From: a virus
Direction: 5' to 3' (one strand)
Length of the DNA stretch: 30,809 nucleotides
IMG/VR virus record: IMGVR_UViG_3300008453_000819
Span: 1 to 30,809 of that record
In this document: in pieces, positions 1-30,809 of the stretch
How the letters are laid out: every line of letters begins with the position of its first letter
Numbering within the stretch: position 1 is the stretch's first letter
Position numbers and translations under genes: made by a program
The notes under the pieces: generated by a model
The model's input: the letters and a program-made list of their open reading frames with translations, nothing else
Told to the model about the DNA's origin: nothing
Databases searched by the model: none

Positions 1-177
1 GATACTATTGCTATTATACGCACCCTTATTTTTATCACATACCTGATTACAAATATCGCAATCGTAGCAAACGCAATAAGACACTGGAATGATAACAACG
101 GAAACACCATACAAACTCGCAGAGATAATACGGGATACTTGGCCAAATCTTTACAGACCGCCAAAAAAGAAGTATAA
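1..177 (+). CDS. small membrane protein, C-terminal part (5' end outside window)
   Basis: Frame 1 is open from the first base to TAA at 175-177 and gives the last 58 residues of a protein. The first 25 or so visible residues are strongly hydrophobic (ILE/LEU/ALA-rich, with LIFITYLITNIAIVANAI). This looks like a membrane segment, followed by a polar tail rich in Asn, Arg and Lys. I do not recognise the family. Small one-pass membrane proteins of unknown role are common in T4-like cyanophages. The start lies outside the window, so length and topology are unknown. Confidence 0.6.
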   Translation, partial: DTIAIIRTLIFITYLITNIAIVANAIRHWNDNNGNTIQTRRDNTGYLAKSLQTAKKEV

Positions 178-233
178 TGAAGAGAGACTAGAAAAACCAG
201 ATGATCGGAAACCTTGAACCTGAGGAAAATGTA

Positions 234-482
234 ATGAGAAGTGCTGATTGGGTAGAACATCTTAATAGTGCTCTTCAAAAATTGAAATGGACTGCTGATG
301 ATGATATTGCTGTTGAAATCGGTGGAGTTGCTTTCAGTGGTATTAAGCAAACCGAAAGTGCAAATCCAAAGTGGTCAAAACCATACGGAACAATTTCCTA
401 TCAGAATGATGCCTTCATTGTAATTAAAAATAAAAGTAGAAGTCCAGTAGTTCCTTCGCAACCTAATAATGAAAAAGTATAA
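234..482 (+). CDS. hypothetical protein, about 82 aa
   Basis: Small acidic protein with no family I recognise. I chose the ATG at 234 because GAGGA at 222-226 sits 7 nt upstream. An in-frame ATG at 201 would add 11 residues but has no good ribosome binding site. The protein has a helical start (SADWVEHLNSALQKLKW), then a likely beta-rich middle and a polar Ser/Pro/Asn tail. Its end overlaps the next gene by 14 nt, so the two are probably translated together. Confidence 0.6.
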   Translation: MRSADWVEHLNSALQKLKWTADDDIAVEIGGVAFSGIKQTESANPKWSKPYGTISYQNDAFIVIKNKSRSPVVPSQPNNEKV

Positions 483-792
483 TGACGAGCACTTTACAGT
501 AAGAGAAAGAAGAACTCATAAAAAAATTTGTGACTGTGGTAGTTTTGAAGATGCAAGAATGATGATGAGTCTGGACGGACCAAATCGTGAGATTGTAAAA
601 AACAAGGTGCTGATGGACCAGGTAATAGATATTGAAACTCCAAAGGCACTTCCAACCAATGAGATTGTCGTCAATATGGATGGTGGTGTTGGTGGTTCTT
701 GGAAGGAAATATATGAAGAATTTGATGATGCGTTTGGTGTTGAAAATCAAAAACAATTAAACCAGAGCGATGCCAAAGTTTTCGTACCCTAA
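469..792 (+). CDS. hypothetical protein, 107 aa
   Basis: Starts inside the end of the preceding gene (14-nt overlap); its own end overlaps the next small gene by 23 nt. The first 40 residues hold a basic stretch (RERRTHKKICDCGS) with a CxC pair, then a Met-rich segment and an acidic C-terminal half with a Gly-Gly turn region. I recall similar short proteins in cyanomyoviruses but cannot assign a function. Gene density and the coupled overlaps support real coding. Confidence 0.6.
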   Translation: MKKYNDEHFTVRERRTHKKICDCGSFEDARMMMSLDGPNREIVKNKVLMDQVIDIETPKALPTNEIVVNMDGGVGGSWKEIYEEFDDAFGVENQKQLNQSDAKVFVP

Positions 793-919
793 TGACCCAA
801 AGGATTCCAAGTGTCCTTATTGTGGTGAGTCTGGTAAACTTTGCTCTCATGTAGATAGTATGGCACGGGCATGGGCACGAGGAGCATGTAAGAGAATAAA
901 TATAGATAAGTCGCAGTAA
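770..919 (+). CDS. small Cys-rich protein, 49 aa
   Basis: ATG at 770 to TAA at 917-919. The product begins MPKFSYPNDPKDSKCPYCGE and has C15xxC18, then a C-S-H group near residues 25-27 and a further Cys at residue 40. This could form a small zinc-binding fold, or be a disordered adaptor; the ligands are seen but the fold is inferred. It starts within the last codons of the upstream gene and ends 3 nt before the HNH gene, so it fits the same tightly packed operon. Function unknown. Confidence 0.5.
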   Translation: MPKFSYPNDPKDSKCPYCGESGKLCSHVDSMARAWARGACKRINIDKSQ

Positions 920-922
920 TTT

Positions 923-1294
923 ATGGGACCTCTACACTCTCCAAAAGAATACTTGTTTAATCTATACACAACAAGTTCTGGAGAGGCAAAACGAATGTGG
1001 AAGAAACATATAAAAGAGCAATGGAATCATCAATGTGCTTATTGTGGATCAGGAGAAAATCTCACAATAGACCACATTGTTCCACAGTCCAAAGGTGGAA
1101 TGGACTTCACAAAGAATGTAGTTTGCTGCTGTCACTCCTGTAATCAAGATAAGGGGTACGAGCATTGGAAACTGTGGTATGTTCAGCAAGAATTTTATAG
1201 TGAAGAAAGGATCAATAAAATAGAAGAGTGGATGAAACCAGATCCACCAGTAAACCTATTTAAATATCGTCCGAGAAGAAATAATTTTTCTTAA
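923..1294 (+). CDS. HNH endonuclease
   Basis: 123-residue protein with a clear HNH (ββα-metal) core. It has a zinc-type pair C38xxC41, the catalytic segment D50-H51-I-V-P, and a second pair C70xxC73 followed by N74. This is the arrangement of free-standing phage HNH nucleases, which nick or cut DNA with a divalent metal. The core fills most of the protein, with a short basic N-terminus and a Trp-rich, basic C-terminal tail, so no separate DNA-binding domain is obvious. It could be a homing endonuclease or a packaging/recombination nuclease. It sits directly upstream of the fiber block, 3 nt after the small Cys gene. Confidence 0.85.
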   Translation: MGPLHSPKEYLFNLYTTSSGEAKRMWKKHIKEQWNHQCAYCGSGENLTIDHIVPQSKGGMDFTKNVVCCCHSCNQDKGYEHWKLWYVQQEFYSEERINKIEEWMKPDPPVNLFKYRPRRNNFS

Positions 1295-1300
1295 TAAATA
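1291..1300 (+). promoter_or_regulatory. candidate T4-type late promoter before the fiber block
   Basis: TTAATAAATA overlaps the HNH stop codon and resembles the T4/cyanophage late box (TATAAATA or NATAAATA). It lies about 50 nt before the first fiber gene, which fits late expression of structural genes. The match is not perfect and the region is AT-rich, so it could be chance. Confidence 0.4.
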
Positions 1301-1305
1301 TAAGG

Positions 1306-1321
1306 AGCAGTATATACTGCT
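1306..1321. repeat. perfect 16-bp palindrome
   Basis: AGCAGTATATACTGCT reads identically on both strands. It lies at the expected 5' end of a transcript from the late box at 1291-1300 and 25 nt before the fiber start codon. It may be a protein-binding site or a short 5' hairpin. Confidence 0.6.
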
Positions 1322-1346
1322 ATTAAGGTAAATACCGAATCTAGTA

Positions 1347-2120
1347 ATGGCAGATCCTAAGATTATAATTAGGCGTAGTGCTACGCCTGGTAAAGTTCCT
1401 ACTGAAAGTCAGCTATCTCTTGGTGAGTTAGCTATTAACACATATGACGGTAAACTTTATCTTGAGCAGGATCAGACATCAACAGGATTAGGTGTCACCG
1501 TAATAGCAGTTAATCCTTGGAGTGTTGGGATTGGCAGCACTGCATATAATACTTATTTTACCTCAGGTAATGTCGGTCTTGGATTAACAAATCCAACACA
1601 AAGATTGGACATTGATGGGGGAATAAGAATTCGTGGTGCATTATATGATAGTAATAATGTTGTAGGTGCTGCCGGATCAATCCTTACTTCAACTGGAATT
1701 GGAGTTAGTTGGACTACACCTTCTGCTGGTTCTGGTGGAAGTAGTGAATCCTATTGGTCATCTACCGTATTAGGAATACATACTCTTTCTAATGTTGGTA
1801 TAGGAACTGAAATTCCAACATCAAAACTGACTGTTTCTGGTGATGTAAATGTAAGTGGAGTAGTAACAGCTAGTGCATTTGTCGGTGATGGATCTGGACT
1901 AACTGGGATTGTTGCTGTTGGGTCTGGTATTGCAATTCAAGATGAAGGAATACAAGTTGGATCTGCAAGTACGACTCTTAATTTTGTTGGAACTGGTGTT
2001 TCTGCGTTTATTGTAGGTAATATAACAGAAGTTGTTATAGATTTGCAAGGAAATCTTGATGGTGGATCGCCATCATCAAATTATGGTGGAATAGAAAATG
2101 TTAATGGAGGAGGCATTTAA
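1347..2120 (+). CDS. fiber-type structural protein, 257 aa
   Basis: The N-terminus has the motif I-I-R-R-S-A-x-P-G-K-V-P-T, then QLSLGELAINTYDGKLY. This is a signature I know from the start of many phage tail-fiber proteins. The rest is Gly/Ser/Thr/Val-rich, as in beta-structured fibers. It includes the segment GVAGS/GAAGS-I-L-x-S-T-G-x-G-V-x-W near residues 108-128, which recurs in the giant adhesin downstream. A short Gly-rich tail ends the protein. It is first of four consecutive fiber-type genes, 5 nt before the next one. Role as a virion fiber or fiber connector is inferred from composition and context; the partner is unknown. Confidence 0.7.
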   Translation: MADPKIIIRRSATPGKVPTESQLSLGELAINTYDGKLYLEQDQTSTGLGVTVIAVNPWSVGIGSTAYNTYFTSGNVGLGLTNPTQRLDIDGGIRIRGALYDSNNVVGAAGSILTSTGIGVSWTTPSAGSGGSSESYWSSTVLGIHTLSNVGIGTEIPTSKLTVSGDVNVSGVVTASAFVGDGSGLTGIVAVGSGIAIQDEGIQVGSASTTLNFVGTGVSAFIVGNITEVVIDLQGNLDGGSPSSNYGGIENVNGGGI

Positions 2121-2125
2121 AAAAA

Positions 2126-2827
2126 ATGGCAACTAGAATTCAAATTAGAAGAGGAAGTTCTGCAGACTGGACAAATGCCAATCCAGTGCTTGCTGAAGGT
2201 GAGTTGGGTTTAGAATTAGATACTGGAAGAATTAAAGTTGGTTTAGGAACCACATCATGGAATTATCTTGATTATCGGTACGGTACTGCATCTGCTGGAT
2301 CTAATACTGAAGTTATTTTCAATGATAATTTAACTCTTGGAGCATCTTCTAACTTCACATTCGATAAAAACACTTCGGATCTTAAAATTGGTGGAGTCAG
2401 TGGAATAGGAATTAATACTAGCACTATTAAAATCAATGGAACAGATGTTCTTTCATCAAATACACTTGGTTCTGGTATAGTTAATTCTTCACTTACATCT
2501 GTTGGTACTCTCAACCAGTTAAGTGTTTCTGGTATTGTAACCATAAGCACTTTAGATGTAACAACTGGTACTATTGATTACTTATCTGGTACTAATGTTT
2601 CCTATAGTGGTATTGGTACTATTGAAGGGACTTTAAATGTTGGAGCAGCTGGGACAGTTATTACCACATCTATTGGTGGTGAAGTTGGAATAAATTCCAC
2701 TGTACCTACATATAAATTAGATGTTGGTGGAGATATAAATAGTTCGACAGATCTTAAAATTGATGGAATTAGTGTTCTTACCACAGCAAGTAATGATGCA
2801 CTTGCACTTGCAATCGCACTAGGATAA
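2126..2827 (+). CDS. fiber-type structural protein, 233 aa
   Basis: Starts MATRIQIRRGSSADWTNANP, then V-L-A-E-G-E-L-G-L-E-L-D-T-G-R-I-K-V-G-L-G. This is a widespread opening of phage tail-fiber and receptor-binding proteins. A strong GGAGGAGG lies about 12 nt upstream of the ATG. The remainder is low-complexity Gly/Ser/Thr/Ile beta-type sequence with repeated SG(I/T)V and NVGAAG-like strands, and no catalytic motif. It is the shorter companion of the preceding gene, and both probably form elongated trimers. Confidence 0.7.
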   Translation: MATRIQIRRGSSADWTNANPVLAEGELGLELDTGRIKVGLGTTSWNYLDYRYGTASAGSNTEVIFNDNLTLGASSNFTFDKNTSDLKIGGVSGIGINTSTIKINGTDVLSSNTLGSGIVNSSLTSVGTLNQLSVSGIVTISTLDVTTGTIDYLSGTNVSYSGIGTIEGTLNVGAAGTVITTSIGGEVGINSTVPTYKLDVGGDINSSTDLKIDGISVLTTASNDALALAIALG

Positions 2828-2832
2828 TAAAA

Positions 2833-3162
2833 ATGGCAAATTTATTTAAAAGTTATACTAAAGCAAATGTAGGAACTGCTGCAAGTGATATTTACACTGT
2901 TCCCGGCGCGACTACATCCGTAATTGTGGGACTGTGTTTGGTAAACACAGTAGAATATCCTATAAATGCTAATGTTCTTGTAGACAAGGCAGGTGCTTCT
3001 GATACAGTTTATCTTGCTAAAAGTTTAGAACTTTCAGATGGATCTCTTTATGAGTTTAATGGTGGCAATAAAATCATTTTAGAGACCGGTGATAAATTGC
3101 AGGTATTTTCCAATATATCTTCCAGTATTGATGTAATGTTGAGTATTCTAGAACAAACTTAG
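2833..3162 (+). CDS. conserved small virion-type protein, 109 aa
   Basis: Compact beta-rich protein with a start K-S-Y-T-K-A-N-V-G-T and a predicted jelly-roll-like alternation of hydrophobic residues. It resembles small proteins found among cyanophage fiber genes, but I cannot name a family. It sits 5 nt after the preceding fiber gene and 11 nt before the giant adhesin, so a structural or assembly role for the fiber is likely from position only. Confidence 0.65.
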   Translation: MANLFKSYTKANVGTAASDIYTVPGATTSVIVGLCLVNTVEYPINANVLVDKAGASDTVYLAKSLELSDGSLYEFNGGNKIILETGDKLQVFSNISSSIDVMLSILEQT

Positions 3163-3173
3163 GGGTAAGATAG

Positions 3174-6100
3174 ATGGCATATTTCGGTAAGAAACCAGAA
3201 AGACTTCGTGGTAAGGTTTACGATTATAATAATCAGGTTGGAGTAGCTGGATCCGTTTTAGTTTCTACAGGATCTTCTGTAGAATGGACATCTAGTAGTA
3301 GTGTTGTATCGCTAGGAATAGGAACAAATAGAAATGCTGAATTTCAGCAAGTTAATGTTTCAGGAGTAACCACTTCAGCAGGTGGTTTTGTAGGTAATTT
3401 AACTGGAACTGCAACAACAGCAACAAATCTTTCTGATGCTGCAAATATTACTACTGGAACTATTAATGCCTCTAGATTATCTGGATCTTATGATATTGAT
3501 ATAAGTGGCAATGCTGCAACTGCAGATTATGCTGATGTATCGGGTATTTCTACATATTCCACATCAGCAGGTATAGCAACTTATGCAACTACTGCGGGTA
3601 TTGCAACAGCACTTCAGAACTCAAGAACATTTGAAATTACAGGAGACGTTGTTGCATCAGCGATCAGTTTTGATGGAACTGGAAATGTTTCATTAGCGGC
3701 AACTATTCAACCAAATTCAGTTGGATTGGGAACCGATACGACTGGAGATTATGTAAGAGATATTACAGGAACTGCAAATCAAATTACCATAACTGGTGGC
3801 ACTGGTGAAGGTTCGACACCAACATTAAGTATTCCAAATCAATTCACAGTACCACAGGATATAGAAGTTACAAGAGATCTTCAAGTCAATCGTAATTTAA
3901 ATGTTAACGGAAACATTACTATTGGTGGAACAACAGCGACATTACTTACAAGTGAATTAAAAATTTATGATCCAGATATTGTTCTTGGTTTTAGAACTGA
4001 TGCATTTGGTAATGATGCTTCTAATGATAATACTGCAAATCATGGTGGTATTGCTGTTGCATCAACTGAAGGTTCTCCACTAGTTAATCTTTTTATTGCT
4101 GGTATTGAAACTACGCCTACCACATATAAAAAGATTATGTGGTTCAAGGCGGGTGAATTTTCTGGACTTGGAACTGATGCTTGGTTATCAAACTATGCCG
4201 TTGGTATTGGTTCTACGCAAGTTCCTAATGGTGTTAGACTTGCTGCTGGAGCAGTCCAATTTACTGAAAGAGATTTAATTTCTGTTAGAAATATTAATTC
4301 ATCCGGTATTATTACTTCGGATAGTGGGATTAGTGTATCTAATGGCGGGATTAATATAACAGGTGTCTCTACATTTGTTGATAGTGTTAAATTTAATTCA
4401 ACTTTAAAAGATTATTTTGGTAATGTTGGTGCAGCTTCTTCTGTTTTAATTTCAACGGGGTCTGGAATTAAATGGGAATCAATTGAAACTGCGGCTTTAC
4501 AAGGTGCTGAAGGTGCTCAAGGAACTACAGGTGCTGAAGGTGCTCAAGGTGCTGTAGGGGATCAAGGTGCTCAAGGTGCTCAAGGATCTACAGGTGCTCA
4601 AGGTGCTCAAGGATCTACAGGTGCTGAAGGTGCTCAAGGAACCGCTGGTGCTCAAGGAACCGCTGGTGCTCAAGGAACCGCTGGTGCTCAAGGAACCGCT
4701 GGTGCTCAAGGATCTACAGGTGCTGAAGGTGCTCAAGGTGCTGTAGGGGATCAAGGTGCTCAAGGTGCTCAAGGAACCGCTGGTGCTCAAGGAACTACAG
4801 GTGCTGAAGGTGCTCAAGGTGCTCAAGGATCTACAGGTGCTCAAGGTGCTCAAGGATCTACAGGTGCTCAAGGTGCTCAAGGATCTACAGGTGCTCAAGG
4901 TGCTCAAGGATCTACAGGTGCTGAAGGTGCTCAAGGTGCTGTAGGGGATCAAGGTGCTCAAGGATCTACAGGTGCTCAAGGTGCTCAAGGAACCGCTGGT
5001 GCTCAAGGTGCTGAAGGTGCTCAAGGTGCTCAAGGAACCGCTGGTGCTCAAGGTGCTGAAGGTGCTCAAGGTTCCACAGGTGCTACTGGTGCTCAAGGAG
5101 TTCAGGGTGCTGATGGAAACTTTGGTGGTGCTACCTTCGACTATACATTTTCTACAAATACTACCGATAGCGACCCAGGAACAGGAACTCTGAAGTTTAG
5201 TGAGTCTCCTTTCTCTGGAGCACTAAACCTTTATATTGATTATACTGACGACAATGGAACTGATATTCAGTCGTTCTTGAGAACTATTGATGACTCTACC
5301 TCTACTATTAAGGGTCACTTTAGAATTTCAAACCGACTTGATGCCTCAGACTTTGCTCTGTTTACTATTTCTTCAGTAACAGAGAACACTGGATATTTTG
5401 ATGTAAGTTCTTCATACGTTTCAGGAAGTGCTACATCATTCTCCAATGGTGAAGACGTTATTATTACTTTTGCTAGAACTGGTGATAAGGGTGATACTGG
5501 AGCACAAGGAACCGCTGGTGCTCAAGGTTCCACAGGTGCTACTGGTGCTCAAGGTCCTCAAGGAACCGCTGGTGCTGAAGGTGCTCAAGGTGCTCAAGGA
5601 ACCGCTGGTGCTGAAGGTGCTCAAGGTGCTCAAGGAACCGCTGGTGCTGAAGGTGCTCAAGGAACCGCTGGTGCTCAAGGTGCTGTAGGGGATCAAGGTG
5701 CTCAAGGAACCGCTGGTGCTCAAGGAACCGCTGGTGCTCAAGGAACCGCTGGTGCTCAAGGTCCTCAAGGAACCGCTGGTGCTGAAGGTGCTCAAGGTGC
5801 TCAAGGCGCCACTGGATCTGGTGCTCAAGGTGCTGATGGAGCACAAGGTTCAATAGGTGCCACCGGTGCTCAAGGTTCTACTGGTGTCACTGGTGCTCAA
5901 GGTTCTACTGGTGCTCAAGGTTCCACAGGTGTCACTGGAGCACAAGGTAATGCTGGTGCCCAAGGTTCCACAGGTGCTACCGGTGCACAAGGTTCTATAG
6001 GTGCTCAAGGTTCCACAGGTTCCACAGGTGCTCAAGGTGCTGATGGAGCACAAGGTTCCACAGGTGCCACTGGAGCACAAGGTTCCACAGGTGTCACTGG

Positions 6101-9100
6101 AGCACAAGGTAATGCTGGTGCCCAAGGTTCTACTGGTTCTATAGGTGCTCAAGGTTCCACAGGTTCCACAGGTGCTCAAGGTGCTGATGGAGCACAAGGA
6201 TCTACAGGCTCTACAGGTGCTCAAGGTACAGCAGGAGCACAAGGATCTCAAGGAACTGCTGGTGCACAAGGTACGGCAGGAGCACAAGGATCTACAGGTT
6301 CTACAGGTGCTCAAGGTGCTGATGGAAACTTTGGTGGTGCTGCTTTTGATTACACATTTGATAGTTCAACAGTAGATAGCGATCCAACACAAGGTAAATT
6401 AAGATTAAATCAAGTTGGAATAACAACAGCAAGTTATCTTTATATTCATAATGATGATGATAATAATGTAGATATTACAAGTTATTTACAAACAATTGAT
6501 GATTCAACTTCTAATATTAAGGGACATTTCACAATTGCACAAAAAGGAAATACTGCATATTTTGGATTATTTTCAATTGTAGGTCTTCATACTGAATATA
6601 CAAATTACTTTGCAGTTCCTATTTCTTATGTTTCTGGTATTACGACATCATTTACCAATAACCTTGATGTAATTATCACATTTGCTAGAACTGGTGATAA
6701 AGGAGATACAGGTGCACAAGGTTCTACCGGTTCCACTGGAGCACAAGGATCTACAGGTTCCACTGGAGCACAAGGATCTACAGGTTCCACTGGAGCACAA
6801 GGAACTGCTGGTGCTCAAGGTGCTGATGGATCTCAAGGTTCTACTGGTGTCACCGGTGCTCAAGGTTCCACAGGTGCCACTGGTGCTCAAGGTTCCACAG
6901 GTGCCACAGGTGCTCAAGGTGCTGATGGAGCACAAGGTTCAATAGGTGCCACCGGTGCTCAAGGTTCTACTGGTGTCACTGGTGCTCAAGGTTCTACTGG
7001 TGCTCAAGGTGCTGAAGGTGCTGAAGGTGCTCAGGGTGCTGAAGGTGCTCAAGGAACCGCTGGTGCTCAAGGTTCCACAGGTGCTCAAGGTGCTGAAGGT
7101 GCTCAGGGTGCTGAAGGTGCTCAAGGAACCGCTGGTGCTCAAGGAACTGCTGGTGCTCAAGGATCTACAGGTGCTGAAGGTGCTCAAGGATCTACAGGTG
7201 CTGAAGGTGCTCAAGGAACCGCTGGTGCTCAAGGAACTGCTGGTGCTCAAGGTTCCACAGGTGCTACTGGTGCTGAAGGTGCTCAAGGAACCGCTGGTGC
7301 TCAAGGAACTGCTGGTGCTCAAGGTTCCACAGGTGCTACTGGTGCTGAAGGTGCTCAAGGTTCCACAGGTGCTACTGGTGCTGAAGGTGCTCAAGGAACC
7401 GCTGGTGCTCAAGGAACTGCTGGTGCTCAAGGTGCACAGGGTGCTGTTGGAGCACAAGGAGCTGATGGTAACTTCGGTGGCGCTACATTTGACTATACTT
7501 TCTCTACAAACATTACTGCTAGTGACCCAGGAACTGGAATACTAAAGCTCAATAACGCTACAGTTTCATCTGCTACGGTTCTATACATTGATGATGTTGA
7601 CGATAACTCTACAGATATTCAGTCATTCTTAAGAACTATTGATGACTCTACTTCTACTATTAAGGGTCACTTTAGAATTTCTAATAGACTGAATGCTGAC
7701 GACTTTGCTCTGTTCACTATCTCTAGTGTGACTGAGAACACTGGATACTTCACAGTCAGTTGTGGATATGTATCTGGTAGTGCTTCTTCATTCAGTGATA
7801 GTGAAGACGTTATCATCACCTTTGCTAGGACTGGTGATAAAGGTGATGTAGGTGCTCAAGGATCTACAGGTGCTCAAGGTGCTCAAGGAACCGCTGGTGC
7901 TGAAGGTGCTCAAGGTGCTCAAGGTGCCACTGGATCTGGTGCTCAAGGTGCTCAGGGATCTACAGGTGCTCAAGGATCTATAGGTGCTCAAGGTGCCACT
8001 GGATCTGGTGCTCAAGGTGCTCAAGGAACCGCTGGTGCTGAAGGTGCTCAAGGTGCTCAAGGATCTACAGGTGCTCAAGGTGCCACTGGATCTGGTGCTC
8101 AAGGTGCTCAGGGATCTACAGGTGCTCAAGGATCTATAGGTGCTCAAGGATCTACAGGTACTCAAGGTGCTCAAGGATCTACAGGTGCTCAAGGTGCCAC
8201 TGGATCTGGTGCTCAAGGTGCTCAAGGAACCGCTGGTGCTGAAGGTGCTCAAGGTGCTCAAGGACCTGCAGGAGAGGGTGGCAGTGGATCTGGTGCTCAA
8301 GGTGCTCAAGGTGCTACTGGTGCTCAAGGTTTAGTAGGAGCACAAGGATCTACAGGTGCTCAAGGTGCTCAAGGATCTACAGGTGCTCAAGGATCTACAG
8401 GTGCTCAAGGTGCCACTGGATCTGGTGCTCAAGGATCTACAGGTGCTACTGGTGCTCAAGGATCTACAGGTGCTCAAGGTGCCACTGGATCTGGTGCTCA
8501 AGGATCTACAGGTGCTACTGGTGCTCAAGGATCTACAGGTGCTACTGGTGCTCAAGGTGCTCAAGGACCTGCAGGAGAGGGTGGCAGTGGATCTGGTGCT
8601 CAAGGTGCTCAAGGTGCTCAAGGTGCTCAAGGATCTACAGGTGCTCAAGGATCTACAGGTACTCAAGGTGCTCAAGGATCTACAGGTGCTCAAGGATCTA
8701 CAGGTGCTCAAGGTGCCACTGGATCTGGTGCTCAAGGTGCTCAAGGAACCGCTGGTGCTACTGGTGCTCAAGGTGCTCAAGGACCTGCAGGAGGGGGTGT
8801 CGGTGGCGGTGGAGAATTCATTTTAAGTGGTTCTTGTGGGACCATTTACAGTTCAGAAGCAGGAACTGGTGGCACTGGACTCAATAATTTCTTTGCTGGT
8901 TATTGTGCTGGTCAATCCAACACCAGTGGATCCTTTAACTTCTTTGCTGGACAATGTGCTGGTGCCTGTAACACCACTGGATCCAATAACAACTTTATTG
9001 GACAAGGTGCTGGTGCCTGTAACACCACTGGATCCTTTAACTTCTTTGCTGGACAATGTGCTGGTGCCTGTAACACCACTGGATCCAATAACAACTTTAT

Positions 9101-10514
9101 TGGACAAGGTGCTGGTGCCTGTAACACCACTGGATCCTTCAACAACTTCATTGGACAATGTGCTGGTCGATGCAACAGCACTGGAACTAACAACAACTTC
9201 TTTGGACGATTTGCTGGATTCCGCAACACCATTGGAAACTACAACAACTTCATTGGAAATTATGCTGGTCGATACAACAGCACTGGAACTAACAACAACT
9301 TCATTGGATTTAGTGCTGGTTATAGCAACACCACTGGAACCTGCAACAACTTCATTGGACGATGTGCTGGTTTCAGCAACACCACTGGATCCAATAACAA
9401 CTTCATTGGAGCTTATACTGGTCAATCCAACATCGGTGGAGCCAACAACAACTTCTTTGGATCTAATGCTGGTCGATGCAACACCAGTGGAACTCATAAC
9501 TTCTTTGCTGGACAATGTGCTGGTTTCAGCAACACCAGTGGATCCTACAACAACTTCTTTGGACGATTTGCTGGTCGATGCAACACCAGTGGAGCCAACA
9601 ACAACTTCTTTGGATCTAATGCTGGTCAATCCAACACCATTGGAACCTGCAACAACTTCATTGGACGACTTGCTGGATCCAACAACACCACTGGATCCAA
9701 TAACACCTTCATTGGAGCTTATGCTGGTTTCGGCAACACCACTGGATCCAATAACAACTTTATTGGATTTAGTGCTGGTTACTGCAACACCGGTGGATCC
9801 TTTAACTTCTTTGCTGGACGATGTGCTGGTTTCAGCAACACCACTGGATCCAATAACAACTTTATTGGATTTAGTGCCGGTCAATGCAACACCACTGGAG
9901 CCTTTAACAACTTCATTGGACAATGTGCTGGATTCCGCAACACCAGTGGAACCTTTAACATCTTCATTGGAGCTTATACTGGTATCTGCAACACCAGTGG
10001 ATGCAACAACACCTTTATTGGACGTAATGCTGGTTACTGCAACACCACTGGAACTAATAATCTTTTCTTCGGACAAAATGCTGGAACGGGTTCTACAGGA
10101 CTTTGTAATGTTACAACAGAATCCAATTACATCATTATGGGTAACAACAGTCATGCATGTGCTCTTATCCAGGTTGCTTGGACAGCAGTTTCTGATTGCC
10201 GTGACAAGTGCATTTTTGGACCTGTTCCTCATGGTAGAGGTTTCCTTCATAATATTACTCCAATTGAATATGCCTTTAAGGACCGTGATACTGATGAATT
10301 AAAGGACATAGAAGGAAAGCGTAGGTATGGATTCAGTGCCCAGAATGTCCTTGAAGCAGAAGGAGAAAATCCTGTTATTGTAGACTCAAATGATCCAGAG
10401 CATCTCAAACTGACATCAGATCATATGATTCCAGTTCTTGTAAATGCAGTGAAGGAATTATCAGAGGAAGTTGATGTATTAAAATCAAGATTGGATATAT
10501 TGGAAAATTCGTGA
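3174..10514 (+). CDS. giant collagen-like adhesin/tail fiber with S74-type chaperone end
   Basis: 2446 residues. Residues 1-440 are a Gly/Ser/Thr-rich fiber N-terminus with strand-turn repeats. Collagen-like Gly-X-Y shafts occupy about 443-645, 770-1050, 1174-1432 and 1554-1880, dominated by GAQ, GST, GTA and GAE triplets. Between them lie three copies of a domain starting NFGG(A)xFDYTF and ending FARTGDKGD. Residues about 1902-2306 are 24 tandem 17-residue units. The end, from about 2340, matches the peptidase S74 intramolecular chaperone: S-D-x-R-x-K, then T-P-I-E-Y-A-F, then R-Y-G-F-S-A-Q-N-V and a terminal coiled coil. In that family the Ser/Lys pair cuts the chaperone off after trimerisation. 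The product is very probably a trimeric host-binding fiber. Collagen triplets here are almost free of proline. Repeat length may be affected by assembly error. Confidence 0.9.
4502..5106 (+). repeat. collagen-like repeat block 1
   Basis: About 200 residues of uninterrupted Gly-X-Y triplets built from 9-bp DNA words such as GGTGCTCAA, GGATCTACA and GGAACCGCT. Direct copies up to dozens of bases long make it prone to slippage and recombination. Confidence 0.95.
5107..5480 (+). repeat. beta-type interruption domain, copy 1 of 3
   Basis: About 124-residue non-collagen domain ([11 protein letters not shown] to FARTGDKGD) between shafts 1 and 2. It shares the [11 protein letters not shown] and IKGHFRIS segments with the copy at 7462 and is more diverged from the copy at 6321. 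Likely a trimerisation or ligand-binding knob; function inferred. Confidence 0.9.
5481..6326 (+). repeat. collagen-like repeat block 2
   Basis: About 280 residues of Gly-X-Y triplets, richer in GVT, GAT and GNA than block 1, with a single GSGAQG offset. DNA words are shared with the other blocks. Confidence 0.95.
6321..6692 (+). repeat. beta-type interruption domain, copy 2 of 3 (diverged)
   Basis: Aligns along its whole length with copies 1 and 3 ([29 protein letters not shown]). Many substitutions and a more AT-rich codon choice suggest a different origin or longer divergence. Confidence 0.85.
6693..7470 (+). repeat. collagen-like repeat block 3
   Basis: About 260 residues of Gly-X-Y triplets. 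It contains a near-exact larger repeat of [20 protein letters not shown] with its following triplets, recurring several times between 7020 and 7430. Confidence 0.95.
7462..7832 (+). repeat. beta-type interruption domain, copy 3 of 3
   Basis: Very similar to copy 1 in protein sequence but with many silent differences in DNA. It holds the only cysteine I noticed before the Cys-rich region of the protein (V-S-C-G-Y). Confidence 0.88.
7833..8811 (+). repeat. collagen-like repeat block 4
   Basis: About 325 residues of Gly-X-Y with repeated one-residue phase breaks at GATGSGAQG and two [11 protein letters not shown] breaks. It ends in a Gly-rich hinge ([10 protein letters not shown]) leading to the Cys-rich repeats. 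Confidence 0.95.
8878..10090 (+). repeat. 24 tandem 51-bp units (17-residue Cys-rich repeats)
   Basis: Each unit follows N-N-F-(I/F)-G-x-x-A-G-x-x-N-T-(T/S)-G-(S/T)-x. The period is 51 bp, for example between GGATCC sites at 8928 and 8979. The two x-x pairs vary between a limited set of residue pairs (QC, RC, RF, FS, AY, SN / AC, RC, YC, FS, QS, FR). The rest is nearly fixed. The last unit is degenerate. About two dozen cysteines fall here and just after. Similar NTFIG..AG..NTTG repeats occur before S74 domains in other adhesins; the Cys content is unusual. Confidence 0.92.
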
Positions 10515-10520
10515 TATAAT
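10491..10520 (+). promoter_or_regulatory. sigma-70-like promoter before glycan cassette 1
   Basis: TTGGAT at 10491-10496 and TATAAT at 10515-10520, separated by 18 nt. The -10 overlaps the adhesin stop region. An inverted repeat TCATACA-TAC-TGTATGA follows at 10525-10541, just past the expected start of transcription, and could be an operator or 5' hairpin. Confidence 0.55.
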
Positions 10521-10554
10521 AGTCTCATACATACTGTATGATACGTGAGAATAT

Positions 10555-11196
10555 ATGAAAAAAGTTTTAATTGCTACACCATGCCTTGATCAAAAAGTTG
10601 ATGCTTATTTTGTTCACAGTTTATGTGAATCTATTAAATTAGGAATCAAAAATGACTTAGATATTAGATGTGTTTTTTTAGCTAATGAAAGTATTCTTCC
10701 AATGGCTAGAAATGAGTTATTTAAATTATCTTATACTGATAATTATGATGTAATGGTGTTTATTGATGATGATGAATATTGGGATGAAAAAGCATTAATT
10801 GAAATTATTCAATCTGAAAAGGATGTTATAACAATACCTGTTGTGAATAAGGAAGATAAAAAAATTAAATATAATGTATGGTTAAATAATGACATTCAAA
10901 AAGATACCGATGGATATATTAAAATTGAAAAATGTGGGACAGGATTTCTTAAATTGACTCGTAAGGTTATTATTGATTTGTGGAATACAAACACAGAATT
11001 ACTATTTCGTAACAGTCCTTTAAAAAATATTTGTGAATATACCTTTGAAAATGGAAGTTTTATCGGAGAGGATGTCGCATTAACTAGAAAAATAAAGGAA
11101 TTGGGATATGATATTTGGTTAAATCCAAAACACACAGTATCACATATTGGAAATAAAATATATAAAGGAAATTTTGAAAAGAGTTATAATTTATGA
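10555..11196 (+). CDS. glycosyltransferase, GT-A fold, 213 aa
   Basis: Opens with KKVLIATPCLD and has the nucleotide-sugar/metal motif I-D-D-D-E at about residues 70-74, then a G-T-G-F-L-K-L-T segment and G-E-D-V-A-L-T-R-K near residue 177. These are marks of small family-2-like glycosyltransferases, which move a sugar from a nucleotide donor. The length suggests a catalytic domain only, without membrane segments, so it acts in the cytosol. The gene is led by its own promoter and overlaps the next gene (ATGA). Donor and acceptor are unknown. Base composition is more AT-rich than the fiber genes. Confidence 0.8.
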   Translation: MKKVLIATPCLDQKVDAYFVHSLCESIKLGIKNDLDIRCVFLANESILPMARNELFKLSYTDNYDVMVFIDDDEYWDEKALIEIIQSEKDVITIPVVNKEDKKIKYNVWLNNDIQKDTDGYIKIEKCGTGFLKLTRKVIIDLWNTNTELLFRNSPLKNICEYTFENGSFIGEDVALTRKIKELGYDIWLNPKHTVSHIGNKIYKGNFEKSYNL

Positions 11197-12491
11197 TCGA
11201 TCTCATTATTCCAACAATGTGGTTTGCAAATAAATTTGAAGAATCTTTGCAAACTTATGTAAGTCATAACTCAATTAACAAAATTATTATCGTTGACAAT
11301 AATAAATTAAAAAGACCATCTTATGAGATTTTAAATCACTCAAAAATTGAAATTATTTCATATGGTAAAAATATTTTTGTAAATCCTGCTTGGAATGAGG
11401 GATATTTTCGATCAAAATCTAAAATTATTGGAATATTAAATGATGATATTAAAGTGTCATCAGAAATATTTGATATGATTATTGATTTTAATCTTTCAAA
11501 TGGAGATTTGATTGGTGTAAATTTACAGGGAAGGCAAAATAATTATAAAATTGATGATTATATTGATACAAAAGAAGAGATTGTAAAATTAAATTATGAT
11601 CCCACAAAACCTATTGGAGGTCAGTCGTGGGCATTCGGAATCTGTATGTTTATGTTAAGAGAATCATATAAAGTTATACCATCTCTATATCAAGTTTGGT
11701 ATGGTGATGATTTTTTTGTACAATATGCAAAAAACATTTACGCGATTAATTCAAATAAAATTAAAGGAACTATTTCGGAAACACTTACAAAGTTTGAAGA
11801 CCCCGACAGTGATATTTCAAAAAGAATTGAATTAGATTCAAAAAACTTGATATCATATGATCATTTTATCAATGGAAAAAATTGGGAAATCCCACACAAT
11901 ATGATAAAACTTTATGAACATCAACGTAAAGATAAAAATATAAAATCAGGTGTATTTGATTTAGAGTATCAAAGAGCAAGGAAAATACCAAGTGATATCA
12001 ACGAAAATGTTCATGAACTTTATGAATTAGCAAAAGAATGTAAGACCGTAGTGGAAATGGGAGTTAGAACAGGAGTTAGTACTAGAGCATTTTTAAACAC
12101 TAATGCTAAACTTTTTTCCTTTGATATCATATTAGATTCAAATGTTCAAAAACTTTTTGATCTTGCTAAACGACAAGGAAAATCTGCGGAATATATTCAA
12201 GCAGATGTTCTCGATATAGAAATTGAAGAGACTGATTTATTGTTTATTGATACTTTTCACATATATGATCAACTTAAACGGGAATTAAATCTTCACGGAA
12301 ACAAGGCACAAAAATATATTGTATTTCATGACACATATACATTTGGTCTTAAAGGAGAAGATGGAAAAGATGATAAAGGATTGTTATCTGCGGTTATTGA
12401 GTTTGTAATGAAGAATCCACACTGGAAATTTTATAAGTATAAAACAAACAATAATGGATTGACAGTTTTAAAAAGAGATGATATAATATAA
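11193..12491 (+). CDS. glycosyltransferase 2 - SAM methyltransferase fusion, 432 aa
   Basis: Two domains. Residues 1 to about 245 resemble GT2 (IIPTMWFANKFEESL, IIIVDNN, then G-I-L-N-D-D-I near residue 82, and W-Y-G-D-D-F later). Residues about 280-430 resemble class I SAM-dependent methyltransferases of the cephalosporin-hydroxylase/Methyltransf_24 kind: V-V-E-M-G-V-R-T-G-V-S, then L-F-I-D-T-F-H and Y-I-V-F-H-D-T. One protein could add a sugar and methylate it or a neighbour. The start codon overlaps the previous stop. A perfect promoter for the next gene lies inside its last 30 bp. Confidence 0.82.
   Translation: MIDLIIPTMWFANKFEESLQTYVSHNSINKIIIVDNNKLKRPSYEILNHSKIEIISYGKNIFVNPAWNEGYFRSKSKIIGILNDDIKVSSEIFDMIIDFNLSNGDLIGVNLQGRQNNYKIDDYIDTKEEIVKLNYDPTKPIGGQSWAFGICMFMLRESYKVIPSLYQVWYGDDFFVQYAKNIYAINSNKIKGTISETLTKFEDPDSDISKRIELDSKNLISYDHFINGKNWEIPHNMIKLYEHQRKDKNIKSGVFDLEYQRARKIPSDINENVHELYELAKECKTVVEMGVRTGVSTRAFLNTNAKLFSFDIILDSNVQKLFDLAKRQGKSAEYIQADVLDIEIEETDLLFIDTFHIYDQLKRELNLHGNKAQKYIVFHDTYTFGLKGEDGKDDKGLLSAVIEFVMKNPHWKFYKYKTNNNGLTVLKRDDII
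12459..12487 (+). promoter_or_regulatory. perfect consensus sigma-70 promoter
   Basis: TTGACA at 12459-12464, 17-nt spacer, TATAAT at 12482-12487: an exact consensus match in hexamers and spacing. It lies in the last codons of the preceding gene and would give a leader of about 58 nt to the GT9-like gene. Host RNA polymerase should read it early in infection. Confidence 0.8.
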
Positions 12492-12551
12492 TGCACCATA
12501 AATTGATAATAATATTTTATAAGTAGACCCATTCAAGTTAATCATTCATTT

Positions 12552-13454
12552 ATGAAATCAAAATATAGTATTTTTCATGTGCAGGGTGGTATTGGAAAAC
12601 ATATTGCGGCCACCGCAGTAGCAAAAGCAATTAAAGCAAATCACCCAGATCGTAAATTAGTTATAGTCTGTGCATATGCAGATATTTTTATAAATCTTCC
12701 TTATGTTCATAGAGTTTATACCATAGGAACAACGCAGTATTTTTATCAAGAATATATTCAAGATAAAGATTCTATTCTATTTCATAATGAACCATATTAT
12801 ACAACTAATCATATTCATAAACGTAAACGTTTAATTGAGAATTGGTGTGATATGTATGGTATTAAATATTCTAGAGAAAGACCAGAAATAAGATTTAATA
12901 AACTTCAACAAAATATATCCAGAGAAGTTTGGAAACGAAAAAAACCAGTTATGATTATTCATACTAACGGTGGAGTTATGACCACTGATTCGAAACCATA
13001 TTCTTGGACAAGAGATATGCCATTTGATCTTGCAGAAAAACTTGTAGATTATTATAAATCTGAATATCATATTATTCAACTTACAAAAGTTAATTCGCCA
13101 AAACTAGAAGGTGTCGAGCACATTTTTGCAACACCAGAAAAATCTTTATCTTTGATGGAATACTTTAGTATTGTTCTTCATGCTAAAAAAAGAATCTTAA
13201 TTGATTCTTGTGTTCAACATGCTGCTGCCGCACTAAATAAAAAATCAACAGTTCTTTGGAATGGGACTAGTCCAAAAGTATTTGGATATGATCTGCATGA
13301 TAATATCTCCACAACAGTTCCATATGATTTTAAATTACCGGGGAGTTATCTTTTTGATTTTGACTTTGATGGTAATGAAGTTGAGTATCCTTATGAAGAG
13401 GGAACCGAACTGTTTGATTTTAATGAAATTGTTAAATCCGTTGATGCTCAGTAA
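12552..13454 (+). CDS. GT9-like glycosyltransferase (heptosyltransferase-type)
   Basis: 300 residues with a GT-B-like start: F-H-V-Q-G-G-I-G-K-H at residues 8-17, A-V-A-K-A-I-K-A, then K-L-V-I-V-C-A-Y. A second half has M-I-I-H-T-N-G-G, and near residue 220 D-S-C-V-Q-H-A-A-A-A-L-N-K-K-S-T-V-L-W. The last matches the donor-binding region of ADP-heptose:LPS heptosyltransferases and relatives, where an Asp/Ser-His-Ala-A-A-A-L motif is usual. It probably transfers a sugar to a glycan chain; the exact donor cannot be told. It precedes a sulfotransferase by 9 nt in the same unit. Confidence 0.72.
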   Translation: MKSKYSIFHVQGGIGKHIAATAVAKAIKANHPDRKLVIVCAYADIFINLPYVHRVYTIGTTQYFYQEYIQDKDSILFHNEPYYTTNHIHKRKRLIENWCDMYGIKYSRERPEIRFNKLQQNISREVWKRKKPVMIIHTNGGVMTTDSKPYSWTRDMPFDLAEKLVDYYKSEYHIIQLTKVNSPKLEGVEHIFATPEKSLSLMEYFSIVLHAKKRILIDSCVQHAAAALNKKSTVLWNGTSPKVFGYDLHDNISTTVPYDFKLPGSYLFDFDFDGNEVEYPYEEGTELFDFNEIVKSVDAQ

Positions 13455-13463
13455 ATTAAGTCT

Positions 13464-14378
13464 ATGGTAGAACCAGTGCAAAAAACTTATTATTTTATGG
13501 CGGGACTTCCTCGCTCTGGAAGTACAATTTTATCTAGCATTTTAAATCAAAATCCAAGGTTTTATTCTGGTCCTAGTTCTCCTGTGACTGGGTTGATGAT
13601 TATGTTAGAACAACAATTGTCTCAGGACGAGTTGTTTTTGGCATATCCAAAACCAGAACAAGCATCAATGATTATTTCCAATATTATTCATCAATATTAT
13701 TTTGATGTAAAAAAACCAGTAATTTTTGACAAGAATAGATCTTGGGTAAATCGAATTCATTACATTGAAGGTTACTTGGGAATTACACCAAAAATTATTT
13801 GTCCTGTTAGAAACATTGATGAAATTTTAGCATCTTTTATTTCGATGCATCGTCGTAATCCATATGAAGTAAATGGAAAAATAAACTTTATTGATGATAT
13901 GTTAGTTAAATCTAATATTTTATTAACGGATGATAATCGTTGTGAATTTCTTGTAAGTGAATCTGGAATTCTTGGACAAAGTTATTTGGGAATTCGTGAT
14001 GTACTAACGAAAGGGCAGGAAAAATATTTGCATTTTGTTGAATATGATGATCTTGTTAGTTTTCCAGAAAAAACAATGAAGAAAATTTATGAGTTTCTTG
14101 ATGAAGAATATTATGAACACGAATTTGATAATCTTATTAACATTAATGAGGAAAATGATGCCTCTACTTATGGTTTAAGTGATATGCATTATGTTAGAAA
14201 GGAGTTGAAAAAAACTTCTTTATCTCCAAAAGAAATTCTTTCCGATGAAATCTTATCAAGATGTAAAGGACTTGAATTTTGGAGAGATCTTGAATCAATT
14301 GATTATGAAGATATTGAATTGAATATAAATGCAAATAATCAGGTCTTTGAAGATTCAAAAAACTTTATAGGAGCTTAA
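13464..14378 (+). CDS. PAPS-dependent sulfotransferase
   Basis: 304 residues. The 5'-phosphosulfate loop G-L-P-R-S-G-S-T is at 14-21. A 3'-phosphate binding segment C-P-V-R-N-I-D-E-I-L-A-S is at about 113-123, with Arg and Ser at the usual spacing. A later Y-D-D-L-V-S-F-P is also typical of the family. The enzyme moves sulfate from PAPS to a hydroxyl of a glycan, lipid or protein Tyr in the cytosol. As it follows three glycosyltransferase-type genes, a sugar acceptor is most likely. PAPS would come from the host sulfate-assimilation pathway. The ribosome binding site is weak. Confidence 0.85.
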   Translation: MVEPVQKTYYFMAGLPRSGSTILSSILNQNPRFYSGPSSPVTGLMIMLEQQLSQDELFLAYPKPEQASMIISNIIHQYYFDVKKPVIFDKNRSWVNRIHYIEGYLGITPKIICPVRNIDEILASFISMHRRNPYEVNGKINFIDDMLVKSNILLTDDNRCEFLVSESGILGQSYLGIRDVLTKGQEKYLHFVEYDDLVSFPEKTMKKIYEFLDEEYYEHEFDNLININEENDASTYGLSDMHYVRKELKKTSLSPKEILSDEILSRCKGLEFWRDLESIDYEDIELNINANNQVFEDSKNFIGA

Positions 14379-14381
14379 AAA

Positions 14382-14651
14382 ATGGCAAGAACTCAAGAAC
14401 AAATTTTGCAAACAATTACTGTAGCTAAAGATAGTGTTTGGGTGATTGAAGATGCTATTGAAAAATTAGATGGTGGAGAAACGCCCTCCAAAGACTTAAA
14501 ATCTAATATTGATCGTAATGTTGGACACCTTAAACTTGTTGTTACTGACCAAGAAATTGTAGATTCTGGAGAAGATATTTCAGATCTAGAATCTGCAATT
14601 ATAACTGGCGAAGCAAAACTTGCTGAAAACATTTGGTTAACTAATCTTTGA
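14382..14651 (+). CDS. conserved hypothetical protein, 89 aa
   Basis: Small, all-helical-looking acidic protein (MARTQEQILQTITVAKDSVW and so on) with GGAG 9 nt before the ATG. It begins 3 nt after the sulfotransferase and is the last gene before a run of hairpins and a terminator, so it ends the first glycan transcription unit. No motif suggests a function. Confidence 0.6.
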   Translation: MARTQEQILQTITVAKDSVWVIEDAIEKLDGGETPSKDLKSNIDRNVGHLKLVVTDQEIVDSGEDISDLESAIITGEAKLAENIWLTNL

Positions 14652-14674
14652 TGATGGGTGTACGTTCTCTTTAA

Positions 14675-14712
14675 GGTCTTCAAGATTCCTTGTATCTTTG
14701 GGAATGAAGACC
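14675..14712 (+). other. RNA hairpin in 3' region of cassette 1
   Basis: GGTCTTC (14675-14681) pairs with GAAGACC (14706-14712). Inside, ATTCC pairs with GGAAT after a 3-nt bulge, with an 11-nt loop. It is the first of three successive hairpins. Confidence 0.55.
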
Positions 14713-14730
14713 CTCTCTGTGGTGGGAGAG
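14712..14730 (+). other. second RNA hairpin, CCTCTC/GAGAGG
   Basis: CCTCTC and GAGAGG can form a 6-bp stem with a GU-rich loop directly after the first hairpin. There is no U-tract, so it is not itself a terminator. Confidence 0.4.
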
Positions 14731-14744
14731 GTGAGTTGGTGGTT

Positions 14745-14775
14745 AAAAAAGGAGAGTTTTATACTCTCTTTTTTT
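14745..14775 (+). terminator. intrinsic terminator after glycan cassette 1
   Basis: GAGAG (14752-14756), loop TTTTATA, CTCTC (14764-14768), then seven T. The stem is extended by an A-run facing the T-run, so it may work on either strand. The -35 box of the next promoter begins 3 nt after the T-run. Confidence 0.7.
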
Positions 14776-14777
14776 AT

Positions 14778-14806
14778 TTGACTTTATGTATGATATTGGT
14801 TATAAT
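14778..14806 (+). promoter_or_regulatory. sigma-70-like promoter before second collagen fiber
   Basis: TTGACT at 14778-14783, 17-nt spacer, TATAAT at 14801-14806. It has the same hexamers and spacing as the site at 17405. The leader to the fiber would be about 50 nt. Confidence 0.75.
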
Positions 14807-14827
14807 CCTTTAAGAATTCAAAGAAAA

Positions 14828-14835
14828 GATAAATA
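14828..14835 (+). promoter_or_regulatory. candidate late promoter before second collagen fiber
   Basis: GATAAATA, one base from the T4 late box TATAAATA, 28 nt before the fiber ATG. It would give this structural gene a late start in addition to the sigma-70-like site just upstream. Confidence 0.5.
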
Positions 14836-14862
14836 ACTTGAAAGGAATATAGTGGTTAGATA

Positions 14863-16224
14863 ATGGCTCTAAACTTTCCAGATAGTCCATCAGTAAATGA
14901 TATTTTTACATCTAGTAACTCCAGATGGATATGGAATGGAACATCTTGGGTTAGGCAGGGAACACCTGGAACTCAAGGTGCTCAAGGATCTACAGGTGCT
15001 CAAGGTGCTCAAGGATCTACAGGTGCTCAAGGTGCTCAAGGTGCTGTAGGGGATCAAGGTGCTCAAGGATCTACAGGTGCTGAAGGTGCTCAAGGTGCTC
15101 AAGGTTCAGTAGGAGCACAAGGATCTACAGGTGTACAAGGCACAGTTGGTGCTCAAGGTTCAGTAGGAGCACAAGGATCTACAGGTGCTCAAGGTGCTCA
15201 AGGTGCTCAAGGTGCTCAAGGTGCTCAAGGTGCTCAAGGAACCGCAGGTACATCAGGATCTCAAGGTACTATAGGTGCTCAAGGTGCTCAAGGTGCTACT
15301 GGTGCTCAAGGAACCGCAGGTGCATCAGGATCTCAAGGTTCCACAGGTGCTCAAGGTGATGTAGGTGCTCAAGGTGCTCAAGGTGATGTAGGTGCTCAAG
15401 GATCTACAGGTGTACAAGGCACAGTTGGTGCTCAAGGTTCCACAGGTGCTCAAGGTGCTACTGGTGCTCAAGGTGCTACTGGTGCTCAAGGTTCAGTAGG
15501 AGCACAAGGATCTACAGGTGCTCAAGGTGCTCAAGGTTCCACAGGTGCTCAAGGTGCTCAAGGTTCCACAGGTGCTCAAGGTGCTCAAGGAACCGCAGGT
15601 ACATCAGGATCTCAAGGTACTATAGGTGCTCAAGGTGCTCAAGGATCTACAGGTACTCAAGGTGCTCAAGGATCTACAGGTGCTCAAGGTGCTGTAGGTG
15701 CACAGGGTGCTGTTGGATCTCAAGGTACTTCTGGCGCTATAACTTTTGCATCAGGCACTTTGATGTTATTCCAACAGACAGCAGCACCTACTGGTTGGAC
15801 CAAACAAACAACTCATAATAATAAAGCACTTAGAGTAGTAAGTGGATCTGCAAGTTCTGGTGGTACGACCGCATTTACAAGTGTATTTGCTTCTAGGACA
15901 CCATCTGGTTCTGTTTCGGTTTCTGGATCTAACTCTGGCGGTTCTGTAAGTAATACTACACTAACCACTTCAGAGATGCCATCCCACAACCACTCATCAA
16001 CATCTGGGCAATTTTTGCTTGATAATGGTGGAGGTGGTTCTCAAGGATTTGCCGGTGGTGGTACAATTGTTGGTCTCAGCCCAAATACCACATCAACTGG
16101 TGGTGGAAACTCTCACGGACACGGATTTACTAATCCATCTTGGTCTGGTTCAGCATCTTTTACAGGTACAGCAATGGACTTTGCTGTCCAATATGTTGAC
16201 TTAATTATTGCTTCTAAAGACTAA
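14863..16224 (+). CDS. collagen-like tail fiber with tail-collar-type tip, 453 aa
   Basis: The N-terminus has [26 protein letters not shown], a connector I know from cyanophage fibers. Residues about 33-290 are Gly-X-Y triplets ([12 protein letters not shown]). The C-terminal 160 residues begin with [17 protein letters not shown], typical of phage tail-collar and gp12/gp37-like tips. Two His motifs follow, S-H-N-H at about 374-377 and S-H-G-H at about 416-419. In T4 long-fiber tips and gp12 such H-x-H pairs bind metal in a trimeric needle; the same is inferred here. The tip probably contacts the host. No S74 chaperone is present; the chaperone-type gene at 16591 may serve it. Confidence 0.88.
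14959..15735 (+). repeat. collagen-like repeat block of second fiber
   Basis: About 258 residues of Gly-X-Y encoded by the same 9-bp DNA words as the giant adhesin. Identical runs are long enough for recombination between the two genes. One larger internal repeat ([19 protein letters not shown]) occurs twice. Confidence 0.95.
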
Positions 16225-16236
16225 TACTGATATAAT
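16208..16236 (+). promoter_or_regulatory. possible sigma-70-like promoter
   Basis: TTGCTT at 16208-16213, 17-nt spacer, TATAAT at 16231-16236. It overlaps the end of the fiber gene and would serve the Cys protein and assembly chaperone. Confidence 0.45.
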
Positions 16237-16249
16237 ATAATTTTTAGAT

Positions 16250-16594
16250 ATGGCTAAAATTAAACCAGGAAACTTTTGTCCACTTATTAAGAAAGACTGC
16301 ATTGGTCTTAAGTGTTCATGGTACACTCAGATGAGAGGTACTAATCCAAACACAGGAGAACCAGTTGATGAGTGGGGGTGTGCAGTAACTTGGATGCCTT
16401 TTATGGCAGTTGAAATAGCACAAAAATCAAATCAGACTGGAGCAGCAGTAGAGAGTTTTAGGAATGAAGTTGTGCGAGCAAACTATCAAAACCAAGAACT
16501 TTATAAAGAAGCACTTAAGCAACAAATTATTCCTGCACAAATTACACCACTCAATCAACCTATAAATATCTTAGAAGAAGGTAAAGAAGAATGA
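16250..16594 (+). CDS. conserved Cys-containing cyanophage protein, 114 aa
   Basis: The N-terminal half has C10, C17, C22 and C44 (FCPLIKKDC, GLKCSW, EWGC), with many aromatic residues. A small metal-binding fold or disulfide-stabilised domain is possible. The C-terminal half is a likely amphipathic helix ending in an acidic tail. I recall similar proteins beside fiber genes in cyanomyoviruses, but no function. It overlaps the assembly-chaperone gene by 4 nt, pointing to a joint role in fiber formation. Confidence 0.65.
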   Translation: MAKIKPGNFCPLIKKDCIGLKCSWYTQMRGTNPNTGEPVDEWGCAVTWMPFMAVEIAQKSNQTGAAVESFRNEVVRANYQNQELYKEALKQQIIPAQITPLNQPINILEEGKEE

Positions 16595-17106
16595 GAATTA
16601 CACTTATTCCAAGTGATAAAACAATTGGAATTGATAATGAGTTTTATCGTAATATTGAACAGGATTTTTCTTGGATTCCGTCAAATATTCATGCTGTTCA
16701 ATGGTATGATACCTGGGGTGAGATTGAGTATATTGATGGATCTCCCAATAAAAGAATTGAGGAGTTGGGTATTTTTGAACAGGCAGTTTTGGATTTTAAT
16801 AATGAAAAGGAAAGAATTGATACTGAACTTGAGGCATTAAATAAAGAGAATGAGGAGAAAAAAATTTTAGAAGAATTGGCATTGGAAGCAGCAAGAAATT
16901 ACTGGAAAGAATTTAGAAATATAAGAGATAGTCTTTTATCTAGATGTGATTGGACTCAATCTCCAGATTCCCCACTAACAGAAGAAAAGAAAGATGAGTG
17001 GGCAACATATCGTCAGATATTGCGAGATCTCCCAGTTATTATTAGTGATCCAAAACCAATGGTTAATGATTTAAATCACGAGAATTGGCCAACTAAACCA
17101 GATTAA
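16591..17106 (+). CDS. tail-fiber assembly chaperone-like protein, 171 aa
   Basis: The middle is a long charged helix (residues about 65-110). The C-terminal part has RDSLLSRCDWTQSPDSPLTE, then E-K-K-D-E-W-A-T-Y-R-Q-I-L-R-D-L-P at about 112-148. This is the signature of phage tail-assembly chaperone proteins found next to fiber genes, which help fibers fold and trimerise in the cytosol. Position straight after a fiber that lacks an S74 end supports this. The N-terminal 60 residues are beta-like and could recognise the fiber tip. Confidence 0.78.
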   Translation: MRITLIPSDKTIGIDNEFYRNIEQDFSWIPSNIHAVQWYDTWGEIEYIDGSPNKRIEELGIFEQAVLDFNNEKERIDTELEALNKENEEKKILEELALEAARNYWKEFRNIRDSLLSRCDWTQSPDSPLTEEKKDEWATYRQILRDLPVIISDPKPMVNDLNHENWPTKPD

Positions 17107-17107
17107 T

Positions 17108-17425
17108 ATGATATTTTTTGATAATGATGTTTTTAAGTTAAGTGAGAAGTTGAATGTCACAACCATAAATTATGGTTTGACTGATATTAGTATACTTGAT
17201 AATTTTTATTGTGATTTAGATGCGGTTAATTGTGAGATAGAAAAACTACCTATAACTTTAGTGGGTGGTCTTTACAAACCAGATAATGGTAAAAAATATA
17301 TTGATGGTAGAAAAATTTATATTCAGAACATGAGGGGAACTGAACTACCATATCTAGTGAATGATCAGTTAAAAAAAGTAGTTTCAAAAATTTCAAAAAA
17401 TAGTTTGACTGAACCAACTACATAA
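17108..17425 (+). CDS. short 2OG-oxygenase-like N-terminal fragment, 105 aa
   Basis: Residues about 29-90 (I-L-D-N-F-Y-C-D-L-D-A-V, then G-G-L-Y-K-P-D-N, Y-I-D-G-R-K and L-P-Y-L-V) resemble the N-terminal part of the oxygenase at 20834 (V-V-D-N-F-Y-A-N-P-Y-A-V). The HxD and distal His/Arg needed for iron and 2-oxoglutarate are absent because the protein stops first. Downstream sequence has no continuation in other frames; a promoter and a glycosyltransferase follow at once. It could be a decayed remnant or a short accessory protein. Start is 1 nt after the preceding stop. Confidence 0.5.
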   Translation: MIFFDNDVFKLSEKLNVTTINYGLTDISILDNFYCDLDAVNCEIEKLPITLVGGLYKPDNGKKYIDGRKIYIQNMRGTELPYLVNDQLKKVVSKISKNSLTEPTT

Positions 17426-17433
17426 GGTATAAT
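17405..17433 (+). promoter_or_regulatory. sigma-70-like promoter before glycan cassette 2
   Basis: TTGACT at 17405-17410, 17-nt spacer, TATAAT at 17428-17433. Leader to the next ATG is about 17 nt. The -35 overlaps the end of the short oxygenase-like gene. Confidence 0.75.
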
Positions 17434-17456
17434 ACTTCTATATCACCTTTACTTGA

Positions 17457-18689
17457 ATGGATTATAAGTTCAGCATTATTTCGCCATCCCACAAGAACAC
17501 TCCCTACCTTCAAGAACTCTACGAAAGTCTGTGTGCTCAGACTTATGAGAACTGGGAGTGGATTTTGTGGTTGAATGGTAAGTTTAACCGTAGCAAACTC
17601 TCTCCAGAAATTGAGAATGATGGGAGGGTAAAGATCTACGAGTGTAATGAAAATAATCCTAACGTTGGGTTTCACAAGAGCAAGGCATTCCATCTTGGTT
17701 CTGGTGATGTCCTTGTGGAAGTTGACCATGATGATATGATCACACCAGACTGTCTGGAAGAACTTAACAAGGCATACCAAGACGAGAGTGTTGGTTTTGT
17801 GTACAGTGATGTTGCTGTGTATGATGATAACTTTGTTCCTTATAATGAGCAGCATGGTTGGTCTTACTACTTCTACAATTTTCGTGGTAAAGACCGTTAT
17901 GTGATGAACTCTTGGCGTCCAACTAGTCAGGCATTATCATTCATCTGGTATTCTCCTGACCATGTTAGATCTTGGAGAAGGAGTGTTTATCAATCAATCG
18001 GTGGGCATAATGTTCAATTAAGTATATGTGATGACCACGAGTTGATGATAAGAACCTATCTGAATACGAAGATGTATCATATTCAAAAACCTCTTTACAT
18101 CTATAGGGTTTATGGTGACAATACTTACCTAGAAAGAAATGCTCAAATTCAAACTAAGACCGTAGACCTTTATTATGAGTATGGATATCAACTTGCAGAG
18201 AAAGATGCAGAAGACCGTGGACTTCTGAAAGTTGATATTGGTGGTGGACTTTATCCTCGTCCTGGTTATGTAACCATTGACCAGGAGGGTGCTGATATTA
18301 CTTGTGACCTGAATGATGGCATCCCACTTCCTGATAATAGTGTTGGTGTTTTGAATGCAAGTCATGTTCTAGAGCACCTGAGAGACCCTGTTAAGTCAAT
18401 GAGAGAAATTCATCGGGTCCTTGCACACGGTGGTTGGGCAATGATTGAGGTTCCTTCTACTGATGGTAGGGGTGCATTCCAAGACCCAACTCACGTTAGC
18501 TTCTGGAATGAACATAGTTTCTGGTATTATACCAACAAACAGCTAGCAAACTTCATTAGAAACTATGATATTCGCTTTCAAACGTATCGGTTAAATACTT
18601 GGGAAATGGCACCACATATTCCTGTTGTCACTGCTTGGTTGACAGCAATTAAGGATGAAGAACGTTTCCCTGGAATTCTTGCAATTTAA
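17457..18689 (+). CDS. glycosyltransferase 2 - methyltransferase fusion, 410 aa
   Basis: Residues 1 to about 240 are a GT2 domain: F-S-I-I-S-P-S-H-K-N, then V-E-V-D-H-D-D-M near residues 89-96 (DxD), and D-D-H-E-L-M-I-R near residue 193. From about residue 257 comes a class I methyltransferase: K-V-D-I-G-G-G (SAM loop), G-Y-V-T-I-D, then L-N-A-S-H-V-L-E-H-L and V-L-A-H-G-G-W as in Methyltransf_11. It acts on a glycan in the cytosol; the two steps are fused as in the gene at 11193, although the methyltransferase types differ. It opens the second cassette under a strong promoter, 5 nt before glf. Confidence 0.85.
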   Translation: MDYKFSIISPSHKNTPYLQELYESLCAQTYENWEWILWLNGKFNRSKLSPEIENDGRVKIYECNENNPNVGFHKSKAFHLGSGDVLVEVDHDDMITPDCLEELNKAYQDESVGFVYSDVAVYDDNFVPYNEQHGWSYYFYNFRGKDRYVMNSWRPTSQALSFIWYSPDHVRSWRRSVYQSIGGHNVQLSICDDHELMIRTYLNTKMYHIQKPLYIYRVYGDNTYLERNAQIQTKTVDLYYEYGYQLAEKDAEDRGLLKVDIGGGLYPRPGYVTIDQEGADITCDLNDGIPLPDNSVGVLNASHVLEHLRDPVKSMREIHRVLAHGGWAMIEVPSTDGRGAFQDPTHVSFWNEHSFWYYTNKQLANFIRNYDIRFQTYRLNTWEMAPHIPVVTAWLTAIKDEERFPGILAI

Positions 18690-18694
18690 TTTTT

Positions 18695-19720
18695 ATGGCA
18701 CTTGCATATGTAATCGGCGCAGGAACAGCAGGTTCAACTGCCGCTAGAATTTTAAAAGATAATGGGTGGGATGTAGAAGTATTTGAAACTAGATCTTATA
18801 TTTCTGGTAATTGCTACGACTATATTGATGAAAAGACCCGTTGTATTGTCCATGCACATGGTCCACACGCAATTCATACTAATAGTGAGAAAGTCTGGAA
18901 CTGGTTGCATCAGTTTTCGGAGTTTAATGATTTCTCAGTCAAGGTCTGGGCAAATACTAAACTGGGTAAAATCCCCATTCCTTATAATGATACGTCTGAT
19001 AGAATTATTGGACGACGACTTTCTGATGAAGAAATTATTGATTTAGTCTTCAGGGATTATTCTGAAAAGATGTGGAATACTCCCTTTGAGGAACTTCCTC
19101 AGAGTATTCTTGCACGACTAGCAGTAAGAAATCCTGGTGAAGAAACTTACTTTGTGAATAACAAGTATCAGGGTCTTCCTAAGTATGGATTTGTTCGGAT
19201 GTTTGAAAACATTCTGGATGGTATCCCCGTTCATTTGGATACACCCAGAGATGAGTGGAGAAAACTGAAAGACAAGTGTGACCTGTTGGTTTATACTGGT
19301 AAGGTTGATAATTACTTTGATTATCAGTTTGGCGAATTAACTTATCGCTCTTTGAATTTTGAACACGTCTATTGCCCTAAAACTCTTTATATTCAACTGA
19401 ATGAATGTAATAAAGAGAATGGATGGAACCGTGCAATTGACCATTCCTACTGGTATAAACAGGATGTAGAAACAACAATTGTCACAAGAGAGTATCCTGT
19501 TCCTCACGTTGATGGTGTGAACAATCCATATTATCCAATGATATTTGGTGAGTATCTCAGTCAGTTCAGACTGTATGAACCTCTGATGCAGGCAGAAAAG
19601 AACACAGTATTCACTGGAAGAACTGCTACTTATGAATATCTGACGATTGATGAAACCATCATCAAGACTGCTAAAAAACTGAAGAAACTTGGACTATCTG
19701 ATTCTATTTTAACGCCATGA
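18695..19720 (+). CDS. glf: UDP-galactopyranose mutase
   Basis: 341-residue FAD enzyme that turns UDP-galactopyranose into UDP-galactofuranose. The FAD dinucleotide motif G-A-G-T-A-G-S is at residues 8-14, with E30 at the end of the second strand. Family marks follow: H-G-P-H-A-I-H-T-N, Y-S-E-K-M-W-N-T-P, Y-Q-G-L-P-K-Y-G-F, Y-T-G-K-V-D-N-Y-F-D-Y, L-T-Y-R-S-L-N-F-E, and F-T-G-R-T-A-T-Y-E-Y near the end. It is slightly shorter than bacterial Glf (about 370-390). It overlaps the following glycosyltransferase by 4 nt, which suggests that enzyme may use UDP-Galf. Confidence 0.92.
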   Translation: MALAYVIGAGTAGSTAARILKDNGWDVEVFETRSYISGNCYDYIDEKTRCIVHAHGPHAIHTNSEKVWNWLHQFSEFNDFSVKVWANTKLGKIPIPYNDTSDRIIGRRLSDEEIIDLVFRDYSEKMWNTPFEELPQSILARLAVRNPGEETYFVNNKYQGLPKYGFVRMFENILDGIPVHLDTPRDEWRKLKDKCDLLVYTGKVDNYFDYQFGELTYRSLNFEHVYCPKTLYIQLNECNKENGWNRAIDHSYWYKQDVETTIVTREYPVPHVDGVNNPYYPMIFGEYLSQFRLYEPLMQAEKNTVFTGRTATYEYLTIDETIIKTAKKLKKLGLSDSILTP

Positions 19721-20832
19721 AGAAAACTAAACTATGTCTCAATGTAATGCTTGGAAATGAGGAGCACGTCGTTGAGAGAATGCTTAATTCTTGTTATAAG
19801 CACATTGACTATTGGATTATCCAGTGTAATGGTAACGACCGCACTCAACAGATGGTTGAAGACTTTTTTCAACAAAAAGGTATTCCTGGATTTACCTACA
19901 ATGTAGAATGGCACTATCCTGGTTGGAATAGTGATGACTTGGTTCAGAAATGTACAGAGACTGACCACGGTTGTGACTGGTTATTCAGAATTGATGCTGA
20001 TGAACAACTACACGTTGATGATGACTTTGATTGGAGTGTTTTAGAAGATACTTCAATTGATGCCTGGGATGTTACGGCACAGTCTGATAATTGTATTTGG
20101 TATCGTTGCCGTCTATGGAATACAAAAATTCCCTGGAGGTTTAGGCACGACAAGAGGCACGAGTGTATTCTGAAACCTGGATGTGTTCCAACGGGAGAAG
20201 AGTTTCCAAGAATAAGTCTGGCAAGAGGATTTAGACACATCATTATTAACGATGGTCGGACTTGGGTAAATCCAACTAAGTTCTTTACTGATGCTGTTGA
20301 ACTTGAGAACCAACACATTTCCAACAACACAATGCTAGAGGATGTTTATCACTTCTGGTATATTGCTAAAAGTTATAATGATGCTGCTTATGGTACTTAT
20401 CCTTTAGGTGAAACGCATAATCAGGAGATGGCACGTCGTGCTTTATTTTATTATGAAGAGTATCTGAATTATCGATTTAATTATCATCAACTTGGATATG
20501 TAACTGGTATTGATGAGATGGCATATTTTACTTTATGTGCTATGGGAGACTTGAATCGAACTTGCAATAATTTTGAAAAAGCAATTGACTGCTATATTCG
20601 TGCAGAAGAATGGTGTCCACCAAGAAATGAACATCTTGTGGGATTATCTGAGTGCTACAGAACTTTAGGTGATTATCAGATGATGAAGATGCAGACGGAA
20701 AGATTGATTGATCCGAGCAGAGTTAATCCTTTTCCCACATATCACTTCCTTGTCAATAGTAACTATTATATAGATACCGGTGATTATGGAAAATCGCTTC
20801 ATCAAATCGTATGTGAAAACTTATGCAATTGA
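19717..20832 (+). CDS. glycosyltransferase family 2-like, 371 aa
   Basis: N-terminal GT-A domain: L-C-L-N-V-M-L-G-N-E-E, then W-L-F-R-I-D-A-D-E near residues 88-96 as the metal/nucleotide motif. The pattern matches the SunS/WcaA-like 'glycosyl transferase plus TPR' proteins. The C-terminal 120 residues are helical with a TPR-like stretch (N-F-E-K-A-I-D-C-Y-I-R-A-E-E). It probably attaches a sugar, possibly galactofuranose supplied by the upstream mutase, to a protein or glycan acceptor. The ATGA overlap with glf suggests joint translation. Confidence 0.82.
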   Translation: MKKTKLCLNVMLGNEEHVVERMLNSCYKHIDYWIIQCNGNDRTQQMVEDFFQQKGIPGFTYNVEWHYPGWNSDDLVQKCTETDHGCDWLFRIDADEQLHVDDDFDWSVLEDTSIDAWDVTAQSDNCIWYRCRLWNTKIPWRFRHDKRHECILKPGCVPTGEEFPRISLARGFRHIIINDGRTWVNPTKFFTDAVELENQHISNNTMLEDVYHFWYIAKSYNDAAYGTYPLGETHNQEMARRALFYYEEYLNYRFNYHQLGYVTGIDEMAYFTLCAMGDLNRTCNNFEKAIDCYIRAEEWCPPRNEHLVGLSECYRTLGDYQMMKMQTERLIDPSRVNPFPTYHFLVNSNYYIDTGDYGKSLHQIVCENLCN

Positions 20833-20833
20833 T

Positions 20834-21418
20834 ATGAAATACCTTCCAGTCTCATCAATAAATAGACAGTCGCAGAAAACTATATGGGTTGTTGATAATT
20901 TTTATGCTAACCCATATGCTGTAAGAGAATTTGCTCTTCAGCAAGAGTTTTCTGAAGATTTAAATTATTTCAAAGGAAGTCGTTCAAAAGAACAATACTT
21001 CGTTCCTGGAACAAAAGAAGCATTTGAAAAAATCATGGGTATCAAAATCCGTGAATGGGAGTCTCATGGAATGTGTGGTCGTTTTCAATACTGTACCTCA
21101 CAAGATGCCCTTGTCTATCATCACGATGGTCAAACCTGGGCTGCTATGATATATCTCAACCCAGATGCTCCTTATTGTACAGGAACTTCTCTTTACGCTA
21201 GTAAGAATGGTGCTAGGAGAACTGGTGACCCCAACTTTACGGATGATGTATTTGCTGGTGGTTTTTACGATGAAACCAAGTTTGAGTTAGTTGACTCTAT
21301 TGGTAATGTCTTCAATAGACTATTCATCTTTGACGCTCAAAATATTCACGCAGCATCAAAATACTTTGGTCAAACCAAAGAAGATTCACGACTCTTTCAC
21401 ATTTTCTTTTTCGACTAA
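20834..21418 (+). CDS. 2OG-Fe(II) oxygenase-like protein, 194 aa
   Basis: V-V-D-N-F-Y-A-N-P-Y-A-V at residues 19-30 leads into a jelly-roll core. Candidate iron ligands are H96-x-D98 (Y-H-H-D-G) and H172 (Q-N-I-H-A-A), and R186 could hold 2-oxoglutarate. The G-T-S-L-Y and I-Y-L-N-P segments are also typical. It would hydroxylate a protein or sugar; the substrate is unknown. I chose ATG 20834, one base after the upstream stop. An in-frame ATG at 20780 would overlap the glycosyltransferase by 53 nt. Its place in the cassette suggests modification of the same glycan or fiber. Closest window relative is the fragment at 17108. Confidence 0.75.
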   Translation: MKYLPVSSINRQSQKTIWVVDNFYANPYAVREFALQQEFSEDLNYFKGSRSKEQYFVPGTKEAFEKIMGIKIREWESHGMCGRFQYCTSQDALVYHHDGQTWAAMIYLNPDAPYCTGTSLYASKNGARRTGDPNFTDDVFAGGFYDETKFELVDSIGNVFNRLFIFDAQNIHAASKYFGQTKEDSRLFHIFFFD

Positions 21419-21420
21419 AA

Positions 21421-21663
21421 ATGAATTTTACAGTTTACTCAAAAGAAGGTTGTCCATATTGCGACAAAGTAAAAAAAGTCTTAGAGTTGACAAACACTCA
21501 GTTTGTCGTGTATACTCTTAGTGAGGACTTTACTAGAGAAGAATTCTATTCTGAATTTGGTGAAGGTTCTACCTTCCCTCAGGTTATTTGTGATGATAAA
21601 AAGCTAGGAGGTTCCGTTGACACAATCAGATTCCTCAAAGAACAACAAGTCATCAAGTCATAA
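21421..21663 (+). CDS. nrdC: glutaredoxin
   Basis: 80-residue thioredoxin-fold redox protein. Active site is C11-P-Y-C14, cis-Pro segment T51-F-P-Q54, and glutathione-binding G63-G64-S, all in normal places for a full-length glutaredoxin. It would reduce the phage or host ribonucleotide reductase and other disulfides in the cytosol. It lies 2 nt after the oxygenase gene. A strong promoter-like sequence with a dyad lies inside the coding sequence (21487-21516). The nrdC symbol follows T4 usage. Confidence 0.9.
   Translation: MNFTVYSKEGCPYCDKVKKVLELTNTQFVVYTLSEDFTREEFYSEFGEGSTFPQVICDDKKLGGSVDTIRFLKEQQVIKS
21487..21516 (+). promoter_or_regulatory. internal sigma-70-like promoter with operator-like dyad
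   Basis: TTGACA at 21487-21492, 18-nt spacer, TATACT at 21511-21516, all within the glutaredoxin gene. The spacer holds a perfect inverted repeat GACAAAC-ACTCA-GTTTGTC (21489-21507), the usual place for a repressor site. It would drive the small genes from 21855 on. Confidence 0.45.
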
Positions 21664-21671
21664 CATAAATA
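21664..21671 (+). promoter_or_regulatory. candidate late promoter
   Basis: CATAAATA directly after the glutaredoxin stop codon, one base from the T4 late box. A transcript from here would begin near 21677 and carry the structured leader ending at 21854. Confidence 0.5.
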
Positions 21672-21854
21672 AAAACAAGAGTCACGTAAACCGTGGCGTT
21701 GATTTACTGCTTAATGGAGGTAAGAGAAAGCAAACGCAACCATTCCATATCATCTTCGAAAAGATGGTTTGCTTTCTGAATCGGGAAGTTACCATCTATT
21801 TTGAATTTTCCTTTAAGTCAAGGAAAAGAATAGTAGTTTCCCGAGGCAAAAGAA
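21672..21854 (+). ncRNA. structured intergenic leader with two long hairpins
   Basis: No convincing gene lies here. Hairpin A has an 11-bp stem, 21725-21735 with 21767-21777 (AGAAAGCAAAC/GTTTGCTTTCT), enclosing a second stem CATCTT-CGAA-AAGATG. Three bases later hairpin B begins: TCGGGAA (21781-21787) with TTCCCGA (21838-21844), then CTATT/AATAG, then TTTTCCTT/AAGGAAAA with a 6-nt loop. Hairpin B ends in the GAGG that could serve as ribosome binding site for the ATG at 21855, so folding may limit translation. It could be a leader or a stable small RNA. I do not recognise a known RNA family. Confidence 0.5.
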
Positions 21855-22085
21855 ATGTTAGCAGTTAGTCTAGTTTTTGGTTCATTCATGACCGTATTGT
21901 TTCTTATTGTGGGACTTATAGGTGGTTGGGTAGCAAGAGAATATATGATGAACTATCGGGAGATTCCAAGACCTCACCCCGAAATGTTCGATAACCAGGG
22001 TAACCTGATTCCAGATGAGGTGATTGCATTTAACTTTGAAAACTATCATGACTACGAAATCAACGACGAAGAAGACGACGAGTAA
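21855..22085 (+). CDS. small membrane protein, 76 aa
   Basis: One hydrophobic segment at residues 2-25 (LAVSLVFGSFMTVLFLIVGL, then I-G-G-W-V-A) serves as an N-terminal membrane anchor. A cytosol-side tail follows that becomes strongly acidic (E-I-N-D-E-E-D-D-E). Conserved-looking P-R-P-H-P-E-M-F-D-N-Q-G in the middle. I recall this type in T4-like cyanophages but know no function. It overlaps the next gene by 38 nt and follows the structured leader. Confidence 0.7.
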   Translation: MLAVSLVFGSFMTVLFLIVGLIGGWVAREYMMNYREIPRPHPEMFDNQGNLIPDEVIAFNFENYHDYEINDEEDDE

Positions 22086-22662
22086 CACTACCAATACAAA
22101 ACCAAGGACTGTTAAGGTTTCTACCTCACTAGAACTCCCTAATAATCCACTGGTTTTTGAGGTTCTTGATCTAGTATCGAAACAAAAAACCAAAGCAAAA
22201 AAAGTCGAAGTTCTGAAAAAATATGAGGATATGTCTCTTAAGATCATCCTCATTTGGAACTTTGATGAGAGTGTTGTAAGTGTTCTTCCACCAGGGGAAG
22301 TTCCATATTCCTCTTATGATGAACAAACTGTAAACTCTGGTACACTTTCTACCAAAATCAGTCAAGAGACACGTAGAATGTATGAGACTGGTTCATTCTC
22401 AATGGGAGTGACTGATCAGCAGGCTAGAACTACTATTCGTAAAGAGGCGAAGAACTTTTATTTCTTTGTGAAAGGTGGTAATGATAGTATGAACAGCATT
22501 CGTAGAGAAAGTATGTTTATCAATCTTCTCCAAGGTTTACACCCACTTGAAGCAGAGATTATTTGTCTTGTAAAAGATAAAAAACTAACCGACAAATACA
22601 ATCTTACTCAGGATGATGTTGCTGAAGCATTCCCCGATATTCAGTGGGGCAATCGTTCTTGA
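22048..22662 (+). CDS. conserved cyanophage protein, 204 aa
   Basis: Starts at ATG 22048 inside the end of the membrane-protein gene; a TTG at 22024 is in frame but less likely. Residues 1-25 are a Thr/Ser/Lys-rich disordered start. The body opens with L-P-N-N-P-L-V-F-E-V-L-D-L-V-S-K-Q-K-T-K-A-K-K, followed by I-L-I-W-N-F-D-E-S-V and a helical C-terminus. It belongs to a family I know from cyanomyoviruses that has no assigned role. There are no catalytic motifs. The basic patch could bind nucleic acid; this is a guess. Confidence 0.72.
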   Translation: MTTKSTTKKTTSNTTNTKPRTVKVSTSLELPNNPLVFEVLDLVSKQKTKAKKVEVLKKYEDMSLKIILIWNFDESVVSVLPPGEVPYSSYDEQTVNSGTLSTKISQETRRMYETGSFSMGVTDQQARTTIRKEAKNFYFFVKGGNDSMNSIRRESMFINLLQGLHPLEAEIICLVKDKKLTDKYNLTQDDVAEAFPDIQWGNRS

Positions 22663-22663
22663 T

Positions 22664-22924
22664 ATGGGAAAGGGTATCAATATTATTCACATAAATTGTG
22701 ATCCTTCTTTTGCTGACGATAAGAGTCTTCCAAGAGATTCTTATCTAGTATCTTATGGTGATAATGATGAAGAAAAGTTTGATGTAGTTCAAGGTCTTCG
22801 CTCTGATATCTTTGACCACTATTGGGATAAGTATCGTGATGTAAGACGAATGGATTGGACTCAAGGTACAGTCAATCCAAAGTCATGGGGTTATAATGTG
22901 CCTGAAAAGAAAAAGCGAAAGTAG
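22664..22924 (+). CDS. conserved hypothetical protein, 86 aa
   Basis: ATG at 22664, just after the upstream stop. The protein has an N-terminal beta-like segment (G-I-N-I-I-H-I-N-C-D), an acidic middle (Y-G-D-N-D-E-E-K-F), a Trp/Asp/Arg-rich part (H-Y-W-D-K-Y-R-D-V-R-R-M-D-W) and a basic tail K-K-K-R-K. No known family comes to mind. It is the last gene before a terminator-promoter element. Confidence 0.65.
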   Translation: MGKGINIIHINCDPSFADDKSLPRDSYLVSYGDNDEEKFDVVQGLRSDIFDHYWDKYRDVRRMDWTQGTVNPKSWGYNVPEKKKRK

Positions 22925-22964
22925 TTTCCAATATCGCTAATAATTTTTCCGGCAAAATTTTCTT

Positions 22965-22997
22965 GCGTGAGGGTTTTCACAAATCTTCACGCTTTTT
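22965..22997 (+). terminator. intrinsic terminator carrying the next -35 box in its loop
   Basis: GCGTGA (22965-22970) pairs with TCACGC (22987-22992); three more pairs including GU extend the stem. Five T follow. The loop (22974-22983) contains TTCACA, which is the -35 of the promoter ending at 23005. Confidence 0.65.
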
Positions 22998-23005
22998 AGT
23001 ATAAT
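22976..23005 (+). promoter_or_regulatory. sigma-70-like promoter of the aptamer/ORF region
   Basis: TTCACA at 22976-22981, 18-nt spacer, TATAAT at 23000-23005. A 6-bp dyad AGATAC/GTATCT at 23008-23025 covers the expected start point. The transcript would have a leader of about 88 nt before the first small ORF and include the hairpin at 23061-23098. Confidence 0.65.
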
Positions 23006-23060
23006 ATAGATACCATTTAGTATCTTATGTTACTGTTTTCACACATATAAGACCTATATA

Positions 23061-23098
23061 GGATGAATAGGGGTATAATAATCCCCTAACGTTCATCC
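23061..23098 (+). promoter_or_regulatory. anti-aptamer hairpin
   Basis: GGATGAA (23061-23067) pairs with TTCATCC (23092-23098), and directly inside it TAGGGG (23068-23073) pairs with CCCCTA (23083-23088). This gives 13 bp with a 3-nt bulge (ACG) on one side. The TTCATCC arm is the strand needed for P1 and P2 of the following aptamer, so the two folds exclude each other. It also ends 1 nt before the start codon at 23100. Confidence 0.65.
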
Positions 23099-23342
23099 TA
23101 TGACTAAAGCACTTTTGCTTTTAGCATGGGTTCCACTTCTTTCTGTTTCAACGCCACGACTTATACAGAATCCATATCCTGTGACTATAAGTTGTGACGC
23201 AGCGTGGGAACTAATGGACATCGTTAAAAACGACGATGTAGTAGACCAAAGAAGAGAAGACCGATTGCTATTAGAACTCCGAAAGGATGTTGTTCAAAGG
23301 TGCTAAAAACTGAATAGGACGCAAGTAAGCCGACTCGGAACG
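23090..23342 (+). promoter_or_regulatory. split glutamine-type aptamer 1 enclosing a 68-codon ORF
   Basis: The 5' half is CGTTCATCC (23090-23098) and the 3' half GACGCAAGTA (23318-23327) to GGAACG (23337-23342). P1 pairs CGTTC with GAACG, and P2 pairs TCCTAT (23096-23101) with ATAGGA (23314-23319). A short CCG-ACT-CGG stem fits P3. The core words match my memory of glnA and Downstream-peptide glutamine riboswitches (CGUUCA, GACGnAAGUA, GGAACG), in which P2 closes a short loop. Here the P2 loop is the 23100-23306 ORF, with its start codon in the P2 arm. Pairing is seen; ligand identity is inferred from the family. Confidence 0.6.
23100..23306 (+). CDS. small two-Cys protein with hydrophobic N-terminus, 68 aa
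   Basis: Residues 4-16 (A-L-L-L-L-A-W-V-P-L-L-S-V) form a hydrophobic segment like a signal peptide or anchor. Residues 30-68 align without gaps to the peptide at 23355: S-C at the start, conserved A, L, V, V, L-x-L-E-(L/I), and a closing Cys. The first and last Cys could form a disulfide. Start codon overlaps the P2 arm of the enclosing aptamer, so its translation may depend on the RNA fold. There is no strong ribosome binding site. Function unknown. Confidence 0.6.
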   Translation: MTKALLLLAWVPLLSVSTPRLIQNPYPVTISCDAAWELMDIVKNDDVVDQRREDRLLLELRKDVVQRC

Positions 23343-23345
23343 GAT

Positions 23346-23517
23346 CGTTCATCTATGGAGCAACTCTTTTTATCTTGCTTACAGGCACAACTTCTCATTA
23401 GTAGAGTTAATGCTAGTAACTTCGTCACTGACCATGAAAAAATTGGTCTCATATTAGAAATTGAACAAGTCACAAAGAAAGGTTGTTTCATAGACGCAAA
23501 AGCCGACTGAAGGAACG
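23346..23517 (+). promoter_or_regulatory. split glutamine-type aptamer 2 enclosing a 51-codon ORF
   Basis: The 5' half is CGTTCATCT (23346-23354) and the 3' half GACGCAAAAGCCGACT (23493-23508) to GGAACG (23512-23517). P1 is CGTTC/GAACG. P2 is TCTATG (23352-23357) with CATAGA (23489-23494). P2 differs in sequence from copy 1 but is again fully complementary, which is covariation within one genome. The start codon of the inner ORF is wholly inside P2, and its last codons are the aptamer 3' core itself. Only 3 nt (GAT) separate it from aptamer 1, so GAACG of copy 1 can also pair with CGTTC of copy 2. Confidence 0.6.
23355..23510 (+). CDS. small two-Cys peptide, 51 aa
   Basis: ATG at 23355 to TGA at 23508-23510. 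Begins MEQLFLSCLQAQLLISRV and ends G-C-F-I-D-A-K-A-D. It has two Cys 36 residues apart in the same spacing as the relative at 23100, and lacks the hydrophobic leader. The terminal D-A-K-A-D is encoded by the conserved aptamer bases, so coding and RNA constraints coincide. I recall short peptides of this type in marine picocyanobacteria and their phages, of unknown role. Confidence 0.6.
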   Translation: MEQLFLSCLQAQLLISRVNASNFVTDHEKIGLILEIEQVTKKGCFIDAKAD

Positions 23518-23551
23518 GGACTAACCATCTCATTTCTTTAGGAGAAAACCA

Positions 23552-23689
23552 ATGTCGAAAGTAGTTTATCGTGGTGCTGAATACGATACCGAAAAGCGTA
23601 TCGCATATCAACAACAGATGATGCAACAACCCCAACAATACAACGAAACCTATCGTGGTGTTAAGTATGTAAAGGAGGGGCACAAATGA
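23552..23689 (+). CDS. small YRG-motif protein (DUF4278-like), 45 aa
   Basis: GGAGAAAACC precedes the ATG. The product has two Y-R-G copies: V-V-Y-R-G-A-E-Y near the start and T-Y-R-G-V-K-Y near the end, with a Gln/Met-rich linker. The L-x-Y-R-G-x-x-Y motif is typical of the short cyanobacterial DUF4278 proteins, whose role is unknown to me. It follows the aptamer pair on the same transcript and overlaps the next gene (ATGA). Confidence 0.65.
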   Translation: MSKVVYRGAEYDTEKRIAYQQQMMQQPQQYNETYRGVKYVKEGHK

Positions 23690-23784
23690 AGAAACTAAAC
23701 TTCTTGCAAATCATTAAAGAGCAAAAACAAAAAGAAGAGCGTCGTCATCAAGCCCAACTAGCACAATTAGTAGGAGCAAGGTAA
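23686..23784 (+). CDS. very small basic helical peptide, 32 aa
   Basis: MKKLNFLQIIKEQKQKEERR followed by H-Q-A-Q-L-A-Q-L-V-G-A-R. A single amphipathic, highly charged helix is likely. Overlap with both neighbours (ATGA before, TAATG after) and AGGAGGGG-like sequence upstream support translation. Function unknown. Confidence 0.5.
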   Translation: MKKLNFLQIIKEQKQKEERRHQAQLAQLVGAR

Positions 23785-23870
23785 TGGTACAGTTCATGGT
23801 ATCAACTACTGCTGCGATTGCTTTAACAACCGTATTTTTATCAATGTATGTTCAGTGGTTGGACAAATAA
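23784..23870 (+). CDS. very small membrane peptide, 28 aa
   Basis: MVQFMVSTTAAIALTTVFLS then M-Y-V-Q-W-L-D-K: one membrane-spanning helix with a short polar end. TAATG overlap with both neighbours. Such peptides may tune host membrane complexes; no specific role can be given. Confidence 0.5.
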   Translation: MVQFMVSTTAAIALTTVFLSMYVQWLDK

Positions 23871-24025
23871 TGGACAACTACAAATATCATTATGATGATA
23901 TGGATAAGGACAATAGACCTCCTGCTTGCTATCAACTAACATACAGGGGTTGTAATTATTGGTCCTGTTATACTATTCATCTAGATGAGTGGTTTGAAAA
24001 AATGTTTAAGTTTGAGGGAGATTGA
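23870..24025 (+). CDS. small YRG-motif protein, 51 aa
   Basis: Acidic/aromatic N-terminus (Y-K-Y-H-Y-D-D-M-D-K-D), then Q-L-T-Y-R-G-C-N-Y-W-S-C near residues 22-33 and a C-terminal helix (D-E-W-F-E-K-M-F-K-F). The T-Y-R-G-x-x-Y motif links it to the protein at 23552. Its three Cys are at residues 20, 28 and 33. The stop codon lies inside the terminator hairpin that follows. Confidence 0.55.
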   Translation: MDNYKYHYDDMDKDNRPPACYQLTYRGCNYWSCYTIHLDEWFEKMFKFEGD

Positions 24026-24041
24026 CTCTCCCTCTTTTTTT
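24014..24041 (+). terminator. intrinsic terminator with TTGACT in loop
   Basis: GAGGGAGA (24014-24021) pairs with TCTCCCTC (24027-24034) around a TTGAC loop, followed by seven T. TTGACT at 24022-24027 is a candidate -35; TATAAG at 24047-24052 is a possible -10 at 19-nt spacing. Confidence 0.85.
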
Positions 24042-24178
24042 ATGTCTATAAGTTTCTCTAATAGGCATAAATTTTTGTATCCTAAGTAACATATCTAATA
24101 TACATATGGTAGAATAATGAGGTCATACAAATGAGCGAAAATTATTTGTTATGATTATCCTTGTGCGTGGAGGACATT

Positions 24179-24352
24179 ATGCACAACCTTGTCTCTTACA
24201 ATCAACTTGCAGAATGGCGACACTTTGAGCAAACAGTTGACCGTTGTAATGATGAAATGGAGTTAGTCAATGATTATTTTAACTGTCTAATAGAATGTGA
24301 TGATGACCAACAAACTTGTAAACGGGTATGTAGAAATATGCTGAGTGAGTAA
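24179..24352 (+). CDS. small Cys-containing protein, 57 aa
   Basis: Perfect GGAGGA (24169-24174) precedes ATG 24179. Helical protein with C23 and a second half N-C-L-I-E-C-D-D-D-Q-Q-T-C-K-R-V-C. The regularly spaced Cys suggest a helical hairpin held by disulfides or metal. Stands alone between two terminators, so it is its own transcription unit. Function unknown. Confidence 0.65.
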   Translation: MHNLVSYNQLAEWRHFEQTVDRCNDEMELVNDYFNCLIECDDDQQTCKRVCRNMLSE

Positions 24353-24359
24353 TAAGATG

Positions 24360-24387
24360 GGGAGGTCTTGACGACCTCCCTTTTTTT
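24360..24387 (+). terminator. intrinsic terminator with TTGACG in loop
   Basis: GGGAGGTC (24360-24367) pairs with GACCTCCC (24373-24380) around TTGAC, followed by seven T. The loop is the same pentamer as in the terminator at 24014. Confidence 0.88.
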
Positions 24388-24396
24388 GTGTAAAAT
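24368..24396 (+). promoter_or_regulatory. promoter with -35 in terminator loop
   Basis: TTGACG at 24368-24373, 17-nt spacer, TAAAAT at 24391-24396. The -35 is the loop of the terminator. It would start the unit running to thyX, with a leader of about 15 nt. Confidence 0.6.
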
Positions 24397-24417
24397 GAGT
24401 TGAGAGAACCCTATCTT

Positions 24418-24588
24418 ATGGACAAAGAAAAACTTAAACTCATCGTCCGTAATCTTGAATTACTTGTAGATTCTCTCAAAGCTGAAGTATACTCTGATAC
24501 TCAGAGTTATCTCAACTATGAGGAAGTAAAAGTAGGTCTACAAGACTACGATGAAATTTTTGACGATGATGATGGATATGCAGATTAA
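24418..24588 (+). CDS. small acidic helical protein, 56 aa
   Basis: ATG at 24418; MDKEKLKLIVRNLELLVDSL, then K-A-E-V-Y, forms an amphipathic helix, and the C-terminus is very acidic (D-E-I-F-D-D-D-D-G-Y-A-D). It is the first gene of the unit that leads to thyX and overlaps the next one by TAATG. Function unknown. Confidence 0.6.
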   Translation: MDKEKLKLIVRNLELLVDSLKAEVYSDTQSYLNYEEVKVGLQDYDEIFDDDDGYAD

Positions 24589-24752
24589 TGACTAGTAGAT
24601 CTAAAAAACTTGTAAAGTTGCTTGAGCGTCTCATCAAGCAAGACCATCTCTATACCGATGAAAAGATTCGTGAGATGAAAGTGCAACTTCGTGAGTTGAA
24701 AGAACAACTCGCAGACTTAGAAAAGAAAACATCAAAAGGATTTGGTAAATGA
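24588..24752 (+). CDS. small coiled-coil protein, 54 aa
   Basis: ATG at 24588 overlaps the previous stop; TGA at 24750-24752 overlaps the thyX start (ATGA). Nearly all of it is a charged heptad-like helix (L-V-K-L-L-E-R-L-I-K, then E-M-K-V-Q-L-R-E-L-K-E-Q-L-A-D-L-E-K-K) consistent with a coiled coil. No family recognised. Confidence 0.6.
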   Translation: MTSRSKKLVKLLERLIKQDHLYTDEKIREMKVQLRELKEQLADLEKKTSKGFGK

Positions 24753-25402
24753 CTGTAAAACTGGTTAGTGTAACTCCAGACGCCGAAAAGACAATGGCGT
24801 ATGTAGCAAGAGTCAGTAATCCTGCAAATCAAGACAACGAAAACTATTCCAAGTTGCTTGCTTATTGCATCAAGCACAACCATTGGTCTGTGTTTGAGCA
24901 GAGTTTTATGACTCTTGAGATTGAAACCAATCGTGGTATCGCAGCTCAAATTTTGCGTCACCGTAGTTTCACATATCAAGAGTTCTCACAACGCTATGCT
25001 GATACTTCACTGATTTCAGAGTATATTCCCGTTCCCGATCTTCGTCGTCAGGATACCAAGAATCGTCAAAACTCTATTGATGATATTGGCGAATATGAAA
25101 AACTGACGCTACAAAGTAAGATTCAAGACCATTTTGCGGAGGGTATGCGCCTCTACAAGGAACTTCTTGCTCACGGAGTAGCAAAAGAGTCTGCTCGCTT
25201 TGTGCTTCCTCTGGCGACTCCTACTCGTCTTTATATGGCGGGTAGTTGCAGGTCTTGGATCACATATATTGCACTCCGAGAAAAAAATGGAACGCAAAAA
25301 GAGCATATGGATATTGCTAAAGAATGTAAAAAAATCTTTGCCGAGCAATTTCCTATCTGTACAGAAGCACTTGGGGGAGTAGAAAATCAATGGGTTCTGT
25401 AA
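24749..25402 (+). CDS. thyX: flavin-dependent thymidylate synthase
   Basis: 217 residues, normal length for ThyX. It makes dTMP from dUMP with FAD, NADPH and methylene-tetrahydrofolate. The family motif R70-H-R-S-F-T-Y-Q-E-F-S80-Q-R-Y holds the RHR(x7)S pattern for FAD and dUMP. A second conserved region near residues 150-175 has A-R-F-V-L-P-L-A-T-P-T and C-R-S-W-I-T-Y-I. It feeds phage DNA synthesis. The stop codon is part of the 5' arm of the hairpin in front of the HNH gene. Confidence 0.95.
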   Translation: MTVKLVSVTPDAEKTMAYVARVSNPANQDNENYSKLLAYCIKHNHWSVFEQSFMTLEIETNRGIAAQILRHRSFTYQEFSQRYADTSLISEYIPVPDLRRQDTKNRQNSIDDIGEYEKLTLQSKIQDHFAEGMRLYKELLAHGVAKESARFVLPLATPTRLYMAGSCRSWITYIALREKNGTQKEHMDIAKECKKIFAEQFPICTEALGGVENQWVL

Positions 25403-25441
25403 TGTATCCATATTATAAATATAAGTAGTTGGATACATTAC
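25399..25441 (+). promoter_or_regulatory. 11-bp hairpin with a perfect late promoter in its loop
   Basis: GTAATGTATCC (25399-25409) is exactly complementary to GGATACATTAC (25431-25441). The 21-nt loop contains TATAAATA (25414-25421), an exact T4 late box. A read-through transcript from thyX would carry the full hairpin, ending 4 nt before the HNH start codon. A late transcript would start near 25427, lack the 5' arm and stay open. Confidence 0.75.
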
Positions 25442-25445
25442 TACT

Positions 25446-26024
25446 ATGGGAAGAAAATCATCTATTAGTGTTGGAGATGTCATAGGCAACTTTACCGTAT
25501 TGGATGTAATACCAGCAAAAGGTCCAGGTCATCATGTTAAAGGGAAAGTAAAATGTTCTATATGTGGTGGGACTAAAGAAATGTATAGTTTTAACATAAG
25601 AAGAAGATATTCTTGTGGATGTTCTCAAAGAGATGTATCTACTTGGAAATCAAAAGGGGCAAAAAATATGCCTTGGAAATTATCTTATGGTGAAGCCGCA
25701 AAAAACGACCTATACTCCACATATAGAACTTCTGCTAATAGAAGAGGATTAAACTTTGACATTGATGTAAATTTTTTTACAGAAAATGTAGTAAAATCTT
25801 GTTCTTATTGTGGTGATTCATTATCTTCCGTAAAAAAATCGCAATCAAAAACTGGCGGTGATTTTTTATATACTGGAATTGATAGGATTGATAGTACTAA
25901 AGGTTATACAGAAGATAATTGTACCCCTTGCTGTAAAATTTGTAATGTGATGAAGTGGGATTTATCTTTGGAAGATTTTACCAATCATATTATGAAAATA
26001 TCTTCTCATTTAAACAATAAATAA
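25446..26024 (+). CDS. HNH homing endonuclease-like protein, 192 aa
   Basis: N-terminal zinc-type module with C37xxC40 and C57-x-C59, likely for DNA binding. The nuclease core has C119xxC122 and Y-T-G-I-D146-R-I-D149-S near residues 142-150. N158, C162-C163xxC166-N167 and a final helix complete it. This layout is common in free-standing phage HNH homing endonucleases. More AT-rich than its neighbours, placed between two conserved phage genes, and preceded by a late promoter in a hairpin, all consistent with a mobile gene. The recognition site is probably in or near thyX or the following gene of relatives without it. Confidence 0.85.
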   Translation: MGRKSSISVGDVIGNFTVLDVIPAKGPGHHVKGKVKCSICGGTKEMYSFNIRRRYSCGCSQRDVSTWKSKGAKNMPWKLSYGEAAKNDLYSTYRTSANRRGLNFDIDVNFFTENVVKSCSYCGDSLSSVKKSQSKTGGDFLYTGIDRIDSTKGYTEDNCTPCCKICNVMKWDLSLEDFTNHIMKISSHLNNK

Positions 26025-26050
26025 GTTCATATCATTAGGAGGTGAAAATT

Positions 26051-26299
26051 TTGGCAACATATCCTGTAGTCCACAAAGAAACTGGTGAACAAAAAGAAGT
26101 GACGATGAGCGTCAACGAATGGGACCAGTGGAAAGTGGAAAATCCAGAATGGATTCGAGACTGGTCTGATCCTTCTACCTGCCCACAACCTGGTGAAGTG
26201 GGTGAGTGGAAGGACAAACTCAGGAAGAAGAATCCTGGATGGAACGATGTGCTGCACCGTGCAGCGAAAATGCCTGGTTCTAAAGTAAACAAAATCTAA
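26051..26299 (+). CDS. conserved cyanophage protein, 82 aa, TTG start
   Basis: AGGAGG at 26037-26042 is 8 nt before TTG 26051, giving MATYPVVHKETGEQKEVTMS. A GTG at 26042 is in frame but lies inside the ribosome binding site. The protein contains V-N-E-W-D-Q-W, P-E-W-I-R-D-W-S-D-P-S-T-C-P and W-K-D-K-L-R-K-K-N-P-G-W, a Trp-rich pattern I recall in cyanophage proteins beside phoH. The start resembles small FmdB-like zinc ribbons but only one Cys is present. Overlaps phoH by 1 nt. Function unknown. Confidence 0.75.
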   Translation: MATYPVVHKETGEQKEVTMSVNEWDQWKVENPEWIRDWSDPSTCPQPGEVGEWKDKLRKKNPGWNDVLHRAAKMPGSKVNKI

Positions 26300-27057
26300 T
26301 GGCAAGAAGAAAAAGATCGTCTGCAGAGCAACCTATCGGGGTTGGTCTCACTGCAAAGCAGATGAAGAGGAAGAAACCTCTAAGTTCCGATTACCTTATT
26401 GATATTGATCCCCTTACGGATAATCAAAAAAGATTATTTAATTCCTATCAAGAAGGTAAACATTTAGTAGCATATGGTTGTGCTGGTACTGGTAAAACCT
26501 TTATCACACTTTATAATGCTCTTCAAGATGTATTGAATGAACATACACCTTATGAACGCATTTACCTTGTTCGTTCTCTAGTTGCTACCAGAGAGATTGG
26601 GTTCCTTCCTGGTTCTCATGAAGATAAGGCGGATATTTACCAAATTCCTTATAAGAATATGGTGAAATATATGTTCCAGATGCCTAGTGATGCTGATTTC
26701 GAGATGCTCTATGGTAATCTCAAGTCACAAGAAACAATCAAGTTTTGGAGTACTTCGTTCCTTCGTGGAACTACACTTGATAACTCTATTATTATTGTTG
26801 ATGAATATCAGAACCTAAACTTCCATGAATTAGACTCTATTATCACTCGTGTTGGTGAAAATACTAGAATTTGTTTCTGTGGTGATGCGGTTCAGTCTGA
26901 TTTGCAGAAGTCAAATGAGCGTAATGGTATTCATGATTTTATGAGTGTATTGCGTAAAATGCCTTCTTTTGATATAATTGAATTTGGGGTTGATGATATT
27001 GTCCGCTCTGGACTTGTTAAAGAATACATTCTCGCAAAAATGGAAGCAGGTTTTTAA
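26299..27057 (+). CDS. phoH: PhoH-like ATPase
   Basis: 252 residues. Walker A G60-C-A-G-T-G-K-T67; Walker B I-I-I-V-D-E near residues 166-171; sensor-like C-F-C-G-D-A-V-Q-S-D. These define PhoH-family P-loop ATPases, widespread in cyanophages. Their exact task is unsettled (RNA handling or phosphate-stress links have been suggested). The first 30 residues are basic and Lys/Arg-rich. Coupled to both neighbours by overlapping stop and start codons. Confidence 0.93.
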   Translation: MARRKRSSAEQPIGVGLTAKQMKRKKPLSSDYLIDIDPLTDNQKRLFNSYQEGKHLVAYGCAGTGKTFITLYNALQDVLNEHTPYERIYLVRSLVATREIGFLPGSHEDKADIYQIPYKNMVKYMFQMPSDADFEMLYGNLKSQETIKFWSTSFLRGTTLDNSIIIVDEYQNLNFHELDSIITRVGENTRICFCGDAVQSDLQKSNERNGIHDFMSVLRKMPSFDIIEFGVDDIVRSGLVKEYILAKMEAGF

Positions 27058-27734
27058 TGTTCAGTCATGTTGATATTGATCTCCCTCAACTTGAGAGGGA
27101 GACTATTGATGGTGTAAGGTATTACAGAGTTCCTACAGAAGAAGAACTTCTTAGACTGGTCTCCATCACTTCGGTGACCAGTCATTTTAATAGGGAGATT
27201 TTCGTCAACTGGAGAAAGAAAGTCGGTGATGAAGAAGCAGATCGTATCACGAAGGCAGCAACAAGTCGTGGTACAGACATGCATACTCTGGTAGAACATC
27301 ATCTGAAGAATGAAGAACTACCAAAAGTACAACCAATTTCTGATTTCCTCTTTAAAATTTCAAAATCAGACTTAAATCGTATAAATAATATTTACGCCCT
27401 TGAAGGGTCCCTATATAGTAAGCAACTAGGTATTGCTGGGACAGTTGACTGCATCGCTGAATATGACGGTGAGTTAGCTATAATCGACTTTAAGACTTCT
27501 AAAAAACCAAAACCACGAGAGTGGATCGAACACTATTTTGTTCAATGTATGGCTTACGGATGTATGCTGTACGAACTGACTGGTATTTCAGTTAAAAAAC
27601 TTGTAATCATCATGGCTTGTGAAAATGGAGAATGCGTCGTCTATGAAGAACGAGACAAATCAAAGTACATCAAACTTCTCAGCGAATACATTAGAAAGTT
27701 TGTTAGAGATAAACTGGAACTCTATGGAAAATAA
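27057..27734 (+). CDS. PD-(D/E)XK (RecB/Cas4-type) exonuclease
   Basis: 225 residues with the RecB-type order: R-G-T-D-M-H at 71-76 (GxxxH), G-T-V-D131-C-I-A-E (acidic ligand), I-I-D144-F-K146-T-S (DxK), and Q163-x-x-x-Y167. These bind two metal ions and cut DNA. Cyanomyoviruses regularly carry this gene between phoH and gp33; a role in host DNA breakdown or recombination is likely. It ends 11 nt inside gp33. A TATAAATA string at 27380 is probably chance. Confidence 0.85.
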   Translation: MFSHVDIDLPQLERETIDGVRYYRVPTEEELLRLVSITSVTSHFNREIFVNWRKKVGDEEADRITKAATSRGTDMHTLVEHHLKNEELPKVQPISDFLFKISKSDLNRINNIYALEGSLYSKQLGIAGTVDCIAEYDGELAIIDFKTSKKPKPREWIEHYFVQCMAYGCMLYELTGISVKKLVIIMACENGECVVYEERDKSKYIKLLSEYIRKFVRDKLELYGK

Positions 27735-27984
27735 CAAAGAACTAGAACAAGCAATAGAAAGTAAGTTTCTGACTCCTTCTAAATTCGCTCTTGAAATTGA
27801 GAAGATTGTGATTGAAGAAAACTTCAACTACATTGATGCTATCTGTCACTATTGTGAAATTAACAGTCTTGAGGTAGAATCAGTCACGAAGCTTATCTCA
27901 AAACCATTAAAAGAGAGATTGAAGTGGGATGCTATCCGTCTCAACTTTATGAAGAAGACTTCGAAGGCAAAACTTCCTCTGTAA
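27724..27984 (+). CDS. gp33: late-transcription co-activator gp33
   Basis: 86 residues. T-P-S-K-F-A-L-E-I-E-K-I-V-I-E-E, Y-I-D-A-I-C-H-Y-C-E, then V-T-K-L-I-S-K-P-L-K-E-R-L-K-W match T4 gp33 over its core (F-I-I-E-K-M-V-E-E, Y-L-E-A-T). It ends K-A-K-L-P-L, comparable to the hydrophobic clamp-binding tail of T4 gp33. In T4 this protein bridges the sliding clamp and RNA polymerase at late promoters with sigma factor gp55. Shorter than T4 gp33 (112) because the N-terminal part is reduced. Its presence supports the late boxes called in this window. Confidence 0.85.
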   Translation: MENNKELEQAIESKFLTPSKFALEIEKIVIEENFNYIDAICHYCEINSLEVESVTKLISKPLKERLKWDAIRLNFMKKTSKAKLPL

Positions 27985-27985
27985 A

Positions 27986-27992
27986 CTAAATA
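27986..27992 (+). promoter_or_regulatory. weak late-promoter-like box
   Basis: CTAAATA just after the gp33 stop and about 18 nt before the M15-like gene. It is only a partial match to the late box, noted because the next gene looks like a late lysis or virion function. Confidence 0.3.
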
Positions 27993-28010
27993 CATAAAAG
28001 ACAACTTCAA

Positions 28011-28526
28011 ATGAAAACGTTTAATCAGTTTATATCTGTAATAAACGAAATGAAAGCTGGATATATCACTGGTGACGAAACTCACGGAGGATATGATCCA
28101 AGTCATGGTGGTAAAAATTATCATGATCATTTGGAGTTTGATGATAAAAAGACTAGAGATGCTGCTATAGCATGGATGAAAAAACAGGGTTGGGAGATTG
28201 GTTCCACCTCTGGAGGAAAGCACTCTAAAGGATCAAGGCACTATTCTGATAGAGCATTTGATATCCCAATGTATAGACCTTCTGGTGGGGTACAAAAAGG
28301 TTTCTCTGATGATAAGATTGGAGAAAGAGCAATGAGTTCCTCAATTCGCAATGATTTAGCAAGAGCTGGATTTAGCATTTCTTCTGTATATGGCGGTGGT
28401 TATACCCCACCAAAAGTTCTTTCAAAACTAAAGGGAGTTGAGGGAACTGGTGTTGGTAAAGACTTTGTTGCTAGACAATGGAGTGATACTGAAAAATCAA
28501 GATATACTGCTTGGGGAGGAAAGTAA
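28011..28526 (+). CDS. M15-peptidase-like protein, 171 aa
   Basis: S75-R-H77-Y-S-D-R-A-F-D84-I matches the S-x-H-x-x-G-x-A-x-D zinc signature of M15 (D-Ala-D-Ala peptidase/endolysin) enzymes, except Gly is Asp. A second His pair H38-x-H40 (N-Y-H-D-H-L-E-F) lies upstream. The usual downstream Trp-His third ligand is missing, so H38 or H40 may supply it. M-K-T-F-N-Q-F-I at the start is like T4-type structural proteins. Role as a murein-cutting late protein is possible but not sure. It is an uncommon guest between gp33 and gp59. Confidence 0.55.
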   Translation: MKTFNQFISVINEMKAGYITGDETHGGYDPSHGGKNYHDHLEFDDKKTRDAAIAWMKKQGWEIGSTSGGKHSKGSRHYSDRAFDIPMYRPSGGVQKGFSDDKIGERAMSSSIRNDLARAGFSISSVYGGGYTPPKVLSKLKGVEGTGVGKDFVARQWSDTEKSRYTAWGGK

Positions 28527-28541
28527 TTTTTGAAGTTTATT

Positions 28542-29132
28542 ATGTCACCATTTGAAACTTATCAAACTTATCTTTCGATGAAAAGTCATTTTACGAACAG
28601 TAAATATGACTTTTTTAAGTATGGAGGAAAGTCACGGGCAACTGTGACTTCTTTCAATAAACGTAAAGACAAATACTGGTTTGAGAAGACCAGCCGTAAA
28701 TATTCTGATGAGGAAGTCAAAGACTTTCTACTTGCAAATTTTGTATCCGCAGACAACCCACAAAACTTATGGATTGGAGAAATTATCAATTCTGGCGAAA
28801 GAACATACGCAGAGTGGATGAGGCGTCAACAGAGTTTGACCTACTTATTCAAAGAGCAAAGCAACGAATTGTTATCGGAGAACGAGTTAGAGAGTTTGTT
28901 CAACTGTACCAAAGGTCACCCTCCGATACTCAAAAAGTTTCTAAGCGGGCAACTATCGCTAGAAACTTTCACAATCTACGAAAAAATATTCCATTTCTCA
29001 AACGATTTTGATAAGAAACTTCTGGACCCTGTGTGGGAAACCGTAAGTTTGAAATTGAAAAAATATTCCCCATTCCTAAATATTGATGTGTTCAACTACC
29101 GAAAGATTTTGCGGTCCATTATCAATGAGTGA
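28542..29132 (+). CDS. gp59: DNA helicase loader gp59
   Basis: 196 residues from ATG 28542. An in-frame TTG at 28530 is closer to GGAGGA (28514-28519) and would add four residues. Start M-S-P-F-E-T-Y-Q-T-Y-L, K-Y-D-F-F-K-Y-G-G-K, K-R-K-D-K-Y-W-F-E-K and D-N-P-Q-N-L-W-I-G-E-I align with T4 gp59 (K-Y-D-V-I-K-Y, R-R-D-K-Y-F-F-Q-K, D-A-W-I-G-D-I). It loads the gp41 helicase on forks coated by gp32, encoded two genes downstream. The stop overlaps the next gene by 8 nt. Confidence 0.9.
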   Translation: MSPFETYQTYLSMKSHFTNSKYDFFKYGGKSRATVTSFNKRKDKYWFEKTSRKYSDEEVKDFLLANFVSADNPQNLWIGEIINSGERTYAEWMRRQQSLTYLFKEQSNELLSENELESLFNCTKGHPPILKKFLSGQLSLETFTIYEKIFHFSNDFDKKLLDPVWETVSLKLKKYSPFLNIDVFNYRKILRSIINE

Positions 29133-29457
29133 ATTTTTTAAATCCGATATTATTCAAGAAGAACTTGAAGAAATTAATAATCTTCAAGAACAAATCTATG
29201 GAAGTATCCTTACCTTTGGTGTAATGGATAATGAAACCAAGAAAGAACACGTTGAAAAGTTACAGACCTTGCTAGAAAAGCAAAGGATCATGTATACTAG
29301 ATTGTCTCTTTCAGATGACCCACAGGCGGTTGAGATGAAAGAGAATCTTCGCAAATCGGTAGCACTGATGGGATTCCCACCAGAGACCGATATGCAAGTT
29401 TTATTCGACAGTATGAATCAGACAATCGAATCCCTCAAGCAATATCTTGACGACTGA
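29125..29457 (+). CDS. DUF1825-like protein, 110 aa
   Basis: M-S-E-F-F-K-S-D-I-I-Q-E-E-L-E-E-I, then Y-G-S-I-L-T-F-G-V-M-D-N-E-T-K-K-E-H-V-E-K-L-Q and an end D-M-Q-V-L-F-D-S-M-N-Q-T. This follows the pattern of the cyanobacterial DUF1825 family in length and order. All-helical, cytosolic, role unknown. It is placed between gp59 and gp32, so a link to DNA replication is possible. The gp32 promoter -35 lies at its stop codon. A host origin of the gene is likely from the family distribution I recall. Confidence 0.75.
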   Translation: MSEFFKSDIIQEELEEINNLQEQIYGSILTFGVMDNETKKEHVEKLQTLLEKQRIMYTRLSLSDDPQAVEMKENLRKSVALMGFPPETDMQVLFDSMNQTIESLKQYLDD

Positions 29458-29475
29458 GGGCATCCCTGTTATACT
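29447..29475 (+). promoter_or_regulatory. sigma-70-like promoter of gp32
   Basis: TTGACG at 29447-29452, 17-nt spacer, TATACT at 29470-29475. The leader would be about 38 nt and includes repeated AATCC(G) words (AATCCCCCGAATCC, AATTAATCC, GGTAATCC) just before the gene. In T4, gp32 represses its own translation through its leader; the repeats here could serve a similar purpose but that is a guess. Confidence 0.75.
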
Positions 29476-29518
29476 ATCCGAGTAATCCCCCGAATCCAAT
29501 TAATCCGAGGTAATCCAA

Positions 29519-30448
29519 ATGTCTTTCGCAGACCTTAAGAAGCAATCTAAGCTTGGCTCCCTGACCGCAAAACTGGTCAAGGAAGTCGAAAAAATGAATA
29601 ACAATGGCGGTTCCAGTGGCGATGAGCGCCTGTGGAAACTAGAATGTGATAAGAGCGGCAATGGTTATGCCGTCATCCGTTTCCTGCCTGCTCCGAACGG
29701 TGAGGACCTTCCGTTCGTGAAACTCTACAGTCACGCATTCCAAGGTCCTGGTGGTTGGTATATTGAGAACTCTCTGACCACTCTGGGTCAGAAGGATCCT
29801 GTGTCTGAGCACAACACGATGCTGTGGAACAACGGCACTGATGTGGGTAAAGAACAGGCACGTAAACAGAAGCGTAAACTGACTTACATTGCTAACATCT
29901 ATGTGGTCAAGGATCCCGCTAACCCCTCTAACGAAGGTAAAGTCTTCCTGTATAAGTTCGGTAAGAAGATCTTCGACAAACTCACTGCTGCGATGCAACC
30001 TGAGTTTGAGGATGAGGAAGCAATTGATCCGTTCGATTTCTGGCAGGGTGCTAACTTCAAACTGAAGGCAAAGAACGTTGCTGGTTATCGTAACTACGAC
30101 TCCAGTGAGTTTGCTCGTCCCGATGCTCTTCTGGAAGATGACGATGCGATGGAAGCAATCTGGAAGAAGCAGTATTCTCTCGCTGAACTTGTTGCTGCTG
30201 ATCAGTTCAAGTCTTATGATGATCTGAAGAAGCGCCTTGACTATGTTCTTGGTAACAAGGGCACTCCTCGCTATCAAGATCCTGATGAGGGTGAAGAAGA
30301 AGAATACACTCGTGGTTCTTCCCGTGAACTCACGGAAGATCTTCGTGGAGAACTGAATTCTCTTCAACCTACTCGCACTGTATCTTCTGCTGACGAAGAT
30401 GAGGATGATGATACTCTTTCTTACTTTGCACGACTTGCTGAAGAGTGA
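29519..30448 (+). CDS. gp32: single-stranded DNA-binding protein gp32
   Basis: 309 residues, near T4 gp32 (301). Basic N-terminal segment for self-association (A-D-L-K-K-Q-S-K-L-G-S-L). The core has G-Y-A-V-I-R-F-L-P-A-P and K-R-K-L-T-Y-I-A-N-I-Y-V-V-K-D-P, then N-E-G-K-V-F-L-Y-K-F-G-K-K-I-F-D-K, matching T4 closely. An acidic C-terminal tail (D-E-D-E-D-D-D, then L-A-E-E) binds partner proteins. The T4 zinc Cys cluster is missing: the C-P-V-C site reads D-P-V-S here. It coats ssDNA in replication and recombination with gp59 and the exonuclease region. GC content is higher than in neighbours, as for a highly expressed gene. Confidence 0.95.
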   Translation: MSFADLKKQSKLGSLTAKLVKEVEKMNNNGGSSGDERLWKLECDKSGNGYAVIRFLPAPNGEDLPFVKLYSHAFQGPGGWYIENSLTTLGQKDPVSEHNTMLWNNGTDVGKEQARKQKRKLTYIANIYVVKDPANPSNEGKVFLYKFGKKIFDKLTAAMQPEFEDEEAIDPFDFWQGANFKLKAKNVAGYRNYDSSEFARPDALLEDDDAMEAIWKKQYSLAELVAADQFKSYDDLKKRLDYVLGNKGTPRYQDPDEGEEEEYTRGSSRELTEDLRGELNSLQPTRTVSSADEDEDDDTLSYFARLAEE

Positions 30449-30513
30449 AGTATAATCAAATCTGCCTAATACTTTTAGTTGTAGCAGCATACATTAATTT
30501 ACTGTTCAAGTGA
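30445..30513 (+). CDS. possible 22-residue membrane peptide
   Basis: GTG at 30445 overlaps the gp32 stop, and TGA at 30511-30513 overlaps the GTG of the next gene, both as GTGA. It encodes MKYNQICLILLVVAAYINLL then F-K: a single hydrophobic helix with a basic end. The double overlap is the main support; no better ribosome binding site is seen than sequence at the gp32 end. Confidence 0.4.
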   Translation: MKYNQICLILLVVAAYINLLFK

Positions 30514-30809
30514 AAACAGATTATTACATTGACCGTGTAAGTAAATCCGAAGCCGCAGAGTTACTTCTGCGGTTTCATTATCTTAAGGACTTTTCTAAAG
30601 GATTTAAGAGCGGATATAACTACGGTTTATATGAGAGCAATGATTTTAGCCCACTGAATATTGGTGGTATTAAAGGAGTCTGTATCTTTACAGGTCTCCC
30701 TGTCCCAGAAGTAGCACAAGGAGCATTTGGACTAGCACGAAATGAGCAAGAAGGACTCTTTGAACTTTCACGCCTTTGCGTACACCCTGAAACCCAACGA
30801 GCAGAATAT
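30510..30809 (+). CDS. GNAT/Mom-like protein, N-terminal part (3' end outside window)
   Basis: First 100 residues visible, from GTG 30510. R-F-H-Y-L-K is followed by Y-N-Y-G-L-Y, I-K-G-V-C-I-F-T-G-L-P-V-P and F-E-L-S-R-L-C-V-H-P-E. The S-R-L-x-V-x-P segment and the preceding strands recall GNAT-fold proteins of the phage Mu Mom type, which modify adenines in DNA to block restriction. The catalytic part is beyond the window, so the modification is unproven. It follows gp32 and the tiny membrane peptide by overlapping codons. Confidence 0.6.
   Translation, partial: MKTDYYIDRVSKSEAAELLLRFHYLKDFSKGFKSGYNYGLYESNDFSPLNIGGIKGVCIFTGLPVPEVAQGAFGLARNEQEGLFELSRLCVHPETQRAEY

Follow-up and report, generated by a model that had tools for sequence, protein, structure and literature searches.

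A tandem glutamine-I-type RNA of cyanophages is probably one composite riboswitch with genes in its P2 loops

Positions 23090-23517 of a viral DNA stretch (IMG/VR record IMGVR_UViG_3300008453_000819, 30,809 nt, hereafter the window) probably form one composite glutamine-I-type riboswitch, with gene-bearing P2 loops and a see-saw between these nested genes and a downstream gene. New here are a P3 helix that covaries between the two copies of the aptamer core, and an E-loop that is completed only by combining the copies. More tentatively, we propose a composite sensor built around its own genes, in which one ligand event would shut two swappable nested genes and open a third.

A glutamine-I (glnA, RF01739)-type core was found twice, in order, as a previous sequence-only reading had reported. 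Copy 1 consists of CGTTCA at 23090-23095 and GACGCAAGTAAGCCGACTCGGAACG at 23318-23342; copy 2, spaced 3 nt from it, consists of CGTTCA at 23346-23351 and GACGCAAAAGCCGACTGAAGGAACG at 23493-23517. The 3' core pattern had two occurrences in the window and none in 100 window shuffles. The tandem is common to at least 241 distinct relatives (at least 289 before identical tandems were merged), which makes the observation much wider than the window, and it occurs in numerous viruses that infect marine and freshwater cyanobacteria. All counts of relatives are samples from the matches listed, and are to be read as at least. Before counting, 26 first copies lacking a regex-matched second copy were excluded, several of them with variant cores, e.g. 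CGCACACGACT. Among the 241 tandems in the matches listed, 112 had a short hairpin in the copy-1 loop and an ORF in the copy-2 loop, 56 had ORFs in both, 36 had hairpins in both and 35 had an ORF followed by a hairpin; two tandems without a 5' partner were left out of the counts of loop ORFs given below. The P2 helices and nested ORFs of the window are as follows.

23096..23101, + strand: 5' arm of P2a, UCCUAU, pairing with 23314-23319 (covariation) and containing the A and U of the ORF A start codon
23314..23319, + strand: 3' arm of P2a, AUAGGA (covariation; pair probability 0.80-0.99)
23352..23360, + strand: 5' arm of P2b, UCUAUGGAG, pairing with 23486-23494 (probability 0.92-1.00) and containing the entire ORF B start codon
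23486..23494, + strand: 3' arm of P2b, UUUCAUAGA (covariation, pair probability)
23100..23306, + strand: ORF A, 68 aa, two Cys, hydrophobic N-terminus, within the P2a loop (ORF list; relatives; dN/dS)
23355..23510, + strand: ORF B, 51 aa, two Cys, its terminal codons GAC GCA AAA GCC GAC TGA being the aptamer core

Both arm pairs named in the sequence-only reading, TCCTAT/ATAGGA in copy 1 and TCTATG/CATAGA in copy 2, are present, and its view that arms changing together reflect real pairing was borne out among relatives. Within long copies, arm pairing extended from the base by 5.33 bp on average in one set of 43 distinct arm pairs, compared with 4.63 in the best of 2000 shuffles; another set, of 96, averaged 5.72 bp, compared with 4.51 in its best shuffle, both with controls that ignore relatedness. 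A covariation test over homologous loci accordingly found compensatory change in P2. Of 47 distinct ORF/ORF tandems among the matches listed, 35 and 42 had within-copy P2 helices of at least 5 bp, and 10 had such a pairing between the copy-1 5' arm and the copy-2 3' arm. Pairing of the copy-1 3' arm with the copy-2 5' arm reached this length in only one. That last combination would be the P2 of a contiguous circularly permuted aptamer at 23314-23357, which had been offered as a second reading. Its inner stem, GAACG-GAT-CGTTC, exists and fits the composite aptamer; its P2 is refuted by the arm covariation, which leaves the permuted aptamer with next to no probability.

The nested ORFs had been described as 68- and 51-codon frames lying between the P2 arms, with their starts in the P2 arm. 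The starts and ORF A stood; ORF B does not lie wholly between the arms, because its frame continues across the 3' P2 arm and terminates within the core of the aptamer. Among the matches listed there were 259 long loops (including the 95 long copies of an earlier comparison). A loop-spanning ORF was present in 257, a start codon 3-6 nt after CGTTCA in 257, and both in 256, in agreement with genes residing in aptamer loops. Again among the matches listed, the stops of copy-2 ORFs fell at fixed core positions in 160/168 loops, and 255/256 nested proteins had exactly two Cys. Three nested-ORF families were under purifying selection (dN/dS 0.23-0.27), with medians of 0.23 for the ORF A family (80 relatives kept of 246 found) and 0.27 for the MEx family, to which ORF B belongs; copy-2 ORFs outside the MEx family, a mixed and poorly aligned set, gave 0.62. 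In 13 phage isolates, picked non-randomly from 40 listed records (139 matched), 11/12 nested ORFs were already annotated as CDS with identical coordinates.

Homology of ORF A (MTK family) to other nested families was not established by hhalign (probabilities 31% and 1.5%); A_other and B gave 95.5%. A tblastn search of ORF A against phage isolates had no match at E 0.01. Pfam returned no family for any of the four nested proteins tried and PHROGs none for ORF A; the other three matched PHROGs families of unknown function. The strict regex failed in 16/80 ORF A relatives, 13 of which were read by eye (without L166-L168). In ten of these the aptamer was present and its core was a variant one; contig ends truncated L178 and L180, and L192 had lost aptamer parts while retaining both ORFs.

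The small genes begin in the RNA's own stems, and folding could therefore directly hide or expose them. The mean unpaired probability of start codons in relatives was 0.17-0.28, and the codons were not fully paired in all. Alternatively, the aptamer may serve only the gene downstream, with the nested ORFs as unregulated passengers in dispensable P2 loops, much as group I introns carry ORFs in theirs. This explanation accommodates the occurrence of all four loop combinations, with and without ORFs, the copy-1-type ORF in the copy-2 loop of locus L100, and the survival of both L192 ORFs after parts of the aptamer were lost. It also fits the crystal RNA, in which L2 and L3 were replaced by GAAA and U1A loops (in the accessible part of PMC5393176). 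A Shine-Dalgarno-like motif lay in the linker of 64/167 copy-2 ORFs and 0/90 copy-1 ORFs (among the matches listed, counted without a chance control); some copy-2 ORFs could therefore initiate in the ordinary way. Against passengers stand the near-constant distance of the start codons from P1 and the fixed stops in the core, and we consider them unlikely.

The elements joining the two copies are listed below.

23328..23335, + strand: 5' strand of P3, AGCCGACU, pairing with 23501-23508 through six standard pairs and two A-C mismatches (inter-copy covariation)
23501..23508, + strand: 3' strand of P3, AGCCGACU, from copy 2 (inter-copy covariation)
23320..23327, + strand: 5' half of the E-loop/junction, CGCAAGUA, from copy 1 (comparison with the crystal RNA sequence in the accessible part of PMC5393176)
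23509..23512, + strand: 3' half of the E-loop, GAAG, from copy 2 (tandem comparison and the same crystal RNA sequence)
23495..23500, + strand: inner-junction strand CGCAAA (core sequence, tandem comparison)

Inter-copy P3 pairing was initially noticed in 141/141 tandems among the matches listed. The initial search pattern fixed GCCGACT in both copies, and constant P3 pairs in those loci are therefore uninformative. Among the matches listed, 149 distinct tandems had segments of the common length, 9 nt; all of them kept the variable end pair (U-A 112, G-C 18, A-U 18, U-G 1) and also the pair adjoining the E-loop (A-U 143, G-C 3, C-G 2, G-U 1). Tandems with 6-nt segments kept all five inter-copy pairs in 80/80 cases, and segment lengths were equal between copies in 239/241 (both among the matches listed). 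An alignment of the short tandems (35 of 36, with L296 omitted) gave 16 double-changed cells between copies compared with 4.2 after shuffling, and 0/500 shuffles matched this, with controls that ignore relatedness; for further pair types the shuffles were not exceeded (249/500). A local hairpin P3 within each copy was rejected because it showed no covariation in these 35 tandems. Two of the 8 positions in the commonest P3 are A-C mismatches, and the energy fold of the window gives this helix a probability near zero. In S-SRM01 a C-G pair has replaced A-U in P3 even though the usual ORF B stop codon is thereby lost, and the protein is extended by five residues.

Completing the E-loop takes both copies, AAGUA coming from copy 1 and GAAG from copy 2. 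Using a pattern that demanded neither half, AAGTA only was found in 57/162 cores, AAGG only in 105/162 and both in 0/162 (among the matches listed). A regex requiring both halves in one copy matched 26/31 host loci and left 5/31 unmatched. These observations bear on the possibility of two side-by-side glutamine-I aptamers, each with its own P1 and an ORF in its P2 loop, and with kissing P3 strands. Repeat order and identical P1 sequences permit this arrangement, P3 covariation by itself fits a kissing helix equally well, and 157 doublet glutamine riboswitches have been recorded and are read as pseudo-cooperative in the portion of PMC9481103 available. It would leave each copy without half of its E-loop. 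The remaining evidence concerns P1.

23090..23094, + strand: 5' strand of outer P1, CGUUC of copy 1, pairing with 23513-23517 (probability 0.76-0.93 in the unconstrained fold vs about 0.015 with the copy-1 GAACG)
23513..23517, + strand: 3' strand of outer P1, GAACG (energy folding)
23338..23342, + strand: 5' strand of inner P1, GAACG, pairing with 23346-23350 over the loop GAU at 23343-23345 (RNAalifold, linker lengths)
23346..23350, + strand: 3' strand of inner P1, CGUUC of copy 2 (RNAalifold, linker lengths)

The searches demanded the P1 sequence (CGTTCA and GGAACG), and P1 constancy in relatives is thus built in. Scans for P1 variants gave 0 stretches for AAGTAAGCCGACTCGGAACH and 4 for AAGCCGACTGAAGGAADG, all apparently unrelated coding sequence. 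The topology therefore rests on E-loop, linker and energy arguments. The outer-P1 fold had lower energy than the side-by-side fold in 36/36 short relatives, by programs that cannot score a kissing P3, and outer P1 was in the MFE structure of 35/36. Its mean probability in the short relatives was 0.90, compared with 0.04 for own-copy P1, again with kissing P3 left out. Inner P1 had a probability of 0.23-0.27 in the window and a mean of 0.60 in short relatives, and RNAalifold of the short tandems yielded the composite topology. One short tandem, L013, was not more stable than its own shuffles (z -0.86). Among 145 distinct tandems in the matches listed, found with a pattern without a linker, linkers measured 3 nt in 82, 4 nt in 55, 5-6 nt in 6 and more in 2; none was shorter than 3 nt. 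This is the unbiased linker count, since the pooled set includes loci from patterns demanding 3-5 nt.

A linker minimum of 3 nt has no clear reason in side-by-side aptamers, which also have to contend with the low own-copy P1 probabilities, and we judge them very unlikely. Because P3 pairs between copies, the E-loop is split, the folding energies favour outer P1 and linkers are never below 3 nt, a single composite aptamer appears most likely. It would comprise an outer P1 joining the copy-1 CGUUC to the copy-2 GAACG, an inner P1 hairpin, a shared P3 and two P2 helices. Of the two tandem split aptamers originally proposed, the glutamine-I-type repeat holds and the separateness probably does not.

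Further elements flank the tandem.

23054..23060, + strand: promoter-like motif CTATATA (C[CTA]A[AT]ATA recurs upstream of relatives)
23068..23088, + strand: inverted repeat TAGGGG-TATAATAAT-CCCCTA directly before the aptamer, its loop containing a -10-like TATAAT at 23074-23079
23507..23515, + strand: candidate anti-sequestor CUGAAGGAA, which could pair with UUUCUUUAG at 23533-23541
23540..23544, + strand: Shine-Dalgarno-like AGGAG of the downstream gene (sequence)
23552..23689, + strand: downstream ORF, 45 aa, YRG repeats, DUF4278-like (19.4 bits, below the Pfam cut-off of 25.3)

The C[CTA]A[AT]ATA motif was found in 147/233 distinct upstreams among the matches listed, mostly 32-36 nt before CGTTCA, and we take CTATATA to be a candidate promoter of the late-type class. 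An upstream stem of at least 5 bp, with differing arm sequences, was present in 199/233 distinct upstreams (among the matches listed) vs 12% of base-shuffled ones. For the anti-sequestor, the longest complement averaged 5.67 vs 4.35 in base shuffles, and CTRAAG/CTTYAG was recurrent; it was missing from some relatives among the upstream and downstream regions compared. A YRG (DUF4278-like) protein was encoded by the first SD-ATG ORF after the tandem in 223/241 cases among the matches listed. In hosts, glutamine riboswitches lie upstream of DUF4278 genes and switch them ON, according to the part of PMC6316151 consulted.

In the proposed mechanism, copy-1 CGUUC and copy-2 GAACG would form outer P1, and copy-1 AAGUA with copy-2 GAAG the E-loop. 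The shared P3 would link the copies and enclose a second, circularly permuted three-way junction, made of the GAACG-GAU-CGUUC hairpin and P2b. Each of the two P2 loops holds one complete small gene, with its start in the 5' arm and its stop at or inside the 3' arm or core. The ligand is presumably glutamine, and its binding would close P1 and P2 and conceal both nested start codons. CUGAAG would then be locked into P3 and the E-loop, and the Shine-Dalgarno sequence downstream would probably become accessible. At low glutamine, with the ligand unbound, the nested genes would be open and CUGAAG would probably mask that sequence. A see-saw is expected because a nested ORF occupied by a ribosome would preclude a closed aptamer, and vice versa. 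If the sensor is indeed built around its own genes, the phage would use it as a switch for two host nitrogen states.

Ribosomes that translate ORF B as far as its stop at 23510 could themselves expose the Shine-Dalgarno sequence of the downstream gene, and the see-saw would then run the other way. A related explanation holds that the nested ORFs are leader genes whose translation, with its end in the core and the CUGAAG segment, melts the RNA and couples to the downstream gene being ON, with glutamine secondary. Copy-2 stops do fall in the segment able to mask the downstream Shine-Dalgarno sequence, and in M. tuberculosis the uORF uMetE2, in the P9-P10 extension of the metE B12 riboswitch, alters expression (part of PMC11260477). 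Relatives with two hairpin loops and no nested ORF nevertheless keep the core, with a YRG gene downstream in 34/36 (among the matches listed), and purifying selection on three protein families is more than a mere leader requires; leader genes are in our view distinctly unlikely.

If the composite riboswitch is real, it represents a new layout in which genes are the aptamer loops, start codons lie in helix strands and stops in the core. Cyanophage glutamine 'tandems' would become one RNA whose third helix is swapped, and their cooperativity would therefore have to be modelled differently. It would also suggest that T4-like cyanophages sense host glutamine, and annotated 'hypothetical proteins' of the model phages P-SSM4 and P-HM2 would be placed in a common genetic context, under a control mechanism that can be tested.

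The Rfam check with RF01739 and RF01704 suggested by the sequence-only reading gave a divided result. The window reached neither gathering threshold; its matches at E up to 10 (BTnc060, 2dG-I, sR9, MIR6151, freshwater-2) were far below the cut-offs and were taken as chance. Short-loop relatives gave nine RF01739 matches of 35.1-39.4 bits (cut-off 35), one each in 9/15 loci, which supports the glnA relationship, and host loci scored up to 63.3 bits. RF01704 (glutamine-II) reached 25.5 bits on L013, below its cut-off of 33. The strands of the RF01739 P1/P2/P3 junction (CGUUCA, CGGAAGUA, GAAGGAACG) are all present across the copies and in neither alone; the window carries CGCAAGUA where RF01739 has CGGAAGUA, and the P1 sequence was demanded by the searches. 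Its E-loop beside P3, GAAGUAA/UGAAG, is present as a cross-copy pair only, with CAAGUAA in the window. The ligand contacts C1-G59, G2-C58 and G22, as positioned in the part of PMC6698751 consulted, occur at both sites in the window and in 35/35 aligned short tandems, where the search patterns demanded them.

The phage RNA shares with glutamine-I the elements CGUUCA-P2-CG(G/C)AAGUA-P3-GAAGGAACG, the P1/P2/P3 junction with E-loop and a downstream DUF4278-like gene. Unlike glutamine-I, it divides these elements over two copies, with a shared P3, an extra permuted junction and P2 loops that are often whole genes. Tandem (doublet) glutamine riboswitches likewise have two consecutive copies and are cyanobacterial or marine, but are reported as separate aptamers in the portions of PMC2864571 (Weinberg 2010) and PMC9481103 available; the terms 'phage' and 'nested' are absent from the main text of the latter, as far as accessible. 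Glutamine-II (Downstream-peptide, RF01704) has the CGUUCA ... GGAACG core in common and a small ORF nearby, but that class is a pseudoknot with its ORF downstream. Group I and II introns and tmRNA also bear an ORF in the loop of a structured RNA, but are ribozymes or a trans-translation RNA rather than ligand switches, and we know of none in which a start codon is sequestered by an aptamer's own helix. In the metE B12 riboswitch, a translated ORF inside an aptamer extension should exclude ligand-induced folding; uMetE2 has about 15 codons, limited conservation and one locus, whereas the phage RNA has conserved genes of ~50-70 codons, with starts in a core helix, in two loops and many phages (comparison based on part of PMC11260477).

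Two successive glutamine-I (glnA, RF01739)-type cores, each CGTTCA...GGAACG, were found at positions 23090-23517 of the window, 3 nt apart, as the sequence-only reading had described. The core pattern occurred twice in the window and in none of 100 shuffles of it. The claimed small genes were present as well, ORF A (68 codons) in the P2 loop of copy 1 (P2a) and ORF B (51 codons) in that of copy 2 (P2b), except that ORF B stops inside the core and not before it: GAC GCA AAA GCC GAC TGA is aptamer core and also codons D-A-K-A-D-stop. The 30.8-kb virus record carries T4-like genes (gp32, ThyX and PhoH-like) and these further features:

3174-10514, + strand: 2446-codon ORF, in a region with tail-like genes
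14863-16224: collagen-repeat protein, in the same stretch as the 2446-codon ORF
17457-18689: protein with glycosyltransferase and methyltransferase domains, adjoining the next gene
18695-19720: UDP-galactopyranose mutase-like gene (Pfam GLF, E 1.2e-43), here in a phage record
23058-23067: ATAGGATGAA, perfect complement of the next feature
23092-23101: TTCATCCTAT, end of the P1 5' strand and P2a 5' arm

The upstream strand ATAGGATGAA could compete with the aptamer and mask the ORF A start. Such a complement was present in 5/47 distinct upstreams of TCCTATG-type copies and only 6/233 overall, so the feature is not general.

Relatives were collected by scanning viral contigs for the 3' core (at least 119 stretches), with the ORF A protein as query (80 relatives retained out of 246) and for variant P3 segments (at least 120 stretches). 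A strict pattern gave three stretches in genome_contigs, two in Prochlorococcus-named records and one in a Dehalococcoidia MAG; all three may be phage DNA. Pooling all collected stretches yielded 289 tandems, 241 of them distinct. The region matched 139 phage records, whose names all refer to Synechococcus, Prochlorococcus, cyanophages or marine viruses. Among 13 isolate regions fetched from the best of these matches, all had the composite element and nine had nested ORFs, one or two each; of these 12 ORFs, 11 were annotated as CDS with identical coordinates, the exception being that of DSL-LC03. The S-CREM1 record, a short-loop form, already annotates a glnA riboswitch at this place. At two relative loci (L119, 4460-4732; L053, 1071-1268) a manA RNA (RF01745) lies shortly downstream of the element, followed in L119 by a tRNA match.

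P2 pairing across each ORF, proposed from the window, held among relatives. Within-copy arms formed a mean of 5.33 bp over 43 distinct arm pairs of copy 1, against a shuffle mean of 3.82 and maximum of 4.63, and of 5.72 bp over 96 distinct arm pairs of copy 2, against 4.11 and 4.51; both values lie beyond every shuffle. In 35 short tandems, in which both P2 loops are hairpins, double changes were seen in 4/4 counted P2a pairs and 4/5 P2b pairs. Five or more base pairs formed within copies in 35 (copy 1) and 42 (copy 2) of 47 distinct tandems with two ORFs, and between the copy-1 5' arm and copy-2 3' arm in 10/47. The alternative permuted P2, made of the copy-1 3' arm and copy-2 5' arm, reached this length in just 1/47 and was discarded.

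The P3 helix, judged from sequence comparison, links copy 1 to copy 2. In copy 1 AGCCGACx follows CGNAAGUA, and in copy 2 yGCCGACU follows CGNAA(N). The x and y bases were complementary in 141/141 distinct tandems of the first set and in 149/149 of the full set (U-A 112, G-C 18, A-U 18, U-G 1), and the pair adjoining the E-loop was kept in 149/149 (A-U 143, G-C 3, C-G 2, G-U 1), counts unweighted for relatedness. The 3'-core scan fixed GCCGACT in both copies, so that free evidence comes from the end pairs and other forms only. A 6-nt form kept all five pairs in 80/80 tandems (AGUCG/CGACU 73, AGUCA/UGACU 4, GGUCG/CGACU 2, AGUCG/CGGCU 1); a 7-nt form, GGACGG/CCGCC, is bulged, and two of the 8 pairs of the common form are A-C mismatches. 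Segment lengths were equal in both copies in 239/241 tandems. Across the 35 short tandems, inter-copy P3 had 16 double-changed cells where shuffles gave 4.2, above all slid versions, and three pairs with a double change against 1.9 (15/500 shuffles); further pair types did not exceed shuffles (5 vs 4.5; 249/500). A local P3 within one copy showed zero double changes in the same set. In S-SRM01 a P3 A-U pair became C-G, a change that converts the ORF B stop from TGA to GGA and adds five residues (DAKAD-GRNAL); by its sequence, the stop codon is sacrificed and the RNA pair kept. Locus L049 (~6500-6850) is a triple unit of an orphan 9-nt-type first copy, an ORF-bearing AGTCA copy and a hairpin TGACT copy, with P3 types agreeing only between the last two.

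In crystallised glutamine-I RNA, P3 is flanked by the E-loop strands GAAGUAA and UGAAG (PMC5393176). With a pattern demanding neither strand, 57 of 162 phage cores had AAGTA only, 105 AAGG only and none both. No copy 1 among the 241 tandems had GAAG/AAAG before GAACG and no copy 2 had AAGTA, the tandem regex itself requiring AAGTA of the first copy and AAGG of the second. RF01739 matched in 47/244 genomes of the host phylum; 26/31 host loci fitted a one-copy pattern (CGGAAGTA + segment + GAAG, all demanded), and 25 of these 26 have a local P3 of at least 3 bp. Joined, the two copies of the phage element reproduce the canonical order P1-P2-AAGUA-P3-GAAG-P1. Linkers were at least 3 nt in 145 distinct tandems retrieved by a linker-free pattern, the length that the hairpin loop of inner P1 (GAACG-GAU-CGUUC) needs. 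Two relatives, L164 and L103, have linkers of 44 and 21 nt with complementary arms, as if the inner P1 loop had been lengthened by a hairpin. RNAalifold recovered inner P1 and outer P1 (copy-1 CGUUC with copy-2 GAACG) unprompted, and folding energy favoured the composite in 36/36 short tandems, with P3 left out for both topologies; a kissing P3 is beyond scoring by the programs used. The unconstrained window fold gave probabilities of 0.76-0.93 for outer P1, 0.015 or less for own-copy P1, 0.80-0.99 for P2a, 0.92-1.00 for P2b, 0.23-0.27 for inner P1 and near 0 for P3; in 203 ORF-bearing tandems, outer P1 averaged 0.71-0.87 against 0.00-0.13 for own-copy P1. The searches demanded the P1 sequence and two targeted scans found no P1 variants, so the topology stands on the E-loop split, linkers and energy, not on P1 covariation. 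On these grounds the tandem is most likely one RNA and not two aptamers: of the proposed pair of split aptamers, the two copies with their own P2 stand, and P3 and the E-loop are shared between them.

Every assigned P2 loop was either a hairpin or a gene (copy 1/copy 2: hairpin/ORF 112, ORF/ORF 56, hairpin/hairpin 36, ORF/hairpin 35; unassigned 2). The 259 long loops (91 copy-1, 168 copy-2) held a loop-spanning ORF in 257 cases (starts ATG 255, GTG 1, TTG 1), a start codon 3-6 nt past CGTTCA in 257 and both in 256; the exceptions were L229 (start at 10 nt), the triple unit of L049, and L268, with a frameshift at the first ATG and the frame opening a few bases further on. In 160/168 cases the copy-2 ORF stopped within the core, 13 or 16 bases from where it begins; 23/91 copy-1 ORFs stopped 9 bases into it (..GRK-stop), and 67 of the remaining 68 stopped 2-15 bases ahead of it. 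Median dN/dS was 0.23, 0.26 and 0.27 in three nested ORF families and 0.62 in a fourth, mixed and badly aligned set. Exactly two cysteines occurred in 255/256 nested proteins, and the AlphaFold model of ORF B had two helices (mean pLDDT 83, pTM 0.60, 17 sequences). A Shine-Dalgarno-like motif preceded 64/167 copy-2 ORFs, in the linker, and 0/90 copy-1 ORFs, counted without a chance control. At L100 a copy-1-type protein sits in the copy-2 loop and ends in DAKAD; nested genes thus appear to move from loop to loop. L192 (2490-2980) retains both ORFs but has lost the intervening and following aptamer pieces, and a terminator-like hairpin comes next; ORF B there lacks DAKAD, an absence suggesting that the RNA imposes this tail.

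Downstream, the first ATG with a Shine-Dalgarno sequence ahead of it began a DUF4278-like (YRG) protein in 223/241 tandems, including 34/36 with two hairpins, at 29-41 nt from the aptamer in 213/223. The window's protein scored 19.4 bits against DUF4278, below the cut-off of 25.3. In cyanobacteria DUF4278 spans the N-terminal part of IF17, the inactivating factor of glutamine synthetase, and genes of this kind have glutamine riboswitches ahead of them that turn them on (PMC6316151). In 199/233 upstreams, P1 was immediately preceded by an inverted repeat whose loop is -10-like.

Published work describes glutamine-I aptamers as binding L-glutamine and acting as ON switches in hosts. In the phage element, closure would hide the nested start codons and free the downstream site, and a ribosome on a nested ORF would block closure. 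In the window fold, the unpaired probability was 0.00 for AUG-B and 0.02-0.04 for the A and U of AUG-A; nested start codons in relatives averaged 0.17-0.28. In many relatives, not all, CTRAAG (copy-2 P3/E-loop) could pair with a CTTYAG that precedes the Shine-Dalgarno sequence. Coupling could also run in reverse, translation of ORF B opening the downstream site.

Tandem glnA RNAs were noted in Weinberg 2010, and 157 doublet glutamine riboswitches have been counted (PMC9481103). Neither ORFs within glutamine aptamers nor a P3 common to tandem copies appeared in the open literature searched; Ames and Breaker 2011 and Klahn 2018 may hold prior mention of either. The nearest precedent for the nested ORFs that we found is the M. 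tuberculosis metE B12 aptamer, which has the uMetE2 ORF inside it.
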